A stretch of 64,000 bases of DNA from Usitatibacter rugosus (GTDB taxonomy: Bacteria > Pseudomonadota > Gammaproteobacteria > Burkholderiales > Usitatibacteraceae). A program made the translations under genes and the position numbers. Shown piece after piece: positions 1 to 64,000 of the stretch (position 1 is the first letter of the stretch; the number at the start of each line of letters is the position of its first letter). The stretch spans positions 4,433,419 through 4,497,418 of the forward strand of contig NZ_CP053069.1 in NCBI RefSeq assembly GCF_013003965.1, written 5' to 3'. The notes under the pieces are model-generated. The model had not been told where the DNA came from and searched no databases. It saw only the letters and a program-made list of their open reading frames with translations.

Positions 1-1
1 A

Positions 2-199
2 GCCGGCGTGAAGATCCCGAAATGGGTGGGCTTCGCGCTCGACCCGAAGGGCTATGCGCGCAACTACGTGATGAAGCGCGTGCGTGAGGAAGCGAAGCAG
101 CGCGTCGGCCTCGCCAACGACTGCCGCGTGGAAGAAACGGCGGACGACGATTCCGAAGGTCCGTTCCCGACGCCCGAAGCCGATTCGGCCGAAGCCTGA
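2..199 (+). CDS. C-terminal end of an unidentified protein (clipped by window edge)
   Basis: An open frame runs in from the left edge and stops at TGA 197-199. About 65 residues are visible. A GTG at 8-10 could be read as a start, but nothing resembling a ribosome-binding site can be seen before it, so I treat this as the tail of a longer gene. The visible part has a basic stretch with an aromatic/glycine segment (KWVGFALDPKGYARNYV), a charged helix-like segment, and an acidic, proline-containing end. I do not recognise the family. It ends 10 bases before the ferritin-like gene on the same strand, so the two may be co-transcribed. Confidence 0.5.
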   Translation, partial: AGVKIPKWVGFALDPKGYARNYVMKRVREEAKQRVGLANDCRVEETADDDSEGPFPTPEADSAEA

Positions 200-209
200 G
201 GGGACATCC

Positions 210-989
210 ATGACGACGACGCACGAACGCGAGCGGTGCGACCGCGTGGTGTTCTACGCGGCGGCAGTCTCCTCCTTCCTGGAATCCAGCGTCCCGCTCT
301 ACACGCGGGAGCTGCGCACGATGTTCGCCGGCGACCCGGCTTTCCTGGAGTGGCTCGATGCCACCTGGGAGCCCGAGGAATCCGGCCACGGGCGCGCGAT
401 GCGCGAGCTGCTCGCGCGGCGCTGGCCCGAGTACCGCTGGGAGGACGCGTACGACGCCTTCCTGCGCGAGTACACGACGTATTGCGGCCCGCACCTGCTG
501 CGGCCCACGCCCGCCCGCGAGATGCTTTCGCGCTGCGTGACCGAATGCCAGGCGGCGATGCTCTATCGCGCGCTCTCCGCGTACTCGACCGACGCGGGCG
601 ACGCCGCCCTCTTCCGCTCGATGTACGAGGACGAGGTGCGCCACTACAAGGTCTTCTTCCGCGAGTTCCGCCGCTATCGCGCCTCCGAACGGCTCGGTGC
701 GCTCGAGGTCTGCGGCGCGCTCTTCGGCCGGCGCGACAAGGCGCAGGTCGAGGACGCCGGTACGGCGCTTCGCTACGTGAACTACGGCTACAGCCGCGAG
801 CTGCCCTTCGCGCCCCTCGAGGTCGAAGGCGCGACGGCCCTCGCCCGGGAGGCGCTACGCGCGCATTTCCCGAGCGAATCGGCGCGGCTGATGATGCTGA
901 AGCCCCTCGCCGAGACCTCGGCCGCCGGGCGCTGGATCGCGCGCGGCGTGGGTCTCGCGATGAAGTTCGAGATGCAGGTCGTGGTCTAG
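210..989 (+). CDS. Ferritin-like (putative diiron) protein
   Basis: This is a 259-residue soluble protein starting at ATG 210, preceded by a GAGGGGACAT ribosome-binding stretch. The sequence carries the spaced carboxylate/histidine pattern of a four-helix-bundle diiron protein: Glu25, Glu57-x-x-His60, Glu112, and Glu142-x-x-His145 (the EDEVRHY motif). Proteins of this superfamily bind two irons and act in iron storage, peroxide handling or hydroxylation. The substrate here cannot be told from sequence. It is longer than a bacterioferritin and has a C-terminal extension of about 100 residues without an obvious second domain. No signal peptide or membrane segment is seen, so it should be cytoplasmic. 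Its stop codon overlaps the stop codon of the convergent minus-strand gene. The fold assignment is reasonably firm and the function is open. Confidence 0.65.
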   Translation: MTTTHERERCDRVVFYAAAVSSFLESSVPLYTRELRTMFAGDPAFLEWLDATWEPEESGHGRAMRELLARRWPEYRWEDAYDAFLREYTTYCGPHLLRPTPAREMLSRCVTECQAAMLYRALSAYSTDAGDAALFRSMYEDEVRHYKVFFREFRRYRASERLGALEVCGALFGRRDKAQVEDAGTALRYVNYGYSRELPFAPLEVEGATALAREALRAHFPSESARLMMLKPLAETSAAGRWIARGVGLAMKFEMQVVV

Positions 990-1297
990 CGCTGCGCGAG
1001 GGCGGCCGAGCCCTCACGGCACTGGTAGCGCACGGTGTCGAACGGGCTCGAAGGCTGGAACTCCGTGAACGTGTAGCCGGTGATGGTGTTCATCCGCTTC
1101 ACGAACGCGGCGTAGGCCTCGGGGCCTTCGCGCAGCTTGTCGCAATAGCGCTGGTAGAGGCGGGCCATGTGGCCCGTCTCACCGGCCTGGGTCGCGATGA
1201 CGGTGGAAGCCGCTGCGATGGGCTGGGTAGTGACGGCATCGGCGAACGCGGCGCCCGAGGCGAGGACGAGGGCGGTGGTGACGAGGAGGTTTCTCAT
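986..1297 (-). CDS. Small secreted protein of unknown function
   Basis: This is a 103-residue protein with a clear Sec signal peptide: a basic start (MRNLL), a hydrophobic core, and a likely cleavage after AFA near residue 19. The mature part of about 84 residues has two cysteines, in the YC and QC contexts, that could form a disulfide in the periplasm. GGAGA lies a few bases before the ATG and supports the start. I do not recognise the family. It lies downstream of the TonB-like gene on the same strand with a gap of about 120 bases, so it may have its own promoter. The stop codon overlaps the stop of the ferritin-like gene on the opposite strand by four bases. Confidence 0.6.
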   Translation of the reverse strand: MRNLLVTTALVLASGAAFADAVTTQPIAAASTVIATQAGETGHMARLYQRYCDKLREGPEAYAAFVKRMNTITGYTFTEFQPSSPFDTVRYQCREGSAALAQR

Positions 1298-1420
1298 GGG
1301 GATCTCCAGTCTCGTTGGAAGGCGCCCCCAGCTTGATCCCGCTGCGACCGGCCTGTCCGTAACGGTTTGTCCCGTTGCCTTGCGGCGGTCGCGAGGCGTG
1401 ACCGCGGCGTGACGGTGTCG

Positions 1421-2329
1421 CTATTCGGCGACCACCTGGTCACCGCGTGTGAAGGTCCACGTGCGGGTGATGTACAGGATGTCGGTGTCGGCCCGGATGT
1501 TGTCGGGGAAGCGGTCGAAGGGCGCGGCCAGGCGGACGATGCGGATCGCGGCTTGGTCCAGCACCTTGTTCTTCGAGCTCTTGTTCACCTCGATCGATTC
1601 CACCTCGCCGTTCGCCTTGATGCCCACCGTGAGCTGCAGCGATCCGTAGAGCTTGTTCCGGCGCGCCTCTTCCGGATAGTTGAGGTTGCCGATGCGCTCG
1701 ATCTTGAGCCGCCAGTTGTCCACGTACACGGCGAAGCGGTATTCCGATGCGCGAGCGCCGACGAATTTCTTCTTCGGCCGCTCCTGGTAGGCCTGGTGCT
1801 CGCGGCGGATCTGCGCCTCCAGGCGCTCGATCTCGAGGCGCTTCTCGACGAGATCGCGCGCCGTGTCGTCGGCCTTCACGTCGCCTTGCGGCGAGGGCGT
1901 GGGCACCGTCACCTGCACTGCGGAGGCGAGGCGCGTCATCAGCTCCTTCTGCTCCTGCTCCAGCTGCTTCACGCGCGCCTGGGCATCGCGCATGTCCTGC
2001 TGCTGGTCCTTCAGCGTGGGAAACGGGGTCTTGGCGCGCAGCTTCTCGTCGGTGTTGCCGCCGCCGTCCAGGTTGGCCTGGGCGAGCGCGTCGGCCTTGA
2101 CGGGCTTGGTGGCGCTCTTGGAGTTCACCAGCACCACGTCGAGGACGTTGTGCGGCGCATCCCACTTGCGCATGTCGATGAACTTGAAGCCGAGCCCGAT
2201 GATCAGCGCCACGTGGATGGCGAGGGAAACGACCAGCGACGCCTGCATGGAGGCGACGAGCCCGAACTTCTCGAGCAGGAAGTCGGAAAACGAAAGGACG
2301 GCATCCGGTGACGCGGTACGCACTTGCAT
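1421..2329 (-). CDS. TonB-family energy transducer-like protein
   Basis: This is a 302-residue protein from ATG 2329; a TTG three codons upstream at 2338 is an alternative start. A single membrane segment (LVVSLAIHVALIIGLGF) near residue 35 anchors it in the inner membrane. The middle is a charged, coiled-coil-like region of roughly 80-160, rich in Gln, Glu and Lys. The C-terminal 90 residues are a TonB-type domain (NYPEEARRNKLYGSLQLTV, then alternating strands). TonB proteins pass proton-motive energy from ExbB/ExbD to outer-membrane receptors. No exbB, exbD or receptor gene is nearby, and the Pro-rich spacer of a classical TonB is replaced by a coiled coil, so this may be a specialised envelope protein of the family. 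It follows the RNB gene on the same strand by about 40 bases. Confidence 0.75.
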   Translation of the reverse strand: MQVRTASPDAVLSFSDFLLEKFGLVASMQASLVVSLAIHVALIIGLGFKFIDMRKWDAPHNVLDVVLVNSKSATKPVKADALAQANLDGGGNTDEKLRAKTPFPTLKDQQQDMRDAQARVKQLEQEQKELMTRLASAVQVTVPTPSPQGDVKADDTARDLVEKRLEIERLEAQIRREHQAYQERPKKKFVGARASEYRFAVYVDNWRLKIERIGNLNYPEEARRNKLYGSLQLTVGIKANGEVESIEVNKSSKNKVLDQAAIRIVRLAAPFDRFPDNIRADTDILYITRTWTFTRGDQVVAE

Positions 2330-2368
2330 GAGTTGCAATTCTAAAGGCGAATCGTGACGGCGGGACCC

Positions 2369-4201
2369 CTATTTCCCCGCATAGCGGCATAGCACGGAGG
2401 GGTCCCACAGGTCGGGCTCGCCGAAGGCGATGCGGACCTTTTCGCCGGGCGCCACCGGCGGGAGGCCGATCGCGCGGCACACCAGCGGCAGGCCCTCGAG
2501 GCGCACGAGCTCCTCGCGGATCACCGTGGCATCCGACTCCGCGATGCCCTCCTGGAGGAGGTAGCGCAGCACCCAGTGGCGCTCGAGCGTGCGCTGGTGC
2601 TCGTTGTACGCCTCGTACACCGTCTCGAAATCGCGGGCGGCGGCGGCGAGGTCGTCCTTCGAGTAGGGAGGCGGCGCGAATCCGAGCGCCGCGACGAGCT
2701 GGCGCTGGTTCGCGAGATCCGAGAAGCGGCGCAGCGGCGAGCTCGACCACGCGTAGTGGGAGACGCCGAGCCATTCGTGGCTACCGGGCTCGACTTCCAT
2801 GCGTGTCTTGATGCCGCGCTGGTTGCGATACATGCCGGTCACGCCGCGCTCGGCGAGCAATTTTCCCCACGTCGCATTCACGTGGATCATCAGCTCGGCC
2901 ACGAGCGTGTCGATGGGCGTGCCGCGCCGCCGCGGCTCGACCGACACGCGGCCGTCGGCGACGCGGATCGTGTAGTCGACGCGATCGCCCTTCTCCTCCT
3001 TGGCGCCGCGCGCGACGCGCAGCCGCCCCGCGAGGCGGTGCAGCAGCAGGAGATCCTCGCCGTGCGCGCCCTCGACGCGGTCCGCGGCGATAGCAGCCTC
3101 GTTCAGGCGCGTCTCGAGCTCGCCGATCCGCAGGTTCGATTCGATCTCGATCCGCTCCACCTTCGATTCGGTGGCGGTGATGTCGAGCGTGGCCGCATCG
3201 AGCGTGAGATAGAGCGAGACGGCCGGGACCGTGCGGCCTTCCGCGAGCGTGGCCGCGGCCACCGCGGCCTCGGGCAGCATCGTGATCTTGCCGCCGGGGA
3301 AATAGGCCGTGGACAGGCGCTCGCGCGCGAGCGCTTCCAGCGGATGCTCGCGGCCGAAGAAGAGCGCGGGCGCCGCGATGTGCACGCCCACGCGCACGGT
3401 GCCGTCGCCGGGACGCTCGACCGAGAACGCGTCGTCGATCTCGGTGGTCTCGTGGTCGTCGATCGAGAAGGCGCGCGCGGTGGCGAGCGAAAGGCCCTCG
3501 GGCTCGGTGAGCGGCGGGACCTCCGCGAAGCCGGTGCCGCGCGGGAAGAACTCGAACGCGAAACGCCGCAGGAAGAAATCCTCGGGGCCGGCGAGCGCCC
3601 CGGCGCGGGCGAGCAGGCGCGGCGGAGCGAGCCCCGCGGCCGTGGCGGCCTGGTCCAGCGCACGCCACTCGAGCGCCATCTTGTCCGGCTTGAAGAGGAG
3701 GGTGTCGAGCTTCGCGGCGATGGCCTCGGGCACGCGGTCCGCGGCGAGCTCGGCGGCCCATGCGTCCACTTGTTCCTGTTGCTTGCGCTTCTTCTCCACG
3801 CCGGCGAGCGCCGCTTTCAGGTTCTCCGCCTGGGCCGCTTGATATCGGCCCTTGCCGCGCTTGTAGAAGAAGATCGGGCTCGCGTGCAGCCGCAGCGCGA
3901 CCGCGGTCGCCTCCACGGGCGAGGGCGCGTGGCCGTAGTAGTCCTTCGCGAGCGCCTCGAAGCCGAACTCGTCGCCGCCGCACACTTCCCAGAGGAATTG
4001 CGGGTCGATCTCCTCGGAGAGCTTCTGCGCATCGGGCATCAGCGCCTGGAGCGCCTGGTTGTCGAAGCGCAGCAGGATGCTCGCGGCCTTCACCTTGGAG
4101 CGCTTGCCGTGCGCGGCTTCCACCTGGAAGGTGGCGCCGGCATCCGCGAGGATCGTGCCGACGCGGAAGCTTCCGTCCTCCTCGAAGAGCACCTGCTTCA
4201 T
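2369..4201 (-). CDS. RNase II/R-family (RNB domain) exoribonuclease
   Basis: This is a 610-residue 3'-5' exoribonuclease-type protein. The RNB domain begins around residue 245 with the catalytic acidic cluster DDHETTEIDD (248-257), which binds the Mg ions used for hydrolysis. Later conserved stretches include RNQRGIKTRM and SSPLRRFSDLANQRQL. The N-terminal 230 residues are less conserved and include a Lys/Gln-rich helix near 130-150. The short C-terminal part ending in CRYAGK may be an S1-like OB fold. The ATG at 4201 overlaps the TGA of the upstream esterase (ATGA), which argues for translational coupling and sets the start. A longer frame upstream exists but runs through the esterase. It is probably a betaproteobacterial VacB/RNase II variant; I cannot assign it as rnb or rnr. 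Confidence 0.85.
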   Translation of the reverse strand: MKQVLFEEDGSFRVGTILADAGATFQVEAAHGKRSKVKAASILLRFDNQALQALMPDAQKLSEEIDPQFLWEVCGGDEFGFEALAKDYYGHAPSPVEATAVALRLHASPIFFYKRGKGRYQAAQAENLKAALAGVEKKRKQQEQVDAWAAELAADRVPEAIAAKLDTLLFKPDKMALEWRALDQAATAAGLAPPRLLARAGALAGPEDFFLRRFAFEFFPRGTGFAEVPPLTEPEGLSLATARAFSIDDHETTEIDDAFSVERPGDGTVRVGVHIAAPALFFGREHPLEALARERLSTAYFPGGKITMLPEAAVAAATLAEGRTVPAVSLYLTLDAATLDITATESKVERIEIESNLRIGELETRLNEAAIAADRVEGAHGEDLLLLHRLAGRLRVARGAKEEKGDRVDYTIRVADGRVSVEPRRRGTPIDTLVAELMIHVNATWGKLLAERGVTGMYRNQRGIKTRMEVEPGSHEWLGVSHYAWSSSPLRRFSDLANQRQLVAALGFAPPPYSKDDLAAAARDFETVYEAYNEHQRTLERHWVLRYLLQEGIAESDATVIREELVRLEGLPLVCRAIGLPPVAPGEKVRIAFGEPDLWDPSVLCRYAGK

Positions 4202-4770
4202 TCGCGCGCCCACTTCACGAGGTCGGGCACGTGCTCGTGGAACGACATCAGCGAATGGTCGCCGCCCTGCTCCACGGTCTGGAAGGCGCCCGCGTAGAAG
4301 GCCACGGCTTCGCGATAGTCGAGCACCTCGTCGCCGGTCTCGCAGATGAGCCAGTAGCGCGACGGGCGCGAGATCGCGGCCAGGTCCATGTCGCGCAGGT
4401 CGTCGACGTGGGCCGGGGTGAGCTCGAAGCTCTCGCCGGTGTAGAGGTTGCGTTGCGGCCCCAGGAACTTGCGGAAATGCGTGTGCGGATGCACGGCCGG
4501 ATTCAGCAGCGCCGCCTTGCAGCCCAGGCGCTCGGCCATCACGGTGGCGTAGTAGCCGCCGAGCGAGCTGCCGACCAGCGTGAGGTCCGCGGCCGCAACG
4601 TCCGCGCACGCGGCCTCGATCTGCCCGAAGGCGAGCGACGGGCGATGGTGGAGCTCGGGCACGGCATAGCGCAGGTCCGGCGCCTGGCCTTTCAGATAGT
4701 CGCCCAGCATCACCGCCTTCTTCGAGAGGGGCGAGCTGATGAACCCATGCAGGTAGACGATCGCCTTCAA
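4198..4770 (-). CDS. YqiA-like alpha/beta-hydrolase (esterase)
   Basis: This is a 190-residue alpha/beta hydrolase of the YqiA (UPF0227) type. It begins IVYLHGF with the oxyanion-loop HGF, has the nucleophile elbow GSSLG (Ser69), and a late His in GGDHS (about 172) with an acidic residue before it, giving a complete Ser-Asp-His triad. Family members are small cytoplasmic esterases with broad acyl-ester activity. The best start is TTG at 4770, which overlaps the TGA of the PhzF-like gene. No ATG lies near the HGF start. The stop overlaps the ATG of the RNB gene. Tight overlaps on both sides mark it as an internal operon gene. Confidence 0.8.
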   Translation of the reverse strand: MKAIVYLHGFISSPLSKKAVMLGDYLKGQAPDLRYAVPELHHRPSLAFGQIEAACADVAAADLTLVGSSLGGYYATVMAERLGCKAALLNPAVHPHTHFRKFLGPQRNLYTGESFELTPAHVDDLRDMDLAAISRPSRYWLICETGDEVLDYREAVAFYAGAFQTVEQGGDHSLMSFHEHVPDLVKWARE

Positions 4771-5612
4771 ATGTCGAGCGTGCCGCGGGCGAGCTCGATC
4801 ACGTCGCCGCCGACGAACACGGTGCCGCCCTTCACGGCGAGGTAGAGGTCCGAGGGGCGGAGGATCTCGTCGCCCTGCGTGACCACGCGCTGGATGTCCG
4901 CGCCCGGGCGCATCGCCGTGAACCAGCTGCCGAGGTTGGCGCAGGCCGATCCGGTCGCGGGGTCCTCGATGATCGCGGGCCCCTTGGGGAAGAAGAAGCG
5001 CGCCTTCACCGTGCCCTTCGCATCGCCGGCGTCGGCGACCACGTAGGCCATGCTCAGGTTGTCCACGCTCTTCAGGCGCGAGAACGCGTCGGCCACCGGT
5101 TTCGCGCGCAGCACCGCATCGGCGTCGCGCACGGGGACGATGAGTTGCTCCTTGCCCGCGGCCACCCACAACGGGCGATCGGCGATGTCGCGCTCCTCGA
5201 GGCCCAGCATCGCGGCCAGCTCCGCGCGCGATTCCTGCACCTCGCGCCACGTCGCCTTGTTGGCCTGCAGCGTCCAGCGGTCGCCCGCGGCCTTCACCGG
5301 GATCACGCCGGCCTTCATCTCGAGCGTCAGCGCGTCGCCCGTCTTCTGCAGCGAGCGCACCACATGCGCGGTGCCGAGCGTGGGATGGCCGGCGAACGGC
5401 ATCTCGTAGGCCGGCGTGTAGATGCGCACGCGGGCGTTCGCCTTGTCCGAGGGGAAGATGAACGTCGTCTCGGAGAGGTTCATCTGCAGGGCGAGGGCCT
5501 GCTGCGTGGCATCGTCGATGCCGCGGGCATCCTCGAACACGGCGAGGGGATTGCCCGTGAGGCGGCCGCCCCGGGTGAACACATTGACGATGCGGTAGGC
5601 GTAGGTCTTCAT
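4767..5612 (-). CDS. PhzF-family isomerase/epimerase-like protein
   Basis: This is a 281-residue protein of the PhzF/diaminopimelate-epimerase-like fold. It has the family opening YRIVNVFTRGGRLTGNPLAVF, the active-site Glu in LSETTF (Glu48), PFAGHPTLGTA, and the C-terminal EDPATGSACANLG motif. Characterised members isomerise a phenazine precursor, but most relatives have unknown substrates and there is no other phenazine gene here. It starts at ATG 5612, two bases after the mpl stop, and overlaps the esterase start, so it belongs to the mpl-phzF-yqiA-rnb transcription run. A role in general metabolism is a guess. Confidence 0.82.
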   Translation of the reverse strand: MKTYAYRIVNVFTRGGRLTGNPLAVFEDARGIDDATQQALALQMNLSETTFIFPSDKANARVRIYTPAYEMPFAGHPTLGTAHVVRSLQKTGDALTLEMKAGVIPVKAAGDRWTLQANKATWREVQESRAELAAMLGLEERDIADRPLWVAAGKEQLIVPVRDADAVLRAKPVADAFSRLKSVDNLSMAYVVADAGDAKGTVKARFFFPKGPAIIEDPATGSACANLGSWFTAMRPGADIQRVVTQGDEILRPSDLYLAVKGGTVFVGGDVIELARGTLDI

Positions 5613-5614
5613 GG

Positions 5615-6985
5615 TCAGTCCGCGGCGTCGCGATGGGCGGCGCCGAGCCGTTGCAGGAGCTTCGCGTGGATGCCGCCGAAGCCGCCGTTGGACATCACGA
5701 GCACGTGGTCGCCCGATCGCAGCACCTGCGACAGCGCTTCGACCATCGGCTCGATGTCGTGATAGATCGCCGCACGCGAAGACAGCGGCGCCAGGGCCTT
5801 TGCCGGATCCCATCCCAGGTGCGCGGCGTGGCAGTACACGAGGTCGGCGGCTTCGAGGCTCTTCGCGAGCGCGCCCTGCATCGTGCCCAGCTTCATGGTG
5901 TTGGAGCGCGGCTCGAAGACGGCGACGATGCGCTGGGCTCCGACGCGCTGGCGGAGGCCCGCGATGGTGGTGGCGAATGCGGTCGGGTGGTGCGCGAAGT
6001 CGTCATAGACGGTGATGCCGTTCACGACGCCGCGCACTTCCATGCGGCGCTTCACGCCCTGGAAGAGCGACAGCGCCTCGATGCCCCGCGCGACCGGAAC
6101 GCCGGCGTGGCGCGCCGCGGCGAGGGCGGCCAGGGCGTTACGCCGGTTGTGCTCGCCCATCAGCTCCCAGCGCACGGTGCCCTGCATCTCGCCGTGCAAG
6201 CGGACATCGAACGCTCCATCCGCGCGAAGCGGCCCCGCGCTCCACGCCTGGCCGTCGCCGAAGCGCTCGACGCTGGTCCAGCAGCCGCGCTCGAGCACGC
6301 GGCCGAGCGCCGCCTCCTCGCCGTTCACGACCAGCAGGCCGTTGGCGGGCACGATGCGCACGAGGTGGTGGAACTGCTTCTCGATGGCGGCCAGGTCGGG
6401 AAAGATATCCGCGTGGTCGAGCTCGAGGTTGTTCAGGATGGCGGTGCGCGGGCGGTACCAGACGAATTTCGAGCGCTTGTCGAAGAAGGCCGTGTCGTAC
6501 TCGTCGGCCTCGATCACGAAGAACGGCGAGTCGGTGGCGAGCGCCGACATGTTGAAGTTGCGCGCGATGCCGCCGATCAGGAAGCCGGGGTTCAGGCCGG
6601 CGTGCGCGAGGATCCACGCGAGCATCGAGGCCGTGGTGCTCTTGCCGTGCGTGCCCGCCACGGGGAGCACCCACTTGTCCTGCAGCACGTGCTCGGAGAG
6701 CCACTGCGGGCCGGAGCAGTACGGCAGCCCACGGTTCAGCATCTCCTCGACCACCGGCATGCCGCGCGTCATCGCGTTGCCGACCACGTAAAGGTCGGCC
6801 TTGTACGTTTCCAGCTGCGCGGCGTCGTAGCCCTCGTGCAGCTGGATGCCGAGGTTGCGAAGCTGGTCGCTCATCGGCGGATAGACCTGCGCGTCGCAGC
6901 CCGTGACGACGTGGCCGCGCTCGCGGGCGATCTTGGCGAGCCCGCCCATGAAAGTGCCGCAGATTCCGAGGATGTGGAGGTGCAT
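5615..6985 (-). CDS. mpl: UDP-N-acetylmuramate:L-alanyl-gamma-D-glutamyl-meso-diaminopimelate ligase
   Basis: This is the peptidoglycan-recycling ligase Mpl, which joins recovered tripeptide to UDP-MurNAc with ATP in the cytoplasm. It has the N-terminal nucleotide-binding loop (HILGICGTFMGGLA), the ATP loop AGTHGKSTTASM, the Mur-ligase central stretch EADEYDTAFFDKRSK, and the C-terminal FEPRSNTMKLG. Its length of about 456 residues is normal. Two ATGs are possible, at 6997 and 6985. The upstream one lies inside the arm of a dispersed palindrome, so I prefer 6985 (MHLHIL). It sits at the head of a tightly packed run with the PhzF-like, esterase and RNB genes. Confidence 0.93.
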   Translation of the reverse strand: MHLHILGICGTFMGGLAKIARERGHVVTGCDAQVYPPMSDQLRNLGIQLHEGYDAAQLETYKADLYVVGNAMTRGMPVVEEMLNRGLPYCSGPQWLSEHVLQDKWVLPVAGTHGKSTTASMLAWILAHAGLNPGFLIGGIARNFNMSALATDSPFFVIEADEYDTAFFDKRSKFVWYRPRTAILNNLELDHADIFPDLAAIEKQFHHLVRIVPANGLLVVNGEEAALGRVLERGCWTSVERFGDGQAWSAGPLRADGAFDVRLHGEMQGTVRWELMGEHNRRNALAALAAARHAGVPVARGIEALSLFQGVKRRMEVRGVVNGITVYDDFAHHPTAFATTIAGLRQRVGAQRIVAVFEPRSNTMKLGTMQGALAKSLEAADLVYCHAAHLGWDPAKALAPLSSRAAIYHDIEPMVEALSQVLRSGDHVLVMSNGGFGGIHAKLLQRLGAAHRDAAD

Positions 6986-6995
6986 TGCGTGCGTC

Positions 6996-7015
6996 ATCCC
7001 CGCGCAGGCGGGGAT
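6996..7015. repeat. Short extragenic palindrome (ATCCCCGC family)
   Basis: ATCCCCGC and GCGGGGAT form perfect 8-base arms around GCAG in the gap between the DUF486 gene and mpl. This matches the widely dispersed proteobacterial extragenic palindrome of the CATCCCCGCGCAGGCGGGGA type. A degenerate relative (CCCGC-AG-GCGGG, 26679-26690) lies between the flavin reductase and fxsA. In RNA it would fold into a hairpin just before the mpl start. Confidence 0.7.
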
Positions 7016-7022
7016 CCGGTTT

Positions 7023-7376
7023 CTATGCGAAGAAGATGAAGTAGACCGCGCCCAGCAAACAAAGTCCCGCCCACAGGTAGTTCCAGGTGAGCTGCTGGTC
7101 CATGTAGAGGATCGCGAAGGGCACGAAGACCGCGAGCGTGATCACTTCCTGCAGGATCTTCAGCTGCGCGAGGTTGATACCGCCCGCGAAGCCGATGCGG
7201 TTGGCGGGCACCTGCAGCAGGTACTCGGCGAGCGCGATGCCCCAGCTGACGAGCGCGGCGATCCACCACGGGCTCGCCTGCAGGTGCTTCAGGTGGCCGT
7301 ACCACGCGAACGTCATGAAGAGGTTCGAGGCCGCCAGCAGCGTCACCGTGGCCGCGAGGGTCTGGAACTGGGTCAT
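7023..7376 (-). CDS. DUF486 family small membrane protein
   Basis: This is a 117-residue inner-membrane protein with four hydrophobic segments. Hallmarks of the DUF486 (DMT-like) family are visible: TFAWYGHLKH in the first loop, EYLLQVPANRIG in the middle, and a hydrophobic end. The function of the family is not established. Its size and topology recall half of a drug/metabolite transporter. It starts at ATG 7376, about 110 bases from the divergent gshA, and its stop is separated from mpl by a palindromic repeat. Confidence 0.8.
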   Translation of the reverse strand: MTQFQTLAATVTLLAASNLFMTFAWYGHLKHLQASPWWIAALVSWGIALAEYLLQVPANRIGFAGGINLAQLKILQEVITLAVFVPFAILYMDQQLTWNYLWAGLCLLGAVYFIFFA

Positions 7377-7488
7377 GGAAGGGGCGTTTCGGGAGGGAGC
7401 AGGGCCGTAAATTCTACAGGAGCGGGGGGTCACGTCCGCGGGCAGGTCCGCCGTGTAAACTCAATGCCCCGATCAGGAGGCCGGCACC

Positions 7489-8796
7489 ATGGTTCCCCAT
7501 CTCACCACGTCGCTCACCGGGCCGCTTCGCGAGCTGGAACGCCTCATCCTCGACAAGCGCCCGGACATCGAGCACTGGTTCAGGAACGAGTTCATCGACC
7601 ACCAGGCGCCGTTCTATTCGTCGGTGGACCTCCGCAACAGCGGCTTCAAGCTCGCACCGGTGGACCTGAACCTCTTCCCCGGCGGCTTCAACAACCTGAA
7701 TCCGGATTTCATGGTGCTCTGCATCCACGCCGCGATGTCGGCGGTGCAGAAGCTCTGTCCCGACACGCGCCGCTTCATGCTCGTGCCCGAGAACCACACG
7801 CGCAACTTGAACTACCTGCAGAACGTCGTGGTGCTGAAGCGCATCCTCGAGGCCGCGGGCCTCACGGTGCGCATCGGCAGCCTCATCCCCGATCTCAAGG
7901 AGCCGCTCGAGCTCACCTCCGCCGGCGGCGACAAGCTGCTGCTGGAGCCGATCCAGCGCAAGGGCAACCGCGTGATGCTGGACGGATTCGATCCGTGCGC
8001 CGTGCTCGTGAACAACGACCTCTCGTCGGGCATCCCGCCGATCCTCTCCGGCATCGAGCAGCACGTGCTGCCTCCGCTGGTCGCGGGCTGGAGCACCCGG
8101 CGGAAGTCACACCACTTCCACTGCTACGACCGCGTCGCCGAGAGCTTCGCGAAGCTGATCGGCATCGACCCGTGGTTCGTGAACCCGGTGTTCAGCCAGT
8201 GCGGCAAGGTGAACTTCTCCGAGAAGGAAGGCGAGGACTGCCTCGCGACCAACGTGGAGTTCGTGCTGAACGAGGTGAAGGAGAAGTACGCGCAGCACGG
8301 CATCACCGAGGCGCCGTTCGCCATCGTGAAGGCCGACGCGGGCACGTACGGCATGGGGATCATGACGGTGAAGAGCCCCGACGACGTGCGCAACCTCAAC
8401 CGGAAGACGCGCAACAAGATGGCGGTGATCAAGGAAGGCCAGCCGGTGCACGAGGTGATCATCCAGGAAGGCGTCTACACGTTCGAGAACGTGGACGGCG
8501 GCGTGGCCGAGCCCGTCATCTACATGATGGACCAGTACGTGGTCGGCGGCTTCTACCGCGTGCACACCGAGCGCGGCATCGACGAGAACCTGAATTCGCC
8601 GGGCGCCGCCTACAAGCCGCTCGCGTTCGAGACCGACTGCCAGTCGCCGGATTGCGACGGCGCGCCGGGCTCGCCGCCCAACCGCTTCTACACCTACGGC
8701 GTGGTCGCGCGCCTCGCGATGCTCGCCGCCGCCCTCGAGGTGGAGGAGCTCGTCGCCCGCGCCGAATCGCTCGAGGTGAAGGCGGCGAACGCATGA
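7489..8796 (+). CDS. gshA: Glutamate-cysteine ligase, proteobacterial type
   Basis: This 435-residue protein catalyses the first step of glutathione synthesis: ATP-dependent joining of glutamate and cysteine to gamma-glutamylcysteine in the cytoplasm. It belongs to the GshA family found in beta- and some other proteobacteria, which is unrelated in sequence to the E. coli enzyme. Recognisable stretches are DLNLFPGGFNNLNPDF, VPENHTRNLNYL, KADAGTYGMGIM and VNNDLSSGIP. AGGAGG lies 8 bases upstream of ATG 7489. The stop codon overlaps the gshB start (ATGA), so both steps are translationally coupled. A TAAACT box at 7456-7461 could be its -10 element, but no good -35 box is visible. Confidence 0.93.
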   Translation: MVPHLTTSLTGPLRELERLILDKRPDIEHWFRNEFIDHQAPFYSSVDLRNSGFKLAPVDLNLFPGGFNNLNPDFMVLCIHAAMSAVQKLCPDTRRFMLVPENHTRNLNYLQNVVVLKRILEAAGLTVRIGSLIPDLKEPLELTSAGGDKLLLEPIQRKGNRVMLDGFDPCAVLVNNDLSSGIPPILSGIEQHVLPPLVAGWSTRRKSHHFHCYDRVAESFAKLIGIDPWFVNPVFSQCGKVNFSEKEGEDCLATNVEFVLNEVKEKYAQHGITEAPFAIVKADAGTYGMGIMTVKSPDDVRNLNRKTRNKMAVIKEGQPVHEVIIQEGVYTFENVDGGVAEPVIYMMDQYVVGGFYRVHTERGIDENLNSPGAAYKPLAFETDCQSPDCDGAPGSPPNRFYTYGVVARLAMLAAALEVEELVARAESLEVKAANA

Positions 8797-9725
8797 GGTT
8801 CGCGTTCGTCGTCGATCCGCTGGATCACCTCAAGGCGTACAAGGATTCCTCGGTCGCGATGATGCGCGAGGCCGTGCGCCGCGGCCACGAGATCCACGCG
8901 CTCGAGGCCCGCGAGATGTCGCTGCAGTCCGGCTCCGTGATCGCACCCGTGCGGCGCGTGGAGTTGCTGGAAGGCGAGGCCTGGTACCGCGTCGGCGAGC
9001 CGGCCGTCGTGAAGCTCTCGTCCTTCGACGTCGTGATGATGCGCAAGGACCCGCCGTTCGACCAGGAGTACTACTACGCGACGCTGCTGCTCGACCGCGT
9101 GGAGGCCGAAGGCGCGCGAGTCGTGAACCGCCCGCGGGCGCTGCGCGACTGGAACGAGAAGCTCGCGATCCTGCGCTTCCCGCAGTTCACGCCCGACACG
9201 CTGGTGGCCTCGAATCCCGAGGCGATCCAGGCCTTCATCGCGAAGCACGGCGACGTGATCGTGAAGAAGCTCGACGGCATGGGCGGCACGATGATCTTCC
9301 GCGTGCGCAGCGACGACGCGAACCGCAACGTGATCGTCGAGACCATGACCGACCTCGGCACGCGCACGGTGATGGCGCAGAAGTTCGTCCCCGAGATCTC
9401 CAAGGGCGACAAGCGCGTGCTCGTGATCGGTGGCAAGGTGTTCAGCCATTGCCTCGCGCGCATTCCCAAGGCGGGCGAGACGCGCGGCAACCTCGCAGCC
9501 GGCGGCAAGGGTGTCGCGCAGCCGGTGTCGGCGCGCGACCGCGAGATCGGAGAGACGGTCGGCAAGGAGCTCGTGAAAGACGGCATCGTCTTCGCGGGCC
9601 TGGACGTGATCGGCGACTACCTCACGGAAGTGAACGTCACCAGCCCGACAGGGATCGTGGAGATCGCAGCGCAGACCGGCAACAACGCGGCGAAGGACCT
9701 CTTCGACGCGATCGACAATAAATAG
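8793..9725 (+). CDS. gshB: Glutathione synthetase
   Basis: This 310-residue ATP-grasp enzyme adds glycine to gamma-glutamylcysteine to form glutathione. It shows the typical N-terminus FVVDPLDHLKAYKDSS, the motif MRKDPPFDQEY, the ATP-grasp stretch VKKLDGMGGTMIFRV, and the metal-binding EVNVTSPTGI near the C-terminus. Length is normal. The ATG overlaps the gshA stop. The TAG stop is supplied by the left arm of a GGGTC palindrome that separates it from the convergent gene. Confidence 0.95.
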   Translation: MRFAFVVDPLDHLKAYKDSSVAMMREAVRRGHEIHALEAREMSLQSGSVIAPVRRVELLEGEAWYRVGEPAVVKLSSFDVVMMRKDPPFDQEYYYATLLLDRVEAEGARVVNRPRALRDWNEKLAILRFPQFTPDTLVASNPEAIQAFIAKHGDVIVKKLDGMGGTMIFRVRSDDANRNVIVETMTDLGTRTVMAQKFVPEISKGDKRVLVIGGKVFSHCLARIPKAGETRGNLAAGGKGVAQPVSARDREIGETVGKELVKDGIVFAGLDVIGDYLTEVNVTSPTGIVEIAAQTGNNAAKDLFDAIDNK

Positions 9726-9743
9726 GGTCAGACCCTATTTATT
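9717..9743. repeat. GGGTC(AG) palindrome between gshB and the convergent gene
   Basis: AATAAATAGGGTC (9717-9729) and GACCCTATTTATT (9731-9743) are perfect 13-base inverted arms around one A. The left arm holds the last codon and the TAG stop of gshB. The right arm ends directly before the stop codon of the minus-strand gene. Because it lies between two converging genes it could terminate transcription both ways. It shares the GGGTCAG core with copies at 25543, 57967 and a half copy at 61839. Confidence 0.85.
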
Positions 9744-11384
9744 TCAGAAGACGGTGACGCGGTCGAAGTCGGAACCGTGGTCCAGCACTTCGTAGACGGT
9801 CGCTTCCTTCGGACCGGCGTCCGTCCACACTTCGACGCCGCGGCCGCGCAGCGCCATGCTGCCCGGCACGACGAGCGACGCCGGGATGTTGAGCTTGTCC
9901 AGCGCGGGGAGCCGGAAGCCCTGCGTCCACTGCGCGTTCGGCCGATGGCGCGCATCGGCCGCGCGCACCGCGACCGCCTCGGGCTTGCCCGGGAAGAGGC
10001 GCACGGTGATCACGATCTTGCCGTCGGTCTCCTGCACGAGCGCGCTGATCTCGCCCAGGAAGAGCGGCGCCGTGTCGCCCAGCCGCATGGCGACCAGGCG
10101 CCCGATCGCCACGCCCTTGGACGCCGTGGGCGGGCGCTGCAGGCGCCAGGCGCCGAGCATCTCGTCGATCACGCCCCACTGCTCCACGGAGAAGTTGAGG
10201 TCGCCCATCATCAGCGTGTGCGTGCGCTCCGTGACGCGGCCGAACATCGCGAGGTCGTTCTTCTCCTGGCGCGAGAGCTCCCGGGTCTTGTCGGGCTGCT
10301 CGAAGATCTTGCCGCCGGTCACGAAGAAATGGATCTCGTTCACGCCGAAGGCGAGACCGGCCGTCGTTTCGTCGGGCACTTTCGCGGGCGGCCGCGGCGG
10401 TGCGCCTTCGCACCACAGCTTGTGCAGGCGCTGCATCTGGTGGAGCGCGTCGAGCGCGCTCGCCTCGGCGGGAAGCCCGAGGCTCACCGGCTCCTCGTCG
10501 TTCTGCAATCCGCGAATGCGCCGGCGGATGCTCTTCGAAAGCTGCTCGACGTCGAGGATGCGATGGCCGGGACGCACGTCGTCCACCGCGAGGGGCCTCG
10601 CGCCGATCTGCCGCGTGAGGTCGACCGAAAGAGGGAAGGCCACGAGCGCGTCGGCGTGGGGCGGCGGCTCGCGCATCACGCGGACCTTGCGGATCCAGAG
10701 GCGCAGCAGCGCCTCGGCGAAATCCATCTGCGGCGCCGTCATCTCCGAGAGATAGGCCGCCTGCATGAGCACGACGTGCGCGTACGTTTCGGCGACGGTC
10801 GACACGCCCTCCTCGCCCTCGAGGGAGTCCTTCACGCGCTCCTCGGTGGTGCCGAGGCGCTCGGCCTGGGCGTAGAGCTGGTGCAGCCGCGTCCACAGCG
10901 CCGGCTCGAAGCGGCGATACACGGTTGCGTGGAAGAGCATCTGCGAGCCGAGGTAGCGCATCACGCGCTGCGTCATCAAAGCGCCGTGGCGCGAGAGCTC
11001 GCCCTGCTCGACCTCCGCCACGTTGATGCACTGGCGGTAGCCGTTCTCCATCTCCTCCAGCAGCGACTTGCCGGTGTTCCACGCGGTGGAGTCGTTGGAG
11101 GAGAGCGGCAGCGTCTTTCCGAAGTAGCGCGAGCGCTGCTCGCCCTGCAGGAACGCCACCTTGTCGCGCAGCAGCTCCATGCACTTCAGTCGCTCGAGGC
11201 TGTCGAAATCGGTCGAGCGGTTCATGGTGCGCAGCGCTTCGAGCGCGAGCGTCTGCGCCTGCGGGATGTTGGTGAGCGGCAGGGCGTTCAGCCACTCCTT
11301 GCACGAGCGCGCATCGGTGAACGTGCCGCCATTGCCTCCGGTGCCGCCGGTGCGCGAGACGGGTGGCGTTGAATGCGTGGTCAT
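9744..11384 (-). CDS. Conserved protein with possible PilZ-like C-terminal domain
   Basis: This is a 546-residue soluble protein starting at ATG 11384, which overlaps the HIT gene stop (ATGA). The N-terminal two-thirds look helical, with short conserved-looking blocks such as WLNALPLTNIPQAQTLALEA and SRYFGKTLPLSS. The last 130 residues turn beta-rich: IGRLVAMRLGDTAPLFLGEI, LFPGKPEAVAVR, FRLPALDKLNIPASLVVPG. This layout resembles a betaproteobacterial family with a degenerate PilZ-type barrel, which in true PilZ proteins binds cyclic di-GMP. I do not see the RxxxR motif of canonical PilZ, so ligand binding is uncertain. No signal peptide or membrane segment is present. It converges on gshB across the GGGTC palindrome. 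Confidence 0.55.
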   Translation of the reverse strand: MTTHSTPPVSRTGGTGGNGGTFTDARSCKEWLNALPLTNIPQAQTLALEALRTMNRSTDFDSLERLKCMELLRDKVAFLQGEQRSRYFGKTLPLSSNDSTAWNTGKSLLEEMENGYRQCINVAEVEQGELSRHGALMTQRVMRYLGSQMLFHATVYRRFEPALWTRLHQLYAQAERLGTTEERVKDSLEGEEGVSTVAETYAHVVLMQAAYLSEMTAPQMDFAEALLRLWIRKVRVMREPPPHADALVAFPLSVDLTRQIGARPLAVDDVRPGHRILDVEQLSKSIRRRIRGLQNDEEPVSLGLPAEASALDALHQMQRLHKLWCEGAPPRPPAKVPDETTAGLAFGVNEIHFFVTGGKIFEQPDKTRELSRQEKNDLAMFGRVTERTHTLMMGDLNFSVEQWGVIDEMLGAWRLQRPPTASKGVAIGRLVAMRLGDTAPLFLGEISALVQETDGKIVITVRLFPGKPEAVAVRAADARHRPNAQWTQGFRLPALDKLNIPASLVVPGSMALRGRGVEVWTDAGPKEATVYEVLDHGSDFDRVTVF

Positions 11385-11812
11385 GGCCGCGCCGCCTCGA
11401 GGCGGGCACGCAGCGCGAGCGCCAGCAGCCGGGCGCGCTCGACGCGCTCGGCGGGGATCACGGCATCGCGCTTCGGCTCTGCCCACACCGGACCGGGGAA
11501 ATGCCGGTCATCCCGATAACGCGGGATCACATGCCAGTGCACGTGGGGGGTCATGTTGCCGAGGCTGGCCAGGTTCATCTTGTCGGGCTGCATCGTCTCC
11601 CGCATCGCCGACTCCACGGCGAACACCACGCCCATGAGGGCGCTGCGTTCGGCTTCGCTGAGGTCGGTCATCTCGCGAACGTGCCGCGCTGCGATTATCC
11701 GGACAAAGCCCGGGTAATCGCCATCGTCGACGGACACGACGCGGCACAGGTCATTCTGCCAGAGCGCGGTTCCGCCCGTGGAGTTGCAAAGTTCACACGT
11801 CGCGTCGGTCAT
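11381..11812 (-). CDS. HIT-family hydrolase/nucleotide-binding protein
   Basis: This 143-residue protein carries the histidine triad HVHWHVIPR (His90, His92, His94), the active site that hydrolyses or transfers nucleoside monophosphates. It has an N-terminal pair of cysteines (CELC) seen in some bacterial HIT proteins that bind zinc. Family members are small cytoplasmic dimers acting on dinucleoside polyphosphates or AMP-amidates; the substrate here is unknown. It overlaps the following 546-residue gene by four bases, so the two are likely made together. The gene upstream on the same strand (the BNR lipoprotein) ends 24 bases away. Confidence 0.85.
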   Translation of the reverse strand: MTDATCELCNSTGGTALWQNDLCRVVSVDDGDYPGFVRIIAARHVREMTDLSEAERSALMGVVFAVESAMRETMQPDKMNLASLGNMTPHVHWHVIPRYRDDRHFPGPVWAEPKRDAVIPAERVERARLLALALRARLEAARP

Positions 11813-11836
11813 GGCCCCTATTTTCCGCCGAACGGC

Positions 11837-14800
11837 TCAAAAAGGCTGACGAACGAGGGACTTGCTCTGGGAAACGCCGTCCACGCTGTAGGTCATGATC
11901 GCGTTGTTGTAGTCCGTGAACGAGAACGTGATCGTCCCCACAGGAATGAGCTGGAGCTGCGAAGCCACGTAGGGCACGCCGACCCACGGTGAGCTCGTCG
12001 TGCGGTACGCGGCGCCGGTGTAGGTGCTGGCGGTCGTCCACGTGCCGTCGGTCACGACGTACCACACCGTTTTTCCGGCGGTGTCGTAGGTGTACCAGAC
12101 CGCGAAGAGCTTGCGGTACTGCTGGACGATCGCGACACCCCAGCCGTTCTGCGCGGTGCCGCCCCACCAGAGATCGCCGAACGTGCCCACGGGAATCGGA
12201 TCGACCGGCCCGAACACCTGGCGCTGGATCGCCTTGGTGCCGGAGACACCGTTGATCGTGTAGGTGAGCGTGGCGGTGGCCGGTCCCGTGAAGGCGACCG
12301 TCGCATTGCCGACGGGCGGATTCACCGAGAAGCGGCTCGCGTCGTAGTTGCCGTACCACGAGCCGTTGGGCTCGTAGAGCTGGCCCGAGTAGGCCGTGAA
12401 TCCGGCGTTCCACGCGCCGCCCGGCATCACCACCCACAAGGGCCGGCCCTGCGCGTCGTAGATGTAGAACGCGATGAAGAGCGTCGCGTCGTGCTGCGTG
12501 ATGCTCATGCCCCAGCCGTTCTCCGCGGGGCCCGCCCACCACAGGTCCTCGTAGTTGGCCGGCAGGCCGCCGTTGACGCGCGCCTTGAACATGCCGCGCC
12601 CGTACGTGGCCGCGCCGAGCGTCGAATCGTCGAGCCAGAAGAGCTCGCGCACGCGGATGTTCGCGGGGCCCTCGTTGGTCGTGGACCAGGAGGCTCCACC
12701 GTTCTCGCTGGTGAAGATGCCCACCGAGGTCGCGGCGTACAGCCACATCGGGTTCGCCGGATGGCGCTTCACGTCGAACACCGGAGCGTTCGGGAGGTTG
12801 CCGGTGATCGAGGCCCACGTGGCGCCCGCGTCGAGCGTCTGCCACACGTTGTTCGGCGAGAAACCGGTCAGCGAGACGATGACGCGGTTCGGATTGTCGC
12901 GGTCGATGGTGATGCGCTGCACGCGCCGCGCCGGGATCGAGCCCTGGCCCACGCGCGTCCAGGTGGGCGCGGCACCCGCGCCGTCGAGCGAGCGGTACAC
13001 CTCGCCGTTGTTGTGGCCCACCCAGACGACGTTCGCGTTGCCTTCGTGCACCGCGATCGCGTTGATGTAGTTCTCGGCCGCGGCGGATGGCGGCTTCACC
13101 GCGCGCCAGGTCGGGTTGCCTTGCCTCACGTTGTCGCCGACCCACAGCGAGTTGGCGCCGGCGAGCATGCGGTTGGCGTTGTTCGGGTCGAGGATGAAGG
13201 GCGCGATGAAGTTCGCCTGCTTGGTGGCGTTCGCCCCGCAGTACTGCGCGCCACCGGCGGCGTCCGAGGGCAATGCCTCGGTGATGCCGTTGCAGATGTA
13301 CTGCGAGAAGCCGCCGGCGAACGACCGGTGGATCGAGAGGTAGACGTACTCGCCGTAGATCGTCGCGTCCGAGACGGGATCGACCGCGGAGAAGCCGCCG
13401 TCGCCACCGCGGAACGGGCGCCAGCCGCCGGCATCGAGCACCAGCGAGCCGTTGTCCTGCGTGCCGCCGACGACCTTGCCGCCGGCCACCGTGCGCCCCG
13501 CGCCGCTGTAGAACTGCGTGACGGCGAGACCGTTGTTGGCGTTCGCCCAGCCGATACCGACGGTGCCGGAGCTCGTCATCGCACGGATGTTCGTCGTCTT
13601 GTAGATGCCGCCATCGTTGCCGTTGAAGAGCACCGGGTTCGCCGCGCTGTAGTCGGGCGGCGAGACGAGCGCATGGTGGTCCGCGTGCGGCGAGGCCGGC
13701 GTGTTGTGCCAGTCGCTCACCTGCGTGAACGTGAGGCCCCCGTCGCGTGACTGGTAGGCATCGAGCCCGGCCACGACCACGTGCGCGGCATCGATGGGGT
13801 CGACCCAGATCGCGTTGTCGTAGTCACCCTGGCCGCCGAGATGCGCCGGCGTCGAGAGCTTCACCCACGTCGCACCCGAGTCGTTCGAGCGCCACACCTC
13901 GCCTTTCTCGTTGTCGACGGAGGCGTAGGCCGTGCCCGGCTGCGAGCGTGCGAACGCGATCTCCGCGCGCGCGGTGCTCGAGCGGCCCGACGGCGTGGCG
14001 ACGAGCGCGGCCGTCTTCGCCCAGGTCGCGCCGGCATCGCGGGAGAAGGCGATGGTGCCGTCGTCCAGGCCCGCGATCGCGTTCACGGGATTGGCCGGAT
14101 CGAACGCGATGTCGAGCGCCTTGAACGCGGAGACACGGACCCAGCTCGCGCCGCCATCACCCGAGCGGTAGATCGCCCCGGTGGTGAGGTTGTTGTTCGT
14201 GAGCGCGGCCAGGAGGACCTGCGGCTGGGCCGGATGGATCGCGAGGCGGTTCACGAAGCGCCAGTCGGGCACCGCGTCCGCGTTCGTCGAGGCGAGATAC
14301 GCCCAGGTCACGCCGCCGTCGGTGGACTTGAACGCGCCGACGCCGACCAGCCCCGCGCTCGCTTCGCCGGTGCCGAGGTACATCGTGTTCGGATTCGACG
14401 GATCGACGGCGATCGTCGTGACCGAGAGGTTCGGCAGGAAATCGAAGTTGGGGCGCCAGCTCGCGCCCGCGTCGTCCGAGTGCCACAGGCCGCCCGAAGC
14501 GGTGCCCGCGAACATGCGGTTCGAATTGCGCGGGTCGAACGCGATCGCGCGCACGCGCCCTCCCACGTTGCTCGGTCCGATCGCCTGCCACTTCGACGGC
14601 TGCAGGCCCGCGGCTTTCGCCCGTGCCGAGGCCAGCGTGTCGCGCTCGATCGCGCGGCGCTGCTCGTGCGCGCGGAAGATCTGCGCCGACGTGGGCGGCC
14701 CCGACTCGCTCGCCTCGGTGGCGAGCTGGTACTGAGCGTTCATCGCGGCCTTGTCGCGCCGCCCGCGCTCGCGATTGGGCATCTTGAACTTCACGCCCAG

Positions 14801-14923
14801 GTCGAGGGCCGCGCCGCTCACCGCCGCATGCTGCTCGGGGGCCGGGGAAGAGGCGGGAGGAGTTGCGGCGCACGCGGCGAGCAGCAGCGCGGCACCGGCG
14901 AGCGCCGGGGAGAGGATCTTCAT
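11837..14923 (-). CDS. Large BNR/VPS10-like repeat lipoprotein with duplicated C-terminal DLWW domain
   Basis: This is a 1028-residue exported protein. The signal peptide ends in a lipobox-like LLAAC (Cys18), so it is probably lipid-anchored. Residues about 90-780 contain many BNR/sortilin-type beta-propeller blades, seen as repeated SxDGGxxW units (SDDAGASWRP, SGDGGASWVR, SRDGGLTFTQ, SENGGASWST). Such propellers occur in glycosidases, sialidases and adhesive proteins, but no catalytic residues can be assigned. From about residue 791 there are two tandem domains of about 115-125 residues, each opening with DLWWxGxxxNGWGxxI and an aromatic core. The duplicated module looks like a surface-binding domain. 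It is followed by the HIT gene and preceded by the large oxidoreductase, 15 bases away. Confidence 0.75.
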   Translation of the reverse strand: MKILSPALAGAALLLAACAATPPASSPAPEQHAAVSGAALDLGVKFKMPNRERGRRDKAAMNAQYQLATEASESGPPTSAQIFRAHEQRRAIERDTLASARAKAAGLQPSKWQAIGPSNVGGRVRAIAFDPRNSNRMFAGTASGGLWHSDDAGASWRPNFDFLPNLSVTTIAVDPSNPNTMYLGTGEASAGLVGVGAFKSTDGGVTWAYLASTNADAVPDWRFVNRLAIHPAQPQVLLAALTNNNLTTGAIYRSGDGGASWVRVSAFKALDIAFDPANPVNAIAGLDDGTIAFSRDAGATWAKTAALVATPSGRSSTARAEIAFARSQPGTAYASVDNEKGEVWRSNDSGATWVKLSTPAHLGGQGDYDNAIWVDPIDAAHVVVAGLDAYQSRDGGLTFTQVSDWHNTPASPHADHHALVSPPDYSAANPVLFNGNDGGIYKTTNIRAMTSSGTVGIGWANANNGLAVTQFYSGAGRTVAGGKVVGGTQDNGSLVLDAGGWRPFRGGDGGFSAVDPVSDATIYGEYVYLSIHRSFAGGFSQYICNGITEALPSDAAGGAQYCGANATKQANFIAPFILDPNNANRMLAGANSLWVGDNVRQGNPTWRAVKPPSAAAENYINAIAVHEGNANVVWVGHNNGEVYRSLDGAGAAPTWTRVGQGSIPARRVQRITIDRDNPNRVIVSLTGFSPNNVWQTLDAGATWASITGNLPNAPVFDVKRHPANPMWLYAATSVGIFTSENGGASWSTTNEGPANIRVRELFWLDDSTLGAATYGRGMFKARVNGGLPANYEDLWWAGPAENGWGMSITQHDATLFIAFYIYDAQGRPLWVVMPGGAWNAGFTAYSGQLYEPNGSWYGNYDASRFSVNPPVGNATVAFTGPATATLTYTINGVSGTKAIQRQVFGPVDPIPVGTFGDLWWGGTAQNGWGVAIVQQYRKLFAVWYTYDTAGKTVWYVVTDGTWTTASTYTGAAYRTTSSPWVGVPYVASQLQLIPVGTITFSFTDYNNAIMTYSVDGVSQSKSLVRQPF

Positions 14924-14938
14924 GGCCCGATTCTAGGC

Positions 14939-17900
14939 CTAGAGCAGGACGCGCTCGATTCCTCCGTGGCGCACCCGCTCCACGAACGTCGGCATCCAGT
15001 CCTCGCCCAGGAGGTGGCGGGCCATCTCGACCACGATGTAGTCCGCGCTGGTGGCGGAGTCATGGTCGTAGCGCGCGAGGCCCTGGAGGCACGACGGGCA
15101 CGAGGTGAGGACCTTCACCTCGCCGTCGAACCCGTCGGCGCGCAGCGCCGCGGCGCCCTTCTCCATCTCTTCCTCCTTGCGGAACCGCACCTGCGTGGCG
15201 ATATCCGGGCGCGACGCGGCGAAGGTGCCGGACTCCCCGCAGCAGCGGTCGTTCAGCGGCACGTCCTGTCCTACAAGTGCGCTCACTACCTTGAGGGGCC
15301 GGTGCGTCTTCATCGGCGTGTGGCAGGGGTCGTGGTACATGTAGCGCACGCCCTTCACGCCCTCCAGCTTCAGGCCCTTCTCCATCAGGTACTCGTGGAT
15401 GTCGAGCAGCCGACAGCCCGGGAAGATCTTGTCGAATTCGTATTTCTGCAGCTGGTCCATGCACGTGCCGCACGAGACCACGACGGTCTTGATGTCGAGG
15501 TAGTTGAGCGTGTTGGCGACGCGGTGGAACAGCACGCGGTTCCTCACCGTGATCTCCTCGCCCTTGTCGGCGCGGCCCGCGGAGGTCTGCGGGTAGCCGC
15601 AGCAGAGATAGCCCGGCGGCAGCACGCATTGCGCGCCCACGTGATAGAGCATCGCCTGCGTGGCGAGCCCCACCTGGCTGAAGAGCCGCTCCGAGCCGCA
15701 GCCCGGGAAATAGAACACGGCATCCGAGTCCTCGGTCACCTTGGCCGGGTCGCGGATGATCGGCACGATCGCCTCGTCCTCGAGGTCGAGCTGCGCGCGG
15801 GCCGTGCGCATCGGCACGCCCTTGGGCATCGGCTTGTTGATGAAGTGGATCACCTGCGAGCGCACCGAGGCCTTGCCCACGGTGGCGGGCGGATGGCGCG
15901 TCTGGATGCGCGTGACCAGCAGGCGGCGGGCGAGGCCATGCGCGAAACGCTGGGCGCGGAACGCGATGTCGATCATCAGCGCCTTCACCAGCTTGATCTT
16001 CGTGGGGTCGGTCGCGTTCAGGAACTGCAGCGCGGCCCACGTCTTCACGTTGGTGCGGCGCTTGCGCAGCTTCGCGAGCAGGTTCCTCATCGCGATCGAC
16101 ACGTCGCCGAAGTCGATGTCCACGGGGCAGGGCGCTTCGCAGCGGTGGCACACGGTGCAATGGTCGGCCACGTCGCCGTACTCGTCGAAGTGGCGGATCG
16201 AGATGCCCCGGCGCGTCTGCTCCTCGTAGAGGAAAGCCTCGGTGAGCAGCGACACGGCGAGGATCTTGTTCCTCGGGCTGTAGAGCAGGTTCGCGCGCGG
16301 CACGTGCGTGGAGCACACCGGCTTGCACTTGCCGCAGCGCAGGCAGTCCTTCACCGAGTTGGCGATCGCGCCCACGTCGCTGCGCTCGAGGATCAGCGAT
16401 TCCGCGCCCATCAGTGCGAACGATGGCGTGTACGCGTCCTCGAGGTTGGCGCCCGCGAGGAGCTTGCCGCGGTTGAAGTGGCCTTGCGGATCCACCTTCG
16501 CCTTGTAGGCGGCGAAGGGTTCCATCTCCTCCGCCGTGAGGAACTCGAGCTTGGTGATGCCGATGCCGTGCTCGCCGGAGATCACGCCGTCCAGGCTCCG
16601 GGCGAAGGCCATGATGCGCGCCACGGCCGTGTTGGCCTCGTGCAGCATCTCGTAGTTGTCGGAGTTCACCGGGATGTTGGTGTGCACGTTGCCGTCGCCG
16701 GCGTGCATGTGCAGCGCCACGAACACGCGCCCGCGCAGCACCTCCGCGTGGATCGCCTGCACGCCCTTCACCACCGGCTCGAAAGCGCGGCCGTCGAAGA
16801 TCTCGCGCAACGGCTCCAGCACCTCGCGCTTCCACGACACGCGGATGCCGTGCGTCTGGACGATCGAGAAGAGCGACTCGCCGTCGTCGCGCGCGGCCGC
16901 CTCGGCGGTGAGGCCCAGCGGATCGAGATCGGTGCGGATGTCGCCCGCGAGGCGATCGAGGTTGTCTCGCAGGTACGTCCAGCGCCTGCGCGTGGCGGCG
17001 ATGAGCTCGAGCGCCTGGGCCGGCCGGTCGGCGAAGAGGCCCTCCTGGTCGGTCTTGTCCTCGCTCTCCTGCACCGGGAGATCGGCGGAGAAGAACGCCC
17101 CGAGCGCGTCCAGCAGCTTCAGCTTGTTGGCGATCGACAGCTCGATGTTGATGCGCTCGATGCCCTCGGTGTATTCGCCGAGGCGCCCGAGCGGGATCAC
17201 CACGTCTTCGTTGATCTTGAACGCGTTGGTGTGCTTGGCGATCGCGGCGGTGCGCGCGCGGTCGAGCCAGAAGCGCTTCCTCTGGTCGGCACTCGCCGCG
17301 ATGAAGCCTTCACCGTCGCGCGCGTTGGCGATGCGCACGACCTGCGACGCGGCCTCGGCCACCGCGTTCTCGTCGTCGCCGACGATGTCGCCGATCAGCA
17401 CCATGCGCGGCCGGCCGCGGCTCTTCGCCTTCGTGGCGTAGCCCACCGCCTTCACGTATCGCTCGTCCAGGTGCTCGAGGCCGGCGAGGATCGCCTTCGG
17501 ATGCGCGTCGAGGTAGTTCTTGATCTCCACGATCGAGGGCACGGCGCGCTTCACGTCGCCGAAGAACTCGAGGCAAACCGTGCGCGTGTGCTTGGGCATG
17601 CGGTGCAGGATGAACGTGGCCGAGGTGATGATCCCGTCGGTGCCTTCCTTCTGCACGCCCGGCAGCCCCGCGAGGAACTTGTCGGTCACGTCCTTGCCCA
17701 GGCCCACCTTGCGGAAGCTCGAGCCCGGGACTTCGAGGACCTCCTGGCCGACCGCGGTCACGCCGTCCGGCTTGTAGCGCGTGATGCGGAAGCGGGCGTC
17801 CGGCGCGTCGTGGATCTTGCCGAGGTTGTGTCCGACCCGTTCGACCACCATCCACTGCGCATCGGGCGTGACCATCGTCCACGAGGCGAGGTTGTCGAGC

Positions 17901-18787
17901 GCCGTGCCCCACAGCACCGCCTTCTTGCCGCCGGCATTCATGGCGACGTTGCCGCCGATACACGAGGCATCCGCCGACGTGGGATCGACCGCGAACACGA
18001 GGCCCGCGGATTCGGCCGCTTCCATCACGCGGCGCGTCACGACGCCGGCGCCGCAGCGAATGGTCGCAACGGGTTCCGTGAGGCCCGGCAACACCTTCAT
18101 CTCGACGCCGTCGTGGCGGTCGAGCTTTTCGGTGTTGATCACCGCGGACATGCGGTCGAGCGGGATCGCGCCACCGGTGTAGCCGGTGCCGCCGCCGCGC
18201 GGGATGATGGTGAAGCCGAGATCGATCAGCTCGCGCACGATCGGCGCGCATTCCTCTTCGGTGTCGGGATTCACCACCACGAAGGGATATTCGACGCGCC
18301 AGTCGGTGGCGTCGGTCACGTGCGAGACGCGCGCGAGGCCGTCGAACGCGACGTTGTCCTTGCGCGTGATGGCCGTGAGCTTGCGCAGCGTCCGCCGGCG
18401 CAGGCTCCGGGTTTCGCCGAACTCGCGCTCGAACTCGTCGACCGCCTTCGTGGCCGACTGGATCAACTGCCCGACGGCATCGGTGCGGCCTTCCTCGCCT
18501 TTGTCCGCGCGGCGCCGCTCGACCTCGGCCAGGCGGTGGTGCATGGCCTCGACCAGCAGGGCCAGCCGGCGCGGATTGTCGAGGAGGTCGTCCTGCAGGT
18601 AAGGATTACGGCGAACGACCCAGATGTCGCCCAGCACTTCGTAAAGCATTCGCGCCGAGCGGCCGGTGACGCGCTGCGCACGAAGCGATTCGAGGGCCGC
18701 CCACGCGTCCGCGCCGAGAAGGCGGATCACGATCTCGCGGTCCGAGAACGACGTGTAGTTGTAGGGGATTTCTCGAAGGCGAGTCAT
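14939..18787 (-). CDS. Giant FAD-linked oxidase/Fe-S oxidoreductase (DUF3683 type)
   Basis: This is a 1282-residue fusion in four parts. Residues 1-80 resemble the DUF3683 cap ([19 protein letters not shown]). About 150-400 is an FAD_binding_4 module with [18 protein letters not shown] and [21 protein letters not shown]. About 420-800 is an FAD-oxidase C-terminal domain with [12 protein letters not shown] and SGEHGIG. Then come two ferredoxin-type clusters ([23 protein letters not shown]) and, from about 1000, two CCG/heterodisulfide-reductase-type domains ([17 protein letters not shown]). This is the layout of a D-2-hydroxyacid (D-lactate-type) dehydrogenase fused to its GlpC/LldE-like electron carrier. 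It probably passes electrons to the respiratory chain at the membrane face. The substrate is inferred, not shown. Confidence 0.88.
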
Positions 18788-18871
18788 GGGATCGTGGGCC
18801 GGTGCGTTAGCTGGGACCGGCTCGCGGCCTGCAAGTGCCGAGTCTACCGCACTGCAGCAAAAATTCTTGCG

Positions 18872-19306
18872 CTAGAAAAGGGCCGCGGCCTGGGCGATGA
18901 CGAGGTAGCGCGCGAGCTTTCCGGCCGCGATGGCGGGCAGGCAGAGGAGCCACGGAAGGCGCAGCCATCCCGCGGCTGCGCACAGTGCATCGCCCACGAT
19001 CGGAAGCCACGCCAGCAACAGCGACCACGCGCCGTAGCGCCGCACCCACGCGACCGCCCGGCCCTCGAAGTCCCGCTTCGGCACGAGGCGGCCCAATCCG
19101 TAGGTGGTGAGGCTTCCGAGCGTGTTTCCGATCGTGGCGATGGCGATCGCCGCCAGCGCGCGTTCGGGAAATGCCTTGAGGACGGCGAAGAGCACGACCT
19201 CGGAAGCGCCCGGCAGCACCGTCGCCGATACGAAGGCGGAGGCGAACAGCGCGAAGAGGCCGGTGGAGTCGGTGAAGAGCGCGGTGAGCCAGGTCCCTTC
19301 GGGCAT
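18872..19306 (-). CDS. YqaA-like inner-membrane protein (SNARE-associated/VTT family)
   Basis: This 144-residue membrane protein has about four hydrophobic helices. The signature region FVSATVLPGASEVVLFAVL followed by GNTLGSLTTYGLGR matches the YqaA branch of the DedA/VTT superfamily, whose larger members move lipids or support membrane homeostasis. The role of YqaA itself is not established. It is on the same strand as the large oxidoreductase but ends about 85 bases before its start. It is divergent from hemC across a gap of about 60 bases. Confidence 0.75.
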   Translation of the reverse strand: MPEGTWLTALFTDSTGLFALFASAFVSATVLPGASEVVLFAVLKAFPERALAAIAIATIGNTLGSLTTYGLGRLVPKRDFEGRAVAWVRRYGAWSLLLAWLPIVGDALCAAAGWLRLPWLLCLPAIAAGKLARYLVIAQAAALF

Positions 19307-19365
19307 CGGGCGAGTGTAGCCTGCGTGATAGAGTTTCAGGCCGTCCGCAGATCGTCGCGACCGCC

Positions 19366-20298
19366 TTGCTTCCCCCGCTCATCCGCATCGCCACGCGCGA
19401 AAGCCGCCTCGCGCTCCGCCAGACCGAAATGGTCGCAGCCGCCCTCCGCGAGCGCCATCCCGGCCTGCGCGTCGAGACCGTGGGCATGACCACGCGCGGC
19501 GACCAGATCCTCGACCGGCCGCTCTCGCAGGTGGGCGGCAAGGGCCTCTTCATCAAGGAGCTCGAGGTCGCGCTCGCCGAGGGCCGTGCCGACATCGCCG
19601 TGCATTCGATGAAGGACGTGCCGATGGAGCTGCCGCAAGGCTTCGTGCTCGCCACGTTCGGCGCCCGGGAAGACCCGCACGATGCGTTCGTGTCGAATCG
19701 CCACGCCTCGCTCGGCGCCTTGCCCGCGGGCGCCGTCGTCGGCACTTCGAGCCTGCGGCGCGAATGCCAGCTTCGCCGAGCGTACCCGTCGCTCACCTTC
19801 CAGGCGCTGCGCGGCAACGTGAACACGCGCTTGGCCAAGCTCGACGCGGGCGACTACGACGCGATCATCCTCGCTGCCGCGGGGCTGAAGCGCCTCGGGT
19901 TCGAAGACCGCATCCGCACCCTCCTGTCTTCCGAGGTCGCGATTCCAGCCATCGGCCAGGGGATCCTCGCCGTCGAACATCGCGCCGACCGTGAAGATCT
20001 CGCCGCGGTGCTCGCGATGTTCCGCGATCCGGCAGTCGAAGCGGCCGCGAAGGCGGAACGCGCGCTGGGGCTCGTCGTCGAGGGAAGCTGCGAGGTTCCC
20101 GTCGGCGGGCTTGCGGCGATCCACGGCGAGGCACTACGTCTCGACGGTTTCATCGGCACGCCCGACGGGCGGCAGTTCGTCCGCCATCACGTGGTCGGCC
20201 TCGCGCACGACGCGGCGTCGCTCGGCCACATGCTCGGCGAGCACCTGCTGCGCGAGGGTGGGCGCGCCATCCTCGATTCCCTGGCGAAGACGGCATGA
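19366..20298 (+). CDS. hemC: Hydroxymethylbilane synthase (porphobilinogen deaminase)
   Basis: This 310-residue enzyme condenses four porphobilinogen molecules into hydroxymethylbilane in tetrapyrrole synthesis. It shows RIATRESRLALRQTE, the catalytic Asp in HSMKDVP (Asp84), the substrate-binding arginines in GTSSLRRECQLRR, and the dipyrromethane-cofactor Cys in EGSCEVPVGG (Cys242). The start is TTG at 19366; no ATG or GTG lies near the conserved N-terminus. It is the first gene of a hemC-hemD-hemX-hemY run and its stop overlaps the hemD start by four bases. Confidence 0.95.
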   Translation: MLPPLIRIATRESRLALRQTEMVAAALRERHPGLRVETVGMTTRGDQILDRPLSQVGGKGLFIKELEVALAEGRADIAVHSMKDVPMELPQGFVLATFGAREDPHDAFVSNRHASLGALPAGAVVGTSSLRRECQLRRAYPSLTFQALRGNVNTRLAKLDAGDYDAIILAAAGLKRLGFEDRIRTLLSSEVAIPAIGQGILAVEHRADREDLAAVLAMFRDPAVEAAAKAERALGLVVEGSCEVPVGGLAAIHGEALRLDGFIGTPDGRQFVRHHVVGLAHDAASLGHMLGEHLLREGGRAILDSLAKTA

Positions 20299-21074
20299 GC
20301 CCGGCCACGCGGCTGAAAGGACTGGGCGTGGTGCTCACGCGACCCAAAGGCGCGGTGGTCGAGCTGGAACGCGAGCTGGCCACGGCCGGCGCGCGCGTGC
20401 TGCACTTTCCCGCGCTCGAGATCACGCCGATCGGCGAGTCCCCCGCCCTGGATGCCGCGCTCGGACTGCTTGCGCGCCAGGACATGGCGATCTTCGTGAG
20501 CGCCAACGCGGTCGACATGGGCTTGGCGGCACTGCGGGAACGATCGATCGAGTGGCCGAAGCGGGTGCCGGTGGCCGCCGTGGGTGAAATGACGGCCCAG
20601 GCCTTGCGGAACTCCGGGTTCCCGGAGGTCATCTCACCTACGGAGCGCTTCGACAGCGAGGCGCTCCTGGAACGGCCCGAATTGCAGGCCGTCTCGGGGG
20701 GAAATATCATCGTGTTCCGGGGTGAAGGCGGCCGGGAGCGCCTGCGCGAAGTCCTCGAATCCAGGGGTGCGCGGGTGACGTATGCGGAGTGCTATCGCCG
20801 CTCGCGCCCGGACACCGATCCCGCGCCGCTTCTCGCGGCCTGGTCGCGCGGCGAGGTGCATGTGGTCGGGGTGCTGAGCGGCGAGACGCTCGAGAACTTC
20901 GTGGAGATGATCGGGCCGGAAGGGCGCTCGAAGCTCGCCTCGACGGTGCTGGTCGTGACGCACGAAGCGATCGCGCGCCATCCGGACGCGAAGCGTTTCG
21001 GCCGCGTACTGGTTTCCCGCCCGGGTGCTACCGCGCTCGCCGCAGCAATGACACAGGTTCGAGATTCGACATGA
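20295..21074 (+). CDS. hemD: Uroporphyrinogen-III synthase
   Basis: This 259-residue protein closes and inverts ring D of hydroxymethylbilane to give uroporphyrinogen III. HemD sequences diverge strongly, but the two-domain pattern is visible: VVLTRPKGAVVELEREL at the N-terminus, FVSANAVDMGL, GEMTAQAL, IIVFRGEGGRERLRE, and TYAECYRR before the second domain. Position helps as well, since it overlaps hemC by ATGA and overlaps hemX the same way. It acts in the cytoplasm, directly downstream of HemC in the pathway. Confidence 0.92.
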   Translation: MSPATRLKGLGVVLTRPKGAVVELERELATAGARVLHFPALEITPIGESPALDAALGLLARQDMAIFVSANAVDMGLAALRERSIEWPKRVPVAAVGEMTAQALRNSGFPEVISPTERFDSEALLERPELQAVSGGNIIVFRGEGGRERLREVLESRGARVTYAECYRRSRPDTDPAPLLAAWSRGEVHVVGVLSGETLENFVEMIGPEGRSKLASTVLVVTHEAIARHPDAKRFGRVLVSRPGATALAAAMTQVRDST

Positions 21075-22129
21075 GCGATTCCCTGCAGCCCAGTCCGATG
21101 GCCTCCGAGCGGCCGGTGCTTGCCGGGCGCTCGCGCGGCGACCGCGCCGCACGGGCGATCGCCGTCGTGGGCATCGTCGCGGCGCTCACCGCCGCGCTCT
21201 TCGCCTGGGACGCGAGGCAGTCGCTGCGCAACCTCGAGTCGAAAGCCGGCGGCCGCCTGGCGGAGCTGGGCGACGAGGCCGCGCAGTCCAGGGCCTCCCT
21301 CGCGCAGGCCCAGGCCGCGCTCAAGGAATCGCAATCGCGCCTCACGGAGCTCGAGGCGCGCGTCGCCGAGGCGCAGGAAGGCCGCGTGCAGCTGGAGGAG
21401 ATGTACCGCGACCTCTCGCGCAACGCCGACGACCGCCTGCTCTCCGAAGTGGAGCAGATGCTCGTGCTCGCGAGCCAGCAGCTCCAGCTCGCGGGCAACG
21501 TGCGCGGGGCGCTTGCGGCCCTGCAGACCGCGGACCAACGCCTCGCGAAGGCGGAGAAGCTCGCCGCCGCGCCGCTGCGGCGCGCGCTCGGCCAGGACAT
21601 GGACCGGCTGAAGGCCCTGCCGCTGGTGGACACGGTCGGCATCGCGGTCAAGATCGACAACCTCGTGTCGTCCGTGGACCAGCTGCCGCTCGTCGTCGCC
21701 GAGACGCTGCCGCCCACGCGCCTCGCTTCGCGCGCCAAGCCGCTCGACGAGCAGCCGGGCTTCACGCGTGCCGCGCGCGATTTCTGGGAAGAGATGAAGG
21801 GCCTGGTGCGCATCCGCGAGCTCGAGGGCAACGACGCGGCGCTCCTCGCGCCCACGCACGCCTATTTCCTGCGCGAGAACCTGAAGCTGCGCCTGCTCTC
21901 CGCGCGCGTAGCGCTGCTCGCGCGCGACGAGCTCTCGTTCCGCGACGACCTGAAGGCCGCGCAGGCCTGGCTCAACAAGTACTTCGATTCGAAGGCCAAG
22001 CCCACGGCCGCCGCGCTCGCCACGTTGAAGCAAGTCTCGGAGAGCCCCGTGTCGATCACCGTGCCCGACATCAACGCGAGCCTCGCGGCGGTGCGAACCG
22101 CGCGCGCCTCGCGCGAGAAGACGAGGTAG
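21071..22129 (+). CDS. hemX: HemX-like membrane-anchored coiled-coil protein
   Basis: This 352-residue protein has a short cytoplasmic tail, one membrane helix at about 29-46 (AIAVVGIVAALTAALFAW) and a long Ala/Glu/Arg-rich coiled coil over about 50-130. The rest is helical, with DRLLSEVEQMLVLASQQLQLAGN and YFLRENLKLRLLSARVALL typical of proteobacterial HemX. Some HemX proteins were named as uroporphyrinogen methyltransferases, but this one has no such domain. A scaffolding role for haem-synthesis enzymes at the membrane is a common suggestion, not proven. It overlaps hemD by four bases and is followed three bases later by hemY. Confidence 0.88.
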   Translation: MSDSLQPSPMASERPVLAGRSRGDRAARAIAVVGIVAALTAALFAWDARQSLRNLESKAGGRLAELGDEAAQSRASLAQAQAALKESQSRLTELEARVAEAQEGRVQLEEMYRDLSRNADDRLLSEVEQMLVLASQQLQLAGNVRGALAALQTADQRLAKAEKLAAAPLRRALGQDMDRLKALPLVDTVGIAVKIDNLVSSVDQLPLVVAETLPPTRLASRAKPLDEQPGFTRAARDFWEEMKGLVRIRELEGNDAALLAPTHAYFLRENLKLRLLSARVALLARDELSFRDDLKAAQAWLNKYFDSKAKPTAAALATLKQVSESPVSITVPDINASLAAVRTARASREKTR

Positions 22130-22132
22130 GCC

Positions 22133-23308
22133 ATGCGATTCGCACTCTGGTCCGTCCTCCTCGTCGCCGTCGCGGTGGGCCTCGGCATGCTGCTGGTGAG
22201 CTCCACGGGCTACGTGGTGATCGTGGCCGCTCCTTATCGCATCGAGCTGTCGCTGAACCTCCTGGTGCTGCTCGTCCTGGGCGGCTACCTCGCCTTCTAC
22301 TTCGCCACGCGCATGGTGAGCACGCTGCTGCAGATCCCGGCGCGCGTGGCCGCCTATCGCGAGGAGCGCGCGCGGGCCCGCAACCGCCAGTCGCTGAACG
22401 AGGCGCTGCTCGCGTTCTTCCAGGGGCGCTATGCCTCCGCGGAGAAGAGCGCGGCCAACGCGCTGGGCGCGGACGAAACGAAGGGCGTGGCGGCGATCAT
22501 CGCGGCGCGCAGCGCGCACGAGCTCGGCCGCTTCACCGAACGCGAGCAGTTCCTCGACCACGCGAAGGGCAGCAACGCGCCCGAGGTCGACCAGGCGCGC
22601 CTCACCACGCTGGCCGACCTCCTCGTGTCGCAGGGACGCTTCGAGGAAGCGCTCGCCGTACTGAAGGATCTTTCGGCGCGCGATGCACGCAACCTCCGCC
22701 TGCTGCGGCTTCGCCTGCAGGCCGAGCAAGCCACGCGGCGCTGGGACGAGATGCTGGAGACGGTGGGTGCGCTCCTCAAGCTCGGCGGCACCACGCCGGC
22801 GGAAGCGGCCGGCGCCCGGCGCACGGCTCACCTCGGCAACCTCAATCGCAAGGCGCAGGACGCCGCGGCGCTCTCGGCCTACTGGAAGCAGATCCCCTCG
22901 GATGTGAGGCTCGATCCCACGCTTGCCGCCACGGCCGCGCGCTTCCACCTCGCCCTCGGCGGCAACGAGGCGGCGCAGGAAATCATCGAGCGCGCGCTGG
23001 AGAACGACTGGAATGCCGGCCTCGTGGCGCTCTACGGCGAGGCGGCGGGCGCCGATGCGCTGCCGCAGATCGAGCGCGCGGAGAAGTGGCTGCGCACGCA
23101 CGCACGCGATCCCGCGCTGCTGCTGGCGCTGGGCAAGCTCTGCATGCGCCAGGCCCTGTGGGGCAAGGCGCAAAGCTACATCGAGGCGAGCCTCGCGCTC
23201 GAGCCCACGCACGACGGACACATGACGCTGGCAGCTTTGATGGAACGGCTGGGCAAGCCGCAGGAAGCGGTGCGCCACTTCCGGCGCAGCGCCGAGCTCG
23301 CGGGGTAG
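22133..23308 (+). CDS. hemY: HemY-like TPR membrane protein
   Basis: This 391-residue protein has two membrane helices in its first 65 residues and the HemY N-terminal pattern (GYVVIVAAPYRIELSLNLLV, then RNRQSLNEALLAFFQGRY). The remainder is a series of tetratricopeptide-type helical repeats facing the cytoplasm or periplasm. Proteobacterial HemY is distinct from the Gram-positive coproporphyrinogen oxidase that bears the same name. Its role in tetrapyrrole metabolism is implied mainly by its fixed position after hemX. The ATG is at 22133, three bases after the hemX stop, so the two are certainly co-transcribed. Confidence 0.88.
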   Translation: MRFALWSVLLVAVAVGLGMLLVSSTGYVVIVAAPYRIELSLNLLVLLVLGGYLAFYFATRMVSTLLQIPARVAAYREERARARNRQSLNEALLAFFQGRYASAEKSAANALGADETKGVAAIIAARSAHELGRFTEREQFLDHAKGSNAPEVDQARLTTLADLLVSQGRFEEALAVLKDLSARDARNLRLLRLRLQAEQATRRWDEMLETVGALLKLGGTTPAEAAGARRTAHLGNLNRKAQDAAALSAYWKQIPSDVRLDPTLAATAARFHLALGGNEAAQEIIERALENDWNAGLVALYGEAAGADALPQIERAEKWLRTHARDPALLLALGKLCMRQALWGKAQSYIEASLALEPTHDGHMTLAALMERLGKPQEAVRHFRRSAELAG

Positions 23309-23338
23309 GGTCCCCGCGGCAACAAAAAGGAGAACGCC

Positions 23339-23917
23339 ATGACGCGCGAGTACTCCCCGATTCCCCTCTCTTCCCTGGCTCCGGCCGCGCGCTTGCCGGA
23401 ACCGGAGCTGCTGGAGCGGGTCAGCCTCGACGATCCTGCCTTCGCGGTCCTCACCGACCTGACACAGGTCACGCCGGCGACCATCGGCCCCGACCGCAGC
23501 ATCGACCACGCGCACGCGATGATGCTCGAGCGGCGCGTGCGCCTGCTCTTCGTCGTGGGCGCGGATCGCTTCGTGGTGGGCGTCCTCACGTCCACGGACC
23601 TGCTGAGCGAGAAGCCGATGCGCTTCGTGCAGGAGCGCGGCGGCACGCGCTCCGACGTGCTCGTCGCGGACATCATGACGCCCTTCGAGCGCATGGATTC
23701 CATCGACATGCAGGACGTCGCGCAGATGCGCGTGGGCCACATCGTCGCCACGCTGAAGTTCGTGGGCCGCCAGCACCTGCTCGCCGCGGACGAAGGCGGG
23801 CGGCGGCTGCGCGGGCTCTTCTCCACCTCGCGCATCGCGAAGCAGCTCGGCGTGGAGCTCTCGACCGAGGACATCGCCCAGACGTTTGCCGAGATCGAAG
23901 CGGCCCTCGCCCACTAA
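23339..23917 (+). CDS. CBS-domain pair protein
   Basis: This 192-residue cytoplasmic protein is essentially two CBS motifs (about 40-95 and 105-170). The first contains VTPATIGPDRSIDHAHAMM and FVVGVLTSTDLLS. The second contains VADIMTPFERM and a degenerate LRGLFSTSRIAKQLG. Stand-alone CBS pairs bind adenine nucleotides and often regulate a partner enzyme. AAGGAG stands before ATG 23339, after a 30-base gap from hemY, and the stop directly abuts the GTG start of the acyl-CoA synthetase, so that enzyme is the natural candidate partner. Confidence 0.82.
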   Translation: MTREYSPIPLSSLAPAARLPEPELLERVSLDDPAFAVLTDLTQVTPATIGPDRSIDHAHAMMLERRVRLLFVVGADRFVVGVLTSTDLLSEKPMRFVQERGGTRSDVLVADIMTPFERMDSIDMQDVAQMRVGHIVATLKFVGRQHLLAADEGGRRLRGLFSTSRIAKQLGVELSTEDIAQTFAEIEAALAH

Positions 23918-25552
23918 GTGACGGACCGCTACCGGGAAACCTACCTCGGCTTCCGCTGGCAGGTCCCTCCCCGCTACAACATCGCGCAGTCGGCTTGCCG
24001 GCGCTGGTCTTCGGATCCGGCACGCCCCGCGCTGTTGTGGGAAGACGAGTCGGGCGCCACTGCCTCGCTCACCTTCGCGCAGCTCCTCGCGCAGGCCAAT
24101 CGCTTGTCGAATGCCCTCGCCGCGCTCGGCGTCGCGAGGGGAGACCGCGTGGCGATCCTGCTGCCGCAGCGCCTGGAGACGGCCGTTGCGTACTTCGCAT
24201 GCCTCCAGGTGGGCGCCATCGCGGTGCCGCTCTCGTTCCTCTTCGGGCCCGAGGCGCTCGAGTACCGGGTGAGCGACAGCGAAGCGAGCGTCGCGATCGC
24301 CGATCCGCAGACGATGCCCAACCTCGCGGTCCTGCGCGATCGGCTTCCGGCGCTGCGCCACGTGATCGGCGTCGCCGGCGCGCGTGAGTCGGGCACGCTC
24401 GATTGGGACGCGCTGTTGGCGAAGGCGAGCGACGCGTTCGAGTGCGCCGACACCGCGCCCACCGATCCTGCCGTGATCATCTACACCAGCGGCACGACCG
24501 GGCCGCCGAAGGGCGCGCTGATGCCGCACTCGGCGCTGCTCGGCAACCTCCCGGGCTTCGAGTGCTCGCACGACGGCTTCCCGCGGGACGGCGATCGCTT
24601 CTGGTCGCCCGCGGACTGGGCGTGGACCGGGGGCTTGTGGGACGCGCTCATGCCGACGCTGCACCACGGCCAATGCATCCTCGGTTATCGCGGGCGCTTC
24701 GATCCGGAGAAGGCTCTCGTGCTGATGGAGAAGTACGCGATCCGCAACGCCTTCCTGTTCCCCACCGCGCTCAAGATGATGATGAAGGCGTTCCCCGAGC
24801 CGCGTGCACGATTCGCACTCCACCTGCGCTCGATGATGAGCGGGGGCGAGGCGGTGAGCCCGGCGGTGCTCGACTGGGCGCGGAGCGCGCTCGGCGTCAC
24901 GGTGAACGAGATCTTCGGGCAGACCGAGATGAACTACATCGTCGGCAACTCGCACGCGCTGTGGCCCGTGCGGCCCGGCTCGATGGGCCGGCCCTATCCC
25001 GGCCATCGTGTCGCGGTGATCGACGATGCGGGCCAGGAAGTGCCGCGCGGCACCGTGGGCGACGTGGCCGTCCATCGCCAATGGCTCGATGGCGTGGACG
25101 ACCCGGTGTTCTTCCTGGGGTATTGGCGTAATGAGGAGGCGACGCGGAAGAAGTTCTCAGGCGACTGGTGCCGCACCGGCGACCTGGCCTCGATGGATGA
25201 GGACGGCTACCTCTGGTACCAGGGCCGCGCCGACGACATGTTCAAGAGCGCGGGCTATCGCATCGGCCCCGCGGAGATCGAGAACTGCCTGCTGCGCCAT
25301 CCGGCCGTGGCGAACTGTGCGGTCGTGCCGAGTCCCGACGAGACACGGGGCGCGGTCGTGAAGGCGTTCGTCTTACTTGCGCCCGGTCATGCGCCCTCGG
25401 ATGCGCTCGCGGAATCGATTCGCGCTCACGCGAAGGCGCATCTCGCGGCGTTCCAGTGTCCGAAGGAGGTCGAGTTCATCGAGGCGTTGCCGATGACGAC
25501 GACGGGCAAGGTGCAGAGGAACGTTCTGCGATTGCGCGAGGAGAAGAAATAA
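23918..25552 (+). CDS. AMP-forming acyl-CoA synthetase (acetyl/medium-chain type)
   Basis: This 544-residue ANL-superfamily enzyme activates a carboxylic acid with ATP and joins it to CoA. It contains the P-loop-like VIIYTSGTTGPPKGALM, the A5 motif FGQTEMNYIVGN, A7 WCRTGDLASMDEDGYLWY, A8 GRADDMFKSAGYRIGPAEIE, and the A10 lysine in PMTTTGKVQRNVLR. Details such as FWSPADWAWTGGLWDALMP are typical of the acetyl-/medium-chain acyl-CoA synthetase branch. The exact acid is unknown. Translation starts at GTG 23918, immediately after the CBS gene stop. Its last codons and stop lie in the left arm of a long perfect palindrome. Confidence 0.88.
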   Translation: MTDRYRETYLGFRWQVPPRYNIAQSACRRWSSDPARPALLWEDESGATASLTFAQLLAQANRLSNALAALGVARGDRVAILLPQRLETAVAYFACLQVGAIAVPLSFLFGPEALEYRVSDSEASVAIADPQTMPNLAVLRDRLPALRHVIGVAGARESGTLDWDALLAKASDAFECADTAPTDPAVIIYTSGTTGPPKGALMPHSALLGNLPGFECSHDGFPRDGDRFWSPADWAWTGGLWDALMPTLHHGQCILGYRGRFDPEKALVLMEKYAIRNAFLFPTALKMMMKAFPEPRARFALHLRSMMSGGEAVSPAVLDWARSALGVTVNEIFGQTEMNYIVGNSHALWPVRPGSMGRPYPGHRVAVIDDAGQEVPRGTVGDVAVHRQWLDGVDDPVFFLGYWRNEEATRKKFSGDWCRTGDLASMDEDGYLWYQGRADDMFKSAGYRIGPAEIENCLLRHPAVANCAVVPSPDETRGAVVKAFVLLAPGHAPSDALAESIRAHAKAHLAAFQCPKEVEFIEALPMTTTGKVQRNVLRLREEKK

Positions 25553-25612
25553 TTAGGGTCAGCTTCTTTTTTCGGCGACACGAAAAAAGAAGCTGACCCT
25601 AATTATTTCTTC
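25543..25612. repeat. GGGTCAG long perfect palindrome between converging genes
   Basis: Two perfect 32-base arms (25543-25574 and 25581-25612) flank GCGACA. Each arm begins GAAGAAATAATTAGGGTCAG from its own outer end. The arms contain the final Lys-Lys codons and the TAA stop of both converging genes, so the two proteins end in the same way. In RNA it forms a very stable hairpin with an A/T-rich segment, suited to bidirectional termination. It is the longest of three full GGGTCAG palindromes in the window. Confidence 0.92.
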
Positions 25613-26649
25613 GGATCGACGGAGTAGGTGAACGCATCGCAGAAGAACTCGTCCTCCGGCAGCTCCCGCTGCGAGAGGAACGAATCCTTGGCGACGTCGG
25701 TCATCGCCGGAGCGCCGCACGCGTAGACCTGGTAGCCCGAGAGCGACGGAAAGTCGTCGAGCACGGCCTGGTGGACGAAGCCCGTGCGGCCGGTCCACTG
25801 GTCCTCGGGCTTCGGCTCCGAGAGCACCGGGATGTACGAGAAATTCGGGTGCTCGGCGGCCCACTTCGGCGGAAGGTCCGGCAGGTAGAGATCGGACTTC
25901 GAGCGCGCTCCCCAGTAGAGGACGATCTCGCGGTCCATCTTGTTGTGGAACATGTGCTCGATCACGGCCTTGATCGGCGCGAAGCCGGTGCCGCCGGCGA
26001 CGAAGATCGCGGGCTTGTCGGAATCCTCGCGCAGGTAGAACGTGCCAAGCGGGCCCTCGAAGCGCAGGATCGCGCGCTCCTTCATCTCCTCGAACACGTA
26101 CTTGGAGAACGCCCCGCCGGGAGCCTTGCGGATGTGGAGCTGGAGGAACTGGTCGTCATGCGGCGCGTTGGCCATGGAGAAGCTGCGCCGCTTGCCGTCC
26201 TTCATGAGGATGTCGATGTACTGGCCCGCGAGGAACTGCATCCGCTCGGCCGCGGGCAGCTTGAGATAGAGAACGCGCACGTCCTCCGCCGGGGTCTCCA
26301 CCTTCTCGACGCGCGCCGGCAGCGTGCGGATCTGCAGGTCCTTGGCGCCCGTGAGCTCGCGCAGCTCGTAGACCACGTCGGTGAGCGGCTTCACCACGCA
26401 GGTGAGCGCCTTGCCCGCGGCTTTCTCCTCCGGGCGGATGGCGCGTTCCTGGTGCTCGCCGTATTCGATCTCGCCCGACTTGAGCGTCCCCTTGCACGCG
26501 CCGCAGGCCCCGTTGCGGCAGCCGTACGGCAAGCCGACACCCTGGCGCAATGCCGCCTCGAGGATCGTCTCGCCGGGATTGACCGTGAAGGTGTGCCCGC
26601 TCGGTTCGAGTCGGACGGTATGGGCTTCGCGCGCTGCGGTTTCTGGCAC
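25603..26649 (-). CDS. 2Fe-2S/FAD reductase (CDP-6-deoxy-glucoseen reductase-like)
   Basis: This 348-residue electron-transfer flavoprotein has an N-terminal plant-type [2Fe-2S] ferredoxin domain with cysteines 44, 49, 52 and 84 (YGCRNGACGACKG and LTCVV). A FAD-binding barrel follows (RRSFSMANAP), and an NAD(P)-binding domain (VAGGTGFAPIKAVIEHM, then YACGAPAMTD). It takes electrons from NAD(P)H through FAD to the iron-sulfur cluster for a partner enzyme. Relatives are annotated as CDP-6-deoxy-delta-3,4-glucoseen reductase or as oxygenase reductases, but no sugar-deoxygenation or oxygenase partner is adjacent, so the acceptor is unknown. Its stop codon is in the palindrome shared with the acyl-CoA synthetase. 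Confidence 0.85.
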   Translation of the reverse strand: MPETAAREAHTVRLEPSGHTFTVNPGETILEAALRQGVGLPYGCRNGACGACKGTLKSGEIEYGEHQERAIRPEEKAAGKALTCVVKPLTDVVYELRELTGAKDLQIRTLPARVEKVETPAEDVRVLYLKLPAAERMQFLAGQYIDILMKDGKRRSFSMANAPHDDQFLQLHIRKAPGGAFSKYVFEEMKERAILRFEGPLGTFYLREDSDKPAIFVAGGTGFAPIKAVIEHMFHNKMDREIVLYWGARSKSDLYLPDLPPKWAAEHPNFSYIPVLSEPKPEDQWTGRTGFVHQAVLDDFPSLSGYQVYACGAPAMTDVAKDSFLSQRELPEDEFFCDAFTYSVDPKK

Positions 26650-26693
26650 GCGCGAATTCTACCCCGCGTGAATCCCTACCCGCAGGCGGGGAA

Positions 26694-27092
26694 TCAGCGG
26701 CTTCGCCGGAACTCGCCGTCGATGATCGTGGCGCGCGACGGGGGATACGGGGTGGAGCGCTCGACGATCGGGCGCGGGATCGGGAGCAGCAGCAGGGTGA
26801 GGGCGATGAAGTCGGAGACCACGCCGGGGAAGATCAGCAGCAGGCCCGCGAGAACGGTGCGCGCGCTTTCCACCAGCGCGGCGATGTTGAAGCGGCCCTC
26901 GGAGAAGGCGGCGGCCAGGCGCGCGACGAGCGCGAAGCGCGCCTCCTTCAGCAGCGCCACGCCCGCGCAGGCGGCGAGCACGCACCACGCGACCACCCAC
27001 CAGGCATGGCCTCCGCTGCTCAGGCGCACGAGCACCGTGGCTTCCAGCAGGGGGAATCCCAGTAAAATCGACAGCAGCAAGAGACGCTTCAC
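26694..27092 (-). CDS. fxsA: FxsA-family membrane protein
   Basis: This 132-residue inner-membrane protein starts at GTG 27092. It has the FxsA pattern: an N-terminal hydrophobic segment with PLLEATVLVRLS, a second hydrophobic stretch, and the conserved LLIFPGVVSDFIALTLLL near residue 90, followed by a polar tail. In E. coli, FxsA is a cytoplasmic-membrane protein whose overproduction relieves phage exclusion; its normal role is unclear. GGAAGGAAACGG lies upstream as a possible ribosome-binding site. Only 24 bases separate its start from the divergent cutA remnant. Confidence 0.85.
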   Translation of the reverse strand: MKRLLLLSILLGFPLLEATVLVRLSSGGHAWWVVAWCVLAACAGVALLKEARFALVARLAAAFSEGRFNIAALVESARTVLAGLLLIFPGVVSDFIALTLLLLPIPRPIVERSTPYPPSRATIIDGEFRRSR

Positions 27093-27116
27093 ACTTTCAC
27101 CGTTTCCTTCCGCAAC

Positions 27117-27302
27117 GTGGCCGTCATCGCAGTCCTCACCAACCTACCCGACTCCGAGTCCGCTTTCAATGCGGGACGCGAGGTCGTACGGCTCCGACTC
27201 GCGGCGTGCGCCAACGTTCTCGGCGCGGCCGCGTTCTTCGCGATGACCTCCATCACTCCCTACGCAGCCCCCCGCCTTCCAGTTTCGGGGCCCCGCCCGT
27301 GA
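27117..27302 (+). pseudogene. cutA: Truncated cutA (divalent-cation tolerance protein) remnant
   Basis: A GTG at 27117 opens a 61-codon frame. Its first 35 residues match the start of CutA (AVLTNLPDSESAF, then RLRLAACANVL, the conserved LAAC-NVL strand). The rest of the roughly 105-residue family is missing. After NVLG the frame continues about 25 residues (TPYAAPRLPV) that faintly recall the HPYxxPE end of CutA but do not restore the fold. The TGA overlaps the GTG of the tlpA-like gene. In related genomes cutA is commonly followed by dsbD and a thioredoxin gene; here dsbD is absent. An internal deletion is the simplest reading. It may still be translated as a leader for tlpA. Confidence 0.6.
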
Positions 27303-27847
27303 ATCCCCGGCTGATCTTCGCGATCGTCGGCATCCTGGCGCTCCTCGCCGGCACCGCCCTCTACCTCGGCACGCCGCGAACACCGGCCGGCCCCGTTCCC
27401 GTCGTGTCCGACGCGGCTCCGGGCGCGATCGTCGCGACCCGCTTCTCGGATCGCCAGGGCCAGGCCCACACCCTCGGCGAGTTCCAGGGACGCGTCGTGG
27501 TCCTCAACTTCTGGGCCACGTGGTGTGCCCCCTGCCGCGAGGAGATGCCGGGCTTCTCCCGGCTCCAGGAGCGCTGGAAGGATCGGGGGGTGCGGTTCGT
27601 GGGCGTCTCCGACGAGGAGCGCGCGAAGGTCGACCGATTCGCGGGCGGCATGCAGATCGCCTATCCGCTCTGGACGGGCGACGCGGAGGTCATGGAGCTC
27701 TCCAGGCGGCTGGGGAACCGACTGGGCGTACTGCCCCATACCGTATTATTGGATGGCGACGGACGCGTCCTGGAGAGCCGGATCGGCATCTACCCGGAAA
27801 AGCTGCTGGAAGAGCGCCTCGCAGCAATCGTCGGGAAATCCCGCTAA
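27299..27847 (+). CDS. TlpA-like membrane-anchored thioredoxin
   Basis: This 182-residue protein has one N-terminal membrane helix (LIFAIVGILALLAGTALYLG) and a periplasmic thioredoxin-fold domain. The active site is FWATWCAPCREEMP (Cys76, Cys79), the WCxPC form used by TlpA/ResA-type reductases of apocytochromes and other periplasmic thiols. They usually draw electrons from DsbD or CcdA, yet no such gene is next to it here. It begins at GTG 27299, overlapping the stop of the cutA remnant. The following aroQ lies 165 bases downstream and probably has its own promoter. Confidence 0.88.
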   Translation: MNPRLIFAIVGILALLAGTALYLGTPRTPAGPVPVVSDAAPGAIVATRFSDRQGQAHTLGEFQGRVVVLNFWATWCAPCREEMPGFSRLQERWKDRGVRFVGVSDEERAKVDRFAGGMQIAYPLWTGDAEVMELSRRLGNRLGVLPHTVLLDGDGRVLESRIGIYPEKLLEERLAAIVGKSR

Positions 27848-28012
27848 CTCCCGCGATCCTGCAGTAAAATACGAGGTCGTAGAAGTAGAGACCGGCGGCA
27901 CAGCCGGCGCGAAGCGGATTCCATGCCCGGGATTTCCTGCAGGGATTCCAGAGATCCGTCAACTTCGCCCATAGTGGACTTTCTTCGCCGACCTGCGGCA
28001 AACTCGCGCCCC

Positions 28013-28462
28013 ATGCCCAAGATCCTTGTCCTCCACGGGCCCAACCTGAACCTGCTCGGTAGCCGCGAGCCGGACGTGTATGGGACGGATACGCTGGCCT
28101 CGATCGACCAGCGCCTGCAGGAGCGGGGAAAGCGGGCCGGCATCGAGGTGGCGACATTCCAGAGCAACGCCGAGGCCCCCCTGATCGAACGGGTCCATGC
28201 GGCGAAAAGCGACGAAACAGCCTGGATCATCATCAATCCGGCGGCATTTACACATACCAGCGTCGCCCTCCGGGACGCGCTGGCGGCGGTAGGCCTCCCC
28301 TTCATCGAGGTGCACCTGTCCAACGTGCATGCCCGGGAGGCGTTTCGAAAGCATTCGTATTTTTCCGACCTGGCCGCTGGGGTGGTGGCCGGGTTCGGTG
28401 CACAGAGCTACGAACTCGCCTTGGAGGCGGCCATCAGCCGTCTTGCGAGCAAGCCGAAATAA
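28013..28462 (+). CDS. aroQ: Type II 3-dehydroquinate dehydratase
   Basis: This 149-residue enzyme performs the third shikimate-pathway step, trans-dehydration of 3-dehydroquinate. It shows the type II hallmarks: [18 protein letters not shown] with the catalytic Tyr, [16 protein letters not shown], and [11 protein letters not shown] with the catalytic His, plus [19 protein letters not shown]. The ATG at 28013 fixes the start. It is followed 28 bases later by accB, an order common in proteobacteria. A TAAAAT box within the 165-base gap upstream (near 27864) could be a -10 element. Confidence 0.95.
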
Positions 28463-28489
28463 TCGGCGGATAAAGGGGAGAGTCCAACC

Positions 28490-28945
28490 ATGGACCTGAG
28501 GAAGCTGAAGAAGCTGATCGACCTGGTGCAGGAGTCGGGCATCGGCGAGATCGAGATCACCGAGGGCGAGGAGAAGGTCCGGATCAGCCGCCAGCCGGCC
28601 GGACAGCCCGTCATCATGACCACGGGGATGCAGCCGATGATGGGCGGGCAGATGCCTGCACCGGCTGCCGCGGCTGCGCCGGTCGCACCGCCGGCACCGC
28701 CCGAGCCCACCGGCCACACGCTCAAGTCGCCGATGGTCGGGACGTTCTACCGCGCCCCGTCGCCCGGCTCCCCCTCGTTCGTCGAGGTGGGCCAAGCCGT
28801 GACCAAGGGCCAGACGCTCTGCATCATCGAGGCCATGAAGCTGCTGAACGAGATCGAGTGCGACGTTTCCGGGAAAGTGAAGGCGATCCTGGTCGAGAAC
28901 GGGCAGCCCGTGGAGTACGGTCAACCCTTGTTCGTGATCGAGTGA
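28490..28945 (+). CDS. accB: Biotin carboxyl carrier protein of acetyl-CoA carboxylase
   Basis: This 151-residue carrier subunit holds the biotin that shuttles CO2 from AccC to AccA/AccD, the committed step of fatty-acid synthesis. It has the N-terminal helix [18 protein letters not shown], a Pro/Ala-rich hinge at about 52-73, and a biotinyl domain with the target lysine in EAMKLLNE (Lys117) and the protruding thumb [18 protein letters not shown] precedes the ATG. A dispersed palindrome lies between it and accC. Confidence 0.96.
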
Positions 28946-28960
28946 TGACCCTCTCCCCGG

Positions 28961-28980
28961 CCCTCTCCCAAGGGAGAGGG
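28961..28980. repeat. CCCTCTCCC palindrome in the accB-accC gap
   Basis: CCCTCTCCC (28961-28969) and GGGAGAGGG (28972-28980) are perfect 9-base arms around AA, preceded by CCCTCTCCCCGG. This is a dispersed proteobacterial repeat; a second copy in inverse orientation lies at 52398-52417. The right arm is also the purine-rich stretch that would serve as the accC ribosome-binding site (GGGAGAGGGTGAAAATG), so folding could hide it. Confidence 0.8.
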
Positions 28981-28985
28981 TGAAA

Positions 28986-30350
28986 ATGTTCGAGAAGATC
29001 CTCATCGCCAACCGCGGCGAGATCGCGCTCCGCATCCAGCGCGCCTGCCGCGAGATGGGCATCAAGACGGTCGCGGTGCATTCGGAGGCCGACGCCGACG
29101 CCAAGTACGTGATGCTCGCCGACGAGTCGGTGTGCATCGGGCCGCCGCCCTCGCGCGACAGCTACCTCAACATTCCCGCGCTGATCAGCGCCGCCGAGGT
29201 CACGGACGCGCAGGCGATCCACCCCGGCTACGGCTTCCTGTCCGAGAACGCGGACTTCGCCGAGCGCGTCGAGAATTCCGGCTTCGTCTTCATCGGCCCC
29301 ACCGCGCCGCTGATCCGCATGATGGGCGACAAGATCTCCGCCAAGGTCGCGATGAAGAAGGTCGGCATCCCGGTGGTGCCGGGCTCCGAGGGCGCCGCGC
29401 CCGACGATCCGAAGGAAATCCGCAGGCTTGCCGCCGAGATCGGCTACCCGGTGATCATCAAGGCCGCCGGTGGCGGCGGCGGGCGCGGCATGCGCGTCGT
29501 GCACACCGAGGCCGCCCTGGTGAACGCGGTCACGATGACACGCGCCGAGGCCCAGAACGCGTTCAACAACCCCACCGTGTACCTCGAGAAATTCCTCGAG
29601 AACCCGCGCCACATCGAGATCCAGGTGCTGGGCGACGAGCACAAGCAGGCGATCTGGCTGGGCGAGCGCGACTGCTCCATGCAACGCCGCCACCAGAAGA
29701 TCGTCGAGGAAGGCCCGGCCCCGCTGGTGAAGCCGCGCCTGATCGAGCGGATCGGCGAGCGCTGCGCCGACGCCTGCCGCAAGCTCGGCTATCGCGGCGC
29801 CGGCACGTTCGAGTTTCTCTACGAGAACGACGAGTTCTACTTCATCGAGATGAACACGCGCGTGCAGGTCGAGCATCCGGTGACGGAGCTCATCACGGGC
29901 GTGGACATCGTGCAGGAGCAGATCCGCATCGCCGCGGGCCTGAAGCTGCGCTACCGCCAGAAGGACATCGTGAAGAAGGGCCACGCGATCGAGTGCCGCA
30001 TCAACGCGGAGAACCCGTACACGTTCGTGCCCTCGCCGGGACGCATCACGCAGTACCACGTGGCGGGCGGCCCGGGCGTGCGCTACGACTCGCACGTCTA
30101 CGACAACTACTACGTGCCGCCCTACTACGACTCGCTGATCGGCAAGCTCATCACCTACGGCGACACCCGCGAGCAGGCCATCGCGCGCATGCGCGTGGCG
30201 CTCTCCGAGATGGTGATCGAGGGCATCCAGACCAACATCCCGCTCCACCAGGAGCTGATGAACGATGCCGCCTTCATCCGCGGTGGCGTCTCCATCCACT
30301 ACCTGGAAGAGAAGATCGCGGCCCTGAAGTCCATCCAGGCCGACCAGTAG
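28986..30350 (+). CDS. accC: Biotin carboxylase subunit of acetyl-CoA carboxylase
   Basis: This 454-residue ATP-grasp enzyme carboxylates AccB-bound biotin using bicarbonate and ATP. Motifs are complete: [35 protein letters not shown], the glycine-rich [14 protein letters not shown], the metal-binding [16 protein letters not shown], and [20 protein letters not shown]. The start could be GTG 28980 (MKMFEK) or ATG 28986 (MFEKIL). The latter matches the usual N-terminus and is adopted here, because GTG 28980 overlaps the palindrome arm. AccC, AccB and the following prmA form one plus-strand run. Confidence 0.96.
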
Positions 30351-30366
30351 GGGCTCGGGGCTTCCC

Positions 30367-31254
30367 GTGGCCTGGCAACGCGTCTCGCTCGTCGTCGAAG
30401 GCCGCTTCGCGGAAGCGATCGCCGAGGCGCTCGAGCAATCGGGCGCGGTCTCCTCCGACATCGCCGACGCCGACGCGGGCACGCCGCAGGAGTCGGCGCT
30501 GTTCGCCGAGCCGGGCGCAGACGCTCCGATGTGGCCCCGTTGCCGCGTGAGCGCGCTCTTCGCCGAATCGATCGACGCTTCCCAGGCGATCCGCGAGGCG
30601 CTCGAGGCCGCGGGCGCAGACACTTTGGAAGCCGCCTCCCTCGACCGCCTCGACGACCGCGACTGGGTGCGCGAGACACAGCGCCAGTTCGAGCCGATCC
30701 GCGCCGGCGAGCGGCTCTGGATCGTGCCGACGTGGCATACGCCTCCGGAGCCCGGCGCCGTGAACCTCGTGCTCGACCCGGGTGCGGCCTTCGGCACCGG
30801 CAGCCATCCCACCACGCGCCTCTGCCTGGCGTGGCTCGAGCAGCGCATCCGCGCGGGCGACACGGTGCTGGACTACGGCTGCGGCTCCGGGATCCTCGCG
30901 ATCGCCGCCGCGCTGCTGGGCGCGGGTTCGGTCGCCGCCGTCGACATCGATCCGCTCGCGCTCGAAGCGGCACGCTACAATTCCGAGCGAAACAATGTCT
31001 CGCTCGACCTGCGCCCCGCGCACCAGACCCTGCCCTCGCGCTACCGCGTGACCGTCGCCAACATCCTCGCCAACCCGCTGCGCATGCTGGCGCCGCTGCT
31101 CTCCGCGCACACCGAGCCCGGCGGCTCGATCGCGCTCTCGGGCATCCTCGCCGAGCAGGCCGCATCCGTGATCGAAGCGTATGCGCCGTGGTGCGAGCTC
31201 GCGGTCGCGGGCGAAGAGCAGGGCTGGGTGCTCGTCGCGGGCGCTCGCCGGTGA
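30367..31254 (+). CDS. prmA: Ribosomal protein L11 methyltransferase
   Basis: This 295-residue SAM-dependent enzyme trimethylates ribosomal protein L11. The N-terminal substrate-recognition domain (about 1-110) is followed by the methyltransferase core with DPGAAFGTGSHPTTRLCL, the SAM loop VLDYGCGSGILAIAAALLGA and the catalytic-site NILANPL. It starts at GTG 30367, 17 bases after accC, an arrangement conserved in many proteobacteria. It ends seven bases before the zinc-ribbon gene. Confidence 0.94.
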   Translation: MAWQRVSLVVEGRFAEAIAEALEQSGAVSSDIADADAGTPQESALFAEPGADAPMWPRCRVSALFAESIDASQAIREALEAAGADTLEAASLDRLDDRDWVRETQRQFEPIRAGERLWIVPTWHTPPEPGAVNLVLDPGAAFGTGSHPTTRLCLAWLEQRIRAGDTVLDYGCGSGILAIAAALLGAGSVAAVDIDPLALEAARYNSERNNVSLDLRPAHQTLPSRYRVTVANILANPLRMLAPLLSAHTEPGGSIALSGILAEQAASVIEAYAPWCELAVAGEEQGWVLVAGARR

Positions 31255-31261
31255 CCGCGCG

Positions 31262-32176
31262 ATGCTGATTACCACCTGCACGCATTGCCTCGCGCGCTTC
31301 CGCGTGACGCCGGGCCAGCTGAATCTCAAGCAGGGCCAGGTGCGATGCGGGCACTGCAACCAGGTGTTCAGCGGCTTCGAAGCCCTCGAGCGCTTTCCCG
31401 ACGACGACACGGGCACGCGCATCCTCGCGGCGCGCGCGGCCGCGTCCTCGACACCGGTTCCGGACGGGGTCCAGGTGCACCCGTCGATCATTCCCGAGTC
31501 GCTGCCGGAGCTCGACGACGACGACGGCCTGCCGATCGTCCCGCCCGCGGCCGTCCACCTCGAGCCGATTCCCCTGCCCGATCCGGATCCGGAGCCGCCG
31601 CCGCTCGTGACGGCGCCCGCGCGCCCGACGGAACCTGCGCGTTCCCGGGGCGGCCGCATGAACCTGCTCTCGATCACCTACGATCCGTCGCCCACGCGAA
31701 AGCTCTCGCGCACCTGGGTCTTCGGATGCGCGCTGCTGGGGGTGCTGCTGGCGGTGGAGGTGATCTACGCGTTCCGCGCCCACGTCGCGCAGAGCTATCC
31801 GGTCACGCGCCCCTGGCTGGAATCGGCCTGTGCGCGGGTCGGATGCCGCGTCCCGTGGGTCAACGATCCGCAGCTGCTGAAGCTCGAGGACTCGGAGCTG
31901 CTCGAGGTGCCGGGGCGCCCGACGGAGATCGCGCTCGGGGCTCGCATCCGCAACCTCGCCACGACCGCGCAGGAGTATCCGCACCTGGAGCTCACGCTCA
32001 CCGATCTCTCGGGCCAGGCGGCCGCGCGGCGCGTGCTGCGCCCGGCGGACTATCTCGCGCGGGCGCCCGCTTCGACGGATGTGCTCGCCGCGGGCTCGGA
32101 GATCTCCATCCAGCTGCGGCTCGAGACGCCGACGATCAAGCCGACCGGCTACGAGCTGCTGCTGTTCTACCCGTGA
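31262..32176 (+). CDS. Zinc-ribbon membrane protein (DUF3426 type)
   Basis: This 304-residue protein begins with an MJ0042-type zinc ribbon (CTHC, then CGHC, at residues about 6-34). A long acidic/proline-rich linker follows (about 60-125) and one membrane helix near residue 150 (VFGCALLGVLLAVEVIYAF). The C-terminal DUF3426 domain, probably periplasmic, contains RIRNLATTAQEYPHLELTLTD. The gene is regularly found after prmA in betaproteobacteria, and its function is unknown. The zinc ribbon suggests contact with a protein or nucleic acid in the cytoplasm. It converges on the DUF1631 gene with only seven bases between stops. Confidence 0.85.
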   Translation: MLITTCTHCLARFRVTPGQLNLKQGQVRCGHCNQVFSGFEALERFPDDDTGTRILAARAAASSTPVPDGVQVHPSIIPESLPELDDDDGLPIVPPAAVHLEPIPLPDPDPEPPPLVTAPARPTEPARSRGGRMNLLSITYDPSPTRKLSRTWVFGCALLGVLLAVEVIYAFRAHVAQSYPVTRPWLESACARVGCRVPWVNDPQLLKLEDSELLEVPGRPTEIALGARIRNLATTAQEYPHLELTLTDLSGQAAARRVLRPADYLARAPASTDVLAAGSEISIQLRLETPTIKPTGYELLLFYP

Positions 32177-32183
32177 GGGCGCG

Positions 32184-34580
32184 CTAGGCGGCCCGCAGGT
32201 TGGCGAGCATCGAGTCGACGGCGCGATCGACCAGCGGAGCGGAATCGAGCAAGCGGGCCTCGCCGCGGCGCAGCTGCTCCGCGAGCGCCTCCGGCGAAAT
32301 CGAGATCGCGTTGCCGACACCGAGCGCGTTGGTGAACAGGTAGACGCCCTTCTGCGGGCTGATCCACGTGAGCCGCGCGCGGACCGGTACGGAGTCCCCG
32401 TTGCGGAACTCCACCCAAGTCCCGCGTGCGAGGTTGGTCCAGACACCGGTCCGCGTGAACACGTTGCGCACTTCGCCCTTCACGCGCGTCTTCTTGAGGC
32501 GGATCTCGTCGACCTGCATGTCGCCCGCCGGCACCACCGAGCGTTCGATCGAGGGCGGCGTGGGGATGTCGGGTTCCGGATCGGCAGCACCGGGCGGCAT
32601 CGCGGCCAGGCCGCGCAGGCCCGCCTTCACGGCCGCCGCGTGGCAGTCGACCAGCTGGCCGAGGAAGACGTCGCGGCCTTCCTCCGTCACTTCGGCGCGC
32701 AGCAAACCGGTCTGCACGTTCTTCAGCATGCCCGGCAGCATCGTGACCAGGCGCTTGCGGTCGTCGGACTGCGCCTTCGGCTCGACGCTCCAGAGGAGGT
32801 CTTCCATCGTGAGCACGAGCTGCTGCCACGGCGGCGAGCCCTCGCCCTCGTTCAGGTGCACGTGCGCCATCGCCTTCACCCACGTGGTCGTGAGCATTCC
32901 GCGCACGGCAGGCGGCACCCACACGCGCGTCTCGAGGCGGCGTGCGATTTCATCTTCGGCGGTGAGGCGCGCGATCTCCTGGCGCTCGCGCTCCTCGATG
33001 TAGCGCGCGGAGCGCTCGACCACCACTTCCTCGTGGCGCTTCTGCTCCTGGAGGAACGCCTCGACGTCGGAACGCAGCGTCTCGAAGAGGCCGATGTCGG
33101 TGTCGAACTCGTCCAACACGCGCTGCACCGTGCGCTCGATCGTGCGCACCGTCGCTTCGCCCTTGGCGCTGCGCTCGTCCAGGCCGATAGCCGCTTCGGC
33201 CATGCAGTCGACGAGCCGGCGCGCCGGATGCTGCTTGGCGGAGAAGAACGCCTTGTCGAGCATCGCGACCTTGAGCAGCGGGATCTGCAGCCGCCCCAGC
33301 ATCGCCTTCACGTTCCCGGGGATGTCCTCGTCGACGAAGATGTAGTCGAAGAGCATCGCGACGATGTCGATCGTCGTGGCATCCACCGTCGGCAGCGCGG
33401 CGACCTGCGCCGAGGCGCGGAGGTTTCGCAGCACGTTGACCAGCTCGCCGATCGGCGCGTCGGTCTCGGCGACGATGTGGTGCATCCGCGTGAGCTCGGC
33501 GAGGAACGTCGGCGGCACCGTGACCGCCGAGCCCGGAGTACCGGGAGTACCGGCCGTGCCCGAAATGCCGCCGAGGATCGCGGGGAATCCCGCCATGCCT
33601 GCCGCACCGCCTCCGCCTCCACCGCCCGCAAAGCCACCACCACCCCCCGAGAAGCCTGTGGCACCTACGGCGCCTGCGCCGGCCGGCATTCCCCCGGCCG
33701 GCGCCGCTCCGCCTCCCTGTGGCGTCCCTAGGAATTTCGCGAGGGTCTGGAAGATGTCCGAGTTGGGTCCGGTCGTGTCGGAACCCGAAGCGGCCGCGCC
33801 GCCGCTGCCGCCGGGCGCAGCGCCCGGGCCGCGGCCCGTGTTCGCCGCCTGCGGGCCGCGCGGATTCTTGCGCGCGACCGGGCGGATCTCGGGAAGGATC
33901 TGGCGCTGCACGAGATGCGCATTCAGGTCGTGGTAGACGCGCTGCAGGTCCACGGCCACGTAGCCTTCGAACTGCTTCAGCAATGCCATGCGCACCTTGA
34001 AGCCGGTGTCGATCTTGTCGCACGCGTCCTTCAGCGCCGCGCACACCGTGGCGGGGCTGAGCGGATTCGCGTCGTCCTTCATCTCGGGGCGCTCGAGCAG
34101 GAAACCGAAGCGCTGCGACAGCGCATAGAGCTCGGCCTCGCACTGGTTGGAGAGCTTGCGGGCCATGTCGGAGGCCTGCAGCGTGCCCTCGAGCTCCTCG
34201 TCGTTCACGAGCGAAAGCTCGGACGAAGGCGCGCCCGCGGCGTTGCTGCCCGGGGCCATGGGCTCGCCGCGCACCTTGCGGTTGAAGAGCTCGATGAAGT
34301 GCGAGCGGAAGGAGGCTTCGATGAGCGGCCGGTTCTCGCGCGCGCTGGCGCGGGCGTCGAGGTAGACGTTCTGGGCTTCGCGGTCGTGGGTCTTCTCGGC
34401 CAGCTCGAAGAGGTCGTCCTCGATGCGGTCCATCATTCCGGAGAGGGAGGCGACGATCCGGGTGAGCGCGAGCTCGCGGCAATCCCGGACGACGCCGGCG
34501 GACTCCTGGGGGCTCAGGCGCGAGCGCGCCCGGGGATGGTCCCCGAGGGAGACGACTTTACCGTTCGTAGCATTGGCCAT
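32184..34580 (-). CDS. DUF1631 protein under a cyclic-di-GMP riboswitch
   Basis: This 798-residue soluble protein starts at ATG 34580. The N-terminal 250 residues and the stretch from about 390 onward are mostly helical and charged, with the DUF1631 look (IVAMLFDYIFVDEDIPGNVKA, LLGRLQIPLLKVAMLD-like helices, SAKQHPARRLVD). Between them lies a low-complexity Gly/Ala/Pro linker of roughly 250-385 that includes runs of seven glycines. The last 130 residues are beta-rich (VRNVFTRTGVWTNLARGTWVEF, RLTWISPQKGVYLFTN) and end in an Arg/Leu helix. The beta-rich end could be a PilZ-like or OB-like module. The biochemical role of DUF1631 is not established. The leader carries a GEMM-I riboswitch, so synthesis should respond to cyclic di-GMP. 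No membrane segment is seen. Confidence 0.85.
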   Translation of the reverse strand: MANATNGKVVSLGDHPRARSRLSPQESAGVVRDCRELALTRIVASLSGMMDRIEDDLFELAEKTHDREAQNVYLDARASARENRPLIEASFRSHFIELFNRKVRGEPMAPGSNAAGAPSSELSLVNDEELEGTLQASDMARKLSNQCEAELYALSQRFGFLLERPEMKDDANPLSPATVCAALKDACDKIDTGFKVRMALLKQFEGYVAVDLQRVYHDLNAHLVQRQILPEIRPVARKNPRGPQAANTGRGPGAAPGGSGGAAASGSDTTGPNSDIFQTLAKFLGTPQGGGAAPAGGMPAGAGAVGATGFSGGGGGFAGGGGGGGAAGMAGFPAILGGISGTAGTPGTPGSAVTVPPTFLAELTRMHHIVAETDAPIGELVNVLRNLRASAQVAALPTVDATTIDIVAMLFDYIFVDEDIPGNVKAMLGRLQIPLLKVAMLDKAFFSAKQHPARRLVDCMAEAAIGLDERSAKGEATVRTIERTVQRVLDEFDTDIGLFETLRSDVEAFLQEQKRHEEVVVERSARYIEERERQEIARLTAEDEIARRLETRVWVPPAVRGMLTTTWVKAMAHVHLNEGEGSPPWQQLVLTMEDLLWSVEPKAQSDDRKRLVTMLPGMLKNVQTGLLRAEVTEEGRDVFLGQLVDCHAAAVKAGLRGLAAMPPGAADPEPDIPTPPSIERSVVPAGDMQVDEIRLKKTRVKGEVRNVFTRTGVWTNLARGTWVEFRNGDSVPVRARLTWISPQKGVYLFTNALGVGNAISISPEALAEQLRRGEARLLDSAPLVDRAVDSMLANLRAA

Positions 34581-34642
34581 GGCGCACGCCTTCGAAAAGC
34601 GGGCAGCCCGGCGAAAACGGAGGACGCGTGGGGATGGCTGGA

Positions 34643-34663
34643 GGGGCCCCATGAAGGGTCCCC
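34643..34663 (-). promoter_or_regulatory. Leader hairpin, candidate riboswitch expression platform
   Basis: Read on the minus strand, GGGGACCC and GGGGCCCC pair around TTCAT, with one A-G mismatch. The hairpin follows directly after the aptamer and precedes the DUF1631 start by about 60 bases. No run of T follows, so it is not a typical intrinsic terminator. It could act in Rho-dependent or translational control, or simply be structure in the leader. Confidence 0.4.
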
Positions 34664-34670
34664 GGGTTCC

Positions 34671-34757
34671 TGGCAATCCCGCTGTCGTAGGGCTCCGACT
34701 GCAGCCCCGTAGACCGGTAACTTTGCGTCCCCACCTTTCGATGGGTTTGCCCTGTTC
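34671..34757 (-). promoter_or_regulatory. Cyclic di-GMP-I (GEMM-I) riboswitch aptamer
   Basis: On the minus strand the leader of the DUF1631 gene shows the conserved GEMM-I blocks in order. They are AGGGCAAACC; a P2 stem CCATC/GGTGG capped by a GAAA tetraloop; GGGGACGCAAAG; ACCGGTCTAC; a P3 stem GGGCT/AGCCC; then GACAGCGGGATTGCC, whose TTGCC closes P1 with GGCAA. The order, spacing and invariant bases fit the family very well. GEMM-I aptamers bind cyclic di-GMP and control genes for motility, surface proteins and signalling. Whether it turns the gene on or off cannot be read from the platform. Confidence 0.88.
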
Positions 34758-34828
34758 AGAAACTGGTGTGCGCCAGTAGGGTCCGTGCTTCCCCCTGGGA
34801 AGGGTGGTGCCGGACCTGTTCTATCTCT

Positions 34829-34845
34829 CGCGAGGATCCCTCGCG
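34829..34845. promoter_or_regulatory. Perfect palindrome in the DUF1631/pfkB divergent region
   Basis: CGCGAGG and CCTCGCG form 7-base perfect arms around ATC. It lies in the 384-base region between the divergent DUF1631 and PfkB starts, upstream of the riboswitch aptamer. It could be an operator for either gene or a leader hairpin. The rest of this region, apart from the aptamer and its hairpin, shows only a TAAAAT box (34922-34927) that may belong to the pfkB promoter. Confidence 0.35.
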
Positions 34846-34964
34846 GAACCCCCGATCGTCAATGCCGCCCGTCAGGCACGCAGGCCCGCACGTCGTATCA
34901 ACGTAAGTGCTTGCTCTCGCTTAAAATCCGCCCTCCCACTCATTTCCGGACGGCGAAAACACCC

Positions 34965-35897
34965 ATGACGATCCTGGTTTGCGGCTCGATGGCGTACGAC
35001 ACCATCATGGTGTTCCAGGATCCCTTCCGGAAGCACATCCTCCCGGACCAGATCCACATCCTGAACGTGTGCTTCGTGGTCCCGACCATGCGCCGGGAGT
35101 TCGGCGGCTGCGCCGGAAACATCGCCTACAACCTCAAGCTCCTGGGCGAGGACCCGGCCATCATGGCCACCGTCGGGCACGACTTCGGCCCCTATGCCAC
35201 CCGGCTCGAGGCCCTGGGCCTCTCCGCCCGCCATATCCGGGTCCTGGAGGACCAGTTCACGGCCCAGGCCTTCATCACCACGGACATCGAGGACAACCAG
35301 ATCACGGCCTTCCACCCCGGGGCGATGGGCAGCTCGCACCTGAACCGGATTTCCGAGGCCTCCGGCGTCCGGCTGGGGATTGTCTCTCCCGACGGGCGGG
35401 ACGGAATGATCGAGCACGCCCGGGGCCTGGCCGAGGCCCGGATCCCCTTCCTGTTCGATCCCGGCCAGGGCCTGCCGATGTTCTCGGGCGAGGAGCTGCT
35501 GGGGATGCTGAAGGGCGCCAAGGCGCTCACGGTGAACGACTACGAAGCGAAGATGTTCGAAGAGAAGACCGGTCGCGGCCTTTCGGAGGTCGCGGGGATG
35601 GTGGAAGCTGTCGTCATGACCCGGGGCGCCGAAGGATCGACCGTGTTCACGGGCGGTCAACAGTTCGACGTGCCGGCCGTTAAGGCGGATGGACTCGTGG
35701 ACCCGACCGGGTGCGGTGACGCCTATCGGGCCGGGCTGTTGCACGGCATCGCGAAGGGCTGGGACTGGAAGCGCTGCGCCCGCCTGGCCTCCGTGATGGG
35801 CTCCATCAAGATCGCCCACCGAGGCGGCCAGAACCACAAGCCGGCGCTCGGCGAGATCGCCCAGCGCTACGAGAAGGCATTCGGCGAAGCGCTCTAG
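34965..35897 (+). CDS. PfkB-family carbohydrate/nucleoside kinase
   Basis: This 310-residue ribokinase-fold kinase has the N-terminal substrate region (CGSMAYDTIMVFQDPF), the first PfkB signature GGCAGNIAYNLKLLGEDPAIMATVG, and the second signature DPTGCGDAYRAGLL with the catalytic Asp252. The sequence resembles the adenosine/sugar-kinase branch that betaproteobacteria usually list as adenosine kinase-like; the substrate is not certain. It is cytoplasmic. It starts at ATG 34965 and is followed 10 bases later by the SlyB-like lipoprotein gene. Confidence 0.88.
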   Translation: MTILVCGSMAYDTIMVFQDPFRKHILPDQIHILNVCFVVPTMRREFGGCAGNIAYNLKLLGEDPAIMATVGHDFGPYATRLEALGLSARHIRVLEDQFTAQAFITTDIEDNQITAFHPGAMGSSHLNRISEASGVRLGIVSPDGRDGMIEHARGLAEARIPFLFDPGQGLPMFSGEELLGMLKGAKALTVNDYEAKMFEEKTGRGLSEVAGMVEAVVMTRGAEGSTVFTGGQQFDVPAVKADGLVDPTGCGDAYRAGLLHGIAKGWDWKRCARLASVMGSIKIAHRGGQNHKPALGEIAQRYEKAFGEAL

Positions 35898-35907
35898 GAG
35901 AACGGAC

Positions 35908-36366
35908 ATGAAGATGGCGAAAACGATGTTGATCGCGGGCGTGGCGGCCGTGGTGCTCGGCGGGTGCGCGTATCCGCGCCAGGGCTCCGCGGACTATTCC
36001 GCCTACGGCGTGCGTGGCGAGCAGGAGGTGCGCTTCGGTGTGGTCGAGTCCGTGCGGCTCGTGCGCATCCAGGCGCCCGAATCGGGCGTGGGCACGGCCG
36101 CGGGCGCGGCGCTCGGCGGCGTGGCGGGCAGCACCGTCGGCGGCGGCAGCGGGCAGATCGCGGGCGCGATCGCCGGCATGGTCCTGGGCGGCATCCTGGG
36201 CCAGGCCATCGAGCAGGACGCGAACCAGCGCACCGGCCTCGAGATCACGGTGCTGCTGGATAGCGGCAAGTACCTCGCCATCACGCAGGAAGGCGACGAG
36301 CAGTTCCGCAGCGGCGATCGGGTGCGCGTGCTCTCCGGCCGCGGCGGCAGCCGCGTCACGCACTGA
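35908..36366 (+). CDS. SlyB/Pcp-like glycine-zipper outer-membrane lipoprotein
   Basis: This 152-residue lipoprotein has a signal peptide ending in the lipobox LGGC (Cys20). It has a central glycine-zipper segment at about 65-100 (GTAAGAALGGVAGSTVGG and GMVLGGILGQ) and a C-terminal beta domain with GLEITVLLDSGKYLAITQ and DRVRVLSG. This is the layout of SlyB/Pcp, which sits in the outer membrane and helps envelope integrity under stress. AGGAGAA precedes the ATG. Its TGA overlaps a CTG that may be the true start of the next gene. Confidence 0.88.
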   Translation: MKMAKTMLIAGVAAVVLGGCAYPRQGSADYSAYGVRGEQEVRFGVVESVRLVRIQAPESGVGTAAGAALGGVAGSTVGGGSGQIAGAIAGMVLGGILGQAIEQDANQRTGLEITVLLDSGKYLAITQEGDEQFRSGDRVRVLSGRGGSRVTH

Positions 36367-36497
36367 CATCCCACGCGCGCACCGGACGGATCGTTCGGGC
36401 GATCCGTTGGTCGCGCACGCTCGCGCACGTCGCGCTCGCGTTCGGCATCCTCAAGTTCGCCTACCCGCGCGTCGACCGCGGCCGGCGACGCGAGATC

Positions 36498-37157
36498 ATG
36501 TCGTGGTGGTCGGGCAAGCTGCTTCGCATCCTCGCCGTTGAAGTCGTCGTCGAGGGCGACCCGCCGTCGACGAGCACGCCGGTGATGATGGCGCCCAACC
36601 ACGTCTCGTGGCTCGACACCTTCGCCATCTCCGCCGTGCGGCCCACGCGCTTCATCGCCAAGAGCGAGATCCGCGACTGGCCCATCGCCGGCTGGGTCGC
36701 CCAGCGCTCGGGCACGCTCTTCATCCGCCGGGCCAAGCGCAACGACACGGCGCGCATCAACGAGCTGGTGCACGCCGCCCTCGCGGAAGGCGACTGCGTC
36801 GGCTTCTTCCCCGAGGGCACCACGAGCGAAGGCGACACGCTGCTCAAGTTCCACAGCTCCCTCTTCGAGCCCGCGGTCGCCAACGGCGCCACCGTGCAGC
36901 CGGTGGCGATCCGCTACGAGCACCCCGACGGCACGCACTGCCGCGCGATGAGCTTCGTGGGCGACCTCTCGTTCCAGCAGTCGCTGGGCCTCGTCATTCG
37001 CCAGAAGCGTTCGGTGGCCCGCGTGCGGTTCGCCCCAGCCATCAATCCGGCGGGCTTCACGCGACGCGACGTCGCACGCATGGCGCGCGCGAAGGTCGCT
37101 ACTCTTCTTGGCCTTCCCGAGACGGACACTCCACCGAGTACAGCGCCCGATCGCTGA
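36498..37157 (+). CDS. PlsC-family 1-acyl-glycerol-3-phosphate acyltransferase
   Basis: The acyltransferase core is complete: the HX4D motif NHVSWLD, the acyl-acceptor stretch IRRAKRND, and FPEGTTSEG. It should transfer an acyl chain to a lysophospholipid at the inner membrane. The first ATG is at 36498, giving 219 residues. However, an in-frame homologous-looking extension continues back to 36363 (RTLAHVALAFGILKFAYPRVD, a membrane-helix-like stretch typical of the family). It contains no ATG, GTG or TTG. A CTG at 36363 overlaps the preceding stop as CTGA and would give 264 residues. The 3' end overlaps convergent apaH by 59 bases. Confidence 0.85.
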   Translation: MSWWSGKLLRILAVEVVVEGDPPSTSTPVMMAPNHVSWLDTFAISAVRPTRFIAKSEIRDWPIAGWVAQRSGTLFIRRAKRNDTARINELVHAALAEGDCVGFFPEGTTSEGDTLLKFHSSLFEPAVANGATVQPVAIRYEHPDGTHCRAMSFVGDLSFQQSLGLVIRQKRSVARVRFAPAINPAGFTRRDVARMARAKVATLLGLPETDTPPSTAPDR

Positions 37158-37920
37158 GGCGTGCGGCGGTGAGCGCGCGGCCCCAGATGCAGCCGCTGTC
37201 CAGGGCGAGCAGGTCGTCACGCACCACGAGGCCGAGCGCGGACCAATGCCCGCAGACGATCGCGTGGTCGCGGCTGCGCCGGGCCGGCACGTCGAACCAG
37301 GGCGTCCAGCCGTCGTGCGCGTCGCCGGGCTCTCCCTTGAACTTGAGCACCATGCGGCCCTCGTCGTCGACCACGCGAAGGCGCGTCATCGCGTTCACGA
37401 TCGCGCGAAGGCGGTCGTGGCCCTCGAGGTCGTCGCTCCAGCGCTCCGGCTTGTCGCCGTACATCTTCTCGAGGAAGCGCCGGTAGCCGGGCCCGCGGAG
37501 CGCGGTTTCCACCTCAGCGGCCAACGCGCGCGCTTGCTCGATCGTCCACTGCGGCATCAAGCCCGCGTGGACCATCGCGATGCCGCCTTCGACATGCATC
37601 AGCGCTCGCGTGCGCAGCCACGCGATGAGCTCGTCGCGATCGGGAGCCTTCAGGATGTCGTCGAGGGTGTCGCGCCCCTTCTGCTTCTCGAGGCCCTCGG
37701 CCACGCACACGAGGTGGAGGTCGTGGTTGCCGAGCACGGTGACGGCGCGCTCGCCGAGCGACTTCACGAAGCGCAGGCACTGGAGCGACTCGGGACCGCG
37801 GTTGACGAGATCGCCCACGAACCAGAGGCGGTCGCGGGCGGGATCGAAACGGATCGTCTCGAGCAGGCGCTCGAGCGGCGTGAAGCAGCCCTGCAGGTCG
37901 CCGATCGCGTAATCGGCCAC
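37099..37920 (-). CDS. apaH: Symmetrical bis(5'-nucleosyl)-tetraphosphatase
   Basis: This 273-residue metallophosphatase splits Ap4A into two ADP. The metal-binding motifs are all present: GDLQG near the N-terminus, GDLVNRGPES, GNHDLHLV, AMVHAGLMPQW, and CGHWSALG with DSGCIWG near the end. It controls cellular dinucleoside polyphosphates and acts in the cytoplasm. Its start lies 7 bases from the cytochrome gene on the same strand. Its C-terminal coding end overlaps the convergent acyltransferase. Confidence 0.94.
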   Translation of the reverse strand: MADYAIGDLQGCFTPLERLLETIRFDPARDRLWFVGDLVNRGPESLQCLRFVKSLGERAVTVLGNHDLHLVCVAEGLEKQKGRDTLDDILKAPDRDELIAWLRTRALMHVEGGIAMVHAGLMPQWTIEQARALAAEVETALRGPGYRRFLEKMYGDKPERWSDDLEGHDRLRAIVNAMTRLRVVDDEGRMVLKFKGEPGDAHDGWTPWFDVPARRSRDHAIVCGHWSALGLVVRDDLLALDSGCIWGRALTAARLSDRALYSVECPSREGQEE

Positions 37921-37927
37921 GAGGAGC

Positions 37928-38500
37928 CTACTTGGCCGCGTTCACCATGTAGTCGACGGCGGCTTTCACGTCCGCATCGGGGAGCGACGCGTTGCCGCCC
38001 TTCGCGGGCATCGCGCCCTTGCCCTTCAGCGCGATCTCATAGAGGTGGGGGACGCCGCCCTTGATGTGCGGAGCCCAGGCGGCCTTGTCGCCGAACTTCG
38101 GAGCGCCGGCGATGCCCGCGCCATGGCAGGCCACGCACGTCGTGTCGTAGACCTTCTTGCCGTCGGCGGCTCCCCCCGCCTTGGCTGCCGCCGGAGGAAT
38201 CACCGCCGCCACCACCGGGACCATGCCGGCCTTGGCGGGCTCGGCCTTGGCCGGCTCGGGCGCCTTCGCATTCGGATCGATCGCCAGCTTGGCGACCGGC
38301 GCGATGCGCTGCGCCACCGTCGCGGCCGACATCGCCGGATCGTCCTTGGACGAGCGCTTGGCATACGCCCCGATGGCGAACTGCACCAGCAGGATGATGC
38401 CCACCACGAGGGCCACGGCCCCGATGGCGACGATGATCGCCAGCTTCACCGGGTGCGTTTCGAGATTGGCTTCGATGGCGTCGGGATGGTGCTCGTGCAT
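37928..38500 (-). CDS. Membrane-anchored cytochrome c5-type protein
   Basis: This 190-residue protein has one N-terminal membrane helix (about 20-43), a flexible Ala/Pro/Lys linker (about 78-108) and a class I cytochrome c domain. Haem attaches at CVACH (Cys122, Cys125, His126), and the distal methionine is in KGAMPAKGG (Met164). The domain ends in the usual helix AVDYMVNAAK. Such cytochromes carry electrons in the periplasm to terminal oxidases. A GAAGGAAA ribosome-binding stretch lies before the ATG. It is transcribed divergently from the tRNA and shares a short region with its promoter. Confidence 0.88.
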   Translation of the reverse strand: MHEHHPDAIEANLETHPVKLAIIVAIGAVALVVGIILLVQFAIGAYAKRSSKDDPAMSAATVAQRIAPVAKLAIDPNAKAPEPAKAEPAKAGMVPVVAAVIPPAAAKAGGAADGKKVYDTTCVACHGAGIAGAPKFGDKAAWAPHIKGGVPHLYEIALKGKGAMPAKGGNASLPDADVKAAVDYMVNAAK

Positions 38501-38542
38501 GGTTTTCCTTCGGGTTAGGGTCGGAATTATAGCCGGAATCGT

Positions 38543-38548
38543 TTAGAA
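38543..38548 (+). promoter_or_regulatory. Likely -10 box of the tRNA-Arg promoter
   Basis: TAGAAT lies 12 bases before the first base of the tRNA, the expected place for a sigma-70 -10 element. The -35 position has no clear TTGACA match, so strength cannot be judged. The same short gap also has to hold the cytochrome promoter on the other strand. Confidence 0.45.
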
Positions 38549-38560
38549 TCCGACACATAC

Positions 38561-38637
38561 GCGCCCGTAGCTCAGCTGGATAGAGTACTGCCCTCCGAAG
38601 GCAGGGGTCGCACGTTCGAATCGTGTCGGGCGCGCCA
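38561..38637 (+). tRNA. tRNA-Arg (anticodon CCG)
   Basis: A full cloverleaf is visible. The acceptor stem GCGCCCG pairs with CGGGCGC, followed by the discriminator G and an encoded CCA. The D arm is GCTCAGCTGGATAGAGT, the anticodon stem CTGCC/GGCAG has loop CTCCGAA (anticodon CCG), and the T arm contains GTTCGAATC. It reads CGG arginine codons, which are frequent in this GC-rich genome. The gene stands alone between the cytochrome and O-antigen-ligase genes. Confidence 0.97.
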
Positions 38638-38654
38638 TACAAAATCGTTCGGCC

Positions 38655-39869
38655 ATGAACCGGATTCCCTTCGCCGAGCGCATCCTCCTCGCCTCCACCA
38701 CCCTGTTCCTGGCCGTCGCTCCGTTCACGGCGTCGGCGGGGTGGCGTGCGGCGACACTGATTGCGGCTTCGGCGAGCGCGGCGTTCCTCGTAGCGCGCGG
38801 CGCCCTCGCGGTCCCGCGTCCCCTGCCCCGCGCGCTGCTCGTGGCGCTCGCCGCCTGGTGCATCCTCGCCATCGCGTCGCTCGCGTGGAGCGTGGACCGC
38901 GCCCTCACGTTCAACGAGCTTCGCGCGCAGCTCCTCTACGGCCTCCTCGCGTTCGGCGCCTTCTACGTCGCGTCCGATCCGGCGCGCTGGCGCCTGTGGT
39001 GGAAGGCGATGCTCGCGTGCGCGTTCGTGCTGCTGGCGGCGGAAGTCTCGAGGGAGCACCTCGAGCCCCTGCTGGGAACGCGCGAGTGGGATGGCGGCGG
39101 CGGGGCGTTCTCCACGCACCTCGTGATCCTGGCGCCCCTGCTGCTGCCGCTCGCGTGGCCCACGGAAGGCGGCACCCGGCGCCCGACCCTCCTCTTCGTG
39201 CTCGCGCTCGTGGTCCTCTTCTACGCGGCATGGCGCACCGAGAACCGCATCGTGTGGCTCGCGTTCCTCGTCGCGTATGGGATCGCGGCGATCGCGCACC
39301 ACTTCGCGCGCGAATGCCGTCCGCGATTCGACGGGGCCCGGTACGTGGCGGTCGCGGGCGTGCTGGCGATCGTCGTGCTCGCGGGCTTCACCGCGCACTA
39401 TCGCGCTCCGCCGGCCGATGCCGGCCACGTCCTGCCCCTCGCCGGCATCGAGGCGGACCTGCGCCCGAAGATCTGGTCGCTCGCGATCGAGCGCATCGCC
39501 GAGGCGCCGCTGCTCGGCCACGGTTACGGCCGCGAGGTCCTGGCCCCGGTGTTCCAGGGCGAGACGCCGCACTACGGCAACCATCCCGAAGTGCGGCATG
39601 CGCACAACGTGTTCCTCGACGTAGCGCTGCAGCTGGGCTGGATCGGTGAAGCGATCTTCATCGCGATCCTCGCGATCCTCGCGATCGAGTTCGCGCGTGC
39701 GCTGCGACGGCGCGAGACCTGCCCCGCGGGCATCCTCGGCATCGCGGTGCTTGGCGGCTTCGTGACCAAGAACCTCACCGACGATTTCTTCTATCGCCAG
39801 AACGGCGTGGTGTTCTGGGCGGTGATGGGCATGCTGATCGGGCTCACGCGCCTGCGCGAAGCGCGATGA
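38655..39869 (+). CDS. O-antigen ligase-like polytopic membrane protein
   Basis: This 404-residue protein has about ten hydrophobic segments and a large periplasmic loop between about 255 and 325. It belongs to the Wzy/WaaL polymerase-ligase class. The loop contains GHGYGREV and the [17 protein letters not shown] motif, where conserved histidine and arginine residues of the class lie. Such enzymes attach O-antigen to lipid A-core, or polymerise it, at the periplasmic face. It starts at ATG 38655, just after the tRNA, and overlaps the glycosyltransferase by four bases. Ligase and polymerase cannot be separated from sequence alone. Confidence 0.82.
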
Positions 39870-40858
39870 AGATCCTCGTCATCCGCCGCGACAACATCGG
39901 CGACCTCGTGCTCACCACGCCGCTCTTTCGCGCTCTGCGCCAGCGCTTCCCCGAGGCGCGCATCGACGCCTTCGTGAACAGCTACAACGCTCCGGTGCTC
40001 GCGGGGCATCCGGACGTGGACCAGGTGCACGAATACACGAAGGGCAAGCATCGCAAGGGTTTCTCTCCGGGCTGGCTCGAGCGCCTGGGGCAGATGTGGC
40101 GGCTTCGCAAGGAGCACTACGACCATGTCGTCATCGCGACCCCGGGCGTTCATCCGCGGCAGATCCGCTTCGCGAGATTCCTCAATCCCGCGCACATCAC
40201 CGCGTTCGTCCCGCCGGGCTGGAAGATGTTCGGTGTGGACCAACCGGTGGAGTACCTCGGCAAGGACCGGCATCACCTGCTGATGACCTACCGAATCCTC
40301 CTGCCGTTCGGCATCGAGGGCGATCCGCCGGCGCCGCGCATCGCGTTCACGCCCCCCGCGCATTCACCTGGCGAGGCTCCGGTGATCGCGATCCACGTGA
40401 GTGCCCGCAAGCCCAGCAGCCGCTGGCCCGAGGAGCGCTACGCGGAGCTCATGCGCGCGCTGCACGAGCGGCACGGAGCGCGGTTCCGCCTCTTCTGGGC
40501 GCCGGGTGCGGAGAACGACGCACGCCATCCGGGCGATGACGGCCGGGCCGCGCGCATCCTCGCGAGCGCCGCGGGCCTGCCGGTGGAAGCGGTTGCGACG
40601 AACGAGCTCGAAGGGCTGATCGCGGGCATCGCGGCATGCGATGCGATCGTGTGCAGCGACGGTGGGGCGATGCATCTCGCCGCGGCGATGGGAAAGCCCG
40701 TGGTCTGCTTCTTCGGGGAATCCGAGGCGCACCTGTGGCACCCCTGGGACGTGCCGCACCGGCTGTTGCAGCCCGAGTCGCACGACGTGGCCGACGTCAC
40801 GGTGGACGAGGCGCTGGCGGCTTTCGACGCCCTGCGCCAGGAAGCGAACGCCGCCTAG
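39866..40858 (+). CDS. Family 9 glycosyltransferase (heptosyltransferase-like)
   Basis: This 330-residue cytoplasmic enzyme has a GT-B fold of family GT9. It opens with ILVIRRDNIGDLVLTTPLFRAL, the classic start of LPS heptosyltransferases. It has AIHVSARKPSSRWPEERY mid-way and the donor-binding CSDGGAMHLAAAMGKPVVCFFG. It would add a sugar, probably ADP-heptose, to the LPS core. It is coupled to the O-antigen-ligase gene by an ATGA overlap and its stop is one base from the convergent CapD-like gene. Confidence 0.88.
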   Translation: MKILVIRRDNIGDLVLTTPLFRALRQRFPEARIDAFVNSYNAPVLAGHPDVDQVHEYTKGKHRKGFSPGWLERLGQMWRLRKEHYDHVVIATPGVHPRQIRFARFLNPAHITAFVPPGWKMFGVDQPVEYLGKDRHHLLMTYRILLPFGIEGDPPAPRIAFTPPAHSPGEAPVIAIHVSARKPSSRWPEERYAELMRALHERHGARFRLFWAPGAENDARHPGDDGRAARILASAAGLPVEAVATNELEGLIAGIAACDAIVCSDGGAMHLAAAMGKPVVCFFGESEAHLWHPWDVPHRLLQPESHDVADVTVDEALAAFDALRQEANAA

Positions 40859-40859
40859 C

Positions 40860-42731
40860 TTACGGAGCGGCCTTCGCGCGCGGGACGGCCTTCAGCTTCG
40901 GGCGCACCTGCGAGTGGAACTCCGGCACCCAGCGCTTGAGATCGCGGCGCACCTCGGCCTCGCTCGGAATGCGCTCGCTCTGCAACCACGAGAGCATGTC
41001 CTCGAGCCAGCCCGCGGCCACCTCGCGTGCCTTGGCGATGCGCAGCTTCGGGTGCGGCGTGGGGCGCGTGTGCTCGTCGTCGGCCAGCAGCTCCTCGAAG
41101 AGCTTCTCTCCGGGGCGCAGCCCCGTGTAGACGATGCGGATCTCGTTCTCGGAGAGATCCGAGAGGCGGATCATGTCGCGCGCGACGTCGACGATCTTCA
41201 CCGGCTCGCCCATGTCCATCACGAAGATCTCGCCGCCGAGACCCATGCAGCCGGCCTGCAGCACGAGCTGCGCGGCCTCGGGGATCGACATGAAGTAGCG
41301 GACCATCTCCGGGTGCGTCACGGTGACCGGGCCGCCCTTGTCGATCTGGTCCTGGAACTTCGGGATCACGCTGCCGGCGCTTCCGAGCACGTTGCCGAAG
41401 CGGACCATCTCGAAGCGCGTGTTGCTGCCGGCCTGGAGCGCCTGGCACACCATCTCCGCGAGGCGCTTCGAAGCACCCATCACGTTGGTGGGGTTCACGG
41501 CCTTGTCGGTCGAGACGAAGACGAACTTCCGCACGTCGTAGTCGATGGCGGTGCGGGCCACGACGTAGGTGCCGAGCACATTGTTCAGCACCGCTTCCCA
41601 CGCGTTGGCTTCTTCCATCAGCGGCACATGCTTGTACGCGGCCGCATGGAAGACATGCGCGGGCCGGTACTGGTGCATGACCTGCGCCATGCGCTTGGCG
41701 TTCTTCACGTCGCCGATGGCGCTCACCACCGGGATCTCGGGGAATTGCTCGCGCAGCGCTTCGTCCACCTTGTACATGGCGAACTCGCTCTGCTCGAAGA
41801 GCACCAGCATCGCGGGTTGGTACGCAGCGATCTGGCGGCAGAGCTCGGAACCGATCGAGCCGCCGGCGCCCGTGACCATCACCACCTGGCTGGTGAGCAG
41901 GTCGTGGAGGCCCGCGTCGTCCAGAGTGACCGGTTCCCTCTTCATCAAATCCTCGACCGCGACCTTGCGGATGCGAGCGGCCACCGGCTTGTTCGCGGAC
42001 GTGCTGAGCGCGGGTGCCGTCATCACCTGCACGCGGGCTCGCTTGCAGATATCGACCACGCGGCGGCGGACGCTGTACGCCACCGAGGGCATGGCGACGA
42101 TCGCGTGGCGCACCTTGAGGCGCGTCGCGAATTTCGGGAGGTCCTCGAGCGGGCCCAGCACGCGCACGCCGTTGAGGAGGCGGCCGAGCTTGGCGCCGTC
42201 GTCATCGAGCATGCCGACCACGCGCCAGTCGTGGCTGCGGCCCAATTCCTTCACGAGGCCCACCGCCGCATCGCCCGCGCCGATGACGAGGACGGGGCTG
42301 CCCACTTCGCCGCCGCGGCCGTAGAGCGTCCACTCCTTGAACGAGCGGTAGGCCATGCGCGAGCCGGCCATGATCACGATGAGGAAGAGCGGATAGAGGA
42401 TGTATTCGCGGTAGTCGAGGTAGACGTCCAGGTCCGCGACGCGAAGCATGATCGACAGGAGGACGGTGCCCGTGAGCACGGAGAAGATCACGCGCTGGAT
42501 GTCGGGCAGGCTCGTGTATCGCCACACGCCCTGGTAGACGCCGAAGAAGTAGCTGACGGCAACCTGAGTCGGGATCGCGATCAGCGCGATGGCGCCGACG
42601 ACGTCGAAGACGTAGGGAGGCAGCGGGCCGTTGAGCGTGAGGAGCCCGGCGGCACAGCCGGCCAGCACGAGGGCGGTGCCGTCGTGCATGGTTGCAGCAA
42701 GGGAGTGGAAGTCGAGGCGGACGGCCTTCAT
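40860..42731 (-). CDS. CapD/WbpM-like UDP-sugar 4,6-dehydratase, membrane-bound
   Basis: This 623-residue protein has four membrane helices in its first 130 residues, a CoA-binding-like Rossmann domain (PVLVIGAGDAAVGLVKEL) and a C-terminal SDR domain. The SDR part has the NAD loop VMVTGAGGSIGSELCRQ and the catalytic stretch STDKAVNPTNVMGASKR. The usual Tyr is Met in the MxxxK motif, as in WbpM/PglF. It converts UDP-GlcNAc to a 4-keto-6-deoxy sugar for O-antigen or related glycans. It lies two bases after the GT4 gene and belongs to the minus-strand half of the polysaccharide cluster. Confidence 0.92.
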   Translation of the reverse strand: MKAVRLDFHSLAATMHDGTALVLAGCAAGLLTLNGPLPPYVFDVVGAIALIAIPTQVAVSYFFGVYQGVWRYTSLPDIQRVIFSVLTGTVLLSIMLRVADLDVYLDYREYILYPLFLIVIMAGSRMAYRSFKEWTLYGRGGEVGSPVLVIGAGDAAVGLVKELGRSHDWRVVGMLDDDGAKLGRLLNGVRVLGPLEDLPKFATRLKVRHAIVAMPSVAYSVRRRVVDICKRARVQVMTAPALSTSANKPVAARIRKVAVEDLMKREPVTLDDAGLHDLLTSQVVMVTGAGGSIGSELCRQIAAYQPAMLVLFEQSEFAMYKVDEALREQFPEIPVVSAIGDVKNAKRMAQVMHQYRPAHVFHAAAYKHVPLMEEANAWEAVLNNVLGTYVVARTAIDYDVRKFVFVSTDKAVNPTNVMGASKRLAEMVCQALQAGSNTRFEMVRFGNVLGSAGSVIPKFQDQIDKGGPVTVTHPEMVRYFMSIPEAAQLVLQAGCMGLGGEIFVMDMGEPVKIVDVARDMIRLSDLSENEIRIVYTGLRPGEKLFEELLADDEHTRPTPHPKLRIAKAREVAAGWLEDMLSWLQSERIPSEAEVRRDLKRWVPEFHSQVRPKLKAVPRAKAAP

Positions 42732-42733
42732 TT

Positions 42734-43735
42734 TTATTCTCCGGGAGTCCGGTTGGACTGCCGCGCGCCAATGCGGTTCTTATTGTCTCGGGGATATTTC
42801 AACTCGAGGGCCGGTACGAGCAAGCCGTACAAAATCAGCCAGGCCAACAGTATACCGCGTTGCAGCAATTCACCGCCCCGGAGCGCCGCAAGAGCGCTTG
42901 CTGCAGCGCACAGCATGAGCCCCGCCATCACCAGGGCCAGCTTCCGGGCACTCCATCCAGAAAGTACAAGTCGCTGGTAGGCGTGCTCGCGATGCGCGAC
43001 CCAAGCGCGCTCGCCGCGTACCACCCGGCGGATCAACGTCACCGAAGCATCGGCGATGAAAGGCGAGAAGACGAGCAGCGGCAGCCACGGCGGCCAGGCG
43101 CCCTCGACGGTGCCGATCGTGCCCAAGGCCGCCGCAAGGAAACCGAGGGGCACCGAGCCGGCGTCGCCCATGAAGATGCGCGCGGGCGGGAAGTTGAACG
43201 CGAGGAAGCCGCCGGCCGCCGAGGCCACGCACGCGCACACCAGCGCCAGCGGAATCGCGCCGGAATGCGAGGCGGCGATCGACAGCGTGCCGAATCCGAT
43301 CACGGCCATCAGCCCCGCGAGCCCATCGGCCCCGTCCATGAAGTTGTAGAGATTCGCCGACCACACGATGCCCAGCGCGATCACGACGATCCAGGCGCCG
43401 GACGTGGAGATGCCTGCGATGACGACCGCGGCCGCCAGATGCGCGGAGAGACGAACCGCCACCGGAAGGCTGCGCCAGTCATCGACCGCGGAGACCGCGC
43501 AGAGGGCGAGCGCGCAAGCGAGCGCGATGCGATGCGGTGTCTCGCCAAACAGCATGGCGCACGAGACCGCACCCACCATGACGCCCAGGCCGCCGAGACG
43601 AGGCGTGGGTTCGGCGTGCAGCGAGCGTTCGTTCGGACGATCGACGAGGCGATCGCGAAGCGCCGTCCGCATTGCGAGGAGGATCACCCCTGCGGCGATC
43701 GCGCTGGGCAGTGCGAGGGCGACGACCCAGGACAT
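42734..43735 (-). CDS. Undecaprenyl-phosphate sugar-phosphate transferase (WbpL/WecA-like)
   Basis: This 333-residue polytopic membrane protein of the MraY/WecA family has about ten helices. Conserved loops are visible: NERSLHAEPTPRLGGLG, DDWRSLPVAVRL, NLYNFMDGADGLAG with the metal-binding aspartates, and FMGDAGSVPLGFL. A basic HREHAYQRL follows later. It starts lipid-linked glycan synthesis by moving a sugar phosphate from a UDP-sugar onto undecaprenyl phosphate. It sits between the epimerase gene (two bases away) and the CapD-like gene, matching the WbpL-WbpM type cluster. Confidence 0.9.
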   Translation of the reverse strand: MSWVVALALPSAIAAGVILLAMRTALRDRLVDRPNERSLHAEPTPRLGGLGVMVGAVSCAMLFGETPHRIALACALALCAVSAVDDWRSLPVAVRLSAHLAAAVVIAGISTSGAWIVVIALGIVWSANLYNFMDGADGLAGLMAVIGFGTLSIAASHSGAIPLALVCACVASAAGGFLAFNFPPARIFMGDAGSVPLGFLAAALGTIGTVEGAWPPWLPLLVFSPFIADASVTLIRRVVRGERAWVAHREHAYQRLVLSGWSARKLALVMAGLMLCAAASALAALRGGELLQRGILLAWLILYGLLVPALELKYPRDNKNRIGARQSNRTPGE

Positions 43736-43737
43736 GG

Positions 43738-44631
43738 CTAGGCCGCTCCCTTCGCCGAGCGCGCCATCTCCCGCAGCGCCTCGTCCATCGGGCGGCGCGG
43801 TGCCCACTCGAGCGTTTCCATCGCGTCGCGGCAATCGACCTCGAGCGAACGCGTGAGCCGCCGCATGCGATCGCCCTGGCCCGCGAGCGATGCCGCGGCC
43901 TCGAGCGCACCCGCTGGCATTCCGAACATGCGAGCGGGACGCGCGAGTGCCGAGCGCACGACGTTGAAGAGCCGCGGGGTGGACACGGCATCCGGATCGC
44001 CGGCGAGGAATGTTCGTCCCACCGCACGCGGGCTCTCCGCGCAACGCACGAGCAGCGACACGAGGTCGTCCCGGGCGATGAACGTGCGGCGATTGCGGAT
44101 CGCGCCGAAGGGCAAGGGCCACGCGCTGTCGGCAAGCCGAACGAGCGCCGCGAGGTTCGCGGGTGCCGCGGGGCCGATCACGAGCGGCGAGCGGACGACG
44201 ACGTATTCGAGTCCCGGCGAGGCGGCGATCGCCAGGGCGCGTTCGCCTTCATGCTTGGAGCGCGCATAAGCATCGGATGGCCCCGGCGCGTCGGTCGCGC
44301 GAAATGGCTGGCCCAGCGTCTCTTCCCCGTTCACCTTGATCGTGCTGAGGAAGACGAAGCGCCGCGCCCCGCCGCTGGCCGCGGCGCGTGCGAGCTCCGC
44401 GGTCTTCTCGGCGTTGTCGCGCATCCACTGGGCTTCGTCGCTCTCGCGACCATGGACCCTCGCCGCGAGATGGAAGACGACGGTCGAGCGGAAATCCACC
44501 GCGGCGATGCGGGCACGCCAGTCGTCAGGTGCGAGGGAAAGGGGCTGGACGGTGGCCCGCGCAAGGGCGGCGAGGCCAGTGCCGACGAAGCCGGCCGCAC
44601 CGGTCACGATCCATCGGTCCGTCGACGCCAT
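43738..44631 (-). CDS. NAD-dependent sugar epimerase/dehydratase (SDR)
   Basis: This 297-residue extended SDR has VTGAAGFVGTGLAAL as its NAD loop, HLAARVHG, FLSTIKVNGE, and the catalytic YARSKHEGE (YxxxK). It resembles WbpV/UDP-glucose-4-epimerase-like enzymes that work with WbpL/WbpM in O-antigen synthesis. I place the start at ATG 44631. A farther ATG at 44658 lies inside the preceding terminator hairpin and is unlikely. It is the first gene of the epimerase-GT4-CapD run. Confidence 0.86.
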   Translation of the reverse strand: MASTDRWIVTGAAGFVGTGLAALARATVQPLSLAPDDWRARIAAVDFRSTVVFHLAARVHGRESDEAQWMRDNAEKTAELARAAASGGARRFVFLSTIKVNGEETLGQPFRATDAPGPSDAYARSKHEGERALAIAASPGLEYVVVRSPLVIGPAAPANLAALVRLADSAWPLPFGAIRNRRTFIARDDLVSLLVRCAESPRAVGRTFLAGDPDAVSTPRLFNVVRSALARPARMFGMPAGALEAAASLAGQGDRMRRLTRSLEVDCRDAMETLEWAPRRPMDEALREMARSAKGAA

Positions 44632-44640
44632 ATCCGTCGG

Positions 44641-44674
44641 TCCAAAAGAAACGGGCATCCCGAAGGATGCCCGT
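44641..44674 (-). terminator. Intrinsic terminator after the Ig-like lipoprotein gene
   Basis: On the minus strand ACGGGCATCC and GGATGCCCGT pair perfectly (10 bp) around TTCG, followed by TTTCTTTT. It lies 25 bases after the stop at 44699 and just before the epimerase start. It should end the lipoprotein transcripts and insulate the polysaccharide genes. Confidence 0.92.
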
Positions 44675-44698
44675 ATTCCAAATCAACCTAACGCTGGA

Positions 44699-46012
44699 TC
44701 AGCACGTCGACGGCGCGGTCACCGTCACGGTGCTGGTGGAGGCACCATCGCCCACCGAGATCGTGAAGGTCGTGTTGGCTCCAGGAACACCACCCGGATT
44801 GTTGCGGGTGACGGTCATGTTCGTGCCGAGGACCGAGGCGGTCACGTCGCCCGGCGAGGAGCTCGACGCGGTGTAGGCGCCGGTGCCGCCGGAGATCACG
44901 ACGTTCGCCGACTGTCCGCAGACCAGGTTGAGGGTCGCGGGGGTCAGCGTGATGGCCGTGGGCGCCGGGCCCGCGGACTGCGTCACGGTGACCGTGGCGC
45001 GGCGTCCCTGCGAGTCCGTGATGACGACCGTGGCGTCCGTGATGCAAGGCGGGGCCTGGTTGCCGATCGTGATGGTGAAGCGGCCCGGTTCGACGTTCGA
45101 CGTCGTGGGGGAGACCGTCACGGCGGGGTTGGAGCTCACGGCCGAGTAGGGCAGCGTGCCGTCGAAGACCAGGACGTCACCGGAACCCGTGCCGCAGCGC
45201 AGGCTGTTCGCGCCGGCGAAGGAGAGCGACGAGGGCAGCACGGTGAGCTGGCCGGCAGCGGCGCCGCCCACGATCACGAAGAGCTGGTCCACATAGACGC
45301 CGGTGGCCACGTCGATGATGCGGAACGTGGCGACCTGCGTGGCCGAATTGTTGGCGACACGAATGCAGACGCGTCCGACACCCGTGTGGTCCGTGTTGGT
45401 CGTGATGACCGTGACGACCGTCGGGTCGACCGGCGGCGGCGAGCCGCACTGCACGAAGCCGAAGGTGCCGCGCACGCGCTCGAAGCGGATCAGCGCGTTG
45501 CCGCGGAGCACGCCGTTGAAGGTCGGGGCGATCGTGACGACGGTTTCCGATCCGTTGCACGCCTGGACGGGGTTCGCCGCGTCTTCCGACGGGCAGGTGC
45601 TGGTCAGGCTCGCGCCGTAACCCAGGAGGAAGTTCTGGAGGACCGAAAGCTGGGCGGTGGCAGTGGCGCCGTTCACGTCGCGGGCGGTGAGGGTCACCGA
45701 GCGGCGCGGGACTTCGTTCGGATCCAGGCCGGTGTCGACGACGCCCGGCTGGGCGGGCACCACCGTGAAGATGCTTTGGCTCGCGATCGCGGGGACCGGG
45801 AAGATCGACGGCTCGCTCGAGCCGACGGCGTACGGGGCGCGTCCGCCGGCGAGGGTGACCGTGAACGGGATGCCCGCGTAGGCGGTACCCGGGTTCGGGA
45901 GGATCACCAGGCCGCCGCCCTGGGTCGGGCTGCCAGCTGCGCCGCCGCCCCCGCAGGAAACCAGCAGGAGGGTGGAGGCCGCGGCAAAGACGGCGGCAAG
46001 TAATTTCTTCAT
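44699..46012 (-). CDS. Ig-like repeat lipoprotein (first of two paralogues)
   Basis: This 437-residue exported protein has a signal peptide ending in the lipobox LLVSC (Cys20), followed by GGGG. The mature part is rich in Thr, Val, Ser and Gly, with repeating beta-strand units of 80-100 residues of the bacterial Ig/cadherin kind (GGLVILPNPGTAYAGIPFTV, TLTPATLNLVCGQSANVVIS). Cysteines pair off within units (LRCGTGSG with PPCITDATVVI, CNGSE with VQCGS), suggesting disulfides. It ends in APSTC. It is probably anchored in the outer membrane or exposed on the surface; its ligand is unknown. The upstream neighbour is a clear paralogue. Confidence 0.75.
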   Translation of the reverse strand: MKKLLAAVFAAASTLLLVSCGGGGAAGSPTQGGGLVILPNPGTAYAGIPFTVTLAGGRAPYAVGSSEPSIFPVPAIASQSIFTVVPAQPGVVDTGLDPNEVPRRSVTLTARDVNGATATAQLSVLQNFLLGYGASLTSTCPSEDAANPVQACNGSETVVTIAPTFNGVLRGNALIRFERVRGTFGFVQCGSPPPVDPTVVTVITTNTDHTGVGRVCIRVANNSATQVATFRIIDVATGVYVDQLFVIVGGAAAGQLTVLPSSLSFAGANSLRCGTGSGDVLVFDGTLPYSAVSSNPAVTVSPTTSNVEPGRFTITIGNQAPPCITDATVVITDSQGRRATVTVTQSAGPAPTAITLTPATLNLVCGQSANVVISGGTGAYTASSSSPGDVTASVLGTNMTVTRNNPGGVPGANTTFTISVGDGASTSTVTVTAPSTC

Positions 46013-46267
46013 GGTGTTCGCGTAGGCGTCGTTGATCACGATCGAATCCCCTTTGTTTGGGTCCCCGCCACGTAAATCTCGATAAATTAGCGGGTTATCA
46101 CGCTTTATTAAAGCGCAACTTTCAGATTGATGCAAGAGGGATATGGTTACAAGTTCGGGTCGGCAAACCGGTCCGGCCGGGCGCCGGGACCCCGGACGGT
46201 CTGAAAAAGGGCCGTCCAGCGACCGCCCCGGCCAGGAACCCGGGCGATTGCTGCGATGCAACAATGG

Positions 46268-47569
46268 TCAGGGGCAGGTCGTCGGGACCGTAATGGATGC
46301 GGTACCGGTGGTAGTCCCATCGGTCGCAGAAATCGTCACTGGCGAGGCGGACGGGACAGGCGGCGCTGGTGCAACGCTCGTTACACGGGTGGCCGTAATC
46401 GTTCTGCCGGTAACGGCGACCGTTACGGCGGAACTACTTGAGGCGACTCCAAAGGCCGCTCCCAACGTCGTCGATCCACCTTGGATCGCGAGGTTGACCG
46501 AACCGCCGCAGGCCGTGATTGCGGCGCTTCCCGGCACGATCGTGACGGCCGCAGGCGGAGCTGTGCCCGTACCCTGCTGGCTGGAGAATGTCGCCACGAT
46601 CGTCCGGCCCGTGGCATCCGTGATGGTCACGGGGATATCGGTGAAGCAGGTCGACCCGTTTCCGCGGATCGTCACGGGCGTGCCGCTGGCAGTGACGATG
46701 CCGCCCCCTGACAGGGGCACGGTCGCGACCACGTTGTACGGGGGCGTCCCACCGAAGATCACGATGCTCGCGGTTGGATTGTTCGCGCACGTGTTTGCGA
46801 AGGGACCGGTGAACGTCACGGTATCGGGGATGACGAAAAAAGCCGTGTTTCCCGGTCCCGGTACCTGACGGACCGTGATCGCCACCCGCTGGAACGCAAG
46901 GGTTTCCGGATCGGTGATCTGGATCAACGCCGTCTGGTTCGGCGCCCCCGGCAGCACGCGGAGACGAACGCGCGCTTGGCCCAACTGGTCCGACGTCGTG
47001 AGCACAGTGGTCGCAAGAACCTCCGGCGACGTGTTCACGGGCGTCGTGATGAATCGCACGTCGCCCGAGACGACGTCGAAACGAACGCCGCGCGCGGGCA
47101 ACGGGATGCCTGCTTGGGAAATCGTCGCCGTGACAAGCGCTTCTTCGCCGGTGCAAATGGCCGGGGTGCACGCCGCGGACGAGGGCGTGATGGTGATGGC
47201 ATTGGCGATCGTGCCGGGACGCACCGTGAGGGCGACCAGCTTCTGCGGCGCCGTGCCCGTGTCGCGAACGCTGAGGTTGACCGAGGTATCCGCAGACACC
47301 GGATTGGCGATGATCGTGAGCGAGTGGCCGGTGGCCTGCGAGACGATCGGGACGATGGCCTGGTTGTCCGAAACGACGACGTAGGAGCCGGTGCCGCCGG
47401 TGATCACGAGCGTCGTGGCCACGCCGGGATAGATCACCGCGCTCGCGGGCTGGACGGTGATGGCCAGCGGATCGTTCACGACCGGCGACGGTCCCACCGA
47501 GCCGCCGCAGCCGGCGATCAGGGCGCAAAACGCGAGGAGGATGGCGGTAAGGCGGCGAGCTGGAGTCAC
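46268..47569 (-). CDS. Ig-like repeat lipoprotein (second paralogue)
   Basis: This 433-residue protein has the same layout as its neighbour at 44699: a signal peptide with lipobox LIAGC (Cys21), then about four beta-rich units with Thr/Val/Pro repeats (ITVQPASAVIYPGVATTLVI, VTIVPGSAAITACGGSVNLA). It ends in Cys-Pro. FFVIPDTVTFTGPFANTCANN and CFTDIPVTITDATGRTIVA mirror parts of the other paralogue. The middle unit (ITISQAGIPLPARGVRFDV-like) resembles invasin/Big domains. The start is GTG 47569 with no strong ribosome-binding site. The 255-base gap to the other paralogue holds only a short CGCTTTA/TAAAGCG hairpin and a purine-rich leader. Confidence 0.72.
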   Translation of the reverse strand: MTPARRLTAILLAFCALIAGCGGSVGPSPVVNDPLAITVQPASAVIYPGVATTLVITGGTGSYVVVSDNQAIVPIVSQATGHSLTIIANPVSADTSVNLSVRDTGTAPQKLVALTVRPGTIANAITITPSSAACTPAICTGEEALVTATISQAGIPLPARGVRFDVVSGDVRFITTPVNTSPEVLATTVLTTSDQLGQARVRLRVLPGAPNQTALIQITDPETLAFQRVAITVRQVPGPGNTAFFVIPDTVTFTGPFANTCANNPTASIVIFGGTPPYNVVATVPLSGGGIVTASGTPVTIRGNGSTCFTDIPVTITDATGRTIVATFSSQQGTGTAPPAAVTIVPGSAAITACGGSVNLAIQGGSTTLGAAFGVASSSSAVTVAVTGRTITATRVTSVAPAPPVPSASPVTISATDGTTTGTASITVPTTCP

Positions 47570-47643
47570 GTTGGATCTTGTCCCTGGGGTCTGGGGCCGA
47601 TTCTACGCACAAGGCCCGGATTCGGCTCGGGAAATGGTTTTTA

Positions 47644-47672
47644 TTGCAGTGCAATATCGAGGCCCGTATCAT
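47644..47672 (+). promoter_or_regulatory. Likely sigma-70 promoter of gltB with overlapping palindrome
   Basis: TTGCAG (47644-47649) and TATCAT (47667-47672) are separated by exactly 17 bases, a good sigma-70 promoter about 100 bases before gltB. The -35 box lies within a perfect palindrome ATTGCA-G-TGCAAT (47643-47655), which could be an operator. The region is divergent with the Ig-like lipoprotein gene. Confidence 0.6.
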
Positions 47673-47773
47673 GTCCTTTGCCCTCGATTCGGCCCACCCG
47701 GCCAATCCGCCCGGGTCTGGCCACAAGCCGGTTGTAGGTCGTCCGCGCATTCGTTAGCCAGAGGAACCCAGCC

Positions 47774-52432
<4,659 letters not shown>

Positions 52433-52434
52433 CG

Positions 52435-53880
52435 GTGGGCAAGATCACGGGGTTCATGGAAATCGAGCGCAAGGACCGGGGCTACGCCCCGGTGGCCGAG
52501 CGCGTGAAGGTCTACAAGGAGTTCGTGAAGGCGCTGCCCGACGCGGACATGAGCGCGCAAGGCGCGCGCTGCATGGATTGCGGCATCCCGTTCTGCCAGA
52601 CCGGCTGCCCGGTGAACAACATCATCCCGGACTGGAACGACCTCGTGTACCGGGGCAACTGGAAGGATGCATTGAAGGTCCTCCACTCCACCAACAACTT
52701 CCCGGAGTTCACCGGCCGCGTCTGCCCGGCGCCCTGCGAGGCTTCGTGCACGCTCAACATCAACAACGACGCCGTGGCGATCAAGTCGATCGAACAGGCC
52801 ATCGTCGACAAGGGCTGGAAGGAAGGCTGGATCGGCCCGATCGTGAAGCCGCAGAAGTCCGGCAAGAAGGTCGCCGTCGTGGGCTCCGGCCCGGCGGGCC
52901 TCGCCGCCTCGCAGCAGCTCGCGCGTGCGGGCCATGACGTGACGCTCTTCGAGAAGAACGACCGCTTCGGCGGCCTGCTGCGCTACGGCATCCCGGATTT
53001 CAAGATGGAGAAGGACCTCATCGACAAGCGCATGGAGCAGATGCGCGCCGAGGGGGTGACCTTCAAGCCGAACTCGCACGTCGGCGTGAACCTCCCCGCG
53101 AAGAAGCTCGTGGATGAATTCGACGCCGTGGTTCTCACCGGCGGCTCCGAGAAGCCGCGCGACCTGCCCGTCACCGGCCGCGAGCTCTCGGGCATCTACT
53201 ACGCGATGGATTTCCTGCCGCTGCAGAACAAGAAGGTCGCGGGCGACACCGTGCCCAACCAGATCGTCGCCACGGGCAAGCACGTCGTGGTGATCGGCGG
53301 CGGCGACACGGGCAGCGACTGCATCGGCACCTCCATCCGCCAGGGCGCCAAGTCGGTCATGAACTTCGAGCTGATGCCGCAGCCGCCCGAGCGGGAGGAC
53401 AAGCCGCTCACGTGGCCGTACTGGCCGTTGAAGCTGCGCACGTCGTCCTCGCACGAGGAGGGCGCCAAGCGCGACTTCGCGGTGGCCACCAAGTCCTTCA
53501 ACGGCAAGGACGGCAAGGTCGAGAGCCTCACGGCCTGCCACGTCGAGTGGGTGAAGGACGAGAAGGGCGGCATGGCGATGAAGGAAGTGCCGGGCACCGA
53601 ATTCACGATCCCCGCCGACCTCGTGCTGCTCGCGATGGGCTACCTGCACCCGGTGCACGAGGGCATGATCGCCGAGCTCTCGGTCGCGAAGGATGGGCGC
53701 GGCAACGTGAAGGCTACGACCGACGGTCCCGGCTGCTACGCGACCTCGGTGCCGAAGGTGTTCGCCGCCGGGGACATGCGCCGCGGCCAGTCGCTCGTGG
53801 TGTGGGCGATCCGCGAAGGCCGCCAGGCCGCGCGCGAGGTCGATGCCTTCCTCATGGGTTCGACGAGCCTGCCACGGTAG
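52435..53880 (+). CDS. gltD: Glutamate synthase (NADPH) small subunit
   Basis: This 481-residue flavoprotein supplies electrons from NADPH to GltB. The N-terminal part carries the cysteines of two 4Fe-4S clusters ([17 protein letters not shown] and CPAPCEASC). Then come the FAD loop [17 protein letters not shown] and the NADPH loop [12 protein letters not shown]. The C-terminal FAVGDMRR-type signature appears as [17 protein letters not shown]. The start is GTG 52435. It forms one transcript with gltB and is directly followed by a hydrolase gene. Confidence 0.95.
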
Positions 53881-53882
53881 CG

Positions 53883-54680
53883 CTGCTCAAGTCCGTCGTC
53901 CTCATCGGCGTCGCCGGCTACTGCGGGCTGGCGGCGCTGCTCTGGCTGCTGCAGGACAAGCTCCTCTTCCATCCCGTGCCGCTCTCGGGGCGCGCCGCGC
54001 CTCCGAAGGACTGGACGATGGAGGCCGTGCGCGTGACGGCGCGCGACGGGATCGCGCTCGAGGGCATCCTCCTGAAGCCTCCGGGCCCACCCGCGCCGCT
54101 GCTGGTCTACTTCGGCGGCAATGCGGAGGAGGTGACCGAAGGCGCCGCCGGCGCCACCAAGTTCGGGATGCGCGCCCTCCTGCTGGTCAACTACCGCGGC
54201 TATGGCGGGAGCCAGGGCGCGCCCTCGGAGCCGGCGATCGTCTCCGACGCGCTCGAGCTCTTCGATTGGGCGTCGAAGCGCAGCGATGTCGATGCGTCCC
54301 GCATCGCGGTGATCGGAAGCAGCCTCGGCAGCGGGGTGGCCGTGCAGGTCGCGGCGCAGCGCCCGGTGAAGGCCGTGGTGCTCGCCTCACCGTACGACAG
54401 CATTGCCGAGGTCGCCGCCTCGCACTATCGCTTCTTCCCCGTTCGCTGGCTCGTGCGCAATCCGTTCGACTCGATGTCGCGCGCGCCCGGGATCCGCGTG
54501 CCGGCGCTCATCGTGATCGGCGCGGCCGACACCACGATTCCTCCCGCCCATTCGAAGCGGCTCGCGGCTGCGTGGGGCGGGCCGCACGAAGAGCTGCTGC
54601 TCGAGGGAAAAGGGCACAACGACCTGTACGGTCCCGAATATGACGCCGCGGTCCGGGGGTTTCTCGACAAGCATCTGTAA
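53883..54680 (+). CDS. Membrane-anchored alpha/beta-hydrolase
   Basis: This alpha/beta hydrolase of about 265 residues has an N-terminal hydrophobic anchor ([19 protein letters not shown]) and the family sequence [10 protein letters not shown]. The nucleophile elbow is GSSLGSG, the acid is in [10 protein letters not shown] and the His in GKGHNDLYG. It resembles BEM46/YfhR-like serine hydrolases on the inner membrane; the substrate is unknown. No ATG, GTG or TTG lies before the anchor. A CTG at 53883, three bases after the gltD stop, is the likely start. The first ATG (54018) would remove the anchor. Confidence 0.8.
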
Positions 54681-54689
54681 AATGCGCGG

Positions 54690-55742
54690 GTGCAGAACGA
54701 TACTTTCCTCCGGGCGCTGATGCGCCTTCCCACGCCGTACACACCCGTCTGGATCATGCGCCAGGCCGGGCGTTACCTCCCCGAGTACAACGCCACGCGA
54801 AAGAAGGCCGGCAGCTTCCTCGCGCTCGCGAAGACGCCCGAGCTCGCGTGCGAGGTGACGCTGCAGCCGATCGAGCGCTTCCCGCTCGACGCGGCGATCA
54901 TCTTCTCCGACATCCTCACCGTGCCCGACGCTATGGGCCTGGGCCTGTATTTCGTCGACGGCGAAGGGCCGAAGTTCGAGCGGCCCGTGCGCGAGGAAGC
55001 GGACATCGCGCGCCTCGCCTCGCCGGACCTCGAGAAGCTGAAGTACGTGTTCGATGCGATCGCCCTCACGCGCAAGGAGCTCGCGGGCCGCGTCCCGCTG
55101 ATCGGCTTCTCCGGCAGCCCCTTCACGCTCGCCTGCTACATGATCGAAGGCGGCGGCAGCGACGACTTCCGGCGAGTGAAGACGATGCTCTATTCGCGCC
55201 CCGACCTCCTGCATCGGATCCTTCGCGTCAACACCGAAGCGGTGACGGCCTACCTCAACGCGCAGATCGAAGCCGGCGCGCAAGCGATCCAGATCTTCGA
55301 CACCTGGGGCGGAACGCTCTCGGACGCGGCATTCCGGGAGTTCTCGCTGGCCTATTCGATGCAGGTGCTGGCCGGCATTCGCCACGGGCCGGACGGGCAC
55401 GTGCCCCGCATCCTCTTCACCAAGGGTGGCGGGCAGTGGCTGGACGCCATGGCGGGCTCCGGCGCCGACGCGCTGGGCATCGACTGGACCACCGACGTAG
55501 GCGACGCCCGCCATCGCGTGGGCGCCCGCGTTGCCCTGCAGGGCAACATGGATCCCATGGCCCTTTTCGGCACCCCGGCGGCGATCGAGGCGGAAGCCAA
55601 GCGCATCCTGGGGCGCTACGGAGAGGGTCCCGGGCACGTCTTCAACCTCGGCCACGGCGTCTCCCAATTCACGCCGCCGGAGCACGTCGGAGCGCTCGTC
55701 GATGCGGTGCATCGGCACTCCGCTCGCCCGCTTCCGCGATAG
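54690..55742 (+). CDS. hemE: Uroporphyrinogen decarboxylase
   Basis: This 350-residue enzyme removes four carboxyl groups from uroporphyrinogen III to give coproporphyrinogen III. Signatures are complete: [61 protein letters not shown], and [16 protein letters not shown]. It starts at GTG 54690, nine bases after the hydrolase gene. It is far from hemC-hemD in this window, which is normal for betaproteobacteria, and precedes priA. Confidence 0.96.
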
Positions 55743-55779
55743 GCCGTGTCAAGAACTTTATTTGTTTCGTAGTGGTTGC

Positions 55780-55788
55780 TTATTCACA
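55780..55788 (+). promoter_or_regulatory. DnaA box (TTATTCACA)
   Basis: TTATTCACA matches the consensus TTATNCACA exactly. It lies in an A/T-rich part of the 236-base hemE-priA gap, 38 bases after the hemE stop. Confidence 0.55.
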
Positions 55789-55955
55789 CGTCTTTCGTTC
55801 TCGCGGCAGTTGTGACGGTTTCGAGCGGGTCGTGTTCAGTTCTCCGGATTCGCTCTAAAAATCAGTAGCTTCCAAGATGCTGCAGCGCCGCAAACGCGGC
55901 GCCGGGCGGCACAGATGAGCGCCGCGCCGCCGCCGGCGGCGAGTTCTTCACAGAC

Positions 55956-55964
55956 TTATCCACA
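55956..55964 (+). promoter_or_regulatory. DnaA box (TTATCCACA) before priA
   Basis: TTATCCACA is the perfect high-affinity DnaA box. It sits 14 bases before the priA GTG, and a weaker TTCTTCACA (one mismatch) lies just upstream at 55944-55952. DnaA bound here would cover the priA start region. Confidence 0.6.
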
Positions 55965-55978
55965 CCCTCTTCCGAACC

Positions 55979-57964
55979 GTGAAAGTCGCCCAAGTCGCCC
56001 TCGACGTGCCCCTCGAAGGGACCTTCGACTTCCGCGTTCCCGAGGGCCTGGAGCCGCGGGTCGGGAGCCTCGTCGTGGTGCCCTTCGGGCGCACGAGGAA
56101 GGTCGGCGTGGTGGTGGGCGGAGCCGACCGGAGCGAGGTCCCGGACGACAAGCTGCGCGACCTGGAGCGCGTCCTCGAGGACGTGCCGGCGATCGCCCCG
56201 CCGGAGCTCGAGCTCTACCGGTTCTGCGCTGCCTACTACCTCCGGCCCCTGGGCGAGGTGATCGGGGCCAGCCTGCCGCCCCGGCTGCGCCAGGTGTCCC
56301 GGCGGCCGCTCAAGCCGCCGCCGCCTCCCGGGCCCCTCGATGTGGGTGATCCGTCCCCGGTCGCGCTGACGGGGGATCAGGCGCGCGCGGTGGAGCTCAT
56401 CGGGGAAGGCGCGGGCCGGTTCCACCCCGTCCTGCTCCAGGGCGTCACCGGCAGCGGCAAGACGGAGGTCTACCTTCGGGCCATCGCGGCGGTGCTGGAG
56501 CGCGGCCGGCAGGCGCTCTTCCTGGTGCCCGAGATCGGCCTCACCCCGCAGCTCGAGGCGCGCGTGCGGGGGCGCTTCCCGCGCTCCGCCGTCGTCTCGG
56601 CGCACAGCCACCTCTCGGAAGGCGAGCGTGCCAAGGCGTGGCTCGCGGCGCATACGGGCAGCGCGGCCATCGTGCTCGGCACGCGCCTCGCCGTGCTGTC
56701 GCCATTCGCGAACCTCGGGTTGATCGTGGTGGACGAAGAGCACGACATGTCCTTCAAGCAGCAGGAAGGGCTGCGGTACTCGGCGCGCGATGTCGCCGTG
56801 CGGCGCGCGCAGATGCTCGGAATCCCCGTCGTCCTCGGCTCGGCCACGCCCTCGCTCGCGAGCTACGCGAACGCGAAGCAGGGCCGCTACGCGCTCGCCG
56901 TGCTGCGGGAACGCGCGACCGCCGGCGCCTCCATGCCGGTGGTGCGCAACATCGATACTCGGGCGGACCGGCCGGAGGAAGGGTTGTCGTCGTTCCTGGT
57001 CGGCGCGATCCGCAAGCGGCTCGAGCGTGGCGAGCAGAGCCTCATCTTCGTGAACCGGCGCGGCTTCTCGCCGGTGCTCTATTGCCGCGATTGCGCCTGG
57101 ACTTCGTCCTGCGACCGCTGCAGCGCGAAGCTGGTGCTGCATCGCAGGACCCACCGGTTGCGCTGCCACCACTGCGGCCACGAGCGGCCCATTCCGCAGC
57201 GCTGCCCGCAATGCGGCGGCATGGACCTCCAGCCCGTGGGGCACGGGACGCAGCGCGTCGAAGAGGCATTGAAGGCGCTCTTTCCGGCGGCGCGCATCGC
57301 ACGCGTGGACCGCGACTCGACGGCGCGCAAGGGCGCGCTCGCGGGCGTGCTGGAGCGTGTGGGCGCGGGCGAGGTCGACATCCTCGTCGGCACGCAGATG
57401 CTCGCGAAGGGCCACGACTATCCGGCGCTCACGCTGGTGGGCGTGCTGGACAGCGACTCGGGCCTCTTCAGCGCGGACTTTCGTGCCTCCGAGCGACTCT
57501 TCTCGCAGCTCGTGCAGGTGGCGGGCCGTGCGGGCCGCGCCGATCGCCCCGGCGAGGTGCTGATCCAGACCGACTTCCCCACGCATCCGCTCTACGCCGC
57601 GGTCGCGACGCACGACTACGAGACGTTCGCCGACGAGGGGCTCGAAGAACGGCGGATGGCGGGCTTCCCGCCCTTTTCGCACCTCGTCCTGCTGCGCGCC
57701 GAGTCGAAGAAGCCCGGCGAAGCGGTGGACTTCCTGCGCGGAGCCGCACGGCTCGCCCGCGAGCTTTCCGCCGAGGTCGAGGTGTTCGATCCCGTTCCCG
57801 CGCCGCTCGAGCGCAAGGCGGGCTACATCCGCGCCCAGCTCCTCGTGCGGGCGCAATCGCGCTCCGTCCTGCAGCCCCTCGCGCGCGACTGGAAATCCCG
57901 CCTCGACGAACTGGGCGAGCGGCATGTCCGCTGGTCGCTGGACATCGATCCCCAGGACGTCTGA
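55979..57964 (+). CDS. priA: Primosomal replication protein N' (replication restart helicase)
   Basis: This 661-residue superfamily 2 helicase reloads the replisome at stalled forks. The N-terminal DNA-binding domain (about 1-120) is followed by the Walker A loop GVTGSGKTEVYLR (158-162 GSGKT) and the DEEHD box. The zinc-binding cysteines are in CRDCAWTSSCDRCSAKL and CHHCGHERPIPQRCPQCGG. The helicase end has GTQMLAKGHDYP and VAGRAGRADRPGEV. The start is GTG 55979; no clear ribosome-binding site precedes it because a DnaA box lies there. A GGGTCAG palindrome follows directly after the stop. Confidence 0.95.
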   Translation: MKVAQVALDVPLEGTFDFRVPEGLEPRVGSLVVVPFGRTRKVGVVVGGADRSEVPDDKLRDLERVLEDVPAIAPPELELYRFCAAYYLRPLGEVIGASLPPRLRQVSRRPLKPPPPPGPLDVGDPSPVALTGDQARAVELIGEGAGRFHPVLLQGVTGSGKTEVYLRAIAAVLERGRQALFLVPEIGLTPQLEARVRGRFPRSAVVSAHSHLSEGERAKAWLAAHTGSAAIVLGTRLAVLSPFANLGLIVVDEEHDMSFKQQEGLRYSARDVAVRRAQMLGIPVVLGSATPSLASYANAKQGRYALAVLRERATAGASMPVVRNIDTRADRPEEGLSSFLVGAIRKRLERGEQSLIFVNRRGFSPVLYCRDCAWTSSCDRCSAKLVLHRRTHRLRCHHCGHERPIPQRCPQCGGMDLQPVGHGTQRVEEALKALFPAARIARVDRDSTARKGALAGVLERVGAGEVDILVGTQMLAKGHDYPALTLVGVLDSDSGLFSADFRASERLFSQLVQVAGRAGRADRPGEVLIQTDFPTHPLYAAVATHDYETFADEGLEERRMAGFPPFSHLVLLRAESKKPGEAVDFLRGAARLARELSAEVEVFDPVPAPLERKAGYIRAQLLVRAQSRSVLQPLARDWKSRLDELGERHVRWSLDIDPQDV

Positions 57965-57966
57965 CC

Positions 57967-58022
57967 AAAACCCGGGTCAGAGTGGAGTTTCCGAATAAAA
58001 ACTCCACTCTGACCCGGGTTTT
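57967..58022. repeat. GGGTCAG palindrome between priA and argS
   Basis: Perfect 24-base arms (57967-57990 and 57999-58022) flank CCGAATAA. The arm reads AAAACCCGGGTCAGAGTGG from the outer end, followed by AGTTT. It starts two bases after the priA stop. The transcribed hairpin ends in TTTT, so it can act as an intrinsic terminator for priA. It shares only the GGGTCAG core with the other copies. Confidence 0.9.
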
Positions 58023-58064
58023 GCCTGCCCGTATAATTGGTCGTTTTCCTCGCAGCCCTTTCCC

Positions 58065-59708
58065 GTGTCAGATCCCAAGCAGCAGGTCGAGTCCCTTGTC
58101 GCGAAGGCCGTTGCCGACGCCTTCCCCGAGGCCGGCGCCGTCTCGATCCTGATCGAGCGCCCGAAGAACCTCGACCACGGCGACTTCGCCACCAACGTCG
58201 CGCTGCAGCTCGCCAAGAGCGTCGGGAAGAAGCCGCGCGAGGTCGCCGAGGCGATCGTCGCGAAGATGCCGAAGGACGGCCTCGTCACCAAGATGGACAT
58301 CGCCGGCCCGGGCTTCATCAACTTCACGCTGGGCTCCGTCTCGCGCTTCGGCGTGGTGGCCACGGCCAACGCGCAGGGCAAGCTGTTCGGGCGCGGCGAA
58401 GGCGGCAAGGGCGCCAAGTTCATGGTGGAGTTCGTCTCCGCCAATCCGACGGGCCCGCTGCACGTGGGGCACGGCCGGCAGGCGGCGCTGGGCGACGCGA
58501 TCAGCACGCTGCTCGAATGGCAGGGCTACACGGTCACGCGCGAGTTCTACTACAACGACGCCGGCAACCAGATCGCCAACCTCGCGCTCTCGGTGCAGGC
58601 GCGCGTGAAGGAAGCCGCGGGCATGACGGTCGAGATGCCGAAGGACGGCTACCTCGGCGACTACATCCGCGAGATCGCCCGCGAATACGTCTCCGCCCAC
58701 TTCGGCGACGCGAAGGGCGAGAACCTCGCGCAGATCCAGCAGTTCGCCGTGAAGTACCTGCGGAACGAACAGGACATCGATCTCCGGGCGTTCGGCGTGC
58801 AGTTCGAGTCGTACTTCCTCGAAAGCTCGCTCTACACCGACGGCAAGGTCGACGAGACCGTCGCGATGCTGAAGAGGGCGGGCCACACGTACGAGGGCGA
58901 AGGCGCGCTGTGGCTGAAGACCACGGACTTCGGCGACGACAAGGACCGCGTGATGCGCAAGTCCGACGGCACGTACACGTACTTCGTGCCCGACGTCGCC
59001 TATCACGTGACCAAGTTCAAGCGCGGCTACCCGCACGTCGTGAACGTGCAGGGCGCGGACCACCACTCGACGGTCACGCGCGTGCGTGCCGGCCTGCAGG
59101 CCCTCGAAATGCAGATCCCCAAGGGCTATCCCGACTACGTGCTGCACCAGATGGTGACGGTGATGAAGAGCGGCGAGGAGGTGAAGATCTCCAAGCGCGC
59201 CGGCTCCTACGTCACGGTGCGCGACCTCGTGGACGAAGTCGGACGCGACGCCGTGCGGTACTTCTTCATCATGCGCAAGGTCGACTCGCACCTGGTGTTC
59301 GACATCGACCTCGCGAAGGCCAAGACCGAGGACAACCCGGTGTACTACGTGCAGTACGCGCACGCGCGCCTGTGCTCGGTGCTGCGCGAATGGGGCGGCG
59401 ACGTGGAATCGCTGAAGACCGCGGACCTCTCGCCGCTCGGCTCGCCGCACGAGGTCGCGCTCGCGCAGAAGCTCTCCGAATTCCCCGGGCTGCTGGCGCG
59501 CGCCGCACGCGAATTCGCGCCGCACCTGGTGTCGTTCTACCTGCATGACGACGTGGCCGCGCGCATGCATTCCTACTACAATGCGGAGCGTTTTCTCGTC
59601 GACGACGAGAAGCTGAAGCTCGCGAGATTGTCGCTCGTCGCCGCGACGCGACAGGTCCTCGCGAACGGCCTGGCGGTGCTGGGCGTCAGCGCCCCCGAGA
59701 GGATGTAA
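58065..59708 (+). CDS. argS: Arginyl-tRNA synthetase
   Basis: This 547-residue class I synthetase charges tRNA-Arg. The N-terminal Add1 domain (about 1-110) is followed by the HIGH motif in [18 protein letters not shown] and by [24 protein letters not shown] comes next, then the KMSKS-like loop KISKRAGS. The C-terminal anticodon-binding domain contains [13 protein letters not shown]. It starts at GTG 58065. The SPOR gene begins immediately after its stop. A tRNA-Arg(CCG) gene lies elsewhere in this window at 38.6 kb. Confidence 0.96.
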
Positions 59709-60431
59709 GTGGCGAAAGACTACGCGAAGGAAAACTCCAGGCCCGTCCGCAGCGGCACCGGACCGGCGCATCCGATGCTGATGGGCGTCATCATCGGCCT
59801 GCTGCTCGGGATCATCATCGCGCTCGCGGTGGCGCTGTGGCTGAACCGCTTGTCGAATCCGTTCGTCGAGAAGGGCAAGGGCATCGAGCCGCTGCCGCGC
59901 ATCGGCGCCGCCCAGCCCCCGCCGCCGCCCGAAGCGGCCAAGGCCGCCGAGAAAGCCGCCGAGAAAGCCAAGGCCGCGCCGGACAAGTCGGCCGATCCCA
60001 AGGACGCGAAGAAGGCCGCGGCGAAGAACGAGCGCCCGCGCTTCGAGTTCTACCAGATCCTCCCCGGCGACAAGGAAGTGACGGACAAGGACATCAAGGC
60101 CGCCAAGGCCGCGCCGCCCAAGGCGCCCGCCGAGGCCGCCAAGCCCGGCTCGTCGCCGCAGGCGCCGAAGGCGTTCTCCGGCGAGACGTACTGGCTGCAG
60201 GCCGGTGCGTTCGCCTCCGAGGCGGATGCGGACAACCTCAAGGCGAAGATCGCGCTCTCCGGCCTGGAAGCTTCGGTCCGGCCGGTCAACGTGGAGAACA
60301 AGGGAACGTTGTATAGGGTCAGGCTGGGGCCGTACCAGAGCGTGGACGACGCGAACCGAATCAAGACCGCGCTGTCCCAGAACGGCGTTGCCGCAGCCAT
60401 CATTCGCACGACCGAAGACACCAAAAAATAG
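59709..60431 (+). CDS. SPOR-domain membrane protein
   Basis: This 240-residue protein has a short cytoplasmic tail, one membrane helix (about 24-45), a long Ala/Lys/Pro-rich periplasmic linker (about 65-150) and a C-terminal SPOR domain of about 75 residues (YWLQAGAFASEADADNLKAK, then YRVRLGPYQSVDDANRIK). SPOR domains bind glycan strands stripped of stem peptides at the division septum, as in FtsN-like proteins. The start is GTG 59709, abutting the argS stop. It is followed 11 bases later by dsbA, a conserved betaproteobacterial order. Confidence 0.9.
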   Translation: MAKDYAKENSRPVRSGTGPAHPMLMGVIIGLLLGIIIALAVALWLNRLSNPFVEKGKGIEPLPRIGAAQPPPPPEAAKAAEKAAEKAKAAPDKSADPKDAKKAAAKNERPRFEFYQILPGDKEVTDKDIKAAKAAPPKAPAEAAKPGSSPQAPKAFSGETYWLQAGAFASEADADNLKAKIALSGLEASVRPVNVENKGTLYRVRLGPYQSVDDANRIKTALSQNGVAAAIIRTTEDTKK

Positions 60432-60442
60432 GAACCCACCCC

Positions 60443-61078
60443 ATGACCTCGCTTCGCCAGCTCTTCGCCGCCGCCCTCGTGGCGTTCGGCTTCGCCGCCG
60501 CCGGCGCCTCCGCCCAGCCCGCCGATTACGGCCTCCTCAACCCGCCCCAGCCCACCGAGGGCGGCGGCAAGATCGAGGTCATCGAATTCTTCTGGTACGG
60601 CTGCCCGCACTGCGCCCGCCTCGAGCCGTTCCTGGCCAAGTGGGCCGCCGCCGCACCCAAGGACGTCGTGGTGAAGCGCGTGCATGCCCTGCCCAGCAAC
60701 GCCTGGCTCGAGAATGCCACGCTGTTCTACACGCTCGAGGCCATGGGGCAGGTGGACCGCCTGCACTCCAAGGTCTTCGAGGCCATCCACAACGAGGGCG
60801 TGAACCTCAACATCGAAAGCGTGCGCAACAGCTGGCTCACCAAGAACGGCATCGACCCGGTCAAGTACGCCGAGGTCGCCAAGTCCTTCTCGGTGCAGAC
60901 CAAGCTGAACCGCGCGCGCCAGATGACGAGCTCGTACAAGGTCGACGGCGTGCCGCAGATCTACGTCAACGGCAAGTACGTCACCAACAACACGTACGCC
61001 CAGGGCGAGCCGAAGATCATGCCGATCGTCGACAAGCTCGTGGACCGCGCGCGCAAGGAATCCGTCGCCGCCAAGTAG
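60443..61078 (+). CDS. dsbA: Thiol:disulfide interchange protein DsbA
   Basis: This 211-residue periplasmic oxidase introduces disulfides into exported proteins. It has a signal peptide cleaved after about residue 24 (AGASAQP) and the active site FFWYGCPHCARLEP (Cys54, Cys57). The helical insert follows, and the cis-proline loop is GVPQIYVNGKYV. Its product could act on the paired-cysteine exported proteins in this window. It starts at ATG 60443, followed 9 bases downstream by the SDR gene. Confidence 0.94.
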   Translation: MTSLRQLFAAALVAFGFAAAGASAQPADYGLLNPPQPTEGGGKIEVIEFFWYGCPHCARLEPFLAKWAAAAPKDVVVKRVHALPSNAWLENATLFYTLEAMGQVDRLHSKVFEAIHNEGVNLNIESVRNSWLTKNGIDPVKYAEVAKSFSVQTKLNRARQMTSSYKVDGVPQIYVNGKYVTNNTYAQGEPKIMPIVDKLVDRARKESVAAK

Positions 61079-61087
61079 CGGCACGCC

Positions 61088-61843
61088 ATGAAGGTGTTTC
61101 TCACGGGGGCTTCGTCGGGCATCGGCGAAGCCCTCGCGCGTTTCTACGCGGCCCAAGGCGCCACGCTCGGCCTGCTCGCGCGGCGCGAGGAGCAGCTCCG
61201 CACCCTGCAGGGCACTCTCGGCGTCCCCGTCGAGATCTACCCCGCGGACGTGACCGATCTCAAGGCCGTGAAGGCCGCGGCCGAATCCTTCATCGCGAAG
61301 CACGGCGTGCCCGACATCGTGATCGGCAATGCCGGCGTCTCGCACGGCACGTTGACGGAGTTCGAGGACGACGTGGACGTCTTCCGCCAGATCATGGACA
61401 TCAACGTGAACGGCCTGGTGAACACGTTCCATCCGTTCATCGCGCCGATGCGCGGCCAGCGCGCGGGCTCGCTCGTGGGTGTGGCCTCGGTCGCAGGCTT
61501 CCGGGGCATTCCCGGCGCCAGCGCATACAGCGCCTCGAAAGCGGCCGCCATCCGTTACTGCGAGTCCCTGCGCGTGGAATTACGGGGCACCGGCGTGCAG
61601 GTGACCACCATCTGCCCCGGCTACATCGCCACGCCGATGACGGAGAAGAACCCGTATCCCATGCCGTTCCTCATTCCCGCGGATGACTTCGCGCGCCGCT
61701 TCGGCCGCGCCGTCGCGGCGCGAAAGAGCCTCGCGGTGATCCCGTGGCAAATGGCGATCGTCGCGCGGTTGCTCACCGTGCTCCCCAATTTCCTCTACGA
61801 CGCGGCCTTCGCCAAGGCCGGCCGCAAGCCCCGCAAGAATTAG
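61088..61843 (+). CDS. Short-chain dehydrogenase/reductase
   Basis: This 251-residue classical SDR has the NAD(P) loop FLTGASSGIGEALARFYA, the conserved IGNAGVSHG, the catalytic Ser near GVASVAGFRG, and the YSASKAAAI motif (YxxxK). The hydrophobic C-terminal stretch (IVARLLTVLPNFLYDAAFAKAG) suggests membrane association and a lipid-like or steroid-like substrate, as in DHRS7-type enzymes; the substrate is not known. Its TAG stop is the start of a GGGTCAG half repeat. Order dsbA-SDR is common in betaproteobacteria. Confidence 0.88.
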   Translation: MKVFLTGASSGIGEALARFYAAQGATLGLLARREEQLRTLQGTLGVPVEIYPADVTDLKAVKAAAESFIAKHGVPDIVIGNAGVSHGTLTEFEDDVDVFRQIMDINVNGLVNTFHPFIAPMRGQRAGSLVGVASVAGFRGIPGASAYSASKAAAIRYCESLRVELRGTGVQVTTICPGYIATPMTEKNPYPMPFLIPADDFARRFGRAVAARKSLAVIPWQMAIVARLLTVLPNFLYDAAFAKAGRKPRKN

Positions 61844-61857
61844 GGTCAGCTACTTTT
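61839..61857. repeat. GGGTCAG half repeat
   Basis: ATTAGGGTCAGCTACTTTT is like the left arm of the palindrome at 25543 but has no matching right arm. Its TAG is the SDR stop, and its far end abuts the stop of the convergent permease. It is a decayed or half copy of the family. Confidence 0.6.
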
Positions 61858-62667
61858 TCAGAGCGGCTCGGTCTCGCCCTGCGTCGGGCGCCAGACGAGC
61901 AGGCGTTTTTCCGCCTTCGTGACCGCGAAGTCGAGGATCAACGCGAAGGCCGTAAGCACCAGGATGCCGGCGTACACGGTGTTGATGTCGAACGCGCCTT
62001 CGGCCATGTGGATCAAGTAGCCCACGCCCTTGGCCGACCCGAGGTACTCACCCACCACAGCGCCGACGAACGCCATCCCCACGGAGATGTGCAGGCTCGA
62101 GAAGACCCACGACGTTGCCGAGGGCAAATACACGTGGCGCAGGAGCTGCCTTCGCGAGGCGCCGAGCATGGTCGCATTGCTGAGCACGACGGGACTCACT
62201 TCCTTCACGCCCTGGTAGACGTTGAAGAAGACGATGAAGAACACGAGCGTCACGCCCAGCGCCACCTTGGAGGCCATGCCGAGGCCGAACCAGACCATGA
62301 AGATCGGGGCCAGCACCACGCGCGGCATCGCGTTCATCGCGGTGATGTAGGGATCGAAGATCGCCGAGGCGGTGGGCGAGAGCCCGAGCCAGAGGCCCAC
62401 GGCGAGCCCGAGCACCGAGCCGATCACGAAGGCCATCGCTGTTTCCTGCAGCGTCACCCACAGGTGCGGATAGATCTCGCCGCCGCTGAACCATTCCCAG
62501 ATCACCTTGAAGATCTTCACCGGCTCGCCGAAGAAGAATGCGGCGCGGTCGGCATTTTCCGGCCACACGAAGGGCGGGATCAGCTCCGGGTCCGTGAGGA
62601 GCTGCCAGACCACGAAGATGCCGACGAGCAGCACGACCTGCACGATGCGCAGCTTGCCGCGGCTCAC
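61858..62667 (-). CDS. ABC importer permease (SsuC/TauC family)
   Basis: This 269-residue inner-membrane protein has about six helices. Its binding-protein-dependent transport loop is GASRRQLLRHVYLPSATSWVFSSLH (EAA-type motif). AIFDPYITAMNAMPRVVLAPI and GEYLGSAKGVGYLIH also fit the nitrate/sulfonate/taurine permease family. The GTG start at 62667 overlaps the ATPase stop. Its stop sits at the edge of the GGGTCAG half repeat. The imported substrate is unknown. Confidence 0.9.
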   Translation of the reverse strand: MSRGKLRIVQVVLLVGIFVVWQLLTDPELIPPFVWPENADRAAFFFGEPVKIFKVIWEWFSGGEIYPHLWVTLQETAMAFVIGSVLGLAVGLWLGLSPTASAIFDPYITAMNAMPRVVLAPIFMVWFGLGMASKVALGVTLVFFIVFFNVYQGVKEVSPVVLSNATMLGASRRQLLRHVYLPSATSWVFSSLHISVGMAFVGAVVGEYLGSAKGVGYLIHMAEGAFDINTVYAGILVLTAFALILDFAVTKAEKRLLVWRPTQGETEPL

Positions 62668-63470
62668 GCGATCACCCGGTTCTTCGTCTGCTGGTAGCCC
62701 TTCAGCACTTCGTCCTTCATCGCGTGCCAGATCCTGTCGTGCAGCTCGATGAAGCGCGGCGAGAGGCGGATCTCGGACACGTCGCGCGGGCGCGGCAGGT
62801 CGATCACGAAATCCCCGATGGGGTGGGTCGCCGGTCCGGCCGAGAGCACCACCACGCGGTCGGAAAGCGAGATTGCCTCCTCGAGGTCGTGGGTGATGAA
62901 GAGCACGCTCTTGCGGTTGGCGCTCCAGAGCTCCAACAGCTCGTTCTCCATCAACTGCCGCGTCTGGATGTCGAGCGCGGAGAAGGGCTCGTCCATCAGC
63001 AGGATCTTCGGATCGAGGATCAGCATCTGCGCGAGCGAGGTGCGCTTGCGCATGCCCCCGGAGAGTTGATGCGGGTAGCGGTCGCCGAAGCCCGCGAGGC
63101 CCACGCGCCCGAGCCAATCCTCGGCTTTCGCGCGCGCCGTGGCCTTGTCCTCGCCGCGGAACTCGAGCCCGGCCGTCACGTTGTCGAGGCAGCTTCGCCA
63201 CGGCATCAACGCTTCGGACTGGAACATGTAGCCCGCACGGCGGTTCACGCCCGCAAGCGGCTCGCCGAACGTGGTGACCGAGCCCGACGACGGCTTCAGC
63301 AGCCCGGCGGCGACGTTGAGCAGCGTCGACTTGCCGCAGCCGGTGGGTCCCACGACGGAGACGAACTCGCCCTCGGCGATCGAGAGCGACACGTCCTTCA
63401 CGGCCGTGTACGAGCCCGCCTTGCCCGCAAACGTGCAAGTGACCTTGTCGAAGAGGACCGCGGCGGACAC
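62664..63470 (-). CDS. ABC importer ATPase (SsuB/TauB family)
   Basis: This 268-residue ATPase has Walker A GPTGCGKSTLLNVAAGLL, the Q-loop YMFQSEALMPWRSCLDNV, the signature LSGGMRKRTSLAQML, Walker B ILLMDEPFSALD and the H-loop FITHDLEEAISLSDRV. It drives import by the permease to which it is coupled. The GTG at 63470 shares a base with the stop of the binding-protein gene. The C-terminus is short, without a regulatory domain. Confidence 0.93.
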   Translation of the reverse strand: MSAAVLFDKVTCTFAGKAGSYTAVKDVSLSIAEGEFVSVVGPTGCGKSTLLNVAAGLLKPSSGSVTTFGEPLAGVNRRAGYMFQSEALMPWRSCLDNVTAGLEFRGEDKATARAKAEDWLGRVGLAGFGDRYPHQLSGGMRKRTSLAQMLILDPKILLMDEPFSALDIQTRQLMENELLELWSANRKSVLFITHDLEEAISLSDRVVVLSAGPATHPIGDFVIDLPRPRDVSEIRLSPRFIELHDRIWHAMKDEVLKGYQQTKNRVIA

Positions 63471-64000
63471 TACTTGTACTTCGCCTGGGCCTTCTTCACG
63501 AACGAGTTGTCGAAGGTCTGGTTCAGGTCCAGCTTGCCCGCGGCCTTCACCGAGGGCTCGAACTGCACCAGCACCTTGTAGACGTTCTCGGCGGCCTTGA
63601 GCGAAAGCGTGCCGTCCTCGGAGTAGCCGATCATGTTCTTCAGCAGGGCGTCCTTGTAGAGCGACGGGTTGCCGGCCTTGTACTCGGCGGGCATGAGGTC
63701 GACGATCTCCTGCGGCGTGGCCTTCGCGATCCACTTGTCGGCGCGCACCATCGCATTCACCACGGCTTGCACGGTGCGCGGGTTCTTCTTGATGTACTCG
63801 TCGGTGATGTAGATCACGGAGGCGTGATAGTCGCCGCCGTAGATGTCCTTCATCCCCTTCTCGGTGCGGCTGTCGGCGACGGCCACGTACTTGCCCGTGG
63901 CCTCGAGCTGCGAGATGACGGGATCGAGGTTGCTCATCGCGTCGATCTCGCCCTTCTCCATCGCGGCGAAGGCGCCCGCGCCGGTGCCCACGCCCACCAC
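63470..64000 (-). CDS. ABC substrate-binding protein (NMT1/SsuA-like), clipped at 5' end
   Basis: The last 176 residues of a periplasmic binding protein are visible; the N-terminus and signal peptide lie beyond the window. VGVGTGAGAFAAMEKGEIDAM and PVISQLEATGKYV are typical of the NMT1/THI5-SsuA-TauA group, which binds sulfonates, nitrate, pyrimidine precursors or related small acids. It is the first gene of the importer as seen here, followed by the ATPase and the permease. The ligand cannot be told without the missing half. Confidence 0.88.
   Translation of the reverse strand: MVGVGTGAGAFAAMEKGEIDAMSNLDPVISQLEATGKYVAVADSRTEKGMKDIYGGDYHASVIYITDEYIKKNPRTVQAVVNAMVRADKWIAKATPQEIVDLMPAEYKAGNPSLYKDALLKNMIGYSEDGTLSLKAAENVYKVLVQFEPSVKAAGKLDLNQTFDNSFVKKAQAKYK

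Follow-up and report, generated by a model that had tools for sequence, protein, structure and literature searches.

DUF1631 proteins form a large and widespread family that Pfam lists as having unknown function. In Usitatibacter rugosus, one of their genes appeared to lie behind a cyclic di-GMP (c-di-GMP) riboswitch, which raises the question of whether this second messenger controls the gene and what such control would say about the protein. Here, we analyzed a 64,000-nucleotide stretch of the genome (hereafter the window), together with genomes of the same family (Usitatibacteraceae), order (Burkholderiales) and class (Gammaproteobacteria). The riboswitch class itself is already known; the undescribed part is DUF1631 as a conserved target, a pairing with c-di-GMP-I riboswitches that we did not find described in the literature searched.

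Only two Rfam matches were above threshold in the whole-window scan, a tRNA and c-di-GMP-I (GEMM-I, RF01051). The latter, at 34761-34669 on the minus strand, scored 78.2 bits, far over the gathering score of 35 (E = 1.1e-13, covering the entire 64 kb and all 4227 Rfam families), and was a full-length alignment to model positions 1-87 of 87 with zero pairs flagged as non-standard. Thus, the preliminary description, which had read the GEMM-I blocks on the minus strand at 34671-34757, was right about the element, and the match extends slightly beyond the claimed limits. The same description had placed the aptamer in the leader of a DUF1631 gene, and this also holds: 88 nt separate it from the ATG at 34580 of a same-strand gene, whose product matches the DUF1631 family over nearly its full length (residues 26-795 of 798; profile positions 5-741 of 741; gathering score 33.7). 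We adopted the start at 34580 (MANATNGKVVSLGDH...), which is also used by the relative L043; alternative in-frame starts lie further upstream (ATG 34652 and TTG 34676). Both neighbors are on the opposite strand, a convergent DUF3426 gene downstream and a divergent PfkB family gene upstream, and the riboswitch should therefore serve the DUF1631 gene alone. The features of the locus are as follows.

32184..34580, minus strand: DUF1631 gene, 798 aa (Pfam PF07793, 603.2 bits; ORF table)
34581..34587, minus strand: GUGCGCC abutting the start codon, candidate pairing partner of 34774-34768
34587..34594, minus strand: Shine-Dalgarno region CGAAGGCG (sequence reading)
34612..34627, minus strand: putative switch (anti-aptamer) strand GCGUCCUCCGUUUUCG, matched by complementary stretches in the GAAA loop, the P2 3' strand and the GGACGC core
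34666..34672, minus strand: P1 basal stem, 3' strand CAGGAAC (sequence reading)
34669..34761, minus strand: c-di-GMP-I (GEMM-I) riboswitch aptamer (Rfam RF01051; also upstream of DUF1631 in 56 of 80 loci)
34757..34763, minus strand: P1 basal stem, 5' strand GUUUCUG (sequence reading; complementary to 34672-34666 with one G-U pair)
34768..34774, minus strand: GGCGCAC element, separated by 6 nt from the 5' end of the aptamer, complementary to 34587-34581

The identity of the aptamer, its conserved structure, its position and its recurrence with the same gene were computed directly. It is quite likely that this GEMM-I riboswitch lets intracellular c-di-GMP set the level of the DUF1631 protein. 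With regard to how it might do so, neither an intrinsic terminator-like site nor a sigma-70-like promoter was found in 34300-35000. On the other hand, complementarity between the leader and the aptamer was evident. Across 16 leaders from the window's family (L062 was left out because its leader is too short), the strongest signal of the leader-complementarity scan fell on a 17-nt aptamer window comprising the P2 3' strand and the GGACGC core (mean z -1.87, s.e. 0.34), whereas the same window gave a mean z of -0.30 in 41 leaders outside the family. Single leaders reached p <= 0.05 in 8 of 16 cases in the family versus 3 of 41 elsewhere, and p was 0.010 for the window's own switch strand (200 shuffles). 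Shuffled versions of the switch strand were about as complementary to the Shine-Dalgarno region as the strand itself (mean z -0.16, s.e. 0.23).

A second candidate contact involves the GGCGCAC element, which was present 3-8 nt before the aptamer in all ten leaders examined from two genera of the window's family; a pattern search of the loci did not find it at the same place in the family's other genera. In the window it could form seven pairs with the bases preceding the start codon (p = 0.003, 300 shuffles), and the mean z over the ten leaders was -1.85. The same pairing was as significant in L061 (p = 0.003), weaker in six others (p 0.06-0.12) and unconvincing in L017 and L064; since the element is invariant, the pairing is without support from compensatory changes. 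These features suggest that aptamer closure may be coupled to ribosome access in the closest kin. In L062 the leader is only 13 nt long (3988-4000), the P1 3' strand (CAGAAA) directly abuts the Shine-Dalgarno sequence AAGGCGG, and pairing of the GGCGCAC element with bases preceding the ATG is possible. This locus looks like a naturally minimized form of the switch. Compared with c-di-GMP-I riboswitches in general, the window shares the full-length aptamer, conserved core, GAAA-capped P2 and covarying helices, and differs in its family's anti-aptamer strand and GGCGCAC element, which are known here from sequence only.

Because no terminator-like site was found, and the family's leaders contain an anti-aptamer strand and, in close relatives, a 5' element that could pair just ahead of the start codon, control most likely acts on translation and not through intrinsic termination. 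In the mechanism we propose, a single-gene DUF1631 mRNA would carry a c-di-GMP class I riboswitch in its 5' leader; without ligand, the leader strand of the family (34627-34612 in the window) would compete for the P2/core region, and closing of the aptamer would alter access to the ribosome-binding site. As a guess that we place only somewhat above even, the ligand would close this site, and high c-di-GMP would thereby lower DUF1631. The lean toward repression comes from L062, whose short leader sets the Shine-Dalgarno bases against P1, such that a ligand-stabilised P1 should cover the site. A possible but less probable reading keeps the same riboswitch and changes its output: c-di-GMP might switch DUF1631 on, or Rho-dependent termination might take the place of ribosome access. 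Both ON and OFF types of GEMM-I switches are known, and neither folding nor switch-strand complementarity fixed the direction; when the aptamer was enforced or P2 was forbidden in folding, Shine-Dalgarno access was inconsistently affected (lower in 4 and higher in 7 of 16 leaders). Moreover, leaders outside the window's family had no common anti-aptamer platform, and the output may thus vary by lineage. However, the 13 nt of L062 leave scant room for anything beyond control of the ribosome site, and translational control with repression by c-di-GMP is the reading that we prefer.

The nature of the ligand depends on the aptamer core. We aligned 58 aptamer sequences: that of the window, those of 56 loci and a weak minus-strand hit in L081. 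In this alignment, which was fitted to the tested structure and hence favors a covariation outcome, 96.1% of cells were paired, two-sided changes occurred at 14 of 22 base pairs, and none of 500 shuffles reached any of the five fold measures. The aptamer helices are conserved and supported by covariation among orthologues. The guanine in the column that we take to be G20, based on Vc2 numbering, was invariant (58 of 58 rows). Most GEMM-I RNAs are described as selective for c-di-GMP (PMC7266159). Since the core guanine is invariant, the ligand appears to be c-di-GMP. That the aptamer might instead sense the hybrid signal 3',3'-cGAMP is very unlikely: rare GEMM-I variants do so, and GEMM-Ib/3',3'-cGAMP riboswitches share the scaffold of the window aptamer (both PMC7266159), and ligand specificity is beyond proof from sequence, but every row has G and not A at the G20-aligned position, and it is the G20A form that was modelled with cGAMP (PMC6274999).

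We analyzed the occurrence of the pairing between the RNA and DUF1631 at several taxonomic scales. First, 28 genomes of the window's family were searched, several of them incomplete and some only 73-90% complete. The RNA was present in 20, and in 19 of these it lay directly before a DUF1631 match, although in some of the 19 the contig stops inside the DUF1631 gene; the twentieth (G023) has 33 nt after the aptamer before its contig stops. Thus, neither of two possible refutations that had been named, a sub-threshold covariance score and absence from close relatives, was what we observed. The eight family genomes without the RNA had either no DUF1631 or a low-scoring one (337.6 bits at most), and two such copies shared approximately 25% identity with the window protein in the best segment. 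In one family genome (G021:C281, L147), the aptamer is followed after 14 nt by a C-terminal DUF1631 fragment only, which may be due to a deletion within the gene or to faulty assembly. Second, in the near sample of 61 genomes (the window's own plus 60 relatives), RF01051 had 45 matches in 35 genomes and DUF1631 was found in 37 genomes. More than half of the RNA matches (25 of 45) were directly before DUF1631 on the same strand (<=400 nt), and the other 20 were not positioned in this way. Seven DUF1631 matches above 370 bits, two of them partial, had no RNA. The window aptamer is the sole RF01051 match in its 4.56-Mb, one-contig genome, which also has 31 GGDEF matches. A second, distant DUF1631 gene of this genome (G000:C1:2578088-2580184, L150; 356 bits) has no c-di-GMP-I nearby and matches DUF1631 only in Pfam.

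Third, we searched 300 genomes of the order with stricter filters than in the smaller searches, and found c-di-GMP-I in 110 and DUF1631 in 128. Among the RNA matches listed, 39 of 150, spanning 11 families, were located within 2.5 kb upstream of a same-strand DUF1631 gene (37 within 400 nt). The share of DUF1631 matches with the RNA, again among those listed, depended strongly on score: 36 of 64 at >=480 bits (the other 28 had none among the RNA matches listed), 2 of 36 at 380-480 bits and 1 of 50 below 380 bits, the last being part of a split match. This dependence indicates that the RNA goes mainly with one DUF1631 subfamily. Finally, at the class level (184 genomes for each model), the RNA was present in 31 genomes and DUF1631 in 60, and none of the 66 RNA matches showed the pairing outside the order. 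Only two of the 66 shared a contig with DUF1631, the window's own and one in G483, where the two are >130 kb apart on opposite strands. One class genome (G466) had 21 c-di-GMP-I matches on several contigs; the remaining 30 RNA-bearing genomes had 1-5 each.

A survey of related genomes for the same leader, which the preliminary description had suggested, was provided by a scan of GTDB species genomes that yielded 355 stretches encoding a relative. In the best 80 of these 355, the aptamer was upstream of DUF1631 in 56, as detected with a custom covariance model trained on 20 aptamers linked to DUF1631; several of the genomes that supplied them coincide with records among the GTDB loci. Carriers include Methyloversatilis, Sulfuricella, Thiobacillus, Hydrogenophilus, Sulfuritalea and Candidatus Desulfobacillus. 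Among the 24 loci lacking the aptamer, three had little or no upstream sequence, leaving 21 of 77 without it; no Rfam riboswitch of any class was found in these 21. On the DUF1631 tree, a quick build with some long branches, the distribution of the RNA needed 8 changes versus 20.9 with shuffled labels, and 11 loci that grouped together (support 74), including Ectothiorhodospira and Thiohalobacter, all lacked it. The simple reading is that the RNA was gained in the betaproteobacterial lineage and then lost several times. In L065, L067 and L079 the aptamer is closely preceded by a short inverted repeat (TTGAC-N3-GTCAA), perhaps a regulator site. The idea that the element is a functionless relic or a chance resemblance can be dismissed as highly improbable: several lineages do retain DUF1631 without the aptamer (the 21 loci above), but an end-to-end match of 78 bits, compensatory changes in the helices and a place directly before DUF1631 in all RNA-bearing family genomes except the one cut off by a contig end argue against it.

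The window protein itself showed no match to PilZ, GGDEF or EAL in Pfam at E <= 0.1, and no solved structure was found among its sequence relatives at E <= 1. Its AlphaFold model is mostly helical over residues 24-225 and 357-659 and ends in a beta-rich C-terminal domain (residues ~720 to 780), the structural neighbors of which are weak and SH3/Tudor-like. The PacR family protein model (NCBIfam NF058594) gave 243.6 bits against a cut-off of 1200, with the best stretch at residues 389-789, and hence this name does not transfer.

A second link to c-di-GMP came from 16 long DUF1631 frames tested with Pfam. Three-fourths of them (12 of 16) had a DUF1631-GGDEF-EAL architecture: four come from the order (L141, L142, L144 and L145) and eight from as many further genomes of the class (L151-L158). 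These proteins, from twelve genomes of the class, are ~1150-1370 aa long with DUF1631 ahead of GGDEF-EAL, and nine of the twelve have an N-terminal PilZ match at E <= 0.01 (seven pass the Pfam cut-off). The GGDEF and DDFGSG motifs are readable in L141 and L142; by motif pattern, L144 lacks GGDEF and L145 lacks both. The other four frames (L143, L146, L148 and L149) matched DUF1631 alone. Since the frames were picked for length and not for riboswitch presence, the fusions constitute separate evidence for DUF1631 in the c-di-GMP network, to which the protein very probably belongs, and the wider claim of the preliminary description gains independent support. Its more specific wording, a c-di-GMP effector controlled at the RNA level, stands with respect to the c-di-GMP riboswitch on the mRNA, and "effector" overstates the case. 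As relatives carry DUF1631 before GGDEF-EAL, mostly behind a PilZ-like domain, we infer that it may serve this network as an output or adaptor module. The window protein has the DUF1631 domain in common with the fusions, and differs from them in having no PilZ, GGDEF or EAL match, its predicted c-di-GMP input being on the mRNA.

Tentatively, and as an idea that we consider plausible but short of probable, DUF1631 could be a general c-di-GMP output module with an interchangeable input, which would be an RNA aptamer for stand-alone betaproteobacterial copies, or GGDEF-EAL and mostly a PilZ-like sensor within the polypeptide for paralogues across the class. For the former, a leader strand would compete for the aptamer core in the window's family, and the closest kin would tie the ribosome-binding site to the conserved 5' element. 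The conserved riboswitch and the domain fusions thus provide two independent reasons for testing DUF1631 in the c-di-GMP network, and they specify which signal to vary, namely c-di-GMP. With its single c-di-GMP-I match, the genome of U. rugosus offers a clean system for such a test.
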